This document shows, in pieces, positions 1-64,000 of a stretch of 64,000 nt of DNA (within the stretch, counting starts at the first letter, position 1; the number at the start of each line of letters is the position of its first letter). A program made the position numbers and the translations under genes. The notes under the pieces are model-generated. The model made no database searches, was not told the DNA's origin, and saw only the letters and a list, made by a program, of their open reading frames with translations. The DNA is from Candida dubliniensis CD36. Its lineage: Eukaryota > Ascomycota > Pichiomycetes > Serinales > Debaryomycetaceae. The DNA lies in NCBI RefSeq assembly GCF_000026945.1, contig NC_012865.1:868001-932000 (forward strand). The letters are read 5' to 3'.

Positions 1-1
1 T

Positions 2-277
2 ACTGCTGTTGATGCTTTGGGTGAGTTCTTATCTAATTTACATATTTTCAAGAGCACTGGTGATGTTAAACAAGGGTTAGAATATTATTTGAACAAATCA
101 CAAGTTGATCCAGAATATAGCAGATTTAGGGATGCTGTGTTGAAACAAAAGAAACCAAGAAAGATGGTCATTCAAGCTAATACTTTTTTCAATGAAACCA
201 CCGATGATATCGATGTTGTTGAATATGAAGAAAGTGAAATTGGTATGATTCAAAGTTATTACGATAGAAAGGTTTAG
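2..277 (+). CDS. Dipeptidyl peptidase III, C-terminal fragment (gene runs off the left edge)
   Basis: The reading frame is open from base 2 to a TAG at 275-277 and gives the last 91 residues of a longer protein. The pattern STGDV, then FRDAVLKQKKPRKMVIQAN, then the ending VEYEESEIGMIQSYYDR matches the conserved C-terminus of metallopeptidase family M49 (dipeptidyl peptidase III, S. cerevisiae YOL057W), which removes dipeptides from the N-terminus of short peptides in the cytosol. The zinc-binding HEXXGH and EECRA motifs lie upstream, outside the window, so catalytic integrity cannot be judged. There is no ATG near the left edge; the true start is outside. The identification rests on remembered family patterns, not on a search. 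Confidence 0.8.
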   Translation, partial: TAVDALGEFLSNLHIFKSTGDVKQGLEYYLNKSQVDPEYSRFRDAVLKQKKPRKMVIQANTFFNETTDDIDVVEYEESEIGMIQSYYDRKV

Positions 278-740
278 AGAACTGAGAATATTGTTAGTAA
301 ATAAAAACAATTATACGTTTTATGATTTTTGATCTTTGACTTTTAATAGACCAGATGTTTATGATAAACTGTACTGTAAAAAAATTAGGGACCAGACCTG
401 TGTATGGAAAATGATATACTTTCTGATTCACAAATTCAAGCTTTAACACAACCGAACAGCAAGATAAGTTGACCACAATGTAAATAAAGTGTACGACCGC
501 TTTATATATATCACTGCATTACTGGTTATAGGGACTATATTTCCAATAGTAAGTGATAGTCCCCCATTCAACAATTACCTAACTTGTGGCTATTTATTAA
601 AACATGTGATCTTTTTTGAATGATCATACTGCACCTCAAAACAAGGGTTCAGCTATCTTATCATTTTTTATCAGCCTTGCCATGGCCATGGATTTGCACT
701 TGACCTAGGGGTTGAGGGCCAGTTTCAAGGGCTATGTTGC
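278..740. other. Spacer after the peptidase gene
   Basis: AT-rich 3' flank of the peptidase gene. No coding potential beyond short chance frames, and no recognisable RNA gene. It presumably holds the terminator and 3' untranslated region. Confidence 0.5.
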
Positions 741-1675
<935 letters not shown>

Positions 1676-2227
1676 TATACAAGTAATATATATCAAGACC
1701 TTTTAAGCTAGCACACAAGGTTTTATAATCAGCTTTTGAAGACCAATATAATACAGCAGCAACTTATTATTTGTTTTTATCTTTTTTAATTCTTTTTTAT
1801 ATTCTTTTATCTTTTTTGATCGTTTTTGATCTTTTTTCTATTTTTTCATGTCTTATATTATACTTCTTTATAGCTTGTTTTATACTCTTATGTCTTTTTT
1901 TATATTTGTTTTGCATTTTTGCATATTTTTTATTTTGTTTTTGCATTTTTGCATCTTTTTTGGTTCCTTTTTTATTTGACAGTTTGATAATATATAACAT
2001 CTTTTATAAATTATTTGGTAATACCTCAGTAATATTTTGATTCAATAGTGAATGTAAGGATAGGTTTTAATTATAATAGCAGCTTCAGCAGGGAACTTCA
2101 ATTTCTAGGGAAGCTTGTATTTAATATTAATTGGACAGTTTTATACGTGATTGGACAGTCAGTTTTAATTTCTTCTTGACGTAAATTTATGACTAGGGAA
2201 TAGTAATATCAATTTTCAAATCTACTT
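1676..2227. other. T-rich spacer
   Basis: From about 1765 to 2010 the plus strand is dominated by runs of T broken by C or G. This leaves an open but low-complexity Phe/Leu/Cys frame that is not credible as a gene. It resembles the T-rich cores of the adjoining ~195 bp array and may be a more decayed part of it. Confidence 0.5.
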
Positions 2228-3140
2228 CAGGAGTCTAATAATATAACAAATCTATTATGCATTTTGTTTTTGATTTTTTATATTTGATTATTTTTTTTTT
2301 TTTTAGGTTTTGATTTTGTATTTTTTTGCATAATGTGCTCCAACAAGTATTCAAACAATAGGTTCCAGGCAAGTTAAGAGAATCAGTTTATAGAATTGGC
2401 TTTAAAATCAACATGAGGAGTCTTATCTGATATACCATTAGTTGTACTATGCGTCTTTTTAATTTGTATTTTTTTTTGATTTTGATTTGCATTTTATATT
2501 TGTATTTGTGTTTTTAACCGCATATTGTGCTCCAATAAAAATTCAAGTAACAGTGGAAAGAGCCTTGGTTATTCATTTACTTTCTGAATGGACATGGATT
2601 TCGAAACACGCTTTAGGAGTCTTTTAATTTATAACAACAACTTTATTATGAGGTTTTTTATGCTTGCTTTTTTTTTTTGTTTTTGTTTCATTTTTTTATT
2701 ATTTATTTGGTTTCTTTTCCTCATAATGATGCTCCAATAAATATCCAAACGATAGTTTCTCCCTGCATGCTTTGGATCTGCCATGAATGGATGTAGTTTC
2801 AATAGCGGTTTCAGGAGACTTGTTTAATATGACAATACTTCTATTATGTGTTTTTTTTTTAGTATTCTTTTCATTTTAATTTATATTTTTATATTATTGA
2901 TTTGTTTCTTTTCCACATAATGATGCTCCAATAACAATCCAAACAGCAGCAGTGAATAGCGCCATGGTTATCCATATTGTTACCTGATGATGTCGATTTT
3001 GTTAACCGCTTGAGGAGTCTTATTTTATATAACAATAACTCTATTATGCGTTCTTTTTTTGTATTTTTTTAATGTATTATTTATATTTTTATATTTTTGA
3101 TTTGTATTTTTAATCGCATAATGATGCTCCAACAGGCTTC
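2228..3140. repeat. Degenerate tandem array, five units of about 195 bp, each with an inverted repeat around a T-tract
   Basis: The start motif AGGAGTCT or a close variant recurs at about 2228, 2415, 2614, 2812 and 3012 (spacing 187, 199, 198, 200). Each unit then has an ATAACAA..CTATTATG stretch, a T-rich core of 50 to 80 bases, the motif CATAATG(A)TGCTCCAA and a spacer. The arm TTATGCG before the core pairs with CGCATAA after it, best kept in the first, second and last units, so each unit could form a stem with a T-rich loop. There is no coding potential. I do not recognise this as a named Candida repeat. Confidence 0.75.
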
Positions 3141-4089
3141 CATATAAGAGATAAGATTCCTGGATGAAATGGATTTTGAAAGTTGATTTTAAATGAAAAG
3201 AAGAAAAAAAAAAGTGGTGGAAAGTTGCAAAAAAAAACTGGCGCCAAAAGGAGTTTATATAGTTTTGTAAATTTTGTCGCAAATATAAAGAATTATTTAG
3301 TGTAGCAAATCAAAGTTGGTTGCAAAACCTTTCTGTGTAAAGTTGAAAATAACTAGCAGCGGCAAATTTCAAGTAAGGTAGAATACGCTTAATAAACCTA
3401 TTTGTATTCATTAGAACAGCATTTGAAGCAGATTACAGTGATTTTCTTGTTTAGAAAGCACAATAAAACAAAATGAACTGATCATACAAGATTTAGAAAA
3501 GTGAAGTTTAGCAGTAGTAGTAATAGTCAGAACTATGACAGGTATCTAGTGATTCTATAACACTAGAGCCATGTCTTCTGAATAGAAACAATGAACCCTT
3601 GAACGTTTCAGACCGGCTGTTGAACTAGCATGGTCGTATGAACAACCCTTATACTCTTTAGTGTATAAATTACCGCCAAAGCTGCAATGACTTTCATATC
3701 ACCCACAAATAAGATATACAAAAATATGGATGTCTTTTAACGTATGGTGTATCACAGTATCATTCACAATTTAGTTTGAAGAATCCAAGGAAGGTCAAGG
3801 GTATCTGCAACCATTTGAAACAAACAAGCATCGGTCCATAGATGTGAAAGATACTGTACTGACAAAACAGCAAACAACTACCTCTTGCTATACAATAATT
3901 TACCACAAAAGATGTCCATTCTTATTCTTGTAAGTGCATATTTCCAAATACTGGTGATGATAATAAAGCATTCATTAGTTTGTCTCATGTCCGTTATTTG
4001 ACAACTGGAGTAGTCAATCATGTTTGTTTAGTGAAGTAAATAATGTAATAATACTAGTCATTAATCTCTTCATTATAAAACAGTCACTT
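3141..4089. other. Spacer, nothing recognised
   Basis: AT-rich sequence between the tandem array and the 3' end of the Bit61-like gene. No frame longer than chance with any recognisable motif, and no RNA gene seen. Confidence 0.4.
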
Positions 4090-5640
4090 CTATGATATAC
4101 TCGACAATATAGCCAAAGTTGAAGTGAACAATTCATTACCAGTTAACTCATCACTCTCAGTATTCCCTAAAAATTGAGATGGCTCTCTATTCCCACTTCC
4201 AATACCCTGTTCAGTAATAAAAACCTTGCGAAAAGATACAAGTAAAAGATCATCTATTCTAGTAATTTTGCTTCCATTCTGATTTTTCATATATAGTTCA
4301 TTCAAGTGAATTTGCAAAGGTTGAAATACACTTAGCACGTAAAACCTGATATAATTATTATAATATCTCCATGCGTTCAATATCAAAGTTTGTAAAGATA
4401 CTTCCGATGGCTCGGCAGTTTGTAAGTTGTGACTCAATACTGTCATCAATTTCTCAAACAAATTTGATAACTGTCTGTAATCAAAGTCGTCCACCTTAGC
4501 ACGGCCCAAACTTGATACACTTGATCTTGTTTTCAGTCTAAAACTTTTATCGTGATCTAATGGTGCTCTTTCATTGGGTTGGTGTAAACAAAAGCTCTCT
4601 TTCACAAAACTTGCAATTTCTTCCACATTTGCATTCAATATTGGACGCATGCTTACCTTTCGACCAGAATCGGATGCGGAAAAGGATGGGGTGAATAGTG
4701 GTTTCAAGTAGTGATAAAGGTTCGAATATATCTTACTATCTTTTTCGTGATCTAATTCACTTTCATATATGCCCAATCCAACTTCTGTTTGGTGATACTT
4801 GTTTAACTTATTCTGGATAAACAGATCTGCTGGCACAAGCATTTTCTTATGAATATCCAAAAAAGAACTGTTTGTATGGTCCATATTAGTCTCTCCATCT
4901 TCAATTGAAATATTTGGGTTGATGAAATTATAAATCTGAGCTAGTTCAGGATTGCTGATTATTGAATTTGAGCTGTTTGAGGAAAGACATAAAGTTGTCT
5001 TGGATACTTTTGACAAGTCATCGAACTTACTGGACAAAGGTGTCGTGCCAGTCGCAACCAGATTGGTATCTTGCTGAAAACTGCTGCCATTGTGATGAGA
5101 TCGATGAAACAAACTATGAAATGTGGTACTCATTGGCGAGCTCATTGAGTTCTTTCTTGACTTATTCACCTCATTCAGCAGATTACCAGTTACTATTTTC
5201 CGAAACGAAGAGTTATCTTCACTTATTGAGCTACTGGTATCCAAAAACAATTCTGGTTTACGACTGCTTTGATTCTTGGAAAACTTTAACTTCTGGGCAA
5301 TCTTCAACCTATTGCCACTCTTGCTTGATTCAGATGGAGACGCAGATTCTCGAAGTGTCTTTGGGGAGCTATCATCATCGCTTGGAGAATGATAAATTGA
5401 AATGTTAGATGACGACTTATTTCTAGTGAATAGCCTGGATAAAGCATTGCTAGTTTTAGTGGTTGAGTTAGTTAAGTTTGATGAAAACGAGGTGTTCGTA
5501 TTTAGTTTTCTCAAGGTGTTGAAATCGACATTAGCAATTTGTGAACTAGATGGAGCACCATGTATTTTTGTTGATGATGAGGCATTCGATTGTTTAAATA
5601 TCGATGAACTCGGTGATTCTTGATTAGGAACTTCAGACAT
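4090..5640 (-). CDS. BIT61: Bit61/HbrB-domain protein, probable TORC2 subunit
   Basis: The 516-residue protein starts at the ATG at 5640. The first ~230 residues are Ser/Thr/Asn-rich and look disordered, as in fungal Bit61 proteins. From about residue 300 to 480 lies an HbrB/PRR5-type helical region, with NVEEIASFVKES near 338, a Leu/Val-rich helix near 390-405, and NAWRYYNNYIRFYVLSVFQP at 422-441, which corresponds to the family's W..f...lPyl.aiF.PL core. Bit61/Bit2 in yeast and Protor in animals are peripheral subunits of TOR complex 2, which works at the plasma membrane in actin and sphingolipid control. The many Ser-rich stretches are plausible phosphosites. The start is the only ATG before the Ser-rich region. 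The gene stands alone between two large spacers. Family assignment is by pattern memory. Confidence 0.72.
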   Translation of the reverse strand: MSEVPNQESPSSSIFKQSNASSSTKIHGAPSSSQIANVDFNTLRKLNTNTSFSSNLTNSTTKTSNALSRLFTRNKSSSNISIYHSPSDDDSSPKTLRESASPSESSKSGNRLKIAQKLKFSKNQSSRKPELFLDTSSSISEDNSSFRKIVTGNLLNEVNKSRKNSMSSPMSTTFHSLFHRSHHNGSSFQQDTNLVATGTTPLSSKFDDLSKVSKTTLCLSSNSSNSIISNPELAQIYNFINPNISIEDGETNMDHTNSSFLDIHKKMLVPADLFIQNKLNKYHQTEVGLGIYESELDHEKDSKIYSNLYHYLKPLFTPSFSASDSGRKVSMRPILNANVEEIASFVKESFCLHQPNERAPLDHDKSFRLKTRSSVSSLGRAKVDDFDYRQLSNLFEKLMTVLSHNLQTAEPSEVSLQTLILNAWRYYNNYIRFYVLSVFQPLQIHLNELYMKNQNGSKITRIDDLLLVSFRKVFITEQGIGSGNREPSQFLGNTESDELTGNELFTSTLAILSSIS

Positions 5641-7929
5641 TGTGTAATACTACTCAAGTTTCACTATTTCAAGAATGTTTGAATAAAGTAGTGTGGTGAC
5701 TGTCAAGCCTTGTTTTCTCCTTATAAATGATTCAAATTATGGAATTCTAACAAAGATTCACGAAGGGGATAGTTGAATTAGTAGTGGTACATGCTTATTA
5801 TGAAATGGTGCCAACAAAAAGCTCATCTTCAAAGTTGAACTCAAGTTTTGACGAGTCTCTTTTCTATTTGGCTGTTATACGCGAAACCAGTTGTCGTGGA
5901 TGACACAATACCATTGTCAGTACTTTCAACACGGTTCTTATTTGAAGTGCATATCCATTCAAAACTGTGCAAGAATGAAGCTTTACAATGAGTGTATTAA
6001 AGCACTTTGGATTAATAAGATTTCTATGTCTTCATTGTGTATTCTCGTCCATGTTAACCGTCTAAAGTTACAGTTATTTGATTGTTCAAGCTTTTTCTAC
6101 TTGAAACTTCCCCTATACGTTTAGTTGAGGAGAAAGAATGTTGGGTGATGTGTAGGAATACCCACTCGTGTCATAGCTACGATCAGTCTTTATGACCAAC
6201 TTAAGTGTTGAGCGTAAATGTACAAATTAGTGTACCTCCAAACATTATTTAATTCAAGGCAATTCCGAGAATTTCTGAGTTGTTTATATTTCTCAAATTC
6301 CCTCGTCAAAGTGATAAACCACCACTCCTATTTTATTCAGAGTAAGCTTATTTCTGTACAACATTCCCTAGTTGGCGTGTATCTTTCTCAATAGTAGTAG
6401 TTATGTTAAGAGTTTTCGTGTTCACTCAGGTGAGATATTCGTAACGTAGATTACACAAAAATAATTTGTATGTCGCGTTTTTCTTGATAATCACCAATGG
6501 TGTTTTATAAAATTGTATCTTGCACGATCAATGAAGAATACACCAGAAGTTAGACAATTTGAGCTACAAGTCTTAATCAAAGTTATCTGGTGTGTGTCCA
6601 GTAATATCAGAAGCTATTGGAGATACTTGGCTAAGTAAAATAAGTGTAAAGTCTGGCTTTCTTGGTGATTTGTTTGGATTAATTATTTGCAACTACCAAT
6701 TTTGTGTCACATATTTTTAATTCTACATTTTTTTATATTTTGCAAAAATATTGAGCCAAACTTTACTTCAAACTTTCTACAATAGTTGAATTTCTAACTC
6801 GTTGTGTCTATTTCCTCTATAACACCTCCTAAAAAGAACCATTCAACTGTTTGGCTATTAAATAACATTACCATCAATATTTTGAGTCCACAAAGGTTCA
6901 TTTTGATATTCAAATATGGCCATCAAATACTTGTACACGTGAGATAGTCATACAATTTGAGTCATTGTCACGAGATGATTAAGAGTCATCCATGCCTAAA
7001 TGGTTAAAACACTACTAATGTTATGCACTACCTGTGGCCATCACACGATGAATACGTGTACTTTTCATTTCCTAATTACGTGTTTGTTTACATTTCCTCT
7101 TCCTCTTATGAAACGCGCAGAAATATATCATCACGACAAACATTCATCCCTTTTGACCCATCACATTTCTCTTCCAAATAGTCCAAACTACTGAAACCAA
7201 CAAAATGGTAGTATTTCACTTTCTTATAATTTATAATAGCTAACCCTGCTAACCAGTTTCAGGCAATCAGTGTGTATATAATTACCAAGTGACTCACATA
7301 CTCAGAAGTACTAACTGTTTTCAGATATAAAGTACCAGCAAGTTCTTTCCAAATGAATTAGAATAGTTTATTCTACCGAAATATTTTGGTCATTTCCGGA
7401 TTAGAAACTATTACCACATACCTTACATCCAAGGAGGTTCCCATTTATTGGAAATTCATATAAATCAGCATAATGAAAACCACTGACACACATAGCACTC
7501 CCATTGAGAGACAACACCTTCGAGATGATCCACATATAGAAAGAAATCAACTTGGTTTATTTCCACCTAGATACACACACTAAAAACTCCTGAAACATTT
7601 AGGATATTTTCCTATTAATGACAATTTCAAGTTAATTCACACACAAGAAACTACTCACTACTTTCAGGAACCAATTGCTAGTACTTTATTTCTAGTTAGA
7701 ACTCTTCAAGGTATTTCAATGGGTCCAATAATTTGGAGATGTGGCATATATATTGGTTTAATGCGATATCATTATGGCTACCAGAGGGTTATTTTTGCAC
7801 ATACTTCTATTCAAACTAATTACAGTTAAATTTAAAACTCATGCTGGATATCACAGAATCATAAATAGACAACTTAGTCGTTAAATTGAACCAATTTCAC
7901 AAAATGTAAATTATGTAAGCACACCTGTT
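5641..7929. other. Long spacer upstream of BIT61, nothing recognised
   Basis: About 2.3 kb of AT-rich sequence with stops in all frames and only short chance ORFs. It forms the left part of an 11 kb gene-free stretch. The part near 5640 must contain the BIT61 promoter. It may correspond to flanking MRS-type sequence, but I cannot recognise any subrepeat by eye. Confidence 0.45.
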
Positions 7930-9470
7930 AATTCCCTTATAAAAACGGCCTTTTTTATTGTAGCATCTCTAATAATTCGCCTACCTCAGTCACTGTTTGT
8001 GTGCATAATAGAGATTTGTCTTGGCTTCAAAATGGTGTTGGTTTGGTCGTTGTAGCGCATCTATTGGTCGAGCAGTAGTCAAAACTAAAATCGGTGTGTT
8101 TCTTAACTATGGCCAAAACGGCCTTTTTTGTCCCACAGCTTTCATCTAAATAGGTTTTCAAACAGTATCTAACGGCTTTGGTACTCACATTTTGTGGTTC
8201 CAAATCGGCACTAGCCTTACCATTTACTCGTCTATACTCGATCTTCTGTCAACAATAAACCACTATTTTGACCCTTAACTATGGCCAAAACGGCCTTTTT
8301 TGTCCCCCAGTATGCAGTTGGATACCGTTTCTAACAGTTCTCATGGGGTTCGTAGCCATAACACGTGGCTACAAATCGGCACTAGTTTGACTTTTGTAGC
8401 GCTTCTATTCGTCGCCTTGTTTTGACTGGACATAACTGCGATTTCCTTAACTATGGCCAAAACGGCCTTTTTTGTTCTACAGGTCCTGTTTAAAGACCTT
8501 TTTCAATGGCTCTCTCGGTGTTAGTAGTTACATCCTGTGGCTACAAATCGGCACCAGTTTGATCTTTGTAGCGCAGAAACTGGTAATTTGGTGGCTCGCG
8601 GATCAAAATGGTTTTTTCTTAACTATGGCGAAAACGGCCTTTTTTGCTCTACAGGTCCTGTTTCAACACCTTTTTTAACGGTTCTTTCAGTGATAGATAG
8701 TTACATCCTGTGGCTACAAATCGGCACTAGTTTCACCTTTGTAGCATCAATACTCGTTGATCCATTCTTCGCCAACCAAAACACGGAGATGGACCACCAA
8801 AATATTTTCTTTAATAACTCCTCCAATTTTTAGCCGATTTAAACCAAAGTTATACCCAACAATCTAGATTGATGTCGGTTCAAATCGGCCCTAGTCTGGT
8901 CTTTGAAGACGTCCTTGTTCACCAGTAATCGCTGTTTTTCCAAAATGCCCTGCGCACGACTTTTCTGGCCATCTCGCACTTTTTGCCCTCCAACAATGAA
9001 AACACCATTGATCAAATCAATACTCTCGGTTCCAAACTCCATAACCTTCCTCTACAAATCGGCACCAGAGCCCCCAAATTCTGACTTCAATTCGTTGATC
9101 TACAGAAAGGGGGTGCTCTTAACTATGGCAAAAACGGCCTTTTTTGTCCCAGAGAACATGCCACAACTGATCTTTGGATCGGTTATGACGGCTTTAACAA
9201 TGTTCATGTTTGGCTACAAATCGGCACCCATTGGGCAGTTTTACTGCTCCAACTGGTTGTACCATTACAAACGGAGTTTACGAGCATGCTCTTAACTATG
9301 GGCAAAACGGCCTTTTTGCTCATACAGCTCCCAACTAAATGCCGCTACTAAACATACTCTCGGTTTCAACAACCACAACTGTAGCCTACAAATCGGCACC
9401 TGATTGGCTCTTGTAGCACCCCTCTACCGCCCACACTTCAATTTCCATCCTTAACTATTGCGGAAATGAT
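7930..9470. repeat. 172 bp tandem array with SfiI-type sites (alt/RPS-like, Major Repeat Sequence related)
   Basis: A core CTTAACTATGGCCAAAACGG followed by CCTTTTTTG recurs with an exact 172 bp period. Perfect SfiI sites (GGCC N5 GGCC) stand at 8111, 8283 and 8455. One-base-changed versions stand at 8627, 9127 and 9300, with decayed ones near 7945 and 8800. A second motif, CTACAAATCGGCAC, recurs in the same phase at about 8373, 8542, 8716, 9053, 9214 and 9389. There are about eight to nine units, the central ones best preserved. In Candida albicans the RPS units of the Major Repeat Sequence contain 172 bp alt repeats with SfiI sites, so I assign the array to that family. The full RB2-RPS-HOK arrangement is not evident, so it may be a stand-alone or decayed copy. 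Confidence 0.8.
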
Positions 9471-11044
9471 TTTGTGGTGTTTTTTTTGGTGGTCAATACC
9501 CTAGGATTTGGGAAATATCAATGTTTCTTTAATACTGGGTGTGGTATACTTGATTTATTGTGTTTCAATTAAGCTTATGATACTTCTAGACTCTGCCTAT
9601 CATGTGATAGTAATAACATTATGTAGAGATGAAAACTGATTATTTTATTGAGAGGTGTAATATTAACTATGGGGAGGTGGTAAGTTGGTAGCATATTTGT
9701 TAAAATCGGTGGTGAAATATTTCAATCTGCAATATCTCACTCAATTTTTTATCGATCGTTTTCAATCTGAGATTGAGGCTTGATTGATAATTAGGCTAGA
9801 AAATGGGAGGTCTGGGTGTGCATGGGAAGAGTATTGAGTGTGTTATTGTGTCCTCTCTGTTGCGTCTCATCCTTCCTAAGTCACGGAGTTAACATGCAAG
9901 TATATGCAGAAAATGCAGGAATTTGTATGGAAAAAGTCACGTGACCAGGTCGGAGTTAAGAAAGTCGTGTACCCGTGCTCAAAATACATACAAATTTTAG
10001 GCAAATTCGGACATAAATATGCAAGTTTCATGCAAGGTTCGGAACTTATTTCTCCCATGCATAATGGTTTTTACTAGGATTTTTTTGGGTATTTTTCTGG
10101 CGTCTATTATTTTTTCTCAAGCCTAATTTCTTAGAATCTTTTCTTACAACCAATTTCTTACAACCTTTTCTTACAACTTTTTTTTTACAACCAACTTTAT
10201 CAATCTCATTAGTACACAACAAGTTATATTGAAACACCTCAACTAGCACAACATAAATCATTCAATCAATTGTTTATTCAAGTTTAGATCCCTATGAGAA
10301 TGTATGAATAGTTCCATTGACGCCATGAGTTGTAATTTATTGTGATAGCGGTTAGTGGTTTCCAGTTTTGTTTGGCGGGATATTAGACTTAACTACTTCA
10401 ATCAAGAGAATGAATAGGATGATAGTGAATTAATAATGTTTGAGAGTTACAGAGATACTTAGTCAAGGGCGTCAAGTAATTATTGGTCATTTGTTATTGT
10501 ATTGCTTTTAAAGAAGTCCCCATTATTTTAGACGCTGGTCGGTAAATCTACCTAATAGCCATATTTCAATGAAATTAATAAATGTACAATGGAAATGTAC
10601 TTAGGATTAATGAATTTAACAGAACTAGCCACTTTTGGTATTGGTGTCATAGTCATCTACTGGGTTTAGTTTATCAGTTGTTATCATGTTTATGAAAATG
10701 GGTTTAATTATTTTAATGAGTGAAGCTGGATAGTACTAATGGTTAAACAGATTATTATTTACTAATTGATATGGATGTTTATGATGCACACCTAGGAATC
10801 GTTAAATGAATAAAGAGTGATTTAATTCTCATTATTAGAAGTCCAGGATTATGAGTGAAACTATAACAAGTTCTTCCTATTGGTTGTCTCAAAGCAGTAA
10901 TTGATATCCCCAACAAGTATTTTATTGGTGATCAATTTTTTGACTTTTGGAAAAGTATAGATTCTTGATTAGTTGCCATATTTGGAACATCATGATTGAT
11001 ATCTTGAAATCACTTTAATTATTTTATTAGAGATTGAAATTTGC
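9471..11044. other. Spacer, nothing recognised
   Basis: AT-rich, stops in all frames. A short stretch near 9890-10050 has several ATGCAAGT/TGCAGG-like motifs in both orientations and a CACGTGAC box, but no clear long palindrome. No gene or RNA recognised. Confidence 0.4.
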
Positions 11045-11625
11045 CAAATCATTGATTAAAAAAGGAATTCGATATTTAAGCTTCATTAGTTTTTATTAAG
11101 AACATTCCAGGTGTTAAGAGCATTTACGATGATATTGATTCTTCCTAAATCAGTGAATATACTGAAGGTAAATATATTGGGTTGCAACATCAATCATAAC
11201 CAGATGTTGTTGAATTCTTGAACATTTTGACAAGAATCAAGTCTGAAAGCGTTGTCATATTTGCTTTTGGTTTTGCTTTGAAGAACAACAAAAAATTGGT
11301 TACTGGTATCCAAAAAGCTAACATCATGAAATTAATTTGTTAAGTCAAGCTGTTAGAGATGTTGGTCAAGGTTAGCCAGGTATTGACGTAAGTTATTTCA
11401 TTGTCGATAATATTTTTATACAAGCTTTTGCCAAACCAGGACAAGCTTATGTTGTCGTCGCCCCACCGTGCATGGTCGTTACTTATCCAGCATTAGTGAT
11501 GCATTAATAGATGGTTCAGGTTTGGTTCCAGGTCTTAACTTTGGTAGAGAATATGCTGTTTTTGAACTAGGTTGTTGTCACCTTGGTTTACATATTAATG
11601 GTAAGAACTCAGAATTGACTTAATG
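11045..11625 (+). pseudogene. Isocitrate dehydrogenase (NAD) subunit pseudogene, IDH1-like
   Basis: Reading across frames on the plus strand recovers an ordered series of family fragments: KNIPGVKS, EYTEGKYIGLQHQS, TRIKSESVVIFAFGFALKNN, KLVTGIQKANIMKL, PGIDVSYFIVDN, QAFAKPGQAYVVVAP, SDALIDGSGLVPGLNFGRE and YAVFELGCCHLGL. This is the order in mitochondrial NAD-dependent isocitrate dehydrogenase, a TCA-cycle enzyme that makes 2-oxoglutarate. Several in-frame stops and frameshifts interrupt it, and both ends of the gene are missing. It is a dead copy; the functional gene must be elsewhere in the genome. The Asp and Gly positions of the active region are partly preserved, so the loss is moderate in age. 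Whether it arose by segmental or RNA-mediated duplication cannot be told. Confidence 0.85.
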
Positions 11626-12640
11626 GTAATTCCCAGTTCATGGTTCAATTAACCTAATTGGTTGTGAGCTACAGATGAATAATAAGACAGTTTATACTAG
11701 GAAGTCTGAATTAGTCATTTTATTGGATTGTAATGCGTTTCTTAATAGGATGTGCTGTGGTCAATATCATTTGGAACTTCCATGTTTAGAGTCTAATGTC
11801 CCACTTCATAATAATCTTTTGTTGTTGTACTGCTCCTATTGAGGAAACGTCGAGACATGAACAGAAGCTTCTTGGGGAATTACTTACCACTCAGCTAAGT
11901 TTCATATCCTCACCCTTGTTCATCAACAATTAATTTGATTAGTTGTTAATACATCAACTAAAGTATTGAAGTGAATGGTTGTTCTCATCACAGAATTTCA
12001 TTAAGGGCAAGTGAAGTGAATTCAACTAGTATTAACTTATTACTGGTGTGTAAGCTTGATAAGGTAATACTATATACATGTTAAGTTGGTTATTGTCATT
12101 ATTGAGTAATATGGTTATTGTTATGTTGAACTGATTAAGGAAAATCCAACCAACTATTATATGCCATTGATGCATTAGAATTAATCCTGTTTAAAAATTA
12201 AACTCAATGTGTGTTAGGGAGAGACAAGTTGGATTATAAGTATATGTGAGAATCCCTTTGGGAGAGTCATCACTGGAAGTTGATTGCTGTTTGGTTACAT
12301 AGAATTCAACATTTACTACTACAATATAAATTCATAGTTGTTGGTAGAATGAAGTATGGTTGGTCAGACTAAAATCAATCATATTCTACTAATAATGCAG
12401 GAAACACTTATCATCTTATCCACTGAGCAAAGTCAAGGGAGTTGGGTGTTAACTGTTCTTGTACTTATTTGGCAGAGTTTGTATAGAGAGCATAAATATA
12501 GGACCTTTGGTTAGCCACGTACAAAGGAAAAAAAAAAAACAAAAAAATTTTCTCAAGCATAAAAATAACTCTTACACATCGTCCACTCTACTTTCTTCTG
12601 AACTACATCATCAATTAATCAAAATGGTATACACATTTGA
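11626..12640. other. Spacer, nothing recognised
   Basis: AT-rich sequence with frequent stops on both strands. No homologous fragment recognised beyond the end of the isocitrate dehydrogenase relic. Confidence 0.4.
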
Positions 12641-13975
12641 AGATATATAAAATAGTATTGATAAAATATATTTCATTCTGGTGTTGTGTATCAACAGTCA
12701 AGTGAAAATTGGGTATTCCAGATCCAACAATTATAGATGGCATTAGTGGAGATAGACGATGGGCAGTTTGTTTTGATTATGAACTATACCCTCTGCTAAT
12801 GGTCAAAAAAGAAGTACTCATCAATTTTTCATTGGATATTAATGAAGATGATATATCCCGTTCGTTCATCAAGCTGTCTTGGAAACTGTCAAAAATCCTG
12901 TGGAGATATATGGGAATACTCGTCTAAGAAGTTCTAGAAAAGCCACAAGATTGTTACAACATTTAAGAATTGTCCGTTCATAAAGTTTTAGATGCATGGC
13001 TTCTATCGGGAATGCCTTTGTTAATTATGATACAATTTGTGATGAATTTGATTTCCCCAAGACTTCTTGTGTATGGTTGAATTTTAATGAAGAGAACACT
13101 TAATTTCAATGAAAACTGGTTTACAATAGGAAGGCCAACAGGTTTGTCATATTGAGTGTCTATGGGATAAGAATCATTGTTATTGGGAGTTTAAACGAAG
13201 ATATGGCACGTAGTGTTGAAAGTGTTAGTGCTAATGGGGTAAATATTCTACTGGCTATCATTTTGTCAACTGGGTACATTTTATTATTTATTGTTTCCTT
13301 TTGCCAGATCAATCAATATGGTTTCAGTATAATGTTTAAGAGCATATGGAAAATTGATGATCTTATATTTAGTTTGATCAAGAGTCATTCACTACTACCT
13401 TGTGTATTTGGTGTTACTTCATGCTTGGGATTTAATTCGTATTGGAAACACTATAAAATACTAATTGATATTTCAACAACAAGAAAGAGATTATGAGCAA
13501 AATATTGAAAAATGAAACAGTTTATTGAACTATTTGGAAAATAAGGATATACTAAGTTGTTTTATAAAAGTATTATGGGTGTTGGACAAGTGGCTGGATT
13601 AATTTTTATTTTATTGCGGTAAAGATTTAGAGTTTTCCCTAAGTATCCATAATTCAAGTAATACCAACAAACAGATTTCAATGGGGAACTTATCGTATGC
13701 GTCTACATCAGGGCATGTCAGTCTTTATAGACTATCAATATGGATAGTTGTGTTGGTTTTTTACAAATAGAGTGCTTGAAGACAATGGAAAGAAATGAGA
13801 AGCAGGATACAAGACTACCAATATCACTTCAAACAAATGCTCTGACAAGAAATGAACCATCGGAAAAGAGGGATAACAACGACAATCGGATTCTGATTCT
13901 AACAATGATAGGAAAAGTATAAAGATGGTTAAACAAGACGACAATAACAAATCGTATGACTCAAATTTCATTGCT
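12641..13975 (+). pseudogene. Decayed reading frames, possible relic of a membrane-protein gene
   Basis: Three medium frames follow one another on the plus strand. At about 12709-12927 a frame contains GISGDRRWAVCFDYELYPLL and LDINEDDISRSFIKLSWKL. At 13152-13496 a second has two hydrophobic stretches (NILLAIILSTGYILLFIVSF and a weaker one near SLLPCVFGVTSC). At 13740-13922 a third is short and polar. A hydrophobic piece, LDAWLLSGMPLLIMIQFVMN, lies in another frame near 12990-13050. The arrangement looks like one gene broken by stops and shifts. I do not recognise the family; the Candida IFA membrane-protein family, known for many pseudogenes in C. dubliniensis, is one untested candidate. Confidence 0.35.
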
Positions 13976-14474
13976 GATTAGAACATTACTGACATTATAC
14001 ATATTGTGGAGGGTGTTAGTGTCTTTGTTTGAAGTTAATGTCTACTACTTGCTACTAGTCAATTGAGACAATTAACATGTGTTTGCCACTTTTGCTTCAT
14101 TTGTGTTTAGCAGAAACTATATCTTTATTTTCTCAAATCATAAATAATAGCCACTAGGTTGCATGATTGCTGCTCTTTCGTTCTCAAGACAGCTCTGCTT
14201 TATTTCTAGAGAGTGCTGCTGGTCTTTTTCTCATTTCTTATTGTCTACACTATGTTTGTACTACCAGCTTGGTAACCAACCACATTGATATTAATACAAC
14301 TAGCTAAAGTATTACACAGCAGGATAAATTATGATTGTGATTATAATAAAGCTTGTTTTTTATGGTTCAAATGTACTTTCGTTATATTGATCAACAATTC
14401 TGTTATTATTTGATGTCTAAGTATCTGCAGGTTTCGAACGAAATCCTCATCTTTGCATACATCTATGTCCTCAA
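13976..14474. other. Spacer, nothing recognised
   Basis: AT-rich spacer between decayed frames and the ~200 bp tandem array, with no recognisable content. Confidence 0.4.
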
Positions 14475-15260
14475 AATACAATCGGCTATAATTCACCCAG
14501 TATTTGAGTTATATTGAAACCAATGGTATTATTGAAATCAGCGAGTCATTCTCCATCATTTAATGTCATCAAAAAAAATTGGTCAGATTTTTACCTATAT
14601 ATGAATCATACCCGGCTAGACTGATGTAATTTATTTTTTTTGCAAAGCACTGCTTTTACTATGCATTTCTGGAAAATCAAATTTGCTATAACTCACCCAA
14701 TATTTGTGCTACGTTGAAAATAATGACACCATTGAAATCAGGAGCTCATTTTCCATTAGTTAATGTCATAAAACATTAGGGTCAAATTTTTGATTTTGGT
14801 GGGAATTTTTTTTTGGTGGGTTTTACCTTCATTCTTGGTTTCTGAAAAAATTTCAAAAAATTTTCAAAATTTCAAACTTGCTGACTTAAGAGTTCGAAAA
14901 AATTAAATTTTGCCATAACTCACTCAATATTAATGCTACAGCGGAACGAATAGTACCGTTGAAGTCAGAATTTCATTCTCCATCATTTAATGTCATAAAA
15001 CATTATGGTCATATTTTCACATACATGAAGTCTACCCGGCTAGACTGATGTAATTTATTTTTTTGATGGATTCTGTCTTTACTATGTGTTTTTGGAAAAT
15101 CAAATTTGCTATAACTTGCTCAATAATTGTGCTACGTTGAAACTAATGGTACCATTGAAATCAGGAGCTCATTTTCCATTAGTTAATGTCATAAAAGAAT
15201 ATGGTCAAATTTTGTCAGATTTTAGCCTGTATAAACCCTACCCGGCTAGACTCTTCTTGA
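14475..15260. repeat. Degenerate tandem array, four units of about 200 bp
   Basis: The motif TAATGTCAT recurs at 14561, 14761, 14988 and 15184. Each copy sits in the same longer context: an AAATTTGCTATAACTCACTCA-like start, GTGCTACGTTGAAA, CCATTGAAATCAGGAGCTCA, the TAATGTCAT motif, GGTCAAATTTT, and in three units TACCCGGCTAGACT. Spacing is 200, 227 and 196 bases. Unit two has an extra T/A-rich insertion instead of the GGCTAGACT block. A frame runs through the last unit but is not credible as a gene. I do not recognise the repeat as a named element. Confidence 0.75.
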
Positions 15261-16604
15261 AAAAAAGAATTGGAAATAAGAAAAAGAAGTTTTCTGATGG
15301 TTTAGAATTAAATTTACCCGACTGGGGAGAAATTTCTCATAAAATACTGTTTTCGCAGCCATTCTATTATAAAAAATAAACCTACAAATGAATTAATCCA
15401 CATAATAATATATTGCCATTTACAAACCTGATCTGATATTGAAAGAGGCATAAATGCATTTGTTTAATGGATATTTTTTCAATAATTTTTATGGTTTCTT
15501 GTATTACTTTGCAACCTAATAACTAGAGATATAATATATTCAACATATGGTAAATGCAACTAACAATTATACCACTTCAAGATTGATGTTTTCTACATGC
15601 TAACAATCAAACAGGATTCATAGGGTTTGTTTGTGTTTTACAATCTGGATTAGAAAGTAGGCCAGATGGTCATTATACTCATGAATGGAGAATAGATCTG
15701 TTAATATTTAGTTGGTATCTATCGAACAGGTTATCTTAAGAGTGGACTATTTCTACATATATGGAGATAGTCTTGTTGCTTGATATATGCAGCTCTATAC
15801 TTTAATTGGCGCCTAGATTGATTGGTTAACATTAGACAGAAATTAGAATAATGATTATTTCTATTTTACTTGGATAAAAGGTGTCAGTATTTGAAGAATT
15901 GATCTGTTTATGGGAAATAGATTGGCAAGATTAAATATAAGAAAACTTGCTCCCATGTTTTATGCCGCAATTGAAAGAAATAAACCAACAACTTTACAAT
16001 TGATTGGAATAGATATAACAGTGATGTCCACATAATTGAATTGAATCGTTAGATTTACTTGTTGTTTTATTCGTTTATTTCTGGGTGTTAATAGTTCTTG
16101 AAAAATCGTTGATTGAGAGCACTCTACTGAACATTTAGGACAAAAATAGTCAAGAAAAGTTCCAATAGTAAGTGATATTATTTTAAAAATAACTATATAT
16201 ATATATATATATTAGGTCATTGTTTATAATTAATTATAAGTTTATTATTGTATTGTAAGAGAAATGTAGTTTAATGTGAGAAAACATTTGAACATAATTT
16301 CGAATGAAAATTCCAACAAAATTTGTTCAAAAAGAAATCAAAAGAAATAGGTTAAAATACCGTCAAAAGATGTAAATAGTCTACCTTCATTAACGTATCT
16401 AAAACATTAGCTCTATTTGCCAATTTCTTGTAATGTTTCATGGAAGTAACAGTAGTTAATACTAAAGACGAAGAAAATCTTTTAAATCTCAATAGACTAA
16501 AAAAAAAATTAAACCAAAAAAAAAAAAAAATTCAACCCAACTAACCACACAACTACCATAAAGAATACTCCGTCCATTCTACCCACCTACCCCTTCTACC
16601 GTAA
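15261..16604. other. Spacer upstream of ALG2
   Basis: AT-rich sequence. A short (TA)n run lies at about 16193-16212. A tiny frame at 15911-16030 (MGNRLARLNIRKLAPMFYAA) is too short to call. The last ~200 bases, with A-runs near 16500-16530, are the likely ALG2 promoter. Confidence 0.4.
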
Positions 16605-17897
16605 ATGTCAAAACGACAAGATAACAAGAAAATTGCATTTATTCATCCTGATCTTGGAATTGGTGGAGCAGAAAGATTAGTTGTTGATGCAGCTGTGGGG
16701 TTACAAGATTTTGGTCATGATATCATTATTTATACATCACATTGTGATTTAACACACTGTTTTGAAGAAGTCAGTTCAGGTCAATTGAAAGTTTCAGTTC
16801 ATGGAGATTCATTACCAACCAACTTATTTGGCAAGCTTCATATTTTTTTTGCAATTTTAAGACAATTCTATTTAGTTTGTTGGTTAATATTCACTGGCAC
16901 AATTAAAGATTATGATTATTTTATTGTTGATCAATTATCATTCTGCATCCCATTATTGAAAACATTTTGTAATTCAAATTGTCAAGTATTATTTTATTGT
17001 CATTTCCCTGATCAGTTACTAGTAAGAAGAACTAGCTTTTTAAAGAAATTATATAGAGTGCCCTTCGATGCTATTGAAGAGTATACCACGGGGTCAAGTG
17101 ATCAAATTGTTGTTAATTCAAATTTTACTAAACAGATTTTCCATGACACTTTTAAGAAATTAAATCATATTGATCCTCAAGTGGTTTATCCATGTGTTGA
17201 TACTGAAACTGATGTCGATACAAATGCATCATCTAATACCGAAGTATCAAAGTTTTTCAATGACTCGCCATTTTTTTTATCAATCAATCGATTTGAAAGA
17301 TCTAAGAATATTGAATTGGCAATAAAATCATTTGCTAGAATGAATAAGTTAATGGTCACCAATAAGAAGCCAAGATTAGTAATTGCTGGTGGATATGATA
17401 GTAGAGTTGCTGAAAATGTTGAATATCTTGCAGAATTATCAACATTATGTGATGAGTTGAATTTAATTAACTTTACTATTAGAGGAAAATTGATCATGAT
17501 GCCACCATCTGTAGATGTGTTGTTTTTACCATCGATTTCAACTCAACTTAAAAACTCATTGATCCAACAAACAGAATTATTGCTTTACACACCACCAAGA
17601 GAACATTTTGGAATAGTGCCTCTTGAAGCAATGTTGGCGAAAACTCCAGTTTTGGCAATCAATTTTGGTGGTCCCTTAGAGACTGTTGTAAATTATAATG
17701 GTAACAATCTTGATGAAGCAACTGGTTATACTGAAACTGGTGATTTCTCAAAATGGGCCAAAATTATTATGAAACATTATAATTTGGATGAAAGTACTAA
17801 AGTTAAATTGGGTGAAAATGGTCGTAATAGAGTGATTAATAAGTTTTCAAGGAAGAAACTTGCTCAAAGTTTAGAAAACATTTTGAATTTAAACTAA
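16605..17897 (+). CDS. ALG2: Alpha-1,3/1,6-mannosyltransferase Alg2
   Basis: The 430-residue protein starts at the ATG at 16605. It is a GT-B glycosyltransferase of family GT4. IAFIHPDLGIGGAERLVVDA at residues 10-29 is the N-terminal nucleotide-sugar-fold signature of Alg2. NRFERSKNIELAIKSFAR at 228-245 begins the second Rossmann fold. The EX7E motif PREHFGIVPLEAM has its acidic residues at E333 and E341. Alg2 adds the second and third mannoses to the dolichol-linked Man1GlcNAc2 on the cytosolic face of the ER, the step just before Alg11. A hydrophobic stretch at about 78-98 fits the membrane association known for the family. It lies convergent with RVS167, 232 bp away. The C-terminus stops soon after the catalytic fold, shorter than S. 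cerevisiae Alg2 as I remember it. Confidence 0.95.
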   Translation: MSKRQDNKKIAFIHPDLGIGGAERLVVDAAVGLQDFGHDIIIYTSHCDLTHCFEEVSSGQLKVSVHGDSLPTNLFGKLHIFFAILRQFYLVCWLIFTGTIKDYDYFIVDQLSFCIPLLKTFCNSNCQVLFYCHFPDQLLVRRTSFLKKLYRVPFDAIEEYTTGSSDQIVVNSNFTKQIFHDTFKKLNHIDPQVVYPCVDTETDVDTNASSNTEVSKFFNDSPFFLSINRFERSKNIELAIKSFARMNKLMVTNKKPRLVIAGGYDSRVAENVEYLAELSTLCDELNLINFTIRGKLIMMPPSVDVLFLPSISTQLKNSLIQQTELLLYTPPREHFGIVPLEAMLAKTPVLAINFGGPLETVVNYNGNNLDEATGYTETGDFSKWAKIIMKHYNLDESTKVKLGENGRNRVINKFSRKKLAQSLENILNLN

Positions 17898-18129
17898 TTT
17901 ATTAGAAGGGTTTATTTTATAGCAATAGATGTTTATATATATATATATATATATTGATCATAAACAAATGATGAACTTTAATAAACTATTTAAAGTATAA
18001 TAAGAAATTCATAGAATAGAATAGAATAGAATACATCGGGTTACAAGGGACAGAAAATATGTATACAGATTTGTGACCCAATAACTTTTTAGAGAGATTT
18101 CATTATCGACGAATGCAGTGATTTTCAAT
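17898..18129. terminator. Convergent ALG2/RVS167 3' spacer
   Basis: The 232 bp between two convergent stop codons must hold both polyadenylation regions. It contains a (TA)n run at about 17935-17954 and a short GAATA repeat near 18015-18032. Confidence 0.5.
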
Positions 18130-19452
18130 CTATAATTGCACATAATTACCAGGAAACACCCCGGTTTGACCATTGTATTTACCAGTCCACCATCCATTGG
18201 CATCTTCGGTTCTTTGTATAATTTCAATAACGGCTCCTGCAGGGAAAGTCAAGTCACCCTGGGCTTGTGCAGTATAATCGTATAAAGCTGTACATGTTGG
18301 AAGACCGCTACCTGCTTGTGGTGGCGGAGCACTTGCTGGAGTTTGTGGTAAATATGCTGGAGGCTGTCCAGTAGCCACTGGTGATTGATAAATAGTTGGA
18401 GATTGAGCAGCAGCAGGAGTCACAGGAGATTGGTATGTTGCTGGAGAAGATGGTGGTTGATACTTGTTATCACCATATGGTTGATTGTAACCTCCCGGGG
18501 TGTATGCAGGTAATTCACTTCCAGTACCAGTGGATGTGATAGAGCTAGCACCGGTAGGAGGTGGACTACTCATAGCAGCATGTCTTCTTCTAGTGGCTTC
18601 CAATTTGGATTTGGCGTGTCCGACTTTGAAATGGGTGATTCCAATAGCGTCGGTTTGCTCCTCAATATTCCCCTTCTTGGCAGTGTAAGCTTCGACAATA
18701 TCAGTCGACAAATCAAAATATGGAATTTTCAACTCTTCCATTCTATTGTATAATGTGTAAAAAATATTCAACTGCATATAATAGAAGGAAACAAACAATG
18801 GTTTAATAAAATCACTTTGCATTTGAAACAAAATTGGTAATTCATTCTTTAACAAGTCATTATAATAGTCATATTCTTGTTGAGCAACTTCAACTTCTGC
18901 TTGAGCACTGTACATTTTTTCTTCATCTTTAACAGTTCTTTCTTTCTTCTGTTCATATTTAGAAAAATTTCTTTTATGACGATCCAAATCCAATTGTTTA
19001 TGGTCTCTTTTCAATGACATTTTCCTTATAGCTTGGATAATCTTTAATAATTCTTGTGCTGGTTCAACAATTCTTTTTTCAATCAATTCCAAATCGGGTT
19101 TTAATGTATCTTTGAGATCTTTAACCACAGCTTGGTACAGTTCTGATGCTTCAATACCTTGTGGGTTATCTTCCGGCACAGTAGCATTGGGGTCGGATAA
19201 TCTACCACTGATTGGTTTATAAATTTCTGCCACTGCTTTGGCAAAATCAATCTGTTCATCTAACATCCCATTAACAGCATTGAAATATTTTTTAGATTCA
19301 TCACTCAATTTCTTTGTTTCGGTTTCAATTTCTTTGAATCTTCTTTCGGCATCAAGATAAACAGCATCATGGGTGATTTCCCCCATGTTTAATTTCTGAC
19401 GCACTGTCTGTGGGGCCCTAAGGACACCCTTTTTAAATCCTTTAAATGACAT
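18130..19452 (-). CDS. RVS167: Rvs167, BAR and SH3 domain protein (amphiphysin)
   Basis: The reading frame is open further upstream to 19605, but the first ~50 residues there are low-complexity Pro/Leu. The ATG at 19452 begins [20 protein letters not shown], which matches the conserved Rvs167 start, so I use it; this gives 440 residues. The N-terminal BAR domain (about 1-250) contains [20 protein letters not shown] and [20 protein letters not shown] Pro/Gln/Tyr-rich linker (about 285-380) follows. A C-terminal SH3 domain (about 383-440) contains [30 protein letters not shown] and the final [10 protein letters not shown]. Rvs167 pairs with Rvs161 to bend and cut endocytic membranes at actin patches, and its SH3 binds proline-rich partners. 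It is divergent from LTN1. Confidence 0.95.
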
Positions 19453-19946
19453 AAGAATGTAATAGTAGAGAAAAAGGGGAAGAGGAGGAGGAGGGAGATT
19501 ATATGGAAGAAAAGGAAGGGGGGTGGAAGGAAGAAGTGGCATTGCTTTTGTCGAGAAATTTACTTGAAATCTGTGATCAATGGGACACGACCAGCAATAA
19601 TACACATGGTAGCTTCCAGTTTTTTTTTTTTCTTTTTTTTATTGACTTTAACAAGATCTTTTCAATATTCAGATTAATAAGATTGTACCTAACAAATATT
19701 ATTCATTAGTCATTGGATTCTTATAGATATGGGAGTATTAAAGTTTCATTTAATATAGAAACGTTCATCTAGTAGTAGTTGGTGTATTGAATGTTAATAT
19801 ATAGAGAGGGTACCATGAAGGAAAACCTCCAAAGAGAGAATGAATGGATGAATGGATGAATGGATGGAAAAAAAAAAAAATTCTCTTTTGCCTTACAATA
19901 TAACTTTGATATTCTTTTGCTTTACATCTCAAAGTATTTGGATAAT
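19453..19946. promoter_or_regulatory. Divergent RVS167/LTN1 promoter region
   Basis: About 490 bp separate the two start codons. The segment holds T-tracts near 19620-19640, which may act as nucleosome-excluding elements, and a short ATGGATGA repeat near 19840-19865 just before LTN1. No specific factor site is recognised. Confidence 0.5.
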
Positions 19947-22900
19947 ATGGCTAAACAATATGAAATTACAGGAGATTTAGGGTATAATGGATTTCCTATA
20001 TCTTTAAATTATATCACCCACTTGCCAGATATTTCTACTTTATACAACTCCGAAGTAGTTGTGATTTTCAAATCATTAATGAAAAGAGACCCTAAGACCA
20101 AGGAGAAAGCATTGAATGATTTGTTAACAATAACAGAAATTGACGACCCAACAATTGTTGCATGGCTTCAAGTGTATCCAAAGCTTGCCTTGGATAATTC
20201 CCGAAGTGTTCGTTTGTTGTCCCATCAAATTCAAGGCAATTTTTTGAAAATTGTTGGTGGTAAGAAATATAGTAAATATTTGAAAAGTTCAATACCTATA
20301 TGGTTAATGGGGATATTTGATACAGATAAATCTGTATCTTCAATTGCATATAAAACATTATTACAATCATTCCAAGGAGATGTTTCCAAATTGAATAAAA
20401 CTTGGAATATTTTTGAAGAACAAATTATCAATTTGATTGGAACTCTTGTCAGTATAGAAAGCATGGAAACTTTATCAGATAGACGATACACTAGTGAATC
20501 TGAAATGGTGTCAAAATATGATCGAGGATTAGTTTGTGCTATTAACATGTTAAGCAAATTACTGGACGAAAATATTGTTCCTATATTAGAAGAAGAGTCG
20601 TTATGGGACCATTTGAGCAATTCTCTCAAAGAAGATAATATGGATTTGGTGTTATTCAAAAACTTGCTATTACTTATAACCAATTTATCGGATGACAACT
20701 TACAAGTGGTATATAAACTAGTTTCTAAGAAGTTTATCAAAATCAAATTCAAATCCAATAAAATTTCTGGAAGTATTATTTATTCCAATGTGATTATACC
20801 ATTTTGGCAGGCTATTGTAAGATTAACTGAATTTGGTATCCGTAATAAATTGAAGAAGAATTTTTGGGATCTAGCGGGTAGCAAAAGTTCTACTAGGTTT
20901 TACGAGTATTTGAAACTTGGTCCATGTAATCTGGATCCAAGTTATTACCAATTAGTTGTCAAAATATTTCAAGATTTGCAAAAGTTAGATGTTGTTGATT
21001 TTAACAGCCAGGATGAATACGATTATGTGATTAATTTGCTACTGAAGCAGTATTCAACAACCATGGGGACATTCAAAGCAGGTGCATTGGATTGTGCATT
21101 AAAGATACTGAATTTATTTACTGTGGAATCAACTATGTTGGTTGATGAACTTATCTTGCAAGTATTAAAAAGCTTAGCCAGTATTAGATCTCAACCTGAT
21201 AAAACTGCCATTGTTCAAACTTTGAAAAACAACCTTTCTAGTGGTACAGAAAAAGTATTTAACAAATTGAATAAGACTGTTGAAAAGTTCATTACTGATG
21301 CAAATGTTATTGATAGTTCACCAAAGAGTTTTTTGAGTGTATATTTTGATGTTCTTAAACAGCTTGGGTTGCAGTCACAATTGGACAATTTGGTACGATA
21401 TGTTTGTACTGATTTACTTGATGAAAGCGAAGATTTGAATCTTGAAATACCATTTTTTGTGATTAAGTTGTATTTGAACAATATGATAGATCCGATCCCA
21501 GAAGTTACTGACTTTTTGGTTCAACTTCCTGCCTTTGTTGAGGAAGATTTTATTACGCCAATTTTGGATATTTTAAATATTGCCATTGCAAAAAAATTGT
21601 TACAAAATGAAGATGAATTAGATGATATAGTGAATGATTTTTATTTGAAATTAACTATGGTTAAACCAGAAAAGATTGATTATTTTATACAAAATCTTGG
21701 AATAACTATTGATGAAAAACGATTCCCTGAAATTTATTCTCATTTAACAGATGTATCAAAGAAAGAAATGTCCAAAGATCAAATTGAAATGATTGTAAAA
21801 TCTACTAAAGATAAAGATGTTTTGTTAAATGTTATAAAATCATTGGATAGTGAAGATGCATATTTGAAATTTATTGAATTAGTTGTTCAATATAATCTTT
21901 TGTCAATTATTATTGATTTAGACATTTCTCAACTTCTTCATGTTGCTTGGATTCATTTAAATGTCAAATTTTTAACAACCCTAAAAGAATTTAAAGATAT
22001 TTATCTTGTGTCGATGATTGAGTTTATTAAATTAGGGTCAGGGTCTTTAAGTGAAGAGTTTTATAAATTTGTTAAAACGGGTCCTTTACCCATTGAACAA
22101 TTTAAACAAAGAACTTTAGATTCTATTTCCAAGATTGATATTTTTTCAGTTGCAATATCCAATCCGTTAGGACTGGCAGTTTACTTGTGCCAAAAAGGAA
22201 AAACACCTCTGGAACTCGATGAATTTATACCTTCAATTGGTAAATTTTTGAATAACATTGATGGACAAGTAGTGGATACATTGTTGTTGCTAATAAAAGA
22301 ATACCTTGCCGACTATATTTTACTCAAGGACAATGTTAATCAAGATGTTGTTGATGTGTTGTCTAATCTACAACACAAAATCAGTAAGCATTTTAAGAAT
22401 TTCAAATTTGGTGATTTGATTAATGAAAAAACCCTTGTATTAGAAGAATTATGGCAACTTGTCGAAAGAAATGATGTACATGCATTTTATGCTGCTAGGA
22501 TAATTAAACGAGCCGTTGAAGATTCATTGGAATTTGAAAGTCTTTCCAGTTTTGAATCGTTTGATATTAATTATACTAAATTGGTGAAAACTCCATTTAA
22601 ATTTGTATCATTGGTGGGAGGGTTTTCCAAGTTTTTAAATTCCAAGAAATTAGATCGGATCAGAAATTATGTTTTATCAGAAATTTTGGCTGTCAAGAAA
22701 GAGGAACAAATTATTACTGATGGGATTAAATGGGTTGTATTATCATTAGTATTTTTCAACACTGAGGTTTTTGCCACTGATGTTTATCCAATTCATAAAC
22801 TCACAATGGTACTAAGTTTAATCAGTGATTGGTTAGACTCTTCAGTGGCTTATGATAATGAATTTATTGATTTACGGGTACTTATTTGTTGTTTTTTGGG

Positions 22901-24335
22901 GGTTATAATTCTGAAGCAAACAAATATTCCGGATAATTATTATGAATTGGCCAAGAAAGTTTTTGAAAACAATTTTGAAATTATTCAACTTGAGCCAAAT
23001 AGATTAGATTTGAATTATTATACTTTGAAATTTTATATTCAGGTTATGAATAAAGATATGGGTAAATTTGATGAGGAATTGATTGATATATTCCTTAATT
23101 TTAATTACACTTGTCGTAATCAAGCAACTATATTGGTGGAACAAACAATAGCAAGAGTATTAAGAGAATCATCAATTGAAATGAAAATCATTCAATCCAA
23201 AAAAAGTTCATTTTTCAAATTATTCACAAGTAGTAAATCGGTATCTGTTCAAAGAATTTGTGCATGGTATTTAAGACAGATTATTTTGTTAGAACAACAG
23301 GAATTTGTTGTTGAATATCAATTGTCTAAAAATGATGAAAAAGAATTACAAGCAAGAATACCTGATGAACTTATAAAGATTGTTAATCATACTTTAGGTC
23401 ATCAAGAATATGAAGTTTTCCAGTATATGTGGTCATGGGTATTAATATTGTCGTATATGGAAGATATTACTTTGAAGATGAAAAATGAATACATTGGACA
23501 ACTTGTACAAAATAAAGAGCTTCCAATATTGTTTGATTTTGTTTTTGAATATTTACATGTTGAAGATGAGAGTTTATTTATCATTGATAGTGGGAAACAA
23601 CAACAACAACAACAACAACAGCAACAGCAAGACACTGAAAACAACATTATTCCAAATTATGATTTAATTGAAACGGGCAAATCTGAAAGTTCCATTCATG
23701 AACTTAAATTGTTAGCAGGATATATTTATTTCAAATGTGCTCAACTTTGTGGATCTCAAGTACAACTTTGGTATCAAGAAATTAGAGATAAACAATTTAA
23801 GAATATTGTGGAGAAATTTACTGTCAAATTTATTGCACCTATACTTGTTAAAGATATTAAAGAGAATGTTGGTAAAGAAATTGGTAAACTTGAACAAAAT
23901 GAGGTTAATATAAAAATTGGGACCAATCAAATCAAGGCCAATATTTCTGTAGAAGAAGAGAATATATCGATGCGATGGTCTATACCATCAAATTATCCAT
24001 TAAGTAATGTTTCAGTTGAAGGTCCACTTTGTGTTGGAGTTAAAGAAAATCAATGGAAAGCATGGTTATTGGCATCACAAAAAATAATTTCATTAACTAA
24101 TGGATCAATTACTAAATCAATTGAATTATTTTGTAAAAATGTCAATTTACATTTTTCTGGATTTGAAGATTGTGCAATTTGTTATTCAATTCTTCATCAA
24201 GATTCTTCATTACCTTCTAAAAATTGTACAACATGTTCTAATAAATTCCATGCTGCTTGTTTATATAAATGGTTCAAAAGTTCAGGTAGTTCTACTTGTC
24301 CACTTTGTCGATCAACATTTAATTTCAGAAGATAA
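19947..24335 (+). CDS. LTN1: Listerin-type E3 ubiquitin ligase (Ltn1/Rkr1)
   Basis: The giant protein is 1462 residues from the ATG at 19947. The frame is open to another ATG at 19860, which would add 29 residues. I prefer the later one because DLGYNGFPISLNYITHLPD then falls near the N-terminus, as in yeast Rkr1/Ltn1. This N-terminal block, together with FKSLMKRDPKTKEKAL, is the part that docks on the stalled 60S subunit. The middle is a long run of HEAT/ARM-like helices. A CAA-repeat polyglutamine stretch lies near 23600-23630. The last ~50 residues are a RING domain: CAICYSILHQDSS, CTTCSNKFHAACLYKWF, then CPLCRSTF. Ltn1 is the ribosome quality control ligase that ubiquitinates nascent chains stuck on 60S subunits. 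It is convergent with the F-box-like gene. Confidence 0.93.
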   Translation: MAKQYEITGDLGYNGFPISLNYITHLPDISTLYNSEVVVIFKSLMKRDPKTKEKALNDLLTITEIDDPTIVAWLQVYPKLALDNSRSVRLLSHQIQGNFLKIVGGKKYSKYLKSSIPIWLMGIFDTDKSVSSIAYKTLLQSFQGDVSKLNKTWNIFEEQIINLIGTLVSIESMETLSDRRYTSESEMVSKYDRGLVCAINMLSKLLDENIVPILEEESLWDHLSNSLKEDNMDLVLFKNLLLLITNLSDDNLQVVYKLVSKKFIKIKFKSNKISGSIIYSNVIIPFWQAIVRLTEFGIRNKLKKNFWDLAGSKSSTRFYEYLKLGPCNLDPSYYQLVVKIFQDLQKLDVVDFNSQDEYDYVINLLLKQYSTTMGTFKAGALDCALKILNLFTVESTMLVDELILQVLKSLASIRSQPDKTAIVQTLKNNLSSGTEKVFNKLNKTVEKFITDANVIDSSPKSFLSVYFDVLKQLGLQSQLDNLVRYVCTDLLDESEDLNLEIPFFVIKLYLNNMIDPIPEVTDFLVQLPAFVEEDFITPILDILNIAIAKKLLQNEDELDDIVNDFYLKLTMVKPEKIDYFIQNLGITIDEKRFPEIYSHLTDVSKKEMSKDQIEMIVKSTKDKDVLLNVIKSLDSEDAYLKFIELVVQYNLLSIIIDLDISQLLHVAWIHLNVKFLTTLKEFKDIYLVSMIEFIKLGSGSLSEEFYKFVKTGPLPIEQFKQRTLDSISKIDIFSVAISNPLGLAVYLCQKGKTPLELDEFIPSIGKFLNNIDGQVVDTLLLLIKEYLADYILLKDNVNQDVVDVLSNLQHKISKHFKNFKFGDLINEKTLVLEELWQLVERNDVHAFYAARIIKRAVEDSLEFESLSSFESFDINYTKLVKTPFKFVSLVGGFSKFLNSKKLDRIRNYVLSEILAVKKEEQIITDGIKWVVLSLVFFNTEVFATDVYPIHKLTMVLSLISDWLDSSVAYDNEFIDLRVLICCFLGVIILKQTNIPDNYYELAKKVFENNFEIIQLEPNRLDLNYYTLKFYIQVMNKDMGKFDEELIDIFLNFNYTCRNQATILVEQTIARVLRESSIEMKIIQSKKSSFFKLFTSSKSVSVQRICAWYLRQIILLEQQEFVVEYQLSKNDEKELQARIPDELIKIVNHTLGHQEYEVFQYMWSWVLILSYMEDITLKMKNEYIGQLVQNKELPILFDFVFEYLHVEDESLFIIDSGKQQQQQQQQQQQDTENNIIPNYDLIETGKSESSIHELKLLAGYIYFKCAQLCGSQVQLWYQEIRDKQFKNIVEKFTVKFIAPILVKDIKENVGKEIGKLEQNEVNIKIGTNQIKANISVEEENISMRWSIPSNYPLSNVSVEGPLCVGVKENQWKAWLLASQKIISLTNGSITKSIELFCKNVNLHFSGFEDCAICYSILHQDSSLPSKNCTTCSNKFHAACLYKWFKSSGSSTCPLCRSTFNFRR

Positions 24336-24446
24336 TATTATAATATAATTAAGAAAAGAATTTTTAAATAAACATTGTCTTTCATTAACATAAATCAATT
24401 ACTATTTCCAACGAAAACAAAAAAAAAAAAAAAAGGGGGAGAGGAG

Positions 24447-25811
24447 CTAATCATCTATAAATTGCAATGTGAATTTGAATTCTTTGGTTTTATTTGGATT
24501 TAAATTTTGATTGTTAGTCTTAGACTTTTGTTTTTGATATTTTTGATGTTTTCGATGTTTCCGTTGATTAATTAATTTTATAATCAACCATTTCCAAAAT
24601 ATTTGAGTCCAATATTTAAAAGTTTTAAGATTAAATTCAATCAATTGATTCAATTTTAATACAATTAAACCAATATCAATTAAAGATATTTTACCAATAT
24701 TTAAATTAAAAATTTCCAAATTTAATAAATTTTTAATAAATTGAAACCAATGAGGTATAAAATTTAATGGTGATTGACCAAAATCTATAGTTAATTTAAT
24801 TAAATTATTAAAATTAAATAATTTATTCAATTTATAATCATCTTGATATAAATAATAAGTTTTTAAATATAATTTAGTAAAATTATAATGTTTAAACCAA
24901 CAATTTTCATCAATACCTTTTAAAGTAAATTGAAAATTAGTATTTTTAATATTAAGGAAAAAAATTTCTTGTTGATTAATTTGCCATTGATTGAAACCAG
25001 GAATTTTATTCTTTAAATTTTGAATAATTAATGAAAATTGTTTAACATCAGGGATGAATGGTGAAAAAGAATTGCTTGTGTTGGTGGTGTTGGTGGTGGT
25101 GGTGGTGGTAGTAGTAGTAGCTGGTGTAGTGATTGGTTTGGTTATCATATGATGAAGTCCTCTAATGATCATATGAGAATTATTATTAATAGTTGTTGTT
25201 GTTGTTGTTGTTGTTGTGGTGCTGGTGCTGGTGGTGGAGGTGGAGGTGGACGTGGTTGTTGCTGTTGCTGTTGAATCCAAATCTAATCCTAATCCTAACC
25301 CTAATTCCATCCCATCTAATAATATTCGATTCCAATCATCAATTTCTACTTTTGTTTTATCTTTATTAATAAATCTTATAATAAATGGACTCATAAATAA
25401 AGGAAATTGCCAATTTTTAATATTTAATGAATGATAATAAAATTGAAATTTATCAAGAAATCGGAAATCAATTTTTTTAAAAATTAATAAATCTTCCAAA
25501 GTTTGATAATTTATTGAATTTATATCAATTAAAGGTTTTAAATCTAAATAAATGATTTTATTATTATTAATGTTATTGAAAATATAATCTTCTAAATCTT
25601 TAATTGAAATTTTATTACAATTAATAGTTTTCAAATTTATCAGGAAAAATACTAATAAATATAAATCAGGAACATAAAATAATATTTTATAAATTATTTC
25701 AATAGGAAATTTTAATAAAAATTTACTAATTAAAATATTTTTCAATTTCATTTGATAATTATCAGTATTAATAAATTCTGATAATTCAATTAATAAATCT
25801 GATGGACTCAT
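24447..25811 (-). CDS. F-box-like orphan protein with Thr-rich insert
   Basis: The 454-residue protein starts at the ATG at 25811. KFPIEIIYKILFYVPDLYLL at about residues 34-54 has the LP.E(I)...I..(Y)L spacing of an F-box, which would bind Skp1 in an SCF ubiquitin ligase. Later residues (about 310-405) contain short hydrophobic repeats of the type LIKLTIDFG, LEIFNLNIG and LIEFNLKTF, resembling degenerate leucine-rich repeats that would hold the substrate. In between are two Thr/Ser-rich simple-sequence inserts (about 180-205 and 230-245), encoded by ACC/ACT/ACA runs that are likely to vary in length. The substrate is unknown and I cannot name an orthologue. Codon use is extremely AT-rich. The gene is convergent with LTN1, 111 bp apart. 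Confidence 0.6.
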   Translation of the reverse strand: MSPSDLLIELSEFINTDNYQMKLKNILISKFLLKFPIEIIYKILFYVPDLYLLVFFLINLKTINCNKISIKDLEDYIFNNINNNKIIYLDLKPLIDINSINYQTLEDLLIFKKIDFRFLDKFQFYYHSLNIKNWQFPLFMSPFIIRFINKDKTKVEIDDWNRILLDGMELGLGLGLDLDSTATATTTSTSTSTTSTSTTTTTTTTTTINNNSHMIIRGLHHMITKPITTPATTTTTTTTTNTTNTSNSFSPFIPDVKQFSLIIQNLKNKIPGFNQWQINQQEIFFLNIKNTNFQFTLKGIDENCWFKHYNFTKLYLKTYYLYQDDYKLNKLFNFNNLIKLTIDFGQSPLNFIPHWFQFIKNLLNLEIFNLNIGKISLIDIGLIVLKLNQLIEFNLKTFKYWTQIFWKWLIIKLINQRKHRKHQKYQKQKSKTNNQNLNPNKTKEFKFTLQFIDD

Positions 25812-25895
25812 GATTTATAAATTGTGAAATTATAAATTATGATGATTGGAAAAAGGGAAAATCATCATAATATTGATAAATCTTTTGGTTATATG

Positions 25896-25926
<31 letters not shown>

Positions 25927-26125
25927 GTTTCTATTGATTACTTGTAATTTCCCTAGAATTGGGTGCAAAAAAATAAAGGAAAATCTTAGTGTATTTGGTT
26001 TGGTTATATTTGCAATTTCCTTATTCTAACTATAAATATACAAAAATAAAAGATTAGATCTAAATATGACTAACTAAATATCAAGCTTGATCTATTTAGT
26101 ATTGTTGTAGTAGTTTTTATACATA

Positions 26126-26158
<33 letters not shown>

Positions 26159-26975
26159 TTTAAACCAGAATACTTTTCTCATTATTAGATTGAACAAATT
26201 GAATATGTAAATAGTCAAAATTAGACATAAATAAATAATGAAAAAAAAAAAAAAAACTATTTTTTAGGAATATAAAGAAGAATCATTTATGAATGATAAA
26301 CAATTTGTTCTTGTAATTACTTTAGAACTTACAATTGTCTAAAATCTTTCATAATTAAATTGGAAAGAGTTCTTCTACTTCTTCCCCCCCATCCCCCCTC
26401 CCCCCTAATTCTCTTTCCTGGGAAAGTAAACATAATAGTGTTTGGTAAGAACGGTAAAAGTAACTGCTACATATCTTGTGAACTTGAAATATTTGGATTG
26501 GAGTATTAATGAATGAATTTTGGTAAAGGGATTGATGAGGTTGTTTATGGGATGACTTATTCAAATAATGAATAATTACCAATCCCAAAGTCCAAAGAGT
26601 ATGAGCAAAAAAAAAAAAACGATATAAATAGAGCAAAATTTGGATAAAACTAATTAAAGACATTTTAATAAATTGATCTATCTTGTAAACCTTTATAGTC
26701 CATATATTAATTCTAATCTTATTTAATTAATCCTTTTTAATAGGTTTACACAATTTGGGTTCATTTCTCTTTGGATTAATAATTAAAATTAATTATCAAA
26801 TCGGACACTACCTCGGCCAATTATTCATATTCTCATTTTCATCATCATCATCATCCACCAATACAAAAAATTTTTTTTTTTTTTTTTTTTTTATTCAAAT
26901 TATTCTTACTCCGTTTTCTTTCATTTACTTCATCACATTCCCTTTACCTTCAATTCTATTCAATTAATTTCTAGT
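25812..26975. promoter_or_regulatory. Divergent spacer between the F-box-like gene and MAP2
   Basis: About 1.16 kb with (TA)n runs at about 25895-25917 and 26130-26155, and a run of Ts near 26870-26893, close upstream of the MAP2 start. No gene recognised: frames at 26355-26663 and 26755-26967 are low complexity. It probably contains both promoters. Confidence 0.45.
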
Positions 26976-28334
26976 ATGACTGGTGTAACTGGAACTGAAG
27001 ATACTAAAGTAATTGAATCGAAAATCAATGAATTAAATATTGATAAATCTAAACCAGAAAAAACTAATAAAGTCAATAAAAGCGATGATGTTGATAATGA
27101 TGATGTTGATAATGATGATAATGATGATGAAGATAATGATGATGATGATGATGAAATAACTGAATCAGGAAATTCTGCTTCTTCATCAGGTGATAAAAAA
27201 AAGAAAAAGAATAAAAATAAAAATAAAAAGAAGAAAAAGAAGAAAATTATATCTATTGATTCATCATATCCTGAAGGAATTTTCCCTGAAGGTCAATGGA
27301 TGGAATATCCTTTAGAAGATATAAATTCTTATCGAATCACATCTGAAGAAAAAAGATATTTAGATCGACAACAAAATAATAAATGGCAAGATTTCCGTAA
27401 AGGAGCCGAAATTCATCGTCGAGTAAGACATAAAGCTCAATCAAGTATTAAACCAGGGATGACAATGATTGAAATTGCCAATTTAATTGAAGATTCAATT
27501 CGAAATTATTCTAATAATGATCATACTTTAAAATCAGGAATTGGATTTCCTACAGGTTTATCATTAAATCATGTTGCTGCTCATTATACTCCTAATACTG
27601 GAGATAAATTAATTTTGAAAAAAGATGATATAATGAAAGTTGATATTGGAATTCATGTAAATGGACGTATTTGTGATTCAGCTTTTACTATGACATTTAA
27701 TGATGAAGGGAAATATGATAATATTATGAAAGCAGTTAAAGAAGCAACATATACTGGGATTAAAGAACTGGGTATTGATGTTAGATTAAATGATATTGGA
27801 GCTGCTATTCAAGAAGTTATGGAATCTTATGAAATGGAAGAAAATGGTAAAATTTATCCTATTAAATGTATTAAAAATTTAAATGGTCATAATATTGATG
27901 ATTTTATTATTCATTCAGGAAAATCAGTACCTATTATAGCTAATGGAGATATGACAAAAATGGAAGAAGGTGAAATTTTTGCTATTGAAACTTTTGGATC
28001 TACTGGTAATGGTTATGTATTACCTGAGGGGGAATGTTCTCATTATGCTATGAATAAAAATATACAACATTTAAAACCTCCATCAGAAAGATCAAAACAA
28101 TTATTAGAATCAATTAAACAAAATTTTGGTACTTTACCTTGGTGTCGTAGATATTTAGAACGAACTGGTGAAGAAAAATATTTATTTGCTTTAAATCAAT
28201 TAGTTAGACATGGTATTATTGAAGAATATCCTCCAATTGTTGATAAAAGAGGTAGTTATACTGCTCAATATGAACATACTATATTATTACATCCTCATAA
28301 AAAAGAAGTTGTCACTAAAGGTGATGATTATTGA
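26976..28334 (+). CDS. MAP2: Methionine aminopeptidase 2
   Basis: The 452-residue protein starts at the ATG at 26976. The N-terminus is Asp-rich (about 36-60) and then Lys-rich (about 74-90), the acidic/basic tail typical of type 2 enzymes that contacts the ribosome. The catalytic pita-bread fold follows. The metal ligands of the family are all present: D223 and D234 in [19 protein letters not shown]305 in NLNGHNID, E338 in [12 protein letters not shown], and E433 in [11 protein letters not shown]203 in AAHYTPN is the conserved substrate-side His. Map2 removes the initiator Met from nascent proteins when the second residue is small; it is the fumagillin-sensitive isoform. The ATG precedes an acidic tail of normal length, supporting this start. 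Confidence 0.96.
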
Positions 28335-30475
28335 TATGTATATGTATATGTATATGTATATGAGTATGGATATGGATAAATATATATAATATATATAAGA
28401 AAGTATGATTTAATAGAAATTCATAAGAAAAAGAACAAGGAGGTCACGTGATGTAGAATTAGTCTCTTACTTCTTTTTTTTTCCCTCTTTTTTTTTTGTG
28501 TGTGTAATTGGGAAAGATTTAAATCCGGTTCTTGCATGAAAAGTGGGAAAGAATTTGATTCATTAACCCCCCCCTCCTTCCCCCACCCTCCTTCCTTCCT
28601 TCCTTCTTAAATCCTTCTTCCTTTATAAGTTGACAAAATGGATGGATGGATTGATAGATAGGTAGATAGATAGATGTTGTTACTTCAAATGGAGGTATTG
28701 GTGAGCTGGTGGTGGGAGTATTATTATTACTCAATAACAACAACAGCAACAACAATGTAGGCCATGTAGGCACAACAACAACAACAAGAAGGTTATTTGG
28801 TCCCTTGATATTTATTTCTTAAATAGGCAATTCATATAATATTATCCCCAATTAAAGTTGTTATTATTATTACCTCTATCATCATATGCATTGACGATTG
28901 ATAACTAACGATGGACCGTTTACCAAAAAAAAAAAAAAAAAAAAGAAATCAATGCATTACTTAGTTTAATAATTGAATATTTTGGAGTTTGTTAAGAGGT
29001 GAGAGGAATGGAAAAAATATCCTTTAATAACGATGAATTTTAAAAGGGAAAGATTAAAAGATTTCAATAACCGAGGTAGCAGTATGTAGTTTATAGTAAA
29101 GTTATATCTAAATGGTATAAAACCAAAGTACTTAACTGTTACCACAAATCTGATACGTCATGAATTTTATACGAACAGCAAGATGATGATAAAGAGATAA
29201 ACCCTAGTCGTCTCAATCAGCAGCTAAAGATTGAAGGAAAGAGGGGGGGGGGGGGTGGTGGTGGTGGTGGTGGTTTAAATTCAATTATACAAATTGAAAA
29301 TCATTGGTATCTTATCATATGTCAAATATTATACACACACAGACACAGACACAGACACACCCACACATACATACATACATACACCGTATATATTACTGTT
29401 ACTAGTAATTATATTTACCCCACGGCCTAATGATGAATAATTAGAAACAAAGAAAGCTAAATGCCTAAAAAAAAAAAATTAATTTCCTTTTTCAGTTAAT
29501 AAATTATCAATTGTTATTTCACATTTTATACTTGTTGGCCTTTGCTCTGTTGTTAGAGAGGTGAATGAATAGATCATGTTCATGTTCATGTTCATGTTTT
29601 TCATGTTCTTTATTACTGATAAATGTCGTTTTAATTCCTTTTTTTTTTTTTTATAGTCAGTACAGATTATATTGCAACCCATTTATATCATGATTGCTAT
29701 TGGGGTTATAATTAATCCCCCTCCCCTCGCCCCATTATTTGGGTATCTCTCTCTAGTATATATGATTTAATTATTTGGATTGTATTATTACTCTAACACT
29801 TAATCATATCATATCATATCATATCCCAACTTAGTAAATTAATGGTTAATTATAACCATTGAGTGTTGTAGACATTTTCTTTCAAAACCCGAACAAGAAA
29901 AAAAAAAGAGAACAAGAGAACAAGAGAATCCCCGTGAGAATGAAAATGAACAAGGGGCCCAACATTACACGACATAACACAATATTAATCGATGGAGGGA
30001 GGGAGGGAAGGAGGGGACAAAACATTACACGACACGACACGACATGGCACGATGGAGGGTGGGAGGGAGGAGAAGGAATAGAAGAAAAAAAAAAGGTAAG
30101 TCCGTGCCGTCAGAAGTAAAAAATTATCACAAGGTAAACAAAAAAGGGGAACGACAAAAAAGGAAAAAAGAAAAAGAAAAGGGAACAAAGTACACGACAT
30201 TAAAAATTTCAAAAAAAAAAAAAAAAAAAAAATCTCTCCAAATCAACCACCACACAACATACAACACAACACAACAAAACATACAACATTCAAAATTTCA
30301 TATTTCTTATTTCTTTTTCTTTTTTAAAATCCATAACAACTTTCTTTCTTTCTTTCTTTCTTTTTCCCTTTTTATAATTATATTATTATTATCATCATCA
30401 TCCAATATTAATATTTTTAATCAACTACTACTTCCATCATCATTATCAACAGAATACAATTGAATTAGATCAACA
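28335..30475. other. Long spacer upstream of SCS2, rich in simple repeats
   Basis: About 2.1 kb without a credible gene. It contains TATATG repeats just after MAP2, a GATGGATGG/TAGATAGA patch near 28640-28675, an A-run near 28925-28945, a G-run followed by (GGT)n at about 29243-29272, a (CA/CAGA)n stretch at 29330-29385, a CATGTT repeat near 29575-29600, and purine-rich GAGGGAGG patches near 29995-30075. The frames here are low-complexity artefacts. The last few hundred bases should be the SCS2 promoter and leader. Confidence 0.5.
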
Positions 30476-31841
30476 ATGGATGTTTCACCAAGCAATTTAG
30501 AATTCACTGGTATGTATTTAACCAACCATCAGAAGGAATAGAATAGAATAGAATAGAATTGAAGGAAGAATGGATTGAGTGGTAATTTATAGAGAGTTGT
30601 CCAAAATGATTTTTTGTCAATTGATTCAACTAAAAAACTGAAGATAATCAAAAACACTGCCTCTTTCGTTTCTACCAGGACTAGTCATCTTAGACACTTT
30701 AATCAATAAGACTATATATTCATTTGCAATCCTTATTGATGATTTTTATTTCAAAATAAAATAGTTATACTAACATTCTATTATTACTTCTTTTTTTGTT
30801 TTTTTTTTTATAGGATCATTTACCAAACAAATCACTGAATATTTAACTTTATCTAATCCAACCAATACTCCATTGGCTTTTAAAGTTAAAACTACTGCTC
30901 CTAAATTATATTGTGTTAGACCAAATGCTAGTATTGTTCAACCAGGAGAATCATTACAAATTTCAATTATTTTACAAGGATTTTCTCAACCATTACCAAA
31001 TGATTATAAATGTAAAGATAAATTTTTATTAGTTTCAGTACCAGCACCAAATTCAATTGATCCAACAAAAGTTGGTGAATCTTGGGGTCAATTAGAAGCT
31101 CAATTTAAACCTCAAGTTGTTTCTAAAAAATTGAGAGTTAATTATGTTGTTGGTCCAGATAAACCAGATGGTGGTGCTGGTATCAATCAACAACCACAAC
31201 AACAACAACAACAACAACAACAACCAGCTCAACAACAATTTAATCAACAGCAACCACAACCACAATTACAACAGCAACAACAACCAAGTCAATCTAATAT
31301 TGATGTTGGTACTGGAGCTGGTATTGCTGCTGGTGCTGGTGCTGGTGCTGGTGCAGGTGCTGGTGGTGTTATTGCTAGCTCTGGCTATAATCAAGCTCAG
31401 AATGTTCCAAACGGTGATAACTCTTTCAATCAAACTGCTAACAGATCATTTGATACTTCTTCTGCTCATAATGGTTATAATAATCAATCATTTGCCAGTA
31501 CTACAGCTGCTGTTCATCAACAACAACCACAACAACAACAACAACATTATCAACAATCAAACTATCAAGCTTCTAGTGGTAATGGTCATGGTAATGGATA
31601 TGGTAATGTTGGTGGTGGAGCATCTCAACCATCTCCAGCTTTGCAACGTGAATTAGAAGCTTTAGCTAGACAAGTTCAAACATTATCTACTAAATTGGAT
31701 CAAAATGAAAAAGCTGCTGCCTCAAGAAGTCCAGTTTCTTCTTTAGTTGGAGGATCTGGTGAAGATGTCAGTGGTATTTCATTACCAGTTGCTTTAGTAT
31801 TAGTACTCATTGCTTTCCTTATTGGTTGGTTAGTATTTTAA
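30476..31841 (+). CDS. SCS2: VAP-family ER tether protein Scs2 (two exons)
   Basis: Exon 1 is 30476-30509 (MDVSPSNLEFT) and exon 2 is 30814-31841. Joined, they encode 353 residues. The split codon makes Gly, so the text reads LEFTGSFTKQITEYLTLSNP, the expected start of an MSP domain; exon 2 alone would lack its first strands. The MSP domain (about 1-120) binds FFAT-motif proteins and anchors contacts between the ER and other membranes. Then come Gln/Asn/Ala/Gly-rich low-complexity stretches, a short predicted coiled coil (about 285-315, ALQRELEALARQVQTLSTKL) and a C-terminal transmembrane anchor (LPVALVLVLIAFLIGWLVF). It is a tail-anchored ER protein and also acts in inositol-linked transcriptional control in yeast. 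Confidence 0.93.
30510..30813 (+). other. SCS2 spliceosomal intron
   Basis: The 304 bp intron starts with GTATGT at 30510, has a perfect TACTAAC branch site at 30768-30774 and ends with a T-rich tract and TAG at 30811-30813. It interrupts codon 12. The downstream coding frame agrees with the MSP domain when joined. Confidence 0.93.
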
Positions 31842-33631
31842 GTTAAATTAAATTAAATTAAGTTAAATTAAGTTAAGTTAAGTTAAATTAAATTCAGAGA
31901 GAAAACCAAAATGGAAAATGGAAAATATAAATAAAATTACATTTTGAGATGAATTAATTCCTTTTAATTATTTGTTTTCGTTTTTGTTTTTGTTTTTGTT
32001 CTTATTTTTTGTTAATTTGATTATCATCAAGTATTGCGTATCATCCTCATCCTCCTTATCATCCTTATCACTGCCAGATCATCATTATTATAGGATAATC
32101 TCCCCCCCCCCCTTTACTTTTAATCTTTATCTTTATCTTTATTTTTATCTTGTCTTGTCTTGTCTTGCCTTTCTCTCTCTTTCTCTTTCTCTCTCTTTTA
32201 TAACCTTTCAAATACTTTTATCGTTATTGTAATTGTAATTGTTATTGTTAGGAGTCCTTCCCTTCCTCCCTCCCCCCCTTTTATTCATTATACATTAGTA
32301 TTCTATTATTACTTCTACTACTACTACTACTACTACTATTATTATTATTATTATTATTATACATATAATATTTACAAATTATTATTATTATTATTATTAT
32401 TATTATTTCTTTTGTTAGTTTGTTTGTTTGTTTAGCTGATTGATTGATTGATTGATTGATTTATTTATTTATCAGGAATTAACATTTCTTCTTACTATAT
32501 ATACGTCATATATATATAAACAGTTAAATCTAGAGTGTGTGGACTTGGCTTGTTTTTGAAAGAATAGAAGTCTTTCTTCCTCTTCCTCCCTCCTCCACCT
32601 AACTATTATATATATATATATATATGTATTATACAATCAGTTATTTTAAATGATTAAAGTATTTAGGATATATTTACCAGATATCAACTTATGGTTAATA
32701 GTTTCTTCACTGGTTCTTCTTGTTGTTGTTATGGTTATTGTTATTGTAAGTTCTTAAACTTTCCTTTCCAATCTTTCTTGTTCTTCCCTTATAAGGTAAT
32801 CAAGGGTAAGTTTTTAAATATAATATCTTTGATTTGATTTGAATTGACCACCCTGTCTCATATATATATGTATATGTATATATATGTATATATATATATA
32901 TACATGTTTGAATTTTATGAACCCTTCCCTGGGCTTTTTTTTTTTTTTTTGAACCCTTCATAAGTTACCTTGAAATATATATTATTTCTTATATTACTTT
33001 TGTTTTTCCTTAATAAATTATAACCCCATTCTTATAAAATAAAATAATGAAACATTAAAGTTATTAGGTAATAGGAAAAAAAACTTATATAATTATTTAA
33101 TTTACATTAAAAAAATGGTAAAACTTGATATAATACTTTTAATCTAGTGGTAATTATTGGTTATTGGTTATTGGTTATTGGTTAAATTGGTTAAATTGGT
33201 TAAATTGGTTATTGGTTGTTGCTACCAATTGTGATAATGTTACACGACTTGAGACCCAAAAAAAAAATGAAAAATTGTTATGTGTGTGAATGTAGTAGAG
33301 TCGTGTGAGATAACGAAATCTTCTTTGAGAGCAAAACAACAAATCAACAAATCAACAATCTTCTTTAATCAGACCATAAGAAGAATTGAATATATATTTC
33401 CATTTATTATCAACCTCCATATATATATATAGTGTTAGTATTACTATACTATATTATGTTGGTATTTATTGGTGGGTCAACATTAACATTAACATTAACA
33501 TTAACATTACTGTAGTATATATATATTCAATTATTTCTTCAGTTTATCAAAAAGAAACAACAATCCATAGATTAATAAAACAAGTTAAGTTAAGTTAAGT
33601 TAAGTTAATAAAAGTCAATATTATTAGAGTT
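31842..33631. other. Spacer between SCS2 and the AVT-type transporter
   Basis: About 1.8 kb of simple-sequence-rich DNA: a TTAAG/TTAAA repeat just after the SCS2 stop, C/T-rich stretches, (ACT)n then (ATT)n at about 32312-32405, TTTG and GATT runs, several (TA)n runs, and a TTGGTTA repeat near 33155-33215. A TAAGT repeat lies directly before the next gene. No gene recognised. Confidence 0.45.
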
Positions 33632-35158
33632 ATGGGACGTGCTACAATAAGATCAGGATCTATTAATTTATTAAACACCATAATTGGTGCTGGTATACTT
33701 GCCATGCCTTATGGATTGAAAAATAATGGATTATTATTTGGTTGTATATTAATTATATGGTCATCATTAACTTCATCAATGGGACTTTATTTACAAAATA
33801 AAGTTGCTAAATATACTGATCAACGAGGTTCAGTATCATATTTTAGTTTATCACAATTAACTTATCCTAATTTAAGTATTTTATTTGATAGTGCTATTCT
33901 GATTAAATGTTTTGGAGTTGGAGTAAGTTATCTTGTTGTTATTGGTGATTTAATGCCGAAAATTGTTGAAAGTATTGCGGGTAAAAATGTCCCATTAGAT
34001 TCAATATTAATGGCTCGTAATTTTTGGATTACTATATTTATGATAATTATTGTCACTCCTTTATCATATTTGAAAAAATTGGATTCTTTAAAATATACTA
34101 GTATTTTAGCATTATTTTCAGTGGGTTATTTGATTTGTCTTGTTGTTGCCCATTATTTTTCTACTACTCCCACCTTTGCTTCATCTTCAGATATAGTTTA
34201 TCATTATATTGGTCCAATATCTTTAAAATCTACATTAAGTTCATTCCCAATATTTGTTTTCGCTTATACTTGTCATCAAAATATGTTTGCTATAATAAAT
34301 GAATTAAAACCAAATGATACCGACGGTTCACAAACTAGACAATCAAATTTAATCATTCGTAATTCAATTTCAATTGCTTGTTTATCTTATTTAATCGTGG
34401 GGGTTTTTGGGTATTTAACTTTTGGTAATTCAGTAAATGCTAATATTATTACTATGTATTCTCCAAATTCAATTTCTTCATTAATTGGAAGATTATGTAT
34501 TGTTATTATGGTTAGTTTATCCTTCCCTTTACAATGTCATCCTTGTCGTGGATCAATTAATCACGTGATATATTTTTGCACCCATGGAGTACAACAATCG
34601 AAATTTCGAACTGCCACTGCCACTGCCACTGCTACTGCTACTGGTGGTAGTAATAACAACAACAACAATAATAGAGATCAACATGGATATACTTCTTTAA
34701 GTTCTGATATTGAAAGTTTACAAAGTATTGGTAATGATACAACCATTGGTGATGGCAATGACGCCAATGAATCATTTATATCTACTACCCCAGTAGAAGG
34801 AGCTCAAGATACTGATGGTCATGATCCAATTATTGTTCCTATGACAACAAAGAAATTTTATATAATTACTACAGTGATTGTTATATTATCATATCTTGTG
34901 GCAATTTCAGTAACTTCATTAGCTCATGTATTAGCATTTGTTGGATCTACTGGTTCAACATCAATTTCGTTTATATTACCAGGATTATTTGGTTATTTGT
35001 TAATTAAACCTGAATCTGAATCTGAATCTGAACCCCATGGTTCATTAAATAATTTAGAAAAATTTTGTAAATATGGTGGATTATTTTTAGCAATTTGGGG
35101 GGTATTAGTTATGATTGTTTGTTTAAGTGCTACAATCTTTTTAGGTGCCACTCATTAA
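33632..35158 (+). CDS. AVT7: Vacuolar amino-acid transporter, AVT5/6/7-like
   Basis: The 508-residue multispanning membrane protein starts at the ATG at 33632. The N-terminal SINLLNTIIGAGILAMPYGL at residues 10-29 is the signature first helix of the amino acid/auxin permease family (AAAP). About eleven hydrophobic segments follow, with a hydrophilic Asn/Thr-rich loop at about 325-400 that separates the last helices. FPIFVFAYTCHQNMFAIINE at about 205-225 is the conserved family core with a Cys-His pair. In yeast, Avt5-7 members export or move neutral or acidic amino acids across the vacuolar membrane. The short cytosolic N-terminus (7-8 residues) resembles Avt7 more than Avt1-4; the paralogue choice is uncertain. 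It ends 95 bp from the convergent SPC105 stop. Confidence 0.8.
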   Translation: MGRATIRSGSINLLNTIIGAGILAMPYGLKNNGLLFGCILIIWSSLTSSMGLYLQNKVAKYTDQRGSVSYFSLSQLTYPNLSILFDSAILIKCFGVGVSYLVVIGDLMPKIVESIAGKNVPLDSILMARNFWITIFMIIIVTPLSYLKKLDSLKYTSILALFSVGYLICLVVAHYFSTTPTFASSSDIVYHYIGPISLKSTLSSFPIFVFAYTCHQNMFAIINELKPNDTDGSQTRQSNLIIRNSISIACLSYLIVGVFGYLTFGNSVNANIITMYSPNSISSLIGRLCIVIMVSLSFPLQCHPCRGSINHVIYFCTHGVQQSKFRTATATATATATGGSNNNNNNNRDQHGYTSLSSDIESLQSIGNDTTIGDGNDANESFISTTPVEGAQDTDGHDPIIVPMTTKKFYIITTVIVILSYLVAISVTSLAHVLAFVGSTGSTSISFILPGLFGYLLIKPESESESEPHGSLNNLEKFCKYGGLFLAIWGVLVMIVCLSATIFLGATH

Positions 35159-35253
35159 AAGTTAGATTTATTCTTGATTAGATATATAATTTAATTTACT
35201 ATAGCATTAATAATATGTACGTATATACATACATACATACATACATACAAAAA

Positions 35254-38200
35254 TTATTTATTAACAATTATTAGATTATTCAAAATTTGTTTATCAAATA
35301 CTTTAAGATCATTACTAATTTGTTCTCTAAATGATTTATTATTATTGTTGTTATTAATTTCACCTCGTTGATGAATTATTCTTCCAGTAAATTCAATATT
35401 CTTAGGATTTACATTAGATTGATTATTTACAAAATTATTAATATCAATTTCTCCACAAATTAATAATTTATAATCATATTTGAAATTATAATATTTAATG
35501 GTAAATTCAAGATATTTCTTCCCTTCCTTTTCCTCTTCTTCTTCTTTTTCATTGTTGTGAACAAATTTCAATTCAATGGGAAATTTTAATGAAACATAAT
35601 ATAAATCAGAATCTAATTTCTTTAACCAATGCCAATTTCGACAAAATAATTGAAATTTATCAATTATATTTAATTCTTGTTGTTTCTCTCCATCAATTAT
35701 AATTTGATCGAATACCCCGATTAATGAAGATTTATTTTTGAAATTATTTTGTTCCATAGTATACATTATTTTATTATTAATAAAATCAAATTGACAAATA
35801 ATTGAATCATCAAATAAAAAAGATATTTTATGACCTCTATCTTCTTGTTCTTGTTCTTGTTCTTGTTGTTGTTGTTCTTTTTGGGTGGTTTTTAAATATT
35901 TCAAATTTGTTAAATTTTGTAAAAATTGATATTTCCTTAAAATTAATTTAATTTCCAAATTATCATATTTTCGAATTTGATTAAATTCATTTTGTAAATT
36001 ATTTAATTGAATTTGTAATAATGATTTTTTTTCATTACTATCATGTAAATTTTTTTTAATAGTTGATAATTGTAATAATTTAATTTCAATTTCTTTATTA
36101 ATTTCAACAATATCTTGTTTCCTTTTAGCAACATCTAATTGTAATTTATTTAATTCAATTGGTGGGATTCGTTTAATTTCATTTTTCAATCTTATTAATT
36201 CATTAAATTTATTATTCAATATGTTTAAATATATTCGACATTTATCATATAATTCATTTAATCGATTTATATCTTCAATTAATAATTGTTTATCATTAAT
36301 TAATGAATTTATTTCTTCATTTAATTTATCAATTAAATTTTCTATTAATTGATTTCTCCAATCATACCAAGTTTTTTTACTTTTCAATCGAGCAAAATCT
36401 CGAATTAATTGAATTTTTAAATTAATTAATAATTTGGTTTTATCATCCATTGAATAATATTTTTTAAATAATATAGGATTATTTATGATAACAGTTTTTT
36501 CATATTCATTATATAATTCTCGTCCTTGAATGATTTTTTTATTTAATTCATGACAACAAAATTCATATAATTCCAATAATTCTAAATTTGGTTTAGCTTT
36601 AATATAGTCATGCAAACTAGGGGTTAATTCAATAGAATTGGTTATACTTAATCGGGGTATAGAATTAAGATCCAATTCTAAATCATCATAAAATTGTACT
36701 CTAATATCACTTAAAAATTTCGATAATGAAACAGGTATATAATTTGGATCATCTTCATCAAATGAATCATCCTCATCGTCTTCCTCAGATGATTCTTCTT
36801 TTTCTTCTTGTGGTTCAGTCTTTCCTTCTTCTCTTTCGTCTTCTTCATTAATATCATCTTGAGTTATCTCAGCAAGTGGAATAGTAGTCGTTGTCACTCT
36901 TTCTTCAATCCCTGATGTATTGATTTCATCATCATGTGATATATTGGAAGTTGTTTGAGTAAGATCCATTGGTTGAGACACTTCACCTAAATCAGATTCT
37001 TTTCCTGTGGTGATTTTAGAATCAATTTGAGTAAGTTCCATTGGTTGTGATAATGATTCATCTGGTAAATTATTACTTGTAGGTATTGATTCTTCCAATG
37101 GTTGTGAGATTGAGTTGGTGTCTTCATTTGAATCTAATATTTTCATGGGAATGGTTTGTGTTAATTCCATAGCATCATTCTCCGTAATTTCATTCTCCCT
37201 TATTTTTCCTTCTTCATTTGGTTGTATTTCTTGTGCAATGGCAATGGCATTGGCATCTACTTCATCAATTCCAGTTTCATTATCATCTTGATTCTCCTTA
37301 TCATTGCGAGGACAAACAAACAGTTGAATTTCTGTCAAATCCATAGCAAAAGATAATTCTCCATTATCAAATCCATCACCTCTAGGAATCTCAGGAATTG
37401 GTCCATTATAATCAATCTTTTTATAATCAACAATAGTAAGATCCATATGTTCGGAAAAATCATTAGACGATATATTGCTAGGTTTGTTCTCTTCCCTATT
37501 ATCATTATCAATTATTTGATGATCTAATTCATTTTCTTCTTCTGGCTCTGTATTGACAACATCATCGATTACTTGTTCTTTCACCTCTGGTTTATTTTCT
37601 GAACCATGTTGTTCTATACCACCCTCCAATTCTTGTTCTTCAATAACTTCTTGAAGAACTGGTTTCTCAATACTTGATCGGGTGATATTCTCAAAAGTTT
37701 GAGTCAATTCCATTGGCTGAGTATCATCAACATTTTGAGGATCCTTATTTTCACTATGAGCATTATCTTGTACTGAATTTTGATTTTGATTCGCACTTTG
37801 ACGAATATGTGATAATACATTTGTAACATCCATCGTAATATCTTCATCGTCATTATTTTGATCATCTACATTGGTCTCCTTGGGAGAACTATATTCAATT
37901 TTTCGAGGCATTCCTTCTGTCAATTCCATATCTTCCTCCTCCTCCTCTTCTTCTTCTTCTACGACTACTACCCTATGGTACTGTTGATCTGTGCTTGCTT
38001 TGCCATCATCAATTACGGGAGGAATGTATTCTGGTACACCAACACTCGTTAATTCCATAGTCTGTTCTTCATGATCTCGTCGGTCGTTGTTGTTGACGTC
38101 TATAACATGATCTTCTTCCTCTTGTTCATCTTCATCAGAACTATCAACAAGCATTTTTTCTCCATAGGTATCATCACCCTGTTCTTGTTCATGTTCTTCT

Positions 38201-38568
38201 TCTTCTTCTTCGTGCTCATCTTGTTCATTTATATTATTCATACCATTGTTATTATCATTATTATTATGGTGATAGTTTTCCAGATTTAAATCATTACCAG
38301 AAGATTCTCCATAATCTTGATAAGTAATCCCAATATCAGTCTTACGTCGTTTATTATTAGGATTCTCAACATAATCAATCTTATGTAATGTGACTTCACG
38401 AGCAAATGAAACGCGTCGATTATTATTATTGTTGTTGTTGTTGTTTTGATTTAAATTTATTGAAATTCTTGATTCATCAGTTTTGTTACTATTGTTGTTA
38501 TTACTATTATCTCCACGAAGTATTGGGACGGTATGATTTTGATTATCCTTTAATATACTTTTTGCCAT
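35254..38568 (-). CDS. SPC105: Kinetochore scaffold Spc105/KNL1
   Basis: The 1104-residue protein starts at the ATG at 38568. Near the N-terminus it has both PP1 phosphatase docking motifs known in KNL1 proteins: SILK at residues 4-7 and RVSF at 52-55. A disordered acidic region follows with nine MELT-type motifs at about residues 171, 214, 246 (MDVT), 286, 375 (MDLT), 409 (MDLT), 467, 510 and 534 (MDLT). Mps1 phosphorylates such threonines to recruit Bub1-Bub3 in the spindle checkpoint. The C-terminal half contains long coiled coils (about 700-880) and a Spc7-type C-terminal region expected to fold into RWD domains that bind the Mis12 complex. Many low-complexity Asn, Glu and Gln runs suggest length variation. 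It is the kinetochore arm that links microtubule attachment to the checkpoint. Confidence 0.95.
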   Translation of the reverse strand: MAKSILKDNQNHTVPILRGDNSNNNNSNKTDESRISINLNQNNNNNNNNNRRVSFAREVTLHKIDYVENPNNKRRKTDIGITYQDYGESSGNDLNLENYHHNNNDNNNGMNNINEQDEHEEEEEEHEQEQGDDTYGEKMLVDSSDEDEQEEEDHVIDVNNNDRRDHEEQTMELTSVGVPEYIPPVIDDGKASTDQQYHRVVVVEEEEEEEEEDMELTEGMPRKIEYSSPKETNVDDQNNDDEDITMDVTNVLSHIRQSANQNQNSVQDNAHSENKDPQNVDDTQPMELTQTFENITRSSIEKPVLQEVIEEQELEGGIEQHGSENKPEVKEQVIDDVVNTEPEEENELDHQIIDNDNREENKPSNISSNDFSEHMDLTIVDYKKIDYNGPIPEIPRGDGFDNGELSFAMDLTEIQLFVCPRNDKENQDDNETGIDEVDANAIAIAQEIQPNEEGKIRENEITENDAMELTQTIPMKILDSNEDTNSISQPLEESIPTSNNLPDESLSQPMELTQIDSKITTGKESDLGEVSQPMDLTQTTSNISHDDEINTSGIEERVTTTTIPLAEITQDDINEEDEREEGKTEPQEEKEESSEEDDEDDSFDEDDPNYIPVSLSKFLSDIRVQFYDDLELDLNSIPRLSITNSIELTPSLHDYIKAKPNLELLELYEFCCHELNKKIIQGRELYNEYEKTVIINNPILFKKYYSMDDKTKLLINLKIQLIRDFARLKSKKTWYDWRNQLIENLIDKLNEEINSLINDKQLLIEDINRLNELYDKCRIYLNILNNKFNELIRLKNEIKRIPPIELNKLQLDVAKRKQDIVEINKEIEIKLLQLSTIKKNLHDSNEKKSLLQIQLNNLQNEFNQIRKYDNLEIKLILRKYQFLQNLTNLKYLKTTQKEQQQQEQEQEQEDRGHKISFLFDDSIICQFDFINNKIMYTMEQNNFKNKSSLIGVFDQIIIDGEKQQELNIIDKFQLFCRNWHWLKKLDSDLYYVSLKFPIELKFVHNNEKEEEEEKEGKKYLEFTIKYYNFKYDYKLLICGEIDINNFVNNQSNVNPKNIEFTGRIIHQRGEINNNNNNKSFREQISNDLKVFDKQILNNLIIVNK

Positions 38569-39497
38569 ATTTTGTGTTTTGCTGATGTTTGTAAGTTGTA
38601 CTTTATTAGATTGTTTCCCTAAATGAATGATAATAAACAGTTATGACACTTGATATTTCTAAATTCTTATAAAGATTATATGGAAGTATTAGTTAAATGT
38701 TATAAAGATGTTGTATACCATATCAATTCAATTAACTGATTCATAGTTTGTAGTTTGTAGTTTGTAGTTTGTTGTGGTTTTGTTTTTGTTTTTGTGTTTT
38801 TGATTTTGGAAATTCTTCATGTGTGGTATATGTGGCGCTACCAAATAATTAACAATAATCAGTTGAACAATCCAACTCTTCTTCTATTTCAACAGCTATA
38901 TGTCATTGATGTTGATATTACTTTATGTGATATATGAATAGAGCATTGCTAACAATATTTGGCAATCCAATGCTATTTATTTCCAATATTTTGAGTAGAA
39001 TTGTCTATTGAAAATCCATATAGCCTTTTATAATCCCAAAGGCAAACGAAATTATACACAATTGCTTGCACTGAAAAGTTTAGAAAATAAGCTATAGTGA
39101 CGTCTGTCTATAGGTTAGGTAGTGATAATCTGTTTACTTTTGTTGCCAAAAAAGCATCATCAATATAACATGTAATTCCAGATAATCCAACCCTTTGTTG
39201 AATTCATTGTCAGCTGTTACCATTCTTAATTATTGAACAATAAATGTGTATTACAATATACTTAGTTACGAACAATGTATTAACAAATAAAATATACCTA
39301 ATAAAAATTGGGCATGCTAAAAAAAAAAACAAAAAACAATCCATGTGGTATAACAAACCTCTCCTAAAGATTGATGAAAAAAATAAAAAATTTAGCAATG
39401 CAATTTACCAAAACCGAAAATGAAAATAATACTCTGAAGAAATCACACAAATGAAAAGAAACAAATAATCCTAAACCAGAAATAAGCTCTGGAATCA
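38569..39497. other. Spacer between SPC105 5' end and the adhesin 3' end
   Basis: About 930 bp that must hold the SPC105 promoter and the adhesin terminator. A GTAGTTT repeat lies near 38745-38775. No other gene recognised. Confidence 0.45.
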
Positions 39498-42400
39498 CTA
39501 ATAGAATAAAGAAATAGCAGTAAGCAACACATACAACCAGGTTGAATGTTGAGTAATAGAACCAGAACCATCAAATGTAGAAGCTAAAGGCGTGGTGATT
39601 AAGGAACTTGTAGTCTGTTGACTTAATGTAGTCGCTTGAGAGGCTGTGGTGTCAACTCCTTGGCTACTGGTACCCACAGGTGCTCCACCTGTATTAGGTG
39701 GTGATTGATTACCTGGTTCATTATTTCCACCTTGAGTATTAGTGGTAGCTGCAGATCCATGGGAATTACCACCAGTTGTATCATGACCCTTTGTAGTAGC
39801 ACCATTACCTGTATCTGGAATAGCAGCTGTGGCAGTTCCAGTAGCATGTGGAGTAACAATCTTAGTTGAACTTCTTGATCCTGTATTGATACCAGTTTCA
39901 CGTGACGGGTTAACTACAGAACCAGGTTTACCTACCAATGGGGTACCTGTTGTCAAAGCAGGATTTGGATTTATCAGAACACCAATAGCTCCACTCTCAG
40001 TCACCGTATGGGACACAATAGTCGTTGTCCTAGCAATATCAGTCGATTTAGTGTCTGGAATATCTGGTGATCCAGGTACATTCTTGGTGGCTGGTGTTTC
40101 TGCAGATGGTGATTTAGGTGATGGTACACCATTATTTGGAGACCCAGGATTCGAGGGTGCAGTTGGTGATGGACCACCCGGTGTTACTATCTTGCTTGTA
40201 ACAGAACCAGTAGAAGCTAACTCACCAGACTTTGGTTTATCCGTGCCATTATTGCCACCAATAACTGTTGTGGTTGTTGCCGTCGTTGTTGCAGTAGTTC
40301 TTACAACAGAACCTTGTGTAGCAGAAGATTGGCAACCATGTTCGTCATCACAGAAAGTTGTTGATATTGCCACACTTGTTTCACCACTTTCAAAAACAAT
40401 CGAAGACGTGAATCTATCATCATTAGTAAACGTTATCTCATCACTGGAAAGTATATTCACTGATGATGACTGGGAACTAGGTAAGTTGGTAACCGTAGTG
40501 TTTACATAATGTGGACGAGAAAACGAGGAGACAATACTTATCGAGGCTGAAAATGAGGGAACAGATAATATTGAGAATGTGGACTCACTAGATTCATCAC
40601 TTGGACTAGAACGGATTCGGATAATGACACTATTAGTGCCACCTGGTGGGGCAGTAATGGTTGTGGTAGTGTCGTAGGACTGTGACCAAAACTCAGTGGT
40701 AGTAATAGTTGGATTAGGTGGTTCCTTGATAATCACAGTTTCAGTTCCTCCCGGTGGAGCAGTAACAGTGCTAGTACTTGCGTATGACTGTGACCAGTAT
40801 TCAGTAGTGGTAACCGTGTAATTTGGAGGTTCCTTGATGATTACGGTGTCAGTTCCACCTGGTGGACCAGTAACGGTTGTAGTACTTGCATAAGATTGTG
40901 ACCAATACTCAGTGGTTGTGACTGTAAAATTTGGAGGCTCTCTGATTCTTACTGAGTTGGTACCTCCTGGTGGGGCGGTAATGGTGGTGGTGGTAGCATA
41001 GGATTCTGACCAATATTCAGTGGTAGTAACAGTTGGGTTTGGTGGTTCTCTAATGATAACAGTATCTGTACCACCTGGTGGACCAGTAACAGTGGTCGTA
41101 GTTGCATAAGACTGTGACCAGTATTTAGTTGTGGTAACCGTGTAGTTAGGTGGTTCCCTAATGATAACAGTATCAGTGCCACCTGGTGGACCAGTAACAG
41201 TGGTCGTAGTTGCATAAGACTGTGACCAGTATTCAGTTGTAGTTACTGTGTAATTAGGTGGTTCCCTAATGATAACAGTATCAGTGCCACCTGGAGGGGC
41301 AGTAACAGTGGTCGTAGTAGCAAACGATTGTGACCAATATTCAGTTGTAGTTACTGTGTAATTAGGTGGCTCCCTAATGATAACAGTGTCGGTGCCACCT
41401 GGAGGAGCGGTAACAGTGGTCGTAGTTGCATAAGACTGTGACCAGTATTCAGTTGTGGTAACCGTGTAGTTAGGTGGTTCCCTAATGATAACAGTGTCGG
41501 TGCCACCTGGAGGAGCGGTAACAGTGGTCGTAGTTGCATAAGACTGTGACCAGTATTCAGTTGTGGTAACCGTGTAGTTAGGTGGTTCCCTAATGATAAC
41601 AGTATCAGTGCCACCTGGAGGAGCGGTAACAGTGGTCGTAGTTGCATAAGACTGTGACCAGTATTCAGTTGTAGTTACTGTGTAATTAGGTGGTTCCCTA
41701 ATGATAACAGTATCAGTACCACCTGGAGGGGCAGTAACAGTGGTCGTAGTAGCATAAGACTGTGACCAGTATTCAGTTGTAGTTACTGTGTAATTTGGAG
41801 GTTCCCTAATAATCACAGTGTCGGTACCACCTGGAGGGGCAGTAACAGTGGTCGTAGTTGCATAAGACTGTGACCAGTATTCAGTTGTAGTTACTGTGTA
41901 ATTAGGTGGTTCTCTAATAATCACAGTGTCAGTGCCACCTGGTGGGGCAGTAACAGTCGTTGTTGAAGCATATGACTGTGACCAGTATTCAGTAGTAGTA
42001 ACTGTGTAATTAGGTGGCTCTCTGATAATCACAGTATCTGTACCACCTGGAGGAGCAGTAACAGTGGTGGTAGTAGCAAACGATTGTGACCAGTATTCAG
42101 TGGTTGTAACCGTGTAATTAGGTGGTTCCCTAATGATAACAGTATCTGTACCACCTGGTGGACCAGTAATAGTAGTAGTCGAAGCAAACGATTGTGACCA
42201 GTATTCAGTGGTTGTAACCGTGTAATTAGGTGGTTCCCTAATGATAACAGTATCAGTGCCACCTGGAGGGGCAGTAACAGTGGTCGTAGTTGCATAAGAC
42301 TGTGACCAGTATTCAGTTGTAGTTACTGTGTAATTAGGTGGTTCCCTAATGATAACAGTATCTGTACCACCTGGTGGACCAGTAATAGTAGTAGTCGAAG

Positions 42401-45400
42401 CAAACGATTGTGACCAGTATTCAGTGGTTGTAACCGTGTAATTAGGTGGCTCTCTAATAATCACAGTGTCGGTACCACCCGGTGGTGCTGTAGCAGTCGT
42501 GGTTGTAGCATAGGATTGAGACCAGTACTCGGTTGTTGTCACAGTTGGGTTTGGAGGTTCTCCAATAAGGACAATATCGGTTCCACCTGGAGGGGCAGTA
42601 ACAGTGGTGGTTGAAGCATATGACTGTGACCAGTACTCGGTTGTCGTAGCAGTTGGGTTTGGTGGTTCTCTAATTATCACAGTGTCTGTACCACCTGGAG
42701 GAGCGGTAACAGTGGTCGTAGTAGCAAACGATTGTGACCAGTATTCAGTGGTTGTAACCGTGTAATTAGGTGGTTCCCTAATGATAACAGTATCAGTGCC
42801 ACCTGGAGGGGCGGTAACAGTGGTCGTAGTTGCATAAGACTGTGACCAGTATTCAGTTGTAGTTACTGTGTAATTAGGTGGTTCTCTAATAATCACAGTG
42901 TCGGTACCACCCGGTGGTGCTGTAGCAGTCGTGGTTGTAGCATAGGATTGAGACCAGTACTCGGTTGTTGTCACAGTTGGGTTTGGAGGTTCTCTAATTA
43001 TCACAGTGTCTGTACCACCTGGAGGGGCAGTAACAGTGGTGGTAGTAGCAAACGATTGTGACCAGTATTCAGTGGTTGTAACCGTGTAATTAGGTGGTTC
43101 CCTAATGATAACAGTATCAGTGCCACCTGGAGGGGCGGTAACAGTGGTGGTAGTAGCAAACGATTGCGACCAGTATTCAGTTGTAGTTACTGTGTAATTA
43201 GGTGGCTCCCTAATGATCACAGTGTCAGTACCACCTGGAGGGGCGGTAACAGTGGTCGTAGTTGCATAAGACTGTGACCAGTATTCAGTTGTAGTTACTG
43301 TGTAATTAGGTGGTTCTCTAATAATCACAGTGTCAGTGCCACCTGGTGGGGCAGTAACAGTCGTTGTTGAAGCATATGACTGTGACCAGTATTCAGTAGT
43401 AGTAACTGTGTAATTAGGTGGCTCTCTGATAATCACAGTATCTGTACCACCTGGAGGAGCAGTAACAGTGGTGGTAGTAGCAAACGATTGTGACCAGTAT
43501 TCAGTGGTTGTAACCGTGTAATTAGGTGGTTCCCTAATGATAACAGTATCTGTACCACCTGGTGGACCAGTAATAGTAGTAGTCGAAGCAAACGATTGTG
43601 ACCAGTATTCAGTGGTTGTAACCGTGTAATTAGGTGGTTCCCTAATGATAACAGTATCTGTACCACCTGGTGGACCAGTAATAGTAGTAGTCGAAGCAAA
43701 CGATTGTGACCAGTATTCAGTGGTTGTAACCGTGTAATTAGGTGGTTCCCTAATGATAACAGTATCAGTGCCACCTGGAGGGGCAGTAACAGTGGTGGTT
43801 GAAGCATATGACTGTGACCAGTACTCGGTTGTCGTAGCAGTTGGGTTTGGTGGTTCTCTAATTATCACAGTGTCAGTGCCACCTGGAGGGGCAGTAACAG
43901 TGGTGGTCGTGACAAAGGATTGAGACCAGTACTCGGTTGTTGTCACAGTTGGGTTTGGTGGTTCTCTAATTATCACAGTGTCTGTACCACCTGGAGGGGC
44001 AGTAACAGTGGTGGTCGTGACAAAGGATTGAGACCAGTACTCGGTTGTGGTGACAGTTGGGTTTGGTGGTTCCCTAATGATAATCGTATCAGTAGCACCT
44101 GGAGGGCCGGTGACTGTGGTAGTTGTTCCATAGGATTGCGACCAATATTCAGTAGTGGAGACTGTTGGGTTTGGCAGTGGAACTTGTACAACAACTGTAT
44201 CGATTGAACCTGTTGGATTAGTTTGTGTTGTAGTAGTAGTGATTGTTCCTGTCCATTCACTAGTAACAGTTGTGGTAGTGTGATACGGAACATCAACAAT
44301 AACAGTAGCAGTTTGTCCAATTGGTACAGTTTGGGTTCTGTAGGAAGTAGTCACACCAACATATGATGTTGTGATGGTGGTTGTTGGAATGGGTTGTAAA
44401 ACAGCAATTGTTTTGGTTCTGTCAACATCGGAATTGAATGGTAAAGTAGTTACAGCAGTAGTACTATCTGTAACTGTGCTTGTTGTTACGACAATGGTAA
44501 TACCTCTAGAACCAGCCTCGGCATTATCATAGCCAAGCCAATTATAACTAAAAGAAGCATCAACAGGGCGAGCACCAACGCAAGTATACTGATTTGTGTA
44601 TTGCATAGTATATGAGGTGAGCGCAGAAATATAAGCATCAACAAATGGACGATATCCAGCAGGAACATTCTGATAGGTAACCAGAACACCCTTTGATGAA
44701 CAACTTGTTGTATAAGAAAACGACTTCAGCTCTATTGGATAATTCCAATCATTCAAACCATTTGATATCCCCACATGAACAGTAGAACAATCAATAATGG
44801 CATCAGTACCAGCAGTTGAAAACCCCATTGTACCCGAAGAATAACCACTTGCACATCTTGGAGGGATAAAAATAGTTACTGATTTTGCAAGACTGGGTAA
44901 AATTCTTGAAAGTAAGATACGATCATTTGCATTCACATCTGATCTTTGGAAATTAGCAGTTGTAGAAAATGTAGTGTCACCATCGTTAAATGTAACAGTG
45001 TTTGTTCCTTCTTTAAAACATTGGGAACTTGTAATATCAACATCTGAACCTGATCCACCAATATTGAAGGACAATGGTAAAGTTACTGTTCCTAGGGCCT
45101 TAGTTTGAGAATTCAATGCATTACTAACAGTACATTTCAAACTTGAAAAAGTAGTAAACTCTTCTCCAGAATATAAATCACATGTAGCATAAGTACGACC
45201 ATCAGCAACTAAATCAACTGAAGTTTGATCAGTAATAAATTTGAAAACACAAGGCATGTTCAATGTGAATGTGTCACCAGGACTAGCAACAGCTCCATCC
45301 AAAGTCCAACCGATAACAGCATTCCAAGTAGGAGTTGATGGACCTCTATACGGATAAGAAGCAGCATTGGTCCAAGTCAACGAATCAAAACTATGGAAAA

Positions 45401-45467
45401 TGCCTGTAACTACCTTTGCAGTAGCAACTGATAAACAGATGCATAGCAACAAAAATTGTAAAAACAT
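39498..45467 (-). CDS. Agglutinin-like sequence (ALS) cell-wall adhesin, positional counterpart of ALS2
   Basis: The 1989-residue protein starts at the ATG at 45467 and has a signal peptide (residues 1-17, [16 protein letters not shown]). The N-terminal adhesive domain (about 18-330) has eight cysteines after the signal (73, 96, 112, 150, 205, 227, 256, 296) and the invariant peptide-pocket lysine of Als proteins (K76). A Thr-rich T region follows with the amyloid-prone ITIVVTT at 323-329. Then come 33 tandem 36-residue repeats of the TTTEYWSQS...[14 protein letters not shown] type. The C-terminal stalk is Ser/Thr/Asn-rich, and the end is hydrophobic ([15 protein letters not shown]), as needed for a GPI anchor. 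Als proteins bind host and microbial peptides and join cells. The gene lies between SPC105 and PEX11/FLO8, where I recall ALS2 in C. albicans; the sequence is not identical to that protein. Confidence 0.9.
40613..44176 (-). repeat. ALS central tandem repeat, 33 units of 108 bp
   Basis: The 33 in-frame 108 bp units span about 3.56 kb. Units differ mainly at SF/SY, AT/AS/VT, TVTA/TITG and the NY/NP ending of the previous unit. Some blocks of variants are repeated in the same order (see findings), which indicates block duplication. Outer units are more divergent than central ones, as expected from unequal exchange in the middle. Confidence 0.92.
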
Positions 45468-47819
45468 TTGAAATGGTTAATGATAAATAGTTGTCTAGTA
45501 TTTTCTTTGAAAAGTGGAAATTATTGAAAAACAAGTTTGCCCAAAGTATCCCGTTATATATAGAATTTCCAGAAGGTTGATGAAAACATCATTTCTCCTC
45601 CTCCTCCCCCCTTCTCTCCTTGATTATTCTTTAGTAATTCAATTTCAGTATATTTTCAATAAAGAAAATTTCCAACAAGCAAAATCTGCAATACATGGTG
45701 TTTTTAAAAATAGCTCTGCATTACTTTTCACATTGTGTTTTCATGCGTTAACTGTTTTGTACAAAACAATGTCCTTAAACCATGTTGTCCAACCCCAAGA
45801 ATTCTCATGCAACTTGTTTTCAGCAAGCTAGATGCAGCAGTAATAACAACAATAGCAGCAACGCCAACACCAGCTGTTCTTGTTTATTCTTGCTGTTTGG
45901 TAATTTCTTTCGAAAATGGGTCATTTGGATAACTAATTGAATAAAACAACCGCTCAATGGAAAACACCATTGAAACCAACTTCAAAATTTAAGCACAAAC
46001 ACCTTCATCGAATGTATCATTACCAATTCGTAATTGTGAAATGAGTTAGTCAGACATGTATATTGTAAAATATTATTAATTGATGGAGGTGGTGGTTAAG
46101 TGGTTATGTTGAACCGTGTAATGAATAGGACAGAGTGCAAGAATGTAAGGAAAATGAGAAAAGAAATCCGAAAGGCGTGTTAATTATTCAAATTTGTAAA
46201 TGTACACTCTTACGATTGCAGATTTCATCTATTCATTGATTCACGTTAATAACAAGAATTGACTAACTTTTATTCTTGCATATTTATCATCATCTGCATT
46301 ATTGTTATTATCAAGGCTGTTTTTTTGGTGCAGTGATGCTGACAGCAAAAGAATTGTTGTTGATATGAATTGCTTGAGAATATTATTATACATTCCAAGT
46401 TGTAATATAATACTTTCTAGTGACATATTATTACTTCTTACACATTCCAACGAGGTATATGGAGTTTCCAAATAAAGAGAAGCAAAGTAAAAAAAAGTCA
46501 GTTCCAACATAGAATACAAGCCAAACAATTAAACAATAATCCTCTGCAAAGTCCTTGTGGGCTCAAAATCATAACACAAACAGTCGTAAGAACTTTGTGT
46601 ATATATATTGGTGGATTTATTCTTAAACAAAATTGGCAAAGTCTACCTTGTTTTATGGTGTTTCTCCATTTTCATTTTGTTGAGCCACATCATTCAAACA
46701 ACAAGAAATTGAAAATGAATAGATAACACCAGGAGGTCATTTTTGAATTAAAAACAAACCAAAGCAAAGCAAAGCTAAGCCACACGTCTAGTAGTTTAGG
46801 ATATTATCTCAAATGTGGAAGATATATGTGTGTTTAAATGGGGTTTTAAAAATATTATTATTATAAAGAGGCTTGATGAGATCTACTAAAACGGAACCTC
46901 AAAAACTTCCTTGGAAAATATTCAATAAAAGAATGATTATATGACATAACCACCTTTTATATCATTCAAGATATGATTAGAAGATTTATTTCTTTTTGTT
47001 TTTATTGTCTATTATTGTTTCTTTTTCTACTAAACCTTCACTGACTCAATTCTAAAAGATTGCTTTATGCATGTAAGAATTCTATTGTTTTCTTTATTTG
47101 GATATTGCTAGTGTCTTTCTTGTCATTCTTCTTCTCTTGTAATGGCGTTCTATAGTCCGATTTGAAATGGTTAGACAACATTAGTAGCTCGTATTTGCAC
47201 TAATTAAGTATTTATAAAACCTATAGAGGCGGTAGGCGGAAAGGATGTCAAGGGTGGTATTTAAACCCGGATCCGAGCGCCATGGTAATACTCTACCAGT
47301 CCGGTAACGGATGTATGAGTCCGTTTGCACTGAATAAGATTGATTTAGTACAAGATCCTTTTTTTTGAGCTAAGACTTATGCATAATTTATGTACATTGA
47401 ATGACAAAAAAAGAATAAATTTTAACAAAAGCAATCTTAAATTGAAGTTGATGATTTAGAAGTCTCTTTTTCTCGGATCACTTTTTGTAATCATGCGATG
47501 GGATTAACTACTAAAGTTCAATTTGTGATTGGATATTATCGTATCAATTATAGAATGATTATGTACTTGGAGAAGATTCTTATCCCCACTTATGAGGTAT
47601 ACAAAAACTGTCAAGGTTTAAATCAATTACAATATTAGTGTCAATCATATTCCTTTAATCATTTTCAGCAGTTTCTTTTCAACCATCTCTGATTAAATTA
47701 TTACAATTATTGTTGATAACCTTTTCTAAGAGATGGGCAATAACTTTAATTAAATTTATAGTATGATATTAGATTAGTGAAAGTAAAGTATAAATTGTAA
47801 ATAAACTACATTGAAGCTT

Positions 47820-47857
<38 letters not shown>

Positions 47858-49109
47858 ATTACTAGCAATAACTATCTCTCATCAATCGTATATACTCTAA
47901 CTCCGTAAACGTGGTTTTGTGTAATAATTGTAAAAGGGTCGTGTAATTAGGTTACATGTCTTTTTTGCAGATGCAACAATAATTCAAGAACACCAATAAT
48001 CATCATAACCCCCCACTTTCCACCCCCCCCCCCCCCTTTTCTTCTTATCATTCCCAAAGTCTTCTGTAAGATGTTTTAAACAAATTGTGTTTTCTTTAAT
48101 TTCTTGAAAGTTACTAACTAACTAGTAAACTTTATTTAAGGGAGGAGGGGGGGGGGGCGGTATTTCAATCATCGAATGTTAGAAATTTTTTTTTTTTTGA
48201 ATCAAAATTAATGCTAAAATGATTTGAATTAATTAACTAATTAAAGTTAATTGGGTTTCTTGGCTGATTAAACTGATAGACTGGTTGGTGTAAATTTAGA
48301 ACGTTTTATACGTAAGAAAAATTGTTGAACCCACAAATTATAAACTGTCCTGTATTGTACTGACAATTATTCTTTATAGAAACTATCATATATAGTGGAT
48401 AATTATTGTTTTTAAATATGCAATGCTATATTTGTTGACACTATCATACAACACACAATAAAAAAATCAGTTGGAAACAATAATTATATATCCAAAAAAT
48501 AAGAAAATTGTATTAATTAGTAATAGAGAAAGGGTTGAACCCCATTCAAAAAGGATTCAAGTGTAAAGTGAAGTGAAATGAAATGAAATGAAATGTGAAG
48601 AGAATAATTGGTATATGCACGCACGACACAGGAAGAGGAAGAGGAGGAGGAGGAGGGAATCTGAAAATTGTTTATTGATAATTCAAAACTTATATAAACA
48701 TCACAATCAATCAGTTGTAAAAGTTTTTCTTATTATCTTAATTAAAAAAAAAAGGAGTTACTGAAACATCAAATTTTATTTTAAGTAGAAGAAACTAGAA
48801 GAGATTAGGTTATTTTAGTTGCAATGAGAGGCCAAGATTTGGGACCAATATATATATAATTACATTCGAAGGGAATAGAGATCACCCCAAAGACTTAAAC
48901 ATTCAGTCACTGGGTTTATAATTATTCTGTACAACCACCACCATCGCCATCACCATCATAAACTTTTAATCTGGGTGAGGTAATGTAACACCTAACAATG
49001 TTTGTGATAGTTTCATTCTAAACAAAACAAAGAGGAAAGAAAAGAAAAGAAAAAAAAAAAGAAAAATACTAATTAAACCATGCTGAACTTTGATTATTTT
49101 GAATATTAA
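45468..49109. promoter_or_regulatory. 3.6 kb spacer upstream of the ALS gene
   Basis: Long AT-rich region between the divergent adhesin and HMG-like genes. Long promoters are usual for Candida adhesin genes. It holds a tRNA-like relic near 47227-47312, a (GTT)n run at 47821-47857, C-runs near 48025-48038, a G-run near 48147-48157 and A/T runs. Short frames, such as 46241-46528 on the minus strand, have no recognisable features. Confidence 0.45.
47227..47312 (-). pseudogene. tRNA-like relic / short inverted repeat copy
   Basis: Read on the minus strand, TACCGGACTGGTAGAG resembles the D-arm/A-box of a tRNA gene, and CCGGGTTTAAATACC, about 40 bases later, resembles the T-arm/B-box. No acceptor stem can be formed, so it is not a functional tRNA. 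The B-box and the next ~40 bases (to CCGCCTACCGCCTCTATAG) are similar, about 70 percent by eye, to the plus strand at 51556-51610. Confidence 0.4.
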
Positions 49110-51515
49110 ATGTCATTTGACATATTATCAAGATGTTATTTGAATACTTTGAAACAATTCAGGCTACTACTACCTGCAAGATCATTATCCTCAACAACAA
49201 CAACAACAACAACAACAACAACCTCGCTACCCACTTCAAAGGAAAAGATCATATATAAATTGACTGATCAACAAGTGAAGAAATATTATTATCTAATAAA
49301 AATGATTGATCATCAACATCTGTATTTAATCAATGATAATACTGGTACTACTACTAGTACTACTACTACTTCTGGTGATTTGAAATTATTTGATAAGATA
49401 AATTCAGAATGGAAACATAAATCCCAATCAGATCGAAATAGATTAAAAGAAGCATTTGAAAATATTATTTATGATATGAATCAACATAAATCAATTGAAA
49501 TCATTACTGATACTGATACTAATAACAACAAAAAAGATATTAAATGTCAAGAATTTCATATAATGCAATATAAATATAATCAAAATCAAGCTACTGGAGC
49601 TATATTTAGTAGGAAAAAATTATCTATAAATTCAATACTTAAATATTTCATTTATTCTGAAATTAATAACACATATGGAAATGGGAGTAAAATTTGTTTT
49701 TATGAACAAGATAATAATACAAAATTGAAAATTATTAATGAAATAAAACGGAAACGATGGGTTAAACTTTCATCTATACAAAAAAATGAACTTATGAAAC
49801 AATATAATGATTTAATAATGAAAGGATATGAAATTGATGAAAAAAATGATTATCAATTAATTAAAATAAATCATGATAATTTTAATATAATGAGGAAAGT
49901 TGGAGAAGATGATTGTTTCCCTATTACTACTACTACTACTACTACAACCACAACAAAAGAGGGTGGTGGTGGTAATAAAGTGAAATATAACACTAAATGG
50001 CCAACTTTAATAATTAAACATAATTTAACTACAGGATATTGTAAAATTGATGGAGTATCATTATTAGATGGATGTGATTATTATTTATGGAAAAATTTAT
50101 TTAATCAAAATATATATGATTATGAAAAATATCAAATTTTCAAACAAAAATGGATGGAATTAACTCCAATGGAACAATTTCAATATCAACAAGAATATAC
50201 CAATATTTTGAAATCAGGTAAAATATTACTTTTTGGGGAATTACAATCAATTACACCAAAATTAATTGAAGAATCAAATGTTATAAAAATTAAATATTCA
50301 TCAATATGGGGTGAACAATTTAAATCAATAACTTATAAAACTTGTAAAACTTGTAAAACTTCTAAAACTCCAATTAAATTAGATAATTTACGATTTTTAA
50401 TTAATCAAACAGTTGGGAATATAATTATTATTGGAAAGAATAAAAATAACAACAAGAATTTTGATTATGCATGGAATTATTATTTTGCCAAAAGATTAAA
50501 TCAATTACAATTGAATGGTATTACAAGAATAAATGCTATTAATGATAATCATCAATTAATAATAATTAAACAAGAATGGGAAAATATGACACAAGAAGAA
50601 AAATCAAAAATTGATATAGAATATGAAAATTTATTATTATCAGGTAAAGATTATTTAAATGGAGAAATAGTTACCATTAAGAAGAAATTATCATCAATGA
50701 TGATGATGATGATGATGAAGAAGAAGAATAATAATCAAGGTATAAACTTAATTGATGAAATATTTGGACAAGATTTAGTTATTCCATCAAAATCAAGAAG
50801 AGGACCAGGTGGATATAAAGTGAAAACTTCAATACCAGTATTAATTGATCAAAAATCAGGTAAAGGGATATTATTAGATAAAATAGATTTAGTATATGCT
50901 TATAATTATTATTTTGGATTGAAATTAAACAAGTTGAAATTGGGTAATGATTATGATTGTGAAGGTAACCTTAATCGTAATCATCATACTGTGGATAATA
51001 TTTCTCAAATTGAAAATCAATGGATTTTAATGCTGGAAAAAGATAAATTGAAATATAAATCCGATTATGAATCATTATTACGTGATGGGAAAGATATGTT
51101 ACATGGAGAAATAGTTTCATTATGGGAGAAATTTTCTGCTAATAAAACTATATCATCAAAGAAAATAAGTGGTCAAGGATTGAAAAGGGCATTATTCCCC
51201 AAATCAAATATTGATTTTACCGTGAAATTGATATCAAATGATGATGATATTAATAAAGGAATTGATAAGAAATTTGTATTATTTGGAGAATTGAGTGATA
51301 ATAAATTATATCAATATTATAAATATCATAGATTACAAGAAGAAAGTATTACTAATATGGAAAATCATTTACAAACTTTACAAGCAATTAAATCTGAATG
51401 GGATGAAATGAATGAACAAGATAAACAAGAAATACGAAAAGCTTATGAATTATTATTAATATCAGGTAAAGATATTAAAAATAATGAATTAATTGATATT
51501 GATATTGTTAGTTAA
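49110..51515 (+). CDS. Probable mitochondrial protein with six HMG-box-like repeats
   Basis: The 801-residue protein starts at the ATG at 49110. Its N-terminus (RCYLNTLKQFRLLLPARSLSS) is basic and amphipathic, like a mitochondrial presequence, followed by a Thr run (ACA repeat). The rest contains six degenerate copies of a motif with an aromatic cluster (YYF or YYY), a spacer, W..M or W..L, a charged helix with K, Y..LL and then SGKD.L.GE(I/L). The Trp residues are at about 101, 217, 348, 490, 638 and 764. This Y..f/W..(m/l)..eK..y/Y pattern is that of an HMG box, but the basic DNA-contact residues are weak in several copies. HMG-box proteins such as Abf2 or Gcf1 package mitochondrial DNA; a role here is inference. 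No named orthologue is recognised. It stands alone and tandem with PEX11. Confidence 0.6.
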   Translation: MSFDILSRCYLNTLKQFRLLLPARSLSSTTTTTTTTTTSLPTSKEKIIYKLTDQQVKKYYYLIKMIDHQHLYLINDNTGTTTSTTTTSGDLKLFDKINSEWKHKSQSDRNRLKEAFENIIYDMNQHKSIEIITDTDTNNNKKDIKCQEFHIMQYKYNQNQATGAIFSRKKLSINSILKYFIYSEINNTYGNGSKICFYEQDNNTKLKIINEIKRKRWVKLSSIQKNELMKQYNDLIMKGYEIDEKNDYQLIKINHDNFNIMRKVGEDDCFPITTTTTTTTTTKEGGGGNKVKYNTKWPTLIIKHNLTTGYCKIDGVSLLDGCDYYLWKNLFNQNIYDYEKYQIFKQKWMELTPMEQFQYQQEYTNILKSGKILLFGELQSITPKLIEESNVIKIKYSSIWGEQFKSITYKTCKTCKTSKTPIKLDNLRFLINQTVGNIIIIGKNKNNNKNFDYAWNYYFAKRLNQLQLNGITRINAINDNHQLIIIKQEWENMTQEEKSKIDIEYENLLLSGKDYLNGEIVTIKKKLSSMMMMMMMKKKNNNQGINLIDEIFGQDLVIPSKSRRGPGGYKVKTSIPVLIDQKSGKGILLDKIDLVYAYNYYFGLKLNKLKLGNDYDCEGNLNRNHHTVDNISQIENQWILMLEKDKLKYKSDYESLLRDGKDMLHGEIVSLWEKFSANKTISSKKISGQGLKRALFPKSNIDFTVKLISNDDDINKGIDKKFVLFGELSDNKLYQYYKYHRLQEESITNMENHLQTLQAIKSEWDEMNEQDKQEIRKAYELLLISGKDIKNNELIDIDIVS

Positions 51516-52183
51516 TCTGGGGTGATATATAGTGTGAGGTAATTAATATATTTAAGACCCGGGTACAAATACCCTACCTTAACCTTCTTGCCGTCTACTA
51601 CTTATATAGAGGCTTTGTATATATATATATATATATACTTAACGAGTGGAAGTCATTAGCCATTAGCCATTATTGTTAACCCCCCCCCTCCCCCCAACAT
51701 ACACAATGTATAGTGTGACAAGGTGTATAGCTATTACGTAATCCACACATAATGTTAAAGTGTGTGTGTATGTATGCCATTTCGGGTAATCGTTTCCGAA
51801 GTCCATATTTTCCTTCCTCGGTGTGTATTAACCACTTCACACGACAAAAAAGATCTTCCTCCTCTTCCTCCTCCTCCTCTTCCCCCACACCATAAACTTC
51901 CATCAACCAGTGCAGCAAGTACCAAACTTCCTTTCATCCATAAAATCACAAGCCAAAGAAAAAAAAAATTTCTTCTTCTTCTTCTTCTTCATTCAACAAA
52001 CATAACATCAAATAAATTTAATTAGATTTCCCTTTCTTTCTTTCTTTCTTTCTTTCTATCTATCTTTAATTAATTAATTAATTAATAGTTGGATCATATT
52101 TATAATTGATTCAAATAATTCAAAAAGAAAAGTATCTTCCACCACCCCCCCTTCCCCTTACCTCCCTTACCTCCCTTCCCATT
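51516..52183. promoter_or_regulatory. Spacer upstream of PEX11
   Basis: Contains the tRNA-like partner repeat at 51556-51622, a (TA)n run near 51620-51637, a C-run near 51680-51695, and CTTC/TTTC pyrimidine runs near 51965-52060 followed by an AATT repeat. A plausible PEX11 promoter lies in the last part. No gene recognised. Confidence 0.45.
51556..51622 (+). repeat. Partner copy of the 47.2 kb tRNA-like repeat, opposite strand
   Basis: CCCGGGTACAAATACCC forms a B-box-like short palindrome. It is followed by TACCTTAACCTTCTTGCCG, TCTACTACTTATATAG and AGGC, which align base by base (many C/T changes) with the minus strand at 47227-47280. The upstream A-box-like part is not evident in this copy. 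Confidence 0.4.
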
Positions 52184-52900
52184 ATGGTTGCTGATACATT
52201 AATTTATCATCCTACATTAAGTAAATTAATTAAATTTTGGGATTCTACTCCTAAAAGAGAGAAAACTTTTAGATTATTATCATATTTATCAAGATTTCTT
52301 GGTTATTATGCTTATAAAAAAGGTTATTCTAAAGAAACCATTGAATTATGGAGTAATTTAAAAGGTCATTTCACATTTATTAGAAAAGCCATGAGATTTT
52401 TTAAACCAATTAATCATTTACAATTAGCTTCTAAAGCTTATGATAATAAATTAATGGATCCAATTTTACAATTCACTACTATTATTAGAAATTTAGGTTA
52501 TGCTGGTTATTTAACTATTGATGCCATTGTATTTTTCAAATTATTAGGAATTATTGATAAAAAAAAATATCCTAATTTAGGGAAATATGCTTCAAGATTT
52601 TGGTTAATTGGTTTAATTTCTGGGTTAATAAATTCTTTAAGAATTATTTATAGTTTGAATTCTTATGAAAATAATATTGAAAAACAAGGTGAAGAAATTA
52701 ATGAAAAGGAAAAACAAGTTGATATTAATGCTATTAATCAAAAATTATATCAAGCTAAAAGAAAATTGATTTGGGATTCATTAGATACTTTTATTGCATT
52801 GAATTCTTTAGATATTTTACATTTCACTGAAGGTGATGTTGGTTTAGCTGGGGTTATAACTTCATTATTAGGTTTACAAGATTTATGGAAAGCTACTTGA
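52184..52900 (+). CDS. PEX11: Peroxisomal membrane protein Pex11
   Basis: The 238-residue protein starts at the ATG at 52184. The frame is open to 52106, but the extra 26 residues are Pro/Leu-rich, whereas MVADTLIYHPTLSKLIKFWD is exactly the family start. Conserved blocks are TPKREKTFRLLSYLSRFLGY, FIRKAMRFFKPINHLQLASK and a C-terminal GDVGLAGVITSLLGLQDLWK. Amphipathic helices near the N-terminus and a hydrophobic segment near the middle (residues 150-170) fit the known topology. Pex11 elongates and divides peroxisomes, and its level usually rises with fatty-acid growth. It lies head to tail with the HMG-like gene. Confidence 0.95.
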   Translation: MVADTLIYHPTLSKLIKFWDSTPKREKTFRLLSYLSRFLGYYAYKKGYSKETIELWSNLKGHFTFIRKAMRFFKPINHLQLASKAYDNKLMDPILQFTTIIRNLGYAGYLTIDAIVFFKLLGIIDKKKYPNLGKYASRFWLIGLISGLINSLRIIYSLNSYENNIEKQGEEINEKEKQVDINAINQKLYQAKRKLIWDSLDTFIALNSLDILHFTEGDVGLAGVITSLLGLQDLWKAT

Positions 52901-53070
52901 TTGTGTCCAAAGTTAGGGTGTTTTTACTGCTGATTATTTTGACAGTTGTGACTATATATTAAGTGATATCAGTGTTATTTTATTTAATTTGTTCAATTGG
53001 ATTGAATTTATACAGATATTTATACATACATATATTTATACATACATATATTTATTTTGATATTATACAA

Positions 53071-53394
53071 TTAACTGCTACTACTATTAGTGCTATTCTT
53101 ATTGGGGTTAGAACATTCATAACCAATATCAAATCCTGCCCAATAATATTTTAGTAGAACATTGGTTAATTCTGTAGATAATTCTTCTACATTTGATTGG
53201 TTATTAATTAGTTGGATTATATTTGGAATATCATTATTCAAGTCTATTTCTGGAGTGGTTTGTTGTTGTTGTTGTTGTTGGGGTGTTGATGAAAATGAAG
53301 GTTTAATAGTATTATCTATTGGTAAATTATGATTAATACTATAAGATTCATATGATTCATACCACTTTGATTCAATCAACTGATCAATTGTCAT
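53071..53394 (-). CDS. Small SMN-like protein (survival of motor neuron family)
   Basis: The 107-residue protein starts at the ATG at 53394 and ends convergent with PEX11. Residues 3-20 (IDQLIESKWYESYESYSI) match the SMN N-terminal Gemin2-binding helix, where an acidic/hydrophobic stretch precedes ALIKAYDKAVASFK in human SMN. Residues 76-95 (LTNVLLKYYWAGFDIGYECS) match the C-terminal YG box, with paired aromatics and the GxxxG glycine spacing (G87, G91) used in self-association. Between them is a polyglutamine and Asp/Asn-rich linker. There is no Tudor domain, as in fission yeast Smn1, which is also very short. SMN with Gemin2 assembles Sm rings on snRNAs. S. cerevisiae lacks SMN, so a homologue in this clade is notable. 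This is a pattern-based assignment. Confidence 0.65.
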   Translation of the reverse strand: MTIDQLIESKWYESYESYSINHNLPIDNTIKPSFSSTPQQQQQQQTTPEIDLNNDIPNIIQLINNQSNVEELSTELTNVLLKYYWAGFDIGYECSNPNKNSTNSSSS

Positions 53395-53655
53395 ACTTAG
53401 AGCATTAGTTATGGGAAGTAAATGGATGATGATAGATTAATAGAAGAAAGTCACTTGACCATTTTTGTAACTTCCCCTTTTGTTGTTCTTCACAGTAAAT
53501 CTCATCTCTCATAATAAGTTTTTTTTTTTTTTTTCATTTTTTTTTTTTTTTTTTTTTTCACTTTTGACAACCAACCAACCAACCAACCAACCAATTTAAT
53601 CAACCTTTTCCTTTCAATTAATCTTTATTTGATTCATTCCAGTACCACCACTACT
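53395..53655. promoter_or_regulatory. Divergent SMN-like/NOP8 promoter
   Basis: The 261 bp between the two start codons contain long T-tracts at about 53519-53559 and an (ACCA)n stretch near 53570-53592. Both genes serve RNA-protein particle assembly, so a shared promoter is plausible but unproven. Confidence 0.5.
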
Positions 53656-55665
53656 ATGACTAACGACTCACCAATAAAGGATCTTAGAATATATATTGGG
53701 AATATATCTCCTAAACTTAAAGAAAATGAACTGAGTTTACTCACAAGAATAGCTAAATATGGAACCATCAAATCATCATTAGAATTTCATACTAAACCTT
53801 TACAATTACATTATTTTGCTTATATAACTATATCTACTACTGATTCTAATTTTAATAATTTAAAGAAATCATTAAATGGAATTTTATTTATGGGGATGAA
53901 ATTAATTATTTCTTTAGCTAAACCCAATTATTTACAAAGATGGAAGAAATCAAATTCCAAATCCAAATCCAAATCAAAATCAAAATCAAAAAATAATAAT
54001 TTTAAACAATTGGAACAATTACGTCGAGATAAAATTGTTGAATCTCGATTAGAAAAAATTCAAGAATATAAAACAAATTATCCTATTAATAATTTCACTT
54101 CAAATTTAATCACTTCATATAATGCTGGATTTAATCAATCAGAAATTTCTCTTCTGGAACATACATTAAATAATAGTTCTGGTAATACCAAAAATCCTCC
54201 ACCAAAACAACGATTAATTGGATCAAAATCATATGGAGCATTAACTAAACCGAAAAAATTCAATGAAAATCGATTTTTATATCGATCAGGTAAAGGTATA
54301 ATTATAAGAGGAGTTCATCGTAAAACTCCAAGACTGAATTTAAAATTAAAACAACAAACTTTAAGAATTTTAATTAATGGAGAATTGAAAACATTTAAAA
54401 ATTATAAAACAAAATTATGGGGGTTTGAAAAAAATAAAACCATAAGAGATTTAACTTGGAGATTTATTAATGGTGAATGGAGATCAGGTGATGATCATAT
54501 AATTGAAAAAGTTACATGTGGAATATCTGGAGAACAAGCAAAAAATTATGGTAAAGATAATCCTATAATAGATGAAGATAAACACAATGGTAGTGATAGT
54601 GCCAGTGCCAGTGCCAGTGCTAGTGCTAGTAATAATAGGGAAGAAATTGATAAAAATAAATCTATATTGGCATCAATGTTTGATTCGTACGATTTTGATA
54701 AACCAATAGAATTAGCAGTAACTGGAAATGATGCTACTACTAATGCAGCAGCAGTAGCAGCAGAAGAAAGTGAAAGTGAAATTGAAATAGATTCTAAAGG
54801 TAGAAAGAAAGCAAAACATTACGATTATGAAATTGAAGGGAAAATATCTGAAGATGAATATGAAGATGTTGAACAGTTTAATAAAATTGATATTCAATCT
54901 GCTAATCAAATTATTGAAAATTATAAACAATCATCAAATATTGTTCCTATTAAAGAAACATATTATGATGAAGATGATGAAGGTAATGAAATTGAATTAG
55001 ATGAATTTAACAACAAATATACTACTGAAGCAATTAAAAACAAATATGATAAAGATCATAAAGAAGAGGAAGAGGAAGAGGAAGAGGAAGAAGAGGAATT
55101 TATTCCAACTTTTGGTGGTGCTCATAAAACCAATGTTAATAATACTGAAACTTTAAGAGCATTATTTAACCCAACCACAATTGAAACTATACAACCAACA
55201 TCATCAACAGAAAATAGTACATCATTTAAACTTGGTTTACAAGATGATGATGAAGATATTGATACAGATAAACAATTGGATAATATTAAACAACAAGAAT
55301 TATACAAAACATTACAACAACAACAACGTCAAAAACAAGAACAAGAACAACAGCAACAAGAAGAAATCAATAATCAACAAAAATTTGGTTTATTTTGGTG
55401 TCATTTTGATTCACCATTTTTATCTACTCAATCACAATTTAGTAAATTAGGATTAACTGGTGGTGGTGGTAGTGGTGGTGGTAATAATGGGAAAATAAAA
55501 TTACCTGGCGAAGAACAAGACGAACAACCAAAAGAAGATAATGATGAGGAAGAATCATTATATGAAAAATGGTTTTGGAGTATGAGAGGAGAGATTTCTC
55601 GGGAATGTAAACGTCGTAAACGTGATTTATTAAGAACTATCCGTAAAAAGAACAAGAAAAATTGA
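53656..55665 (+). CDS. NOP8: Nop8-like nucleolar protein with N-terminal RRM
   Basis: The 669-residue protein is counted from the ATG at 53656; the frame is open upstream only by a few codons without ATG. Residues about 10-95 form an RNA recognition motif, with LRIYIGNISPKLKENEL as the RNP2-like strand and a YFAYITIS strand as a weak RNP1. Then come a Ser/Lys run (SKSKSKSKSK), a mid-region conserved patch (residues ~195-300), and acidic stretches with poly-Glu. The extreme C-terminus, KWFWSMRGEISRECKRRKRD, is the typical C-terminal block of the Nop8 family. In yeast Nop8 acts in 60S ribosomal subunit assembly with Nip7 in the nucleolus. It is divergent from the SMN-like gene. Confidence 0.82.
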   Translation: MTNDSPIKDLRIYIGNISPKLKENELSLLTRIAKYGTIKSSLEFHTKPLQLHYFAYITISTTDSNFNNLKKSLNGILFMGMKLIISLAKPNYLQRWKKSNSKSKSKSKSKSKNNNFKQLEQLRRDKIVESRLEKIQEYKTNYPINNFTSNLITSYNAGFNQSEISLLEHTLNNSSGNTKNPPPKQRLIGSKSYGALTKPKKFNENRFLYRSGKGIIIRGVHRKTPRLNLKLKQQTLRILINGELKTFKNYKTKLWGFEKNKTIRDLTWRFINGEWRSGDDHIIEKVTCGISGEQAKNYGKDNPIIDEDKHNGSDSASASASASASNNREEIDKNKSILASMFDSYDFDKPIELAVTGNDATTNAAAVAAEESESEIEIDSKGRKKAKHYDYEIEGKISEDEYEDVEQFNKIDIQSANQIIENYKQSSNIVPIKETYYDEDDEGNEIELDEFNNKYTTEAIKNKYDKDHKEEEEEEEEEEEEFIPTFGGAHKTNVNNTETLRALFNPTTIETIQPTSSTENSTSFKLGLQDDDEDIDTDKQLDNIKQQELYKTLQQQQRQKQEQEQQQQEEINNQQKFGLFWCHFDSPFLSTQSQFSKLGLTGGGGSGGGNNGKIKLPGEEQDEQPKEDNDEEESLYEKWFWSMRGEISRECKRRKRDLLRTIRKKNKKN

Positions 55666-55963
55666 TAAAATAATAATACAATCTTAAGTAAATAATTTAT
55701 ATTGTAAGACCATATATATATATAAACATATACCTAGCTTCTATTACAACTACTAGTGTTAGTGCCAGGCTAACCAATATAATATAAACCAGCGCTACCA
55801 ATACATCCTTAGGTCGTGTATCGAAAAGGAAACCAAAATCCAAAAAACTTTAAAAAACTTAAAAAAAAAAAAAAAAAGAGAATTTCCCATCATCAACAAG
55901 TTTAAATTGATTCATTAGATTCATTGGATTCATTCTTATACTCTTTGAATATATTTCTGTTTG
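55666..55963. promoter_or_regulatory. Spacer between NOP8 and ALG3
   Basis: About 300 bp holding the NOP8 3' end and ALG3 promoter; (TA)n at 55712-55725 and an A-run at 55861-55876. Nothing else recognised. Confidence 0.45.
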
Positions 55964-57547
55964 ATGGCAATTATACAAGAATCATCCAAAGAAGTAGATA
56001 ATACTTCAGAAAAACACCCAAACAATAAAGTTGTTGATGTTACCAATGAAAAAGTGCCCCCTGAATTACCTGAATTAACATTATCAAATGTATTAGATGA
56101 CATTAAACAAGGTATAATTGCTTTTCTTATAAATCCAAAAGTTACCATTATTGTTTATCCAATAATTATATGTTTAAGTTCAATAATTACTAAACTTGTA
56201 ATTAATAAAATCCCTTATACAGAAATTGATTTTATTACTTATATGCAACAAATTGAATTAATTAATAATAAAGGGATAATTAAATATAGTGAAATTAAAG
56301 GAGATTCAGGACCAATTGTATATCCTGGAGGTTTTGTTCAAATTTATCAATTTATTCAATGGCTTATTAGCAGTAGCACTACTGAAAATGGTGGTGGTGG
56401 TGAGTTGGTGTTGTCTTTTGATATTAGAGAAGCACAATATATTTTCAGTTATTTATTTACCATTAGTATAATTTTCAATTGTTTGATTTATATTAATTTA
56501 ATTAATATTCCACCATGGACAATATATTTATTCTTATTGAGTAAACGATTGATATCAATTTATGTTTTACGATTATTTAATGATTGTTGGACAACATTAT
56601 CTATTTTAGGAGTGATTTTAATATTACAACAAGCAGCAGCAGCAACTACTTCCACTACCGAAAATTGGTTAAGATATTTATTGGTATTATTGGCAGGAGA
56701 TTTATATAGTATTGCCATATCGATAAAAATGAATGCATTATTATATTTCCCTGGATTCATTATTATTATTTATTTTTTATTGGATGAAAATTTAATGAAA
56801 TCAATTAGTGTATTAATAGTAATGATTTTTATACAAATTATTATGGGATGGCAATTTTTATTACCATTAGAAATTTTCAATAAAAATGATGAAATTAAAA
56901 AAATGGCATCAATTATTAGATGGGATTATATTAATAATGCTTTTAATTTTAAAAGAAAATTCTTATATGAATGGACAATAAATTGGAAATTTTTATCAAT
57001 TGAAATATTTTCATCAAATGGTTTTGCTAAATTATTATTATTATTACATGGATTTATTCTTTTAATATTTATATTCACAAGATTTTTAAATTCTCGTATT
57101 ATTGGTGGTAAATCAATTACAAATTTAATTTATCAAATTTTATTTTCATCACCATTTTCTTCTCACCACCATCAAAATTCAAATTTAATTAAAAATCCTC
57201 AATCTGGTCCACAATTAATATTCATTATAATGTCAATTACCAATTTAATTGGTGTTTTATTTTCAAGATCTTTACATTATCAATTTTTAAGTTGGTATGC
57301 TTGGTCATTACCAGGATTATTATATTTAAATTTCCCAATTTATTTAGCTTTACCAATTTGGTTTATTCATGAATGGTGTTGGAATGTTTTCCCAAGTAAT
57401 TCAATTAGTTCAAGTATATTAGTTGGTATTTTATCATTAATTATTGGTGCAACTTGGTGGAATTTTGATTATTGGTTCCCACCAACAATTAATTCATTAT
57501 CTACTACATCTAATGAAACCAATATCAATAAAAACAAACAAGAATAA
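55964..57547 (+). CDS. ALG3: Dol-P-Man:Man5GlcNAc2 alpha-1,3-mannosyltransferase Alg3
   Basis: The 527-residue polytopic protein starts at the ATG at 55964. IPYTEIDFITYMQQIELI at about residues 83-100 is the lumenal acidic motif of the GT58 family, and KGDSGPIVYPGGFVQIYQF at about 110-128 is the next family block. About eleven hydrophobic segments follow, with a family-typical SLHYQFLSWYAWSLPGLLY block near 440. Alg3 adds the first dolichol-phosphate-mannose-dependent residue on the lumenal side of the ER, after flipping of Man5GlcNAc2. The window also encodes Alg2, which acts before flipping, so early and middle steps of the same pathway lie about 40 kb apart. It is convergent with FLO8. Confidence 0.93.
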   Translation: MAIIQESSKEVDNTSEKHPNNKVVDVTNEKVPPELPELTLSNVLDDIKQGIIAFLINPKVTIIVYPIIICLSSIITKLVINKIPYTEIDFITYMQQIELINNKGIIKYSEIKGDSGPIVYPGGFVQIYQFIQWLISSSTTENGGGGELVLSFDIREAQYIFSYLFTISIIFNCLIYINLINIPPWTIYLFLLSKRLISIYVLRLFNDCWTTLSILGVILILQQAAAATTSTTENWLRYLLVLLAGDLYSIAISIKMNALLYFPGFIIIIYFLLDENLMKSISVLIVMIFIQIIMGWQFLLPLEIFNKNDEIKKMASIIRWDYINNAFNFKRKFLYEWTINWKFLSIEIFSSNGFAKLLLLLHGFILLIFIFTRFLNSRIIGGKSITNLIYQILFSSPFSSHHHQNSNLIKNPQSGPQLIFIIMSITNLIGVLFSRSLHYQFLSWYAWSLPGLLYLNFPIYLALPIWFIHEWCWNVFPSNSISSSILVGILSLIIGATWWNFDYWFPPTINSLSTTSNETNINKNKQE

Positions 57548-57709
57548 AGAAAAGATTTATATTATTTGATAACAACAACCTTACATGGTAAAACTTTTCT
57601 ATAAACAAACAATGCTTACCAATAGTATATAATATAATATAATATAATCTTGAATATTTAAATAAAACAAAAATTAACGTAATAATAGAACAAATGATAT
57701 ATAGTATAA

Positions 57710-57740
<31 letters not shown>

Positions 57741-58024
57741 TAATTTAACATAATATAATTCAATTAATAATTAATAAATCAACCGAAACTTTAAAATTCA
57801 AAATGACCAAAAAGGAATAAAGGAATAAAGGAATAAGAATAAATACAAATACAAAAAAATAAAAAAAAAAAAAAATCAACAAAACAAATACAAAAAGAAT
57901 CATTTAAAGAAAACGAAAAACGAAAAATAAACGAAAACTCAAAGGATTATAACAATGTGGATAAAAACCCCAATAGGAAAGGTTGAGGGGTCTAATAAAT
58001 TAATAAAAACTCTTAATATTAATC
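57548..58024. terminator. Convergent ALG3/FLO8 3' spacer
   Basis: About 480 bp with TAATA and ATAAT repeats at 57628-57650 and 57705-57741, an AAAGGAAT repeat near 57813-57838, and A-runs. It should hold both terminators. No gene recognised. Confidence 0.5.
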
Positions 58025-60532
58025 TTAATCTCCATTTTCAATTGGATCTGCAGCCCAATTCATTCCCATGAAATTATCATCATCAGTACCACCAGTACCA
58101 CCACCTGAACCTGAACCAGTGCCAGTAATATCTCCACCTGGTCCAGTAGTTGTCCAAATATCATCAAGACTATCAATATTAAAATTAATATCAAATCCAT
58201 GAGTCGAATCACCAAATACCAGATTATTGACACCAATTCCTGAACCACCACTTACACTAAGATTATTACTACCATTTGAAAGATGATGATTACGATCACT
58301 ATTGTTGTCGTCATTGTTTTGGTGGTGATGGTGGTGATGTTGTTGTTGTTGTTGTGTAGTATCTAATAAATGAACATCAAATGGATCATTGTTAAATGTA
58401 TTGGACATAGAAGTGGCTTGAGTTGGTGCCATCGGTGGATTCAAATCTAGATCTTGATCTTGTAATGAAGTTGAAGACTCTTTTTTCATAGATAATACTC
58501 CATTATCTTCTTCTTTGATTATAGGATCCAAGTTCTTAGAATTACTATTAATTTTAGGTTGTTTCTTTGGTGAATTACCATTACTATTTTCATTATTATC
58601 ATTCAATTTACCTGATTTACGCTTCTTTTTAGTGGTTTCACCACTAATTGGTTCAGAACGAGGTGTCAATGGTTGGAAATCTTTCTTACCCATACTTGGA
58701 GTATTAGAACCTGGACGTTGCTGTTGTTGCTTGTCTTGTAATTGACGCATTTGATCTGCCGGTTGTGGTTGCTTTTGCTCCGTGCCAGCACTAGGAGGTT
58801 GTGATATGATTGGGGTTGTTTGTCCAGATGCTTTATTACTTCCTGCTATAGAAGCATTTGAATTGCCCTTTTTACTCTTTTTATTAGTAGATTCTTTCTT
58901 TGATTTCTTATTACTCATTGCTGGTGATGACTTATTACCTAATGCAGGTGAATTGTTAGATGTTGCCGGTGAGGGCTTTTGATTGAATTGTCCTTGTCCT
59001 TGAGATCCATTGGCAATTGTTGCTGATGTTGGTGGTGGTGGCGGCGGATGGAAAGTTGCTGGTGTTGGTTGCTGTTGATTAGGAGGAAGTTGATTGGAAT
59101 ATTGATTTTGATTTTGATTTTGATTTTGACCAGCAAACATCATTCCATTAGTCAATGGATTAGGATCGGAATTAACAGAGTTTCTAGCAAATTCTAATCT
59201 CTCTTTATTTTGTCTTTCTAATAACATTAATTGATTCTGATAATCTCGTAGAGCATTATTGTTTCTGCCACTACTATTACTACTATTACCATTCGACATT
59301 TGACCATTCTTTTTCATTCCTTGAGATCCAACCAGTTTATTCATATGTTTCTGTTGCTGTTGTTGATTCTGGAAATTGTGTTGAGCTTGGGTCTGACCTT
59401 GCTGCGAAGGATGTGGATGTGGCAGTGGGGCAGGTGCAGCATTTTGTTGTGGAGTTGGTTGTTGATTTGATCTTGTACCAACTGGAGAATTATTCTTCAG
59501 AGATGAATCACCCATTGCTGATACTAAATTGTTTTGCAATTGATTCTGTTGTTGCTGCTGTTGTTGCTGCTGAGCAACCAATGCTGCTTGTTGACGCAAA
59601 TTGTTCATTTGATTTTGTGCTTGTTGTTGGAAAGTGGTTTTAGGTTGTTGCTGTTGCTGTTGTTGTTGTTGTTGTTGTTGTTGCAAAAATAGTTGTTGTT
59701 GCAAATTCAAATTATTAGGCCCACCACCCACAGCATTCATCATTTGTTGTTGTTGTTGAGGATCTAAACCATTCATAGGGATTTGTTGTCTTTGTGCTGC
59801 TATTGCTTGTTGTTTCATCATCATTGCCATTCTTTGTTGTTGTTCAATTGAAGGCTGATTTTGACCATTTGGCATTTGCGCAAATTGTTGGTTCATAGGG
59901 AACATTTGTTGTTGTGGATTTTGATTTGGTGGCATATTGATAGGGAAATTAGCACTAGTTGCTGAACCTGGAGGTTGAGGGGTTTGTCCGGGTCCTTGAG
60001 GTTGACCTTGATGCTGTGGTGGGAATTGATGTTGTTGGTTTTGCATACCACTAGCAGCAACACCAATTCCTCTTTGTTGGAAAGGCTGTCCTTGTCCTTG
60101 TCCTTGCTGTCCCTGTTGTTGTTGAAAATGTTGTTGTTGTTGTTGCTGCTGCACAAGTGGAAATTGAGTCAAAATATGTTTTTGAGCTTCTTGAATTCGA
60201 AGATAATCATGATAAAGTTTATTGTTAGGGTTATTGTTACTATTACCATCTCCATATCTGACTTGAAATAAATCAAAGAAAACTTGCCACCATTCTAATA
60301 AAAATCCTTGAGAACAATCCATCAAGGGAGGAATTGATGGTAAATTAGGACTTTCTTTAGAAAATGCTTTTGCAGTATCTTGAAATTGATGTTTAACCAA
60401 AAAATCCAAAATTAACGAATTCAAAACTTGTTTAGTTGTGTTGGGAACCATAAGATTGGATGATGAAGGAGTTGCTGTTGTTGTTGTTGTTGATGTCGGT
60501 TCATTCTCTGGTAGTACTTGTTTATGATTCAT
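58025..60532 (-). CDS. FLO8: Transcription regulator Flo8
   Basis: The 835-residue protein is counted from the ATG at 60532; the frame is open three codons further but without ATG. A LisH/LUFS motif at about residues 35-67 (VLNSLILDFLVKHQFQDTAK) is followed by a conserved block, LLEWWQVFFDLFQVRYGDG. Much of the rest is Gln/Asn/Pro-rich with several CAG/CAA-encoded polyglutamine runs, and there are Lys-rich segments (KKSKKESTNKKSKKG) that may localise it to the nucleus. The C-terminus is acidic and Gly-rich, consistent with an activation region. Flo8 acts downstream of the cAMP-PKA pathway to control filamentous growth and adhesins in Candida. Its upstream region is long, as expected for a highly regulated gene. 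Confidence 0.93.
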   Translation of the reverse strand: MNHKQVLPENEPTSTTTTTATPSSSNLMVPNTTKQVLNSLILDFLVKHQFQDTAKAFSKESPNLPSIPPLMDCSQGFLLEWWQVFFDLFQVRYGDGNSNNNPNNKLYHDYLRIQEAQKHILTQFPLVQQQQQQQHFQQQQGQQGQGQGQPFQQRGIGVAASGMQNQQHQFPPQHQGQPQGPGQTPQPPGSATSANFPINMPPNQNPQQQMFPMNQQFAQMPNGQNQPSIEQQQRMAMMMKQQAIAAQRQQIPMNGLDPQQQQQMMNAVGGGPNNLNLQQQLFLQQQQQQQQQQQQQPKTTFQQQAQNQMNNLRQQAALVAQQQQQQQQQNQLQNNLVSAMGDSSLKNNSPVGTRSNQQPTPQQNAAPAPLPHPHPSQQGQTQAQHNFQNQQQQQKHMNKLVGSQGMKKNGQMSNGNSSNSSGRNNNALRDYQNQLMLLERQNKERLEFARNSVNSDPNPLTNGMMFAGQNQNQNQNQYSNQLPPNQQQPTPATFHPPPPPPTSATIANGSQGQGQFNQKPSPATSNNSPALGNKSSPAMSNKKSKKESTNKKSKKGNSNASIAGSNKASGQTTPIISQPPSAGTEQKQPQPADQMRQLQDKQQQQRPGSNTPSMGKKDFQPLTPRSEPISGETTKKKRKSGKLNDNNENSNGNSPKKQPKINSNSKNLDPIIKEEDNGVLSMKKESSTSLQDQDLDLNPPMAPTQATSMSNTFNNDPFDVHLLDTTQQQQQHHHHHHQNNDDNNSDRNHHLSNGSNNLSVSGGSGIGVNNLVFGDSTHGFDINFNIDSLDDIWTTTGPGGDITGTGSGSGGGTGGTDDDNFMGMNWAADPIENGD

Positions 60533-61857
60533 TGCCAGCAATAATTGAAGTATTGAAGTTATGAGTTATATAGATGTATGTATGTATATGAAGATAATAA
60601 TGAAAATTCTCTTTAAAAGGAAAACAAAACAAAACAAAACAAAAAAAAAAAAAGGCAGGGCAGCAAAAATATAGCAGATTCAATGAAAAGATTTATGTAG
60701 GAATGAAAAATGTCAAATAGATATATAAAGTAGTATTGTTGTTATTGTTCTTTTTTTGGGAAAGGGGGTTACTTTTCAAAATATGAGAAATGAATGCAGT
60801 TTGATATTGTTATTGATAAAAGTAGTCAAGATTAGCCAGTATTAGATAGCAGTAGTTGATCTGTCAGTAAACGGAGGGACTGGTGGGGAGGAGATTCTTT
60901 TTGTTTAGTTAAGTTTGGGGATGAATATCTTCAAGATTGGTAGAAAAACTCTGATCTAAGTATAAGAATAAATGAAATTTCTTATATATTGAAATGATTA
61001 AACTTGAATAGAATGTGATGGAGGATAGGATGAGTAATGATGGTTGATATAGATTGGGTGGTTGGTAAGAAAGATTTGAGTAGTTTCACTTTTTTTTTTT
61101 TTTTGAGTTGGAATAATTTTTCGTTCCCTTTTTTTTTTTGTTTTGTTCGCTCTTTTTCGCTTTTTCTTTTTTTTTTTTTTTTGCTTGATTGTCTTTCTGT
61201 CTGGTTGTCTCTCAGATTTGGACTGTCCTTTCTGCTGCTAGTTGCTTTCTTTTTGAAGGTGATATATCAAGCAAAAACTTTTGAAAAAGAATAAGTATTC
61301 TTCTTTTCTATCTTATTCTAACAAAGGGGGATTGCAGGTTGAAAGGGGATTGATAGATTGATACAAAGAAAGAAAGAGAGAGTGCAAAGGGTGTGTGTTG
61401 TAAAAAGTGAAAATATAAATTTTGGAATCTTAAAATTTAAAAACTGTCGATTGTTTTTGTTGTCTGTTGTTGTCTGTTGTTGTATGTGGTTGTTGTTGAA
61501 GGACAGCCGACACAAAGACCAGAATTTAGAATTGTTTTGTTTTTTTGTGTCTGTCAGGTCATTGAGGCTGTTTGATTGGTTGGGCTTTTTGGTTGAATTG
61601 TTTTTCTTTTTTCTCCTTTCTCTCTCTCCTTCTGGTTTTTAATACATATACACACACTCACACACTCACTCACCCTAGATATGAATCTATTTAATCTTTA
61701 AATTTAGTTTAGTTTTTAGAATTGGATTTGATTAAGAACTACATTTGATAGGTGGGGCAGAGGGTTTCTTTCTTTTGCTTTTTTCCTTGGATTGGATTGG
61801 ATGTGAAGAATGAGCTACACGTGTGTGTTTGTGTTTGTGTTTGTTGTACATAGTTAA
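60533..61857. promoter_or_regulatory. FLO8 upstream region
   Basis: About 1.3 kb upstream of FLO8 with AAAAC repeats at 60623-60645, several T-runs (61089-61104, 61130-61140, 61167-61182), a GTTGTCTGTTGT repeat near 61458-61495, and (CA)n near 61648-61672. Frames here are low-complexity. It probably holds a long 5' leader and promoter. Confidence 0.45.
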
Positions 61858-62364
61858 GGAACAAGGGTTTATTTCTATTGTAGTTGTGATGCTACTGCTA
61901 CAAACGCTACCACTGTATTTACAGCCACTCAGGCAGATGTGGAAACCCCTAGGGAACTTCCACCTACTCAAGTTACGGCTCATCCAACCACCGCCTACAC
62001 AAACGACGAAATAACGTCCAACTCAACGGTTTCTACCGAAGACGCTTCATCTCAAGATTTTGAGCAAGCTTTTGAAACCAAAGCTCCACAACTGCTTGCC
62101 AGTCAAGCCACAATCTCAAACCCACATCCAGAAACTCCCTCAGAAGAGGTCGAGCCGGAAGAACAATTATATGAGGACAATGAGTACATTGAAACTCATG
62201 ACTATTTCGAACCTCCAGAATTCTATAATTCACTGGAGGATATTGACTACTCCATGGAGGAAGAAAACTCCGACGAGGACAACCACATGTCGCTCGATCC
62301 GGTTTCTGAAAATAAAATCGAAGAGGTCAAAAAAGATAATGATGATGATGATGATCAATACTAA
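61858..62364 (+). pseudogene. LINE ORF1-like fragment, 5'-truncated
   Basis: The frame opens after a stop at 61855-61857 with no early ATG and reads ATATNATTVFTATQADVET and so on for about 165 residues, ending in an acidic tail (DNDDDDDQY). It is Pro/Thr/Glu-rich, with no zinc knuckle in what remains. Its stop at 62362-62364 overlaps the start of the endonuclease frame, the spacing seen in two-ORF LINEs. Naming it ORF1 rests on position, not on sequence similarity that I can recall. Confidence 0.55.
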
Positions 62365-63178
62365 TCATCTTAAAATTACATCCCTTAACTATGAGAGAAC
62401 AACGAACATCAAAGGATTACAACAACTTATTGCAAACAACGACATTACACTTCTTCAAGAAGTCGGGCAAACAACATCAATGATGCTTGATTCAATTAGG
62501 CTTTCTCTAACAATTATCTACTCAATTCGCACAGCCATTGTCATTCATCATAAAATCGACGGCCCTATCAAAGTCACTAACAAACACACATTAGATTTAG
62601 ACGATCCACTGGTCCCTTGAGTTAGTGACGCCTTTATCAAAGTCAACAACAAGAAAAGATATCACATTATCCATGTATATTACCCTTCAAGCGCGTTTGC
62701 CAAACAAAGAATTTTAATAAGAGATATCTTCTTCCGACTCAAAAACAATACCACTCCAATTATCATGGGTCGGGACTTCAACCATATCCTCAACTTTGAG
62801 CTAGACCGGCAATTCCAAGGTATGATAAACTCCGCTGAAAAAAAAACAACAACAACAAAAGAATCATTATTAAGGAATAAACAACTCCAGTTGTTAAATG
62901 CCTACCGATACTTTGAACCAAAAAAATCAAATTACACAAAATCCAATCTGCTTAACAATAGGAGAATTGACAGGTTCCATATCTCGGAGAGCCTTTCAAA
63001 CCAATTCCTTTGTTTAGATCAAAACAAAGACCAACTTATCATATCAACACATGACAGAATCACAATAAGACTCAAATTCATTAACAAGCAAACCAATCAT
63101 GGGATATGGGGGGGCGGTGAGTTCATCATGAAGGACCAACCATATTCAACACCCCCCTTCATCCCACCCCCACATTAA
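62342..63178 (+). pseudogene. LINE ORF2 fragment: APE-type endonuclease domain with a nonsense codon
   Basis: The frame starts with ATGs at 62342 onward and runs through a TGA at 62618-62620, then on in the same frame to a TAA at 63176-63178. Family blocks in order are HLKITSLNYERT, ITLLQEVG (catalytic Glu), RYHIIHVYYPSS (I.(Y)(A)P), PIIMGRDFNHIL (MGDFN-like), RRIDRFHIS (IDHI-like) and LIISTHDRITIRLK (the SDH motif). In the last one the Asp before His is replaced by Thr, so catalysis would be impaired even without the stop. No reverse transcriptase motif follows. Confidence 0.75.
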
Positions 63179-64000
63179 TCTCAAATCGAGTGGCAATATG
63201 ATCGCCAGTGGAGGATTGAAAGATAACTATGAGAAGGGTTATTGGCTTTCTTTTTTTCTTGCTGATTATTATTATTAAGCTTGTATATTTGATAGGGAAG
63301 AGTTTTTAACAGTAGCCCTCTTATGTATGTGTGTGGCACGTTCTTCCCCCCTTAATCACATTACATGTGACATGTGTTTATTTTATATCTCTAATTGCTT
63401 ATACTTATATTTATATAGTTTTATAAACGTCTTTATTCTGGCCGGTTGTTTTATGTCAACTTGATCCTTCTTTTTTTGGCAGATACCTAAGGCGGGGAAG
63501 AGAAATATGAAGCTGCAGAGAAGCCCGATTTTCTACAACAACAAAACCACCTTTGAAATTGTTAAAACAATCTTCAAAGTGAGATAGGTTTGAAACTACA
63601 CGTATTGTACGTAGCAGTTGTAGTTGTAGTTGTAGTGGTAGTGGTAATATATAGTATTGTTAAAGAACAAACTAAGGCGAGGAAAGGGAGGGCAGAAGAG
63701 AATTGACCGAATGAATGTAGCCACGCAAGCAAGGCAGGAAAGAGGAAGGAGGGGAAGAAATTCAAATACTGATACAGACACAGACACGGTCGTGTATAAA
63801 AGTTAAAAGTCTCTTTCTCTTATATACAATATGACAGACACAAGTCAATTTTTATTTTTTTCTTGTCTGGCTGCCTGTCTGCCGCCCGTCATTAATTTTA
63901 TTTTAACCATTTGGGCACGCCTCCGCCTTGAAGATTTTAAAACAATCTCAACTATCACCATCATCATCCTCAACACAACAACAAGTAATACCACTACCAG
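63179..64000. other. Right-edge spacer, nothing recognised
   Basis: About 820 bp with a short GTAGTTGTA repeat near 63610-63645, an AGACACAGACAC stretch near 63775-63786 and (ATC)n near 63958-63970. No RT-like frame follows the LINE fragment. The content after about 63950 could be a leader of the next gene. Confidence 0.4.

What the first reader, a model, noticed from the sequence alone, without database searches (positions are those of the whole stretch)
53071..53394. A tiny SMN homologue in a budding yeast
Seen: a 107-residue gene with an N-terminal helix like the SMN Gemin2-binding site and a C-terminal YYWAGFDIGYECS that fits the YG box, with no Tudor domain. Known: S. cerevisiae lacks SMN but has Brr1 (Gemin2-like), and fission yeast Smn1 is also Tudor-free. 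Inferred: this clade keeps a minimal SMN, next to a nucleolar RNP gene with which it shares a promoter. The third YG-box glycine is replaced by Ser, so its oligomerisation may differ. Such short genes are easily missed by annotation.
Basis: partly seen in the sequence, partly recalled or inferred. Interest (0 to 1): 0.75.

Follow-up and report, generated by a model that had tools for sequence, protein, structure and literature searches.

The report
Probable minimal SMN protein in Candida
A small gene of unknown function in a Candida yeast looks like a stripped-down form of SMN, the protein whose loss causes spinal muscular atrophy and which budding yeast is said to have lost; the match is suggestive rather than proven.

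Summary
The 107-residue ORF (53071-53394, minus) is real: its C. albicans relative keeps both ends almost unchanged (29/31 and 46/53 residues) around a variable poly-Q middle. The C-terminus fits the SMN YG box. A degenerate core pattern occurs twice in the 14.6-Mb genome, the other time in a 55-codon open frame. Profile-profile comparison with 18 fungal SMNs hits exactly the YG box (P 0.0007; 0 of 400 column shuffles as good). The N-terminus fits the Gemin2-binding helix. Scored jointly, the ORF ranks first of 327, well clear of the next. A clear Gemin2 gene exists in the genome. Against it: Pfam's SMN models give no hit, though S. pombe Smn1 is itself below their cut-offs; HMMs I built from fungal SMNs are not significant; a weak RabGAP-TBC hit (E 0.002) competes; the serine motif is not met. 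Best reading: a minimal, Tudor-free SMN that binds Gemin2 and dimerises by its YG box. Two of three self-association residues are replaced (Lys; Ile in this genome), so it may be dimer-only. Likely, not proven; more distant CUG-clade yeasts were not reached.

The parts
53071..53394 (-). SMN-like ORF, 107 aa (ATG at 53394-53392, stop 53073-53071)
   Evidence: relatives P0002 (95%, unnamed, ENA), P0003 (C. albicans WO-1, 76% by BLAST), P0004 (unnamed, N-terminal part only)
53323..53391 (-). N-terminal segment, residues 2-24 (TIDQLIESKWYESYESYSINHNL): candidate Gemin2-binding helix
   Evidence: ungapped match to the fungal Gemin2-binding helix (MAFFT; PSSM best of 327 ORFs); AF2 helix 3-21; HMMER picks another register
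53260..53280 (-). poly-Q tract, residues 39-45, linker of variable length
   Evidence: length differs between P0001, P0002 and P0003
53110..53169 (-). C-terminal YG-box-like segment, residues 76-95 (LTNVLLKYYWAGFDIGYECS)
   Evidence: hhalign to fungal SMN, PSSM, pattern search of the genome
53125..53127 (-). Ile90 codon; aligned with S. pombe Thr138 / human Thr274; Thr in P0002 and C. albicans P0003
   Evidence: S. pombe T138I failed to complement an smn1 deletion (PMC8287954, passage)
53395..53655 (.). 261-bp divergent intergenic region between the SMN-like ORF and the 669-aa ORF
53656..55665 (+). divergent neighbour, 669 aa, RRM-like N-terminus by eye; identity unconfirmed
   Evidence: (0 Pfam families at E<=1)
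52184..52900 (+). PEX11 gene, convergent neighbour; 170 bp between its stop and that of the SMN-like ORF, leaving no room for further domains
   Evidence: (PF05648, E 1.5e-75)

Best explanation
The gene encodes a minimal, Tudor-free SMN-like protein, probably the SMN orthologue. The N-terminal helix (residues about 3-21) would sit in the groove of the genome's Gemin2 (L001:1420-2097, 225 aa). The C-terminal YG-box helix (residues about 69-92) would dimerise by a glycine zipper (Y-x-x-G-F-x-x-G-Y). The poly-Q linker only tethers the two. The SMN-Gemin2 dimer would then chaperone Sm-ring assembly on snRNAs. Shown: the ORF, its conservation in C. albicans, the motif matches, the Gemin2 gene. Inferred: homology to SMN, Gemin2 binding, dimerisation, snRNP function.
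For: Ends conserved around a variable linker in C. albicans. hhalign of the three Candida-type sequences against 18 fungal SMNs hits exactly the YG box: score 26.0, P 0.0007; 0 of 400 column shuffles reach it, maximum 19.9. Joint N- plus C-terminal PSSM score: this ORF is first of 327 (18.5, next 4.3); C. albicans 25.4; shuffles of own ends reach the joint score in 1 of 20000 (this ORF) and 0 of 20000 (C. albicans). YG core DNA pattern: 2 places in the 14.6-Mb genome, the other in a stop-to-stop frame of 55 codons. Clear Gemin2: SIP1 E 6.7e-37 in the genome, 1.6e-38 as a protein, with a weak direct match to human Gemin2 184-275 (E 0.059 or better). [quoted passage not shown] pombe (PMC8287954, passage).
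Confidence: 0.66

Rival explanations
1. A short lineage-restricted protein of the C. albicans group with another function: conserved helices whose resemblance to the SMN ends is chance or convergence (aromatic- and glycine-rich amphipathic helices).
For: Relatives found only in the C. albicans group (3 proteins among 4 candidates); no curated profile above cut-off; scores with the full-length SMN HMM are within shuffle range (808 of 5000).
Against: Order, spacing and position of both motifs are those of fungal SMN; joint score first of 327 ORFs with a wide gap; Gemin2 present. The protein search needs shared exact 5-residue words, so missing distant relatives are expected.
Confidence: 0.28
2. 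A remnant of a RabGAP-TBC domain: residues about 28-92 correspond to the stretch from motif A (IxxDxxR) to motif B (GYxQG); motif names recalled.
Against: At most 18.3 bits, cut-off 25.2. Both catalytic fingers (Arg, Gln) are replaced, and most of the domain is absent with no room for it (170 bp to the PEX11 stop). It leaves the N-terminal helix, as well conserved as the C-terminus, unexplained. By one PSSM method the YG box beats TBC motif B: 6, 1 and 4 against 43, 103 and 345 of 20000 shuffles for P0001, P0002, P0003. hhalign prefers SMN (26.0 against 19.3; TBC null maximum 20.5 in 400 shuffles).
Confidence: 0.06

Closest known systems
Schizosaccharomyces pombe Smn1 (Yab8p), 152 aa
   Same: Short, Tudor-free, N-terminal Gemin2-binding helix, unstructured middle, C-terminal YG box; Y132, A134, G135 and G139 align with Y84, A86, G87 and G91 (register); Gemin2 gene also present here
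   Different: 107 aa against 152; W131 is Tyr, S130 is Lys, T138 is Ile here (Thr in C. albicans), G143 is Ser here and Cys in C. albicans (or Cys94 in MAFFT's gapped register); WDD at the start of the helix is TID; an extra predicted helix 52-64
Filamentous-ascomycete SMN (e.g. Neurospora, Fusarium, Trichoderma)
   Same: YG core LLMSWYYAGYYTGL against VLLKYYWAGFDTGY; N-terminal SWNEALDEYKKYHSI (P0009) against KWYEAYESYSINHNL (C. albicans), sharing W, E, A, Y and H
   Different: Low identity; the SWYYAGYYTGLYEG block is nearly invariant in the 120 proteins and much changed here
S. cerevisiae: Brr1 (Gemin2 homologue), no SMN (PMC6954390; PMC8287954; passages)
   Same: Budding yeast with a Gemin2-type protein
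   Different: SMN is stated to be lost there; this genome would have both
RabGAP-TBC domain (PF00566)
   Same: L..VL..Y....D.GY resembles the segment before TBC motif B
   Different: No Arg or Gln finger, most of the domain missing, below cut-off

Membership tests
SMN (survival motor neuron) family | C-terminal YG box, YxxGYxxGYxxG (definition in PMC8287938, passage) | tested here: inconclusive
   YxxGFxxGYxxS (Cys in C. albicans): two of three glycines, Phe for the second Tyr. Above background by hhalign and PSSM, not by Pfam or HMMER. The third glycine is not required in S. pombe (G143V viable; PMC8287954)
SMN (survival motor neuron) family | Serine motif SxxxSWxxSxxxT within the YG domain (PMC8287938, passage) | tested here: not met
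   Aligned residues N78, K82, Y83, A86, I90. Of S. pombe S130/A134/T138, one is kept here (Ala) and two in C. albicans (Ala, Thr)
SMN (survival motor neuron) family | N-terminal Gemin2-binding helix | tested here: inconclusive
   Best G2 score of 327 ORFs; 132 (C. albicans 26) of 20000 shuffles as good; register differs between MAFFT/PSSM and HMMER; PF20636 silent
SMN (survival motor neuron) family | Score above the curated Pfam cut-offs PF20635/PF20636 (a practical test, not a biological feature) | tested here: not met
   No hit; S. pombe Smn1 itself has 15.4/16.0 bits, below 21.3/22.2
SMN (survival motor neuron) family | Gemin2 partner encoded in the genome | tested here: met
   SIP1 PF04938, E 6.7e-37 at C7:254601-255176; protein P0125, E 1.6e-38
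SMN (survival motor neuron) family | Binds Gemin2, self-associates, associates with Sm proteins | not testable with these tools
   bench work; no prediction of complexes available
SMN (survival motor neuron) family | Tudor domain (metazoan SMN; not a feature of fungal SMN) | tested here: not met
   none reported; fungal SMNs contain only the other two domains (PMC8287954, passage)
RabGAP-TBC | Arg finger (IxxDxxR) and Gln finger (YxQ); recalled | tested here: not met
   In the alignment R falls on N54; the residue two after Tyr92 is Cys94
RabGAP-TBC | Full domain (216-position model) with score above cut-off | tested here: not met
   18.0 bits against 25.2; 65 residues aligned, 28-92

The most novel reading that the evidence does not exclude
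The C. albicans group retains a true SMN that has lost the higher-order assembly surface: the residue equivalent to S130 has become Lys, and in this genome T138 has become Ile, a change with which S. pombe Smn1 fails to complement a deletion. It would be a natural, working, dimer-only SMN-Gemin2 machine and a halfway stage between fission-yeast SMN and SMN-less S. cerevisiae.
Probability: 0.3. Interest if true: 0.72.

Novelty: new variant of a known kind. Interest (0 to 1): 0.55.

Why it matters
SMN is described as lost from budding yeast (PMC8287954, passage). A surviving minimal SMN in the Candida group would place the loss within Saccharomycotina, would fit with the well-conserved Gemin2 of this genome, and would give a natural test of whether SMN can work without the tetramer surface that some spinal-muscular-atrophy mutations hit. 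Nine searches of the held library were made (0, 0, 34, 2, 319, 0, 1, 88 and 36 papers, lists capped at 30, 20, 15 and 15). No listed title or shown start of abstract reports an SMN in Candida. Most listed papers were not opened, so absence from print is not shown.

Tried and rejected
Genome searches with the Pfam families SMN YG box, Gemin2-binding domain and Gemin7 found nothing, but the tool's 14 control genomes rang nowhere either, so these are uninformative. A Voldacs/pICln-type match exists (C2:654382, 33.6 bits with its neighbours), but it may be a Lot5-type protein (recalled), so it was given no weight. HMMs that I built from fungal SMNs were not significant; I think the YG one is too narrow and the full-length one is dominated by the acidic linker. 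Single-sequence AlphaFold2 of the Gemin2 failed (pLDDT 35.6). Foldseek with the SMN-like model gave one meaningless match. The third protein search listed 120 of 1659 proteins (5923 candidates); the named ones are filamentous ascomycetes and fission yeasts, no budding yeast among them. Considered and rejected: pseudogene (frame intact, ends nearly unchanged between species), an extension joining more domains (170 bp to the PEX11 stop; in-frame stop at the 15th codon upstream), random ORF (relative annotated in C. albicans).

Full report
What is there. ORF 53071-53394 on the minus strand encodes 107 residues, has no CTG codon, and has an in-frame stop at the 15th codon upstream of its ATG. It lies convergent to PEX11 (PF05648, E 1.5e-75), with 170 bp between the stops, and divergent to a 669-aa ORF, with 261 bp between the starts. 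The genome has 14.6 Mb in 8 contigs; with the close C. albicans match this fits C. dubliniensis (inference; sizes recalled).

Conservation. The protein search found 3 relatives among 4 candidates: P0002 (95% identical, unnamed), P0003 (C. albicans WO-1, 'conserved hypothetical protein', 76% by BLAST) and P0004 (unnamed, N-terminal part only). Against C. albicans, residues 1-31 are 29/31 identical and 47-99 are 46/53; the middle, 32-46, is 8/15 with length changes. This is the layout of two functional ends on a loose tether.

Test of the C-terminus. In the register, S. pombe 125-143 aligns with residues 77-95: Y84=Y132, A86=A134, G87=G135, F88=Y136, I90=T138 (Thr in C. albicans and P0002), G91=G139, Y92=L140, S95=G143. 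MAFFT instead puts a one-residue gap after G91, so that C94 falls on G143. Profile-profile comparison of the three Candida-type sequences with 18 fungal SMNs gave score 26.0, P 0.0007, hhalign probability 26%, exactly on this segment; none of 400 column shuffles reached it (mean 11.0, maximum 19.9). PSSM scores were reached by 5 of 20000 (this ORF) and 3 of 20000 (C. albicans) shuffles of the protein's own C-terminus. A degenerate DNA pattern for about Y-aromatic-[AS]-G-[FY]-x-x-G-aromatic (it also admits Cys, TTG Leu and TAG, and misses AGY Ser) occurs at 2 places in the genome; the other lies in a stop-to-stop frame of only 55 codons.

Test of the N-terminus. MAFFT placed KWYEAYESYSINHNL (C. 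albicans) without gaps on SWNEALDEYKKYHSI (P0009). By PSSM this ORF is the best of 327 ORFs; 132 of 20000 (this ORF) and 26 of 20000 (C. albicans) shuffles of the own N-terminus reach the score. Jointly, the two ends score 18.5 (next best ORF 4.3; C. albicans 25.4); 1 and 0 of 20000 shuffles reach the joint score. By the YG score alone this ORF is second of 327: a 291-aa ORF has 10.8 against 10.7. The 327 ATG ORFs of at least 60 codons come from 200 kb of one contig plus the window and include the ORF itself. PSSMs were made from 173 fetched fungal proteins (27 distinct YG and 91 distinct Gemin2-helix segments); the pseudocount weights were chosen once, by me.

Results that speak against it. 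Pfam has no SMN hit. Its models are insensitive: S. pombe Smn1 itself gives 16.0 and 15.4 bits, below the cut-offs 22.2 and 21.3. HMMs that I built from fungal SMNs gave E 3.1 to 63 (YG only), 6.1 to 190 (Gemin2 helix) and 3.6 to 24 (full length) for 6000 proteins. Of 5000 block-wise shuffles of the C. albicans protein, 98, 12 and 808 scored as high as the protein itself. HMMER's Gemin2-helix match is in another register. So the claim rests on profile-profile comparison, position-specific scores, layout and the partner gene, not on a significant HMM hit.

The rival. RabGAP-TBC scored E 0.0024, 0.042 and 0.002 in Pfam (18.0, 14.0 and 18.3 bits; cut-off 25.2). An HMM made from 9 of the 11 TBC matches of this genome gave E 0.018-0.039 for P0001-P0003, and 0 of 5000 shuffles reached the C. 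albicans score (12.5 bits; shuffle maximum 12.1). This is better than any SMN HMM did. But both catalytic fingers are replaced, most of the domain is missing with no room for it, the conserved N-terminal helix is left unexplained, hhalign prefers SMN (26.0 against 19.3; TBC null maximum 20.5), and with one scoring method the YG box beats TBC motif B (6, 1 and 4 against 43, 103 and 345 of 20000 shuffles, motif B from 8 of the 9 stretches). I hold the TBC similarity to be mostly the shared L..VL..Y....GY string.

The partner. The genome encodes a clear Gemin2: SIP1 E 6.7e-37, protein P0125 of 225 aa, E 1.6e-38 over residues 28-219, with weak direct similarity to human Gemin2 184-275 (E 0.024-0.059). 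From memory only: human SMN Asp44 pairs with Gemin2 Arg213; in the alignments here these positions appear to be Tyr12 and a Gln, so both sides would have changed. This is a lead, not a test.

How it would work. [quoted passage not shown] pombe (PMC8287954, passage). By analogy, the N-terminal helix would bind Gemin2, the YG helix would dimerise, and the dimer would present Sm proteins to snRNA. AlphaFold2 gives helices 3-21, 52-64, 69-89 and 97-100 at mean pLDDT 65.2. The third YG glycine is Ser here and Cys in C. albicans; in S. pombe this glycine is not required (G143V viable). More telling, the serine motif is broken: S130 is Lys, and T138 is Ile in this genome. In S. pombe, S130Q, A134Q and T138I impair oligomerisation and growth, and T138I failed to complement (PMC8287954, passages). 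If this is SMN, it may work as a dimer, or its partner surfaces have changed. Obligate GCN4 dimers did not replace the YG box in S. pombe, so dimerisation alone would not be the whole function.

Known or new. PMC8287954 states that SMN was lost from budding yeast. Nine paper searches listed nothing that, by title or shown abstract, reports an SMN in Candida. It works like a minimal SMN if the reading is right, at about two chances in three. Because the serine motif is not met and the YG-box and Gemin2-helix tests are inconclusive, I file it as an SMN-like variant, not as a proven member.

Noticed in passing
53125-53127: Ile90 (ATT) in this genome against Thr in P0002 and C. albicans P0003, at the position of S. 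pombe T138 / human T274, a spinal-muscular-atrophy site (T274I named in PMC8287954).
   Followed up: partly
L001:1420-2097: Gemin2/SIP1 orthologue of 225 aa with two CTG codons (Ser in code 12).
   Followed up: partly
49110-51515 (+): 801-aa ORF with an N-terminus like a mitochondrial targeting sequence and several repeats of a W..(M/L)(T/E)..(E/D)K....Y..LL.SGKD...GE pattern, by eye HMG-box-like; no Pfam family above cut-off and no PDB hit at E<=0.1.
   Followed up: partly
39498-45467 (-): 1989-aa ORF with a long tandem array of about 36-residue Thr-rich repeats; looks like an ALS-type adhesin (recalled).
   Followed up: no
58025-60532 (-): 835-aa Q-rich ORF with a LisH-like segment near its start; resembles FLO8 (recalled).
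   Followed up: no
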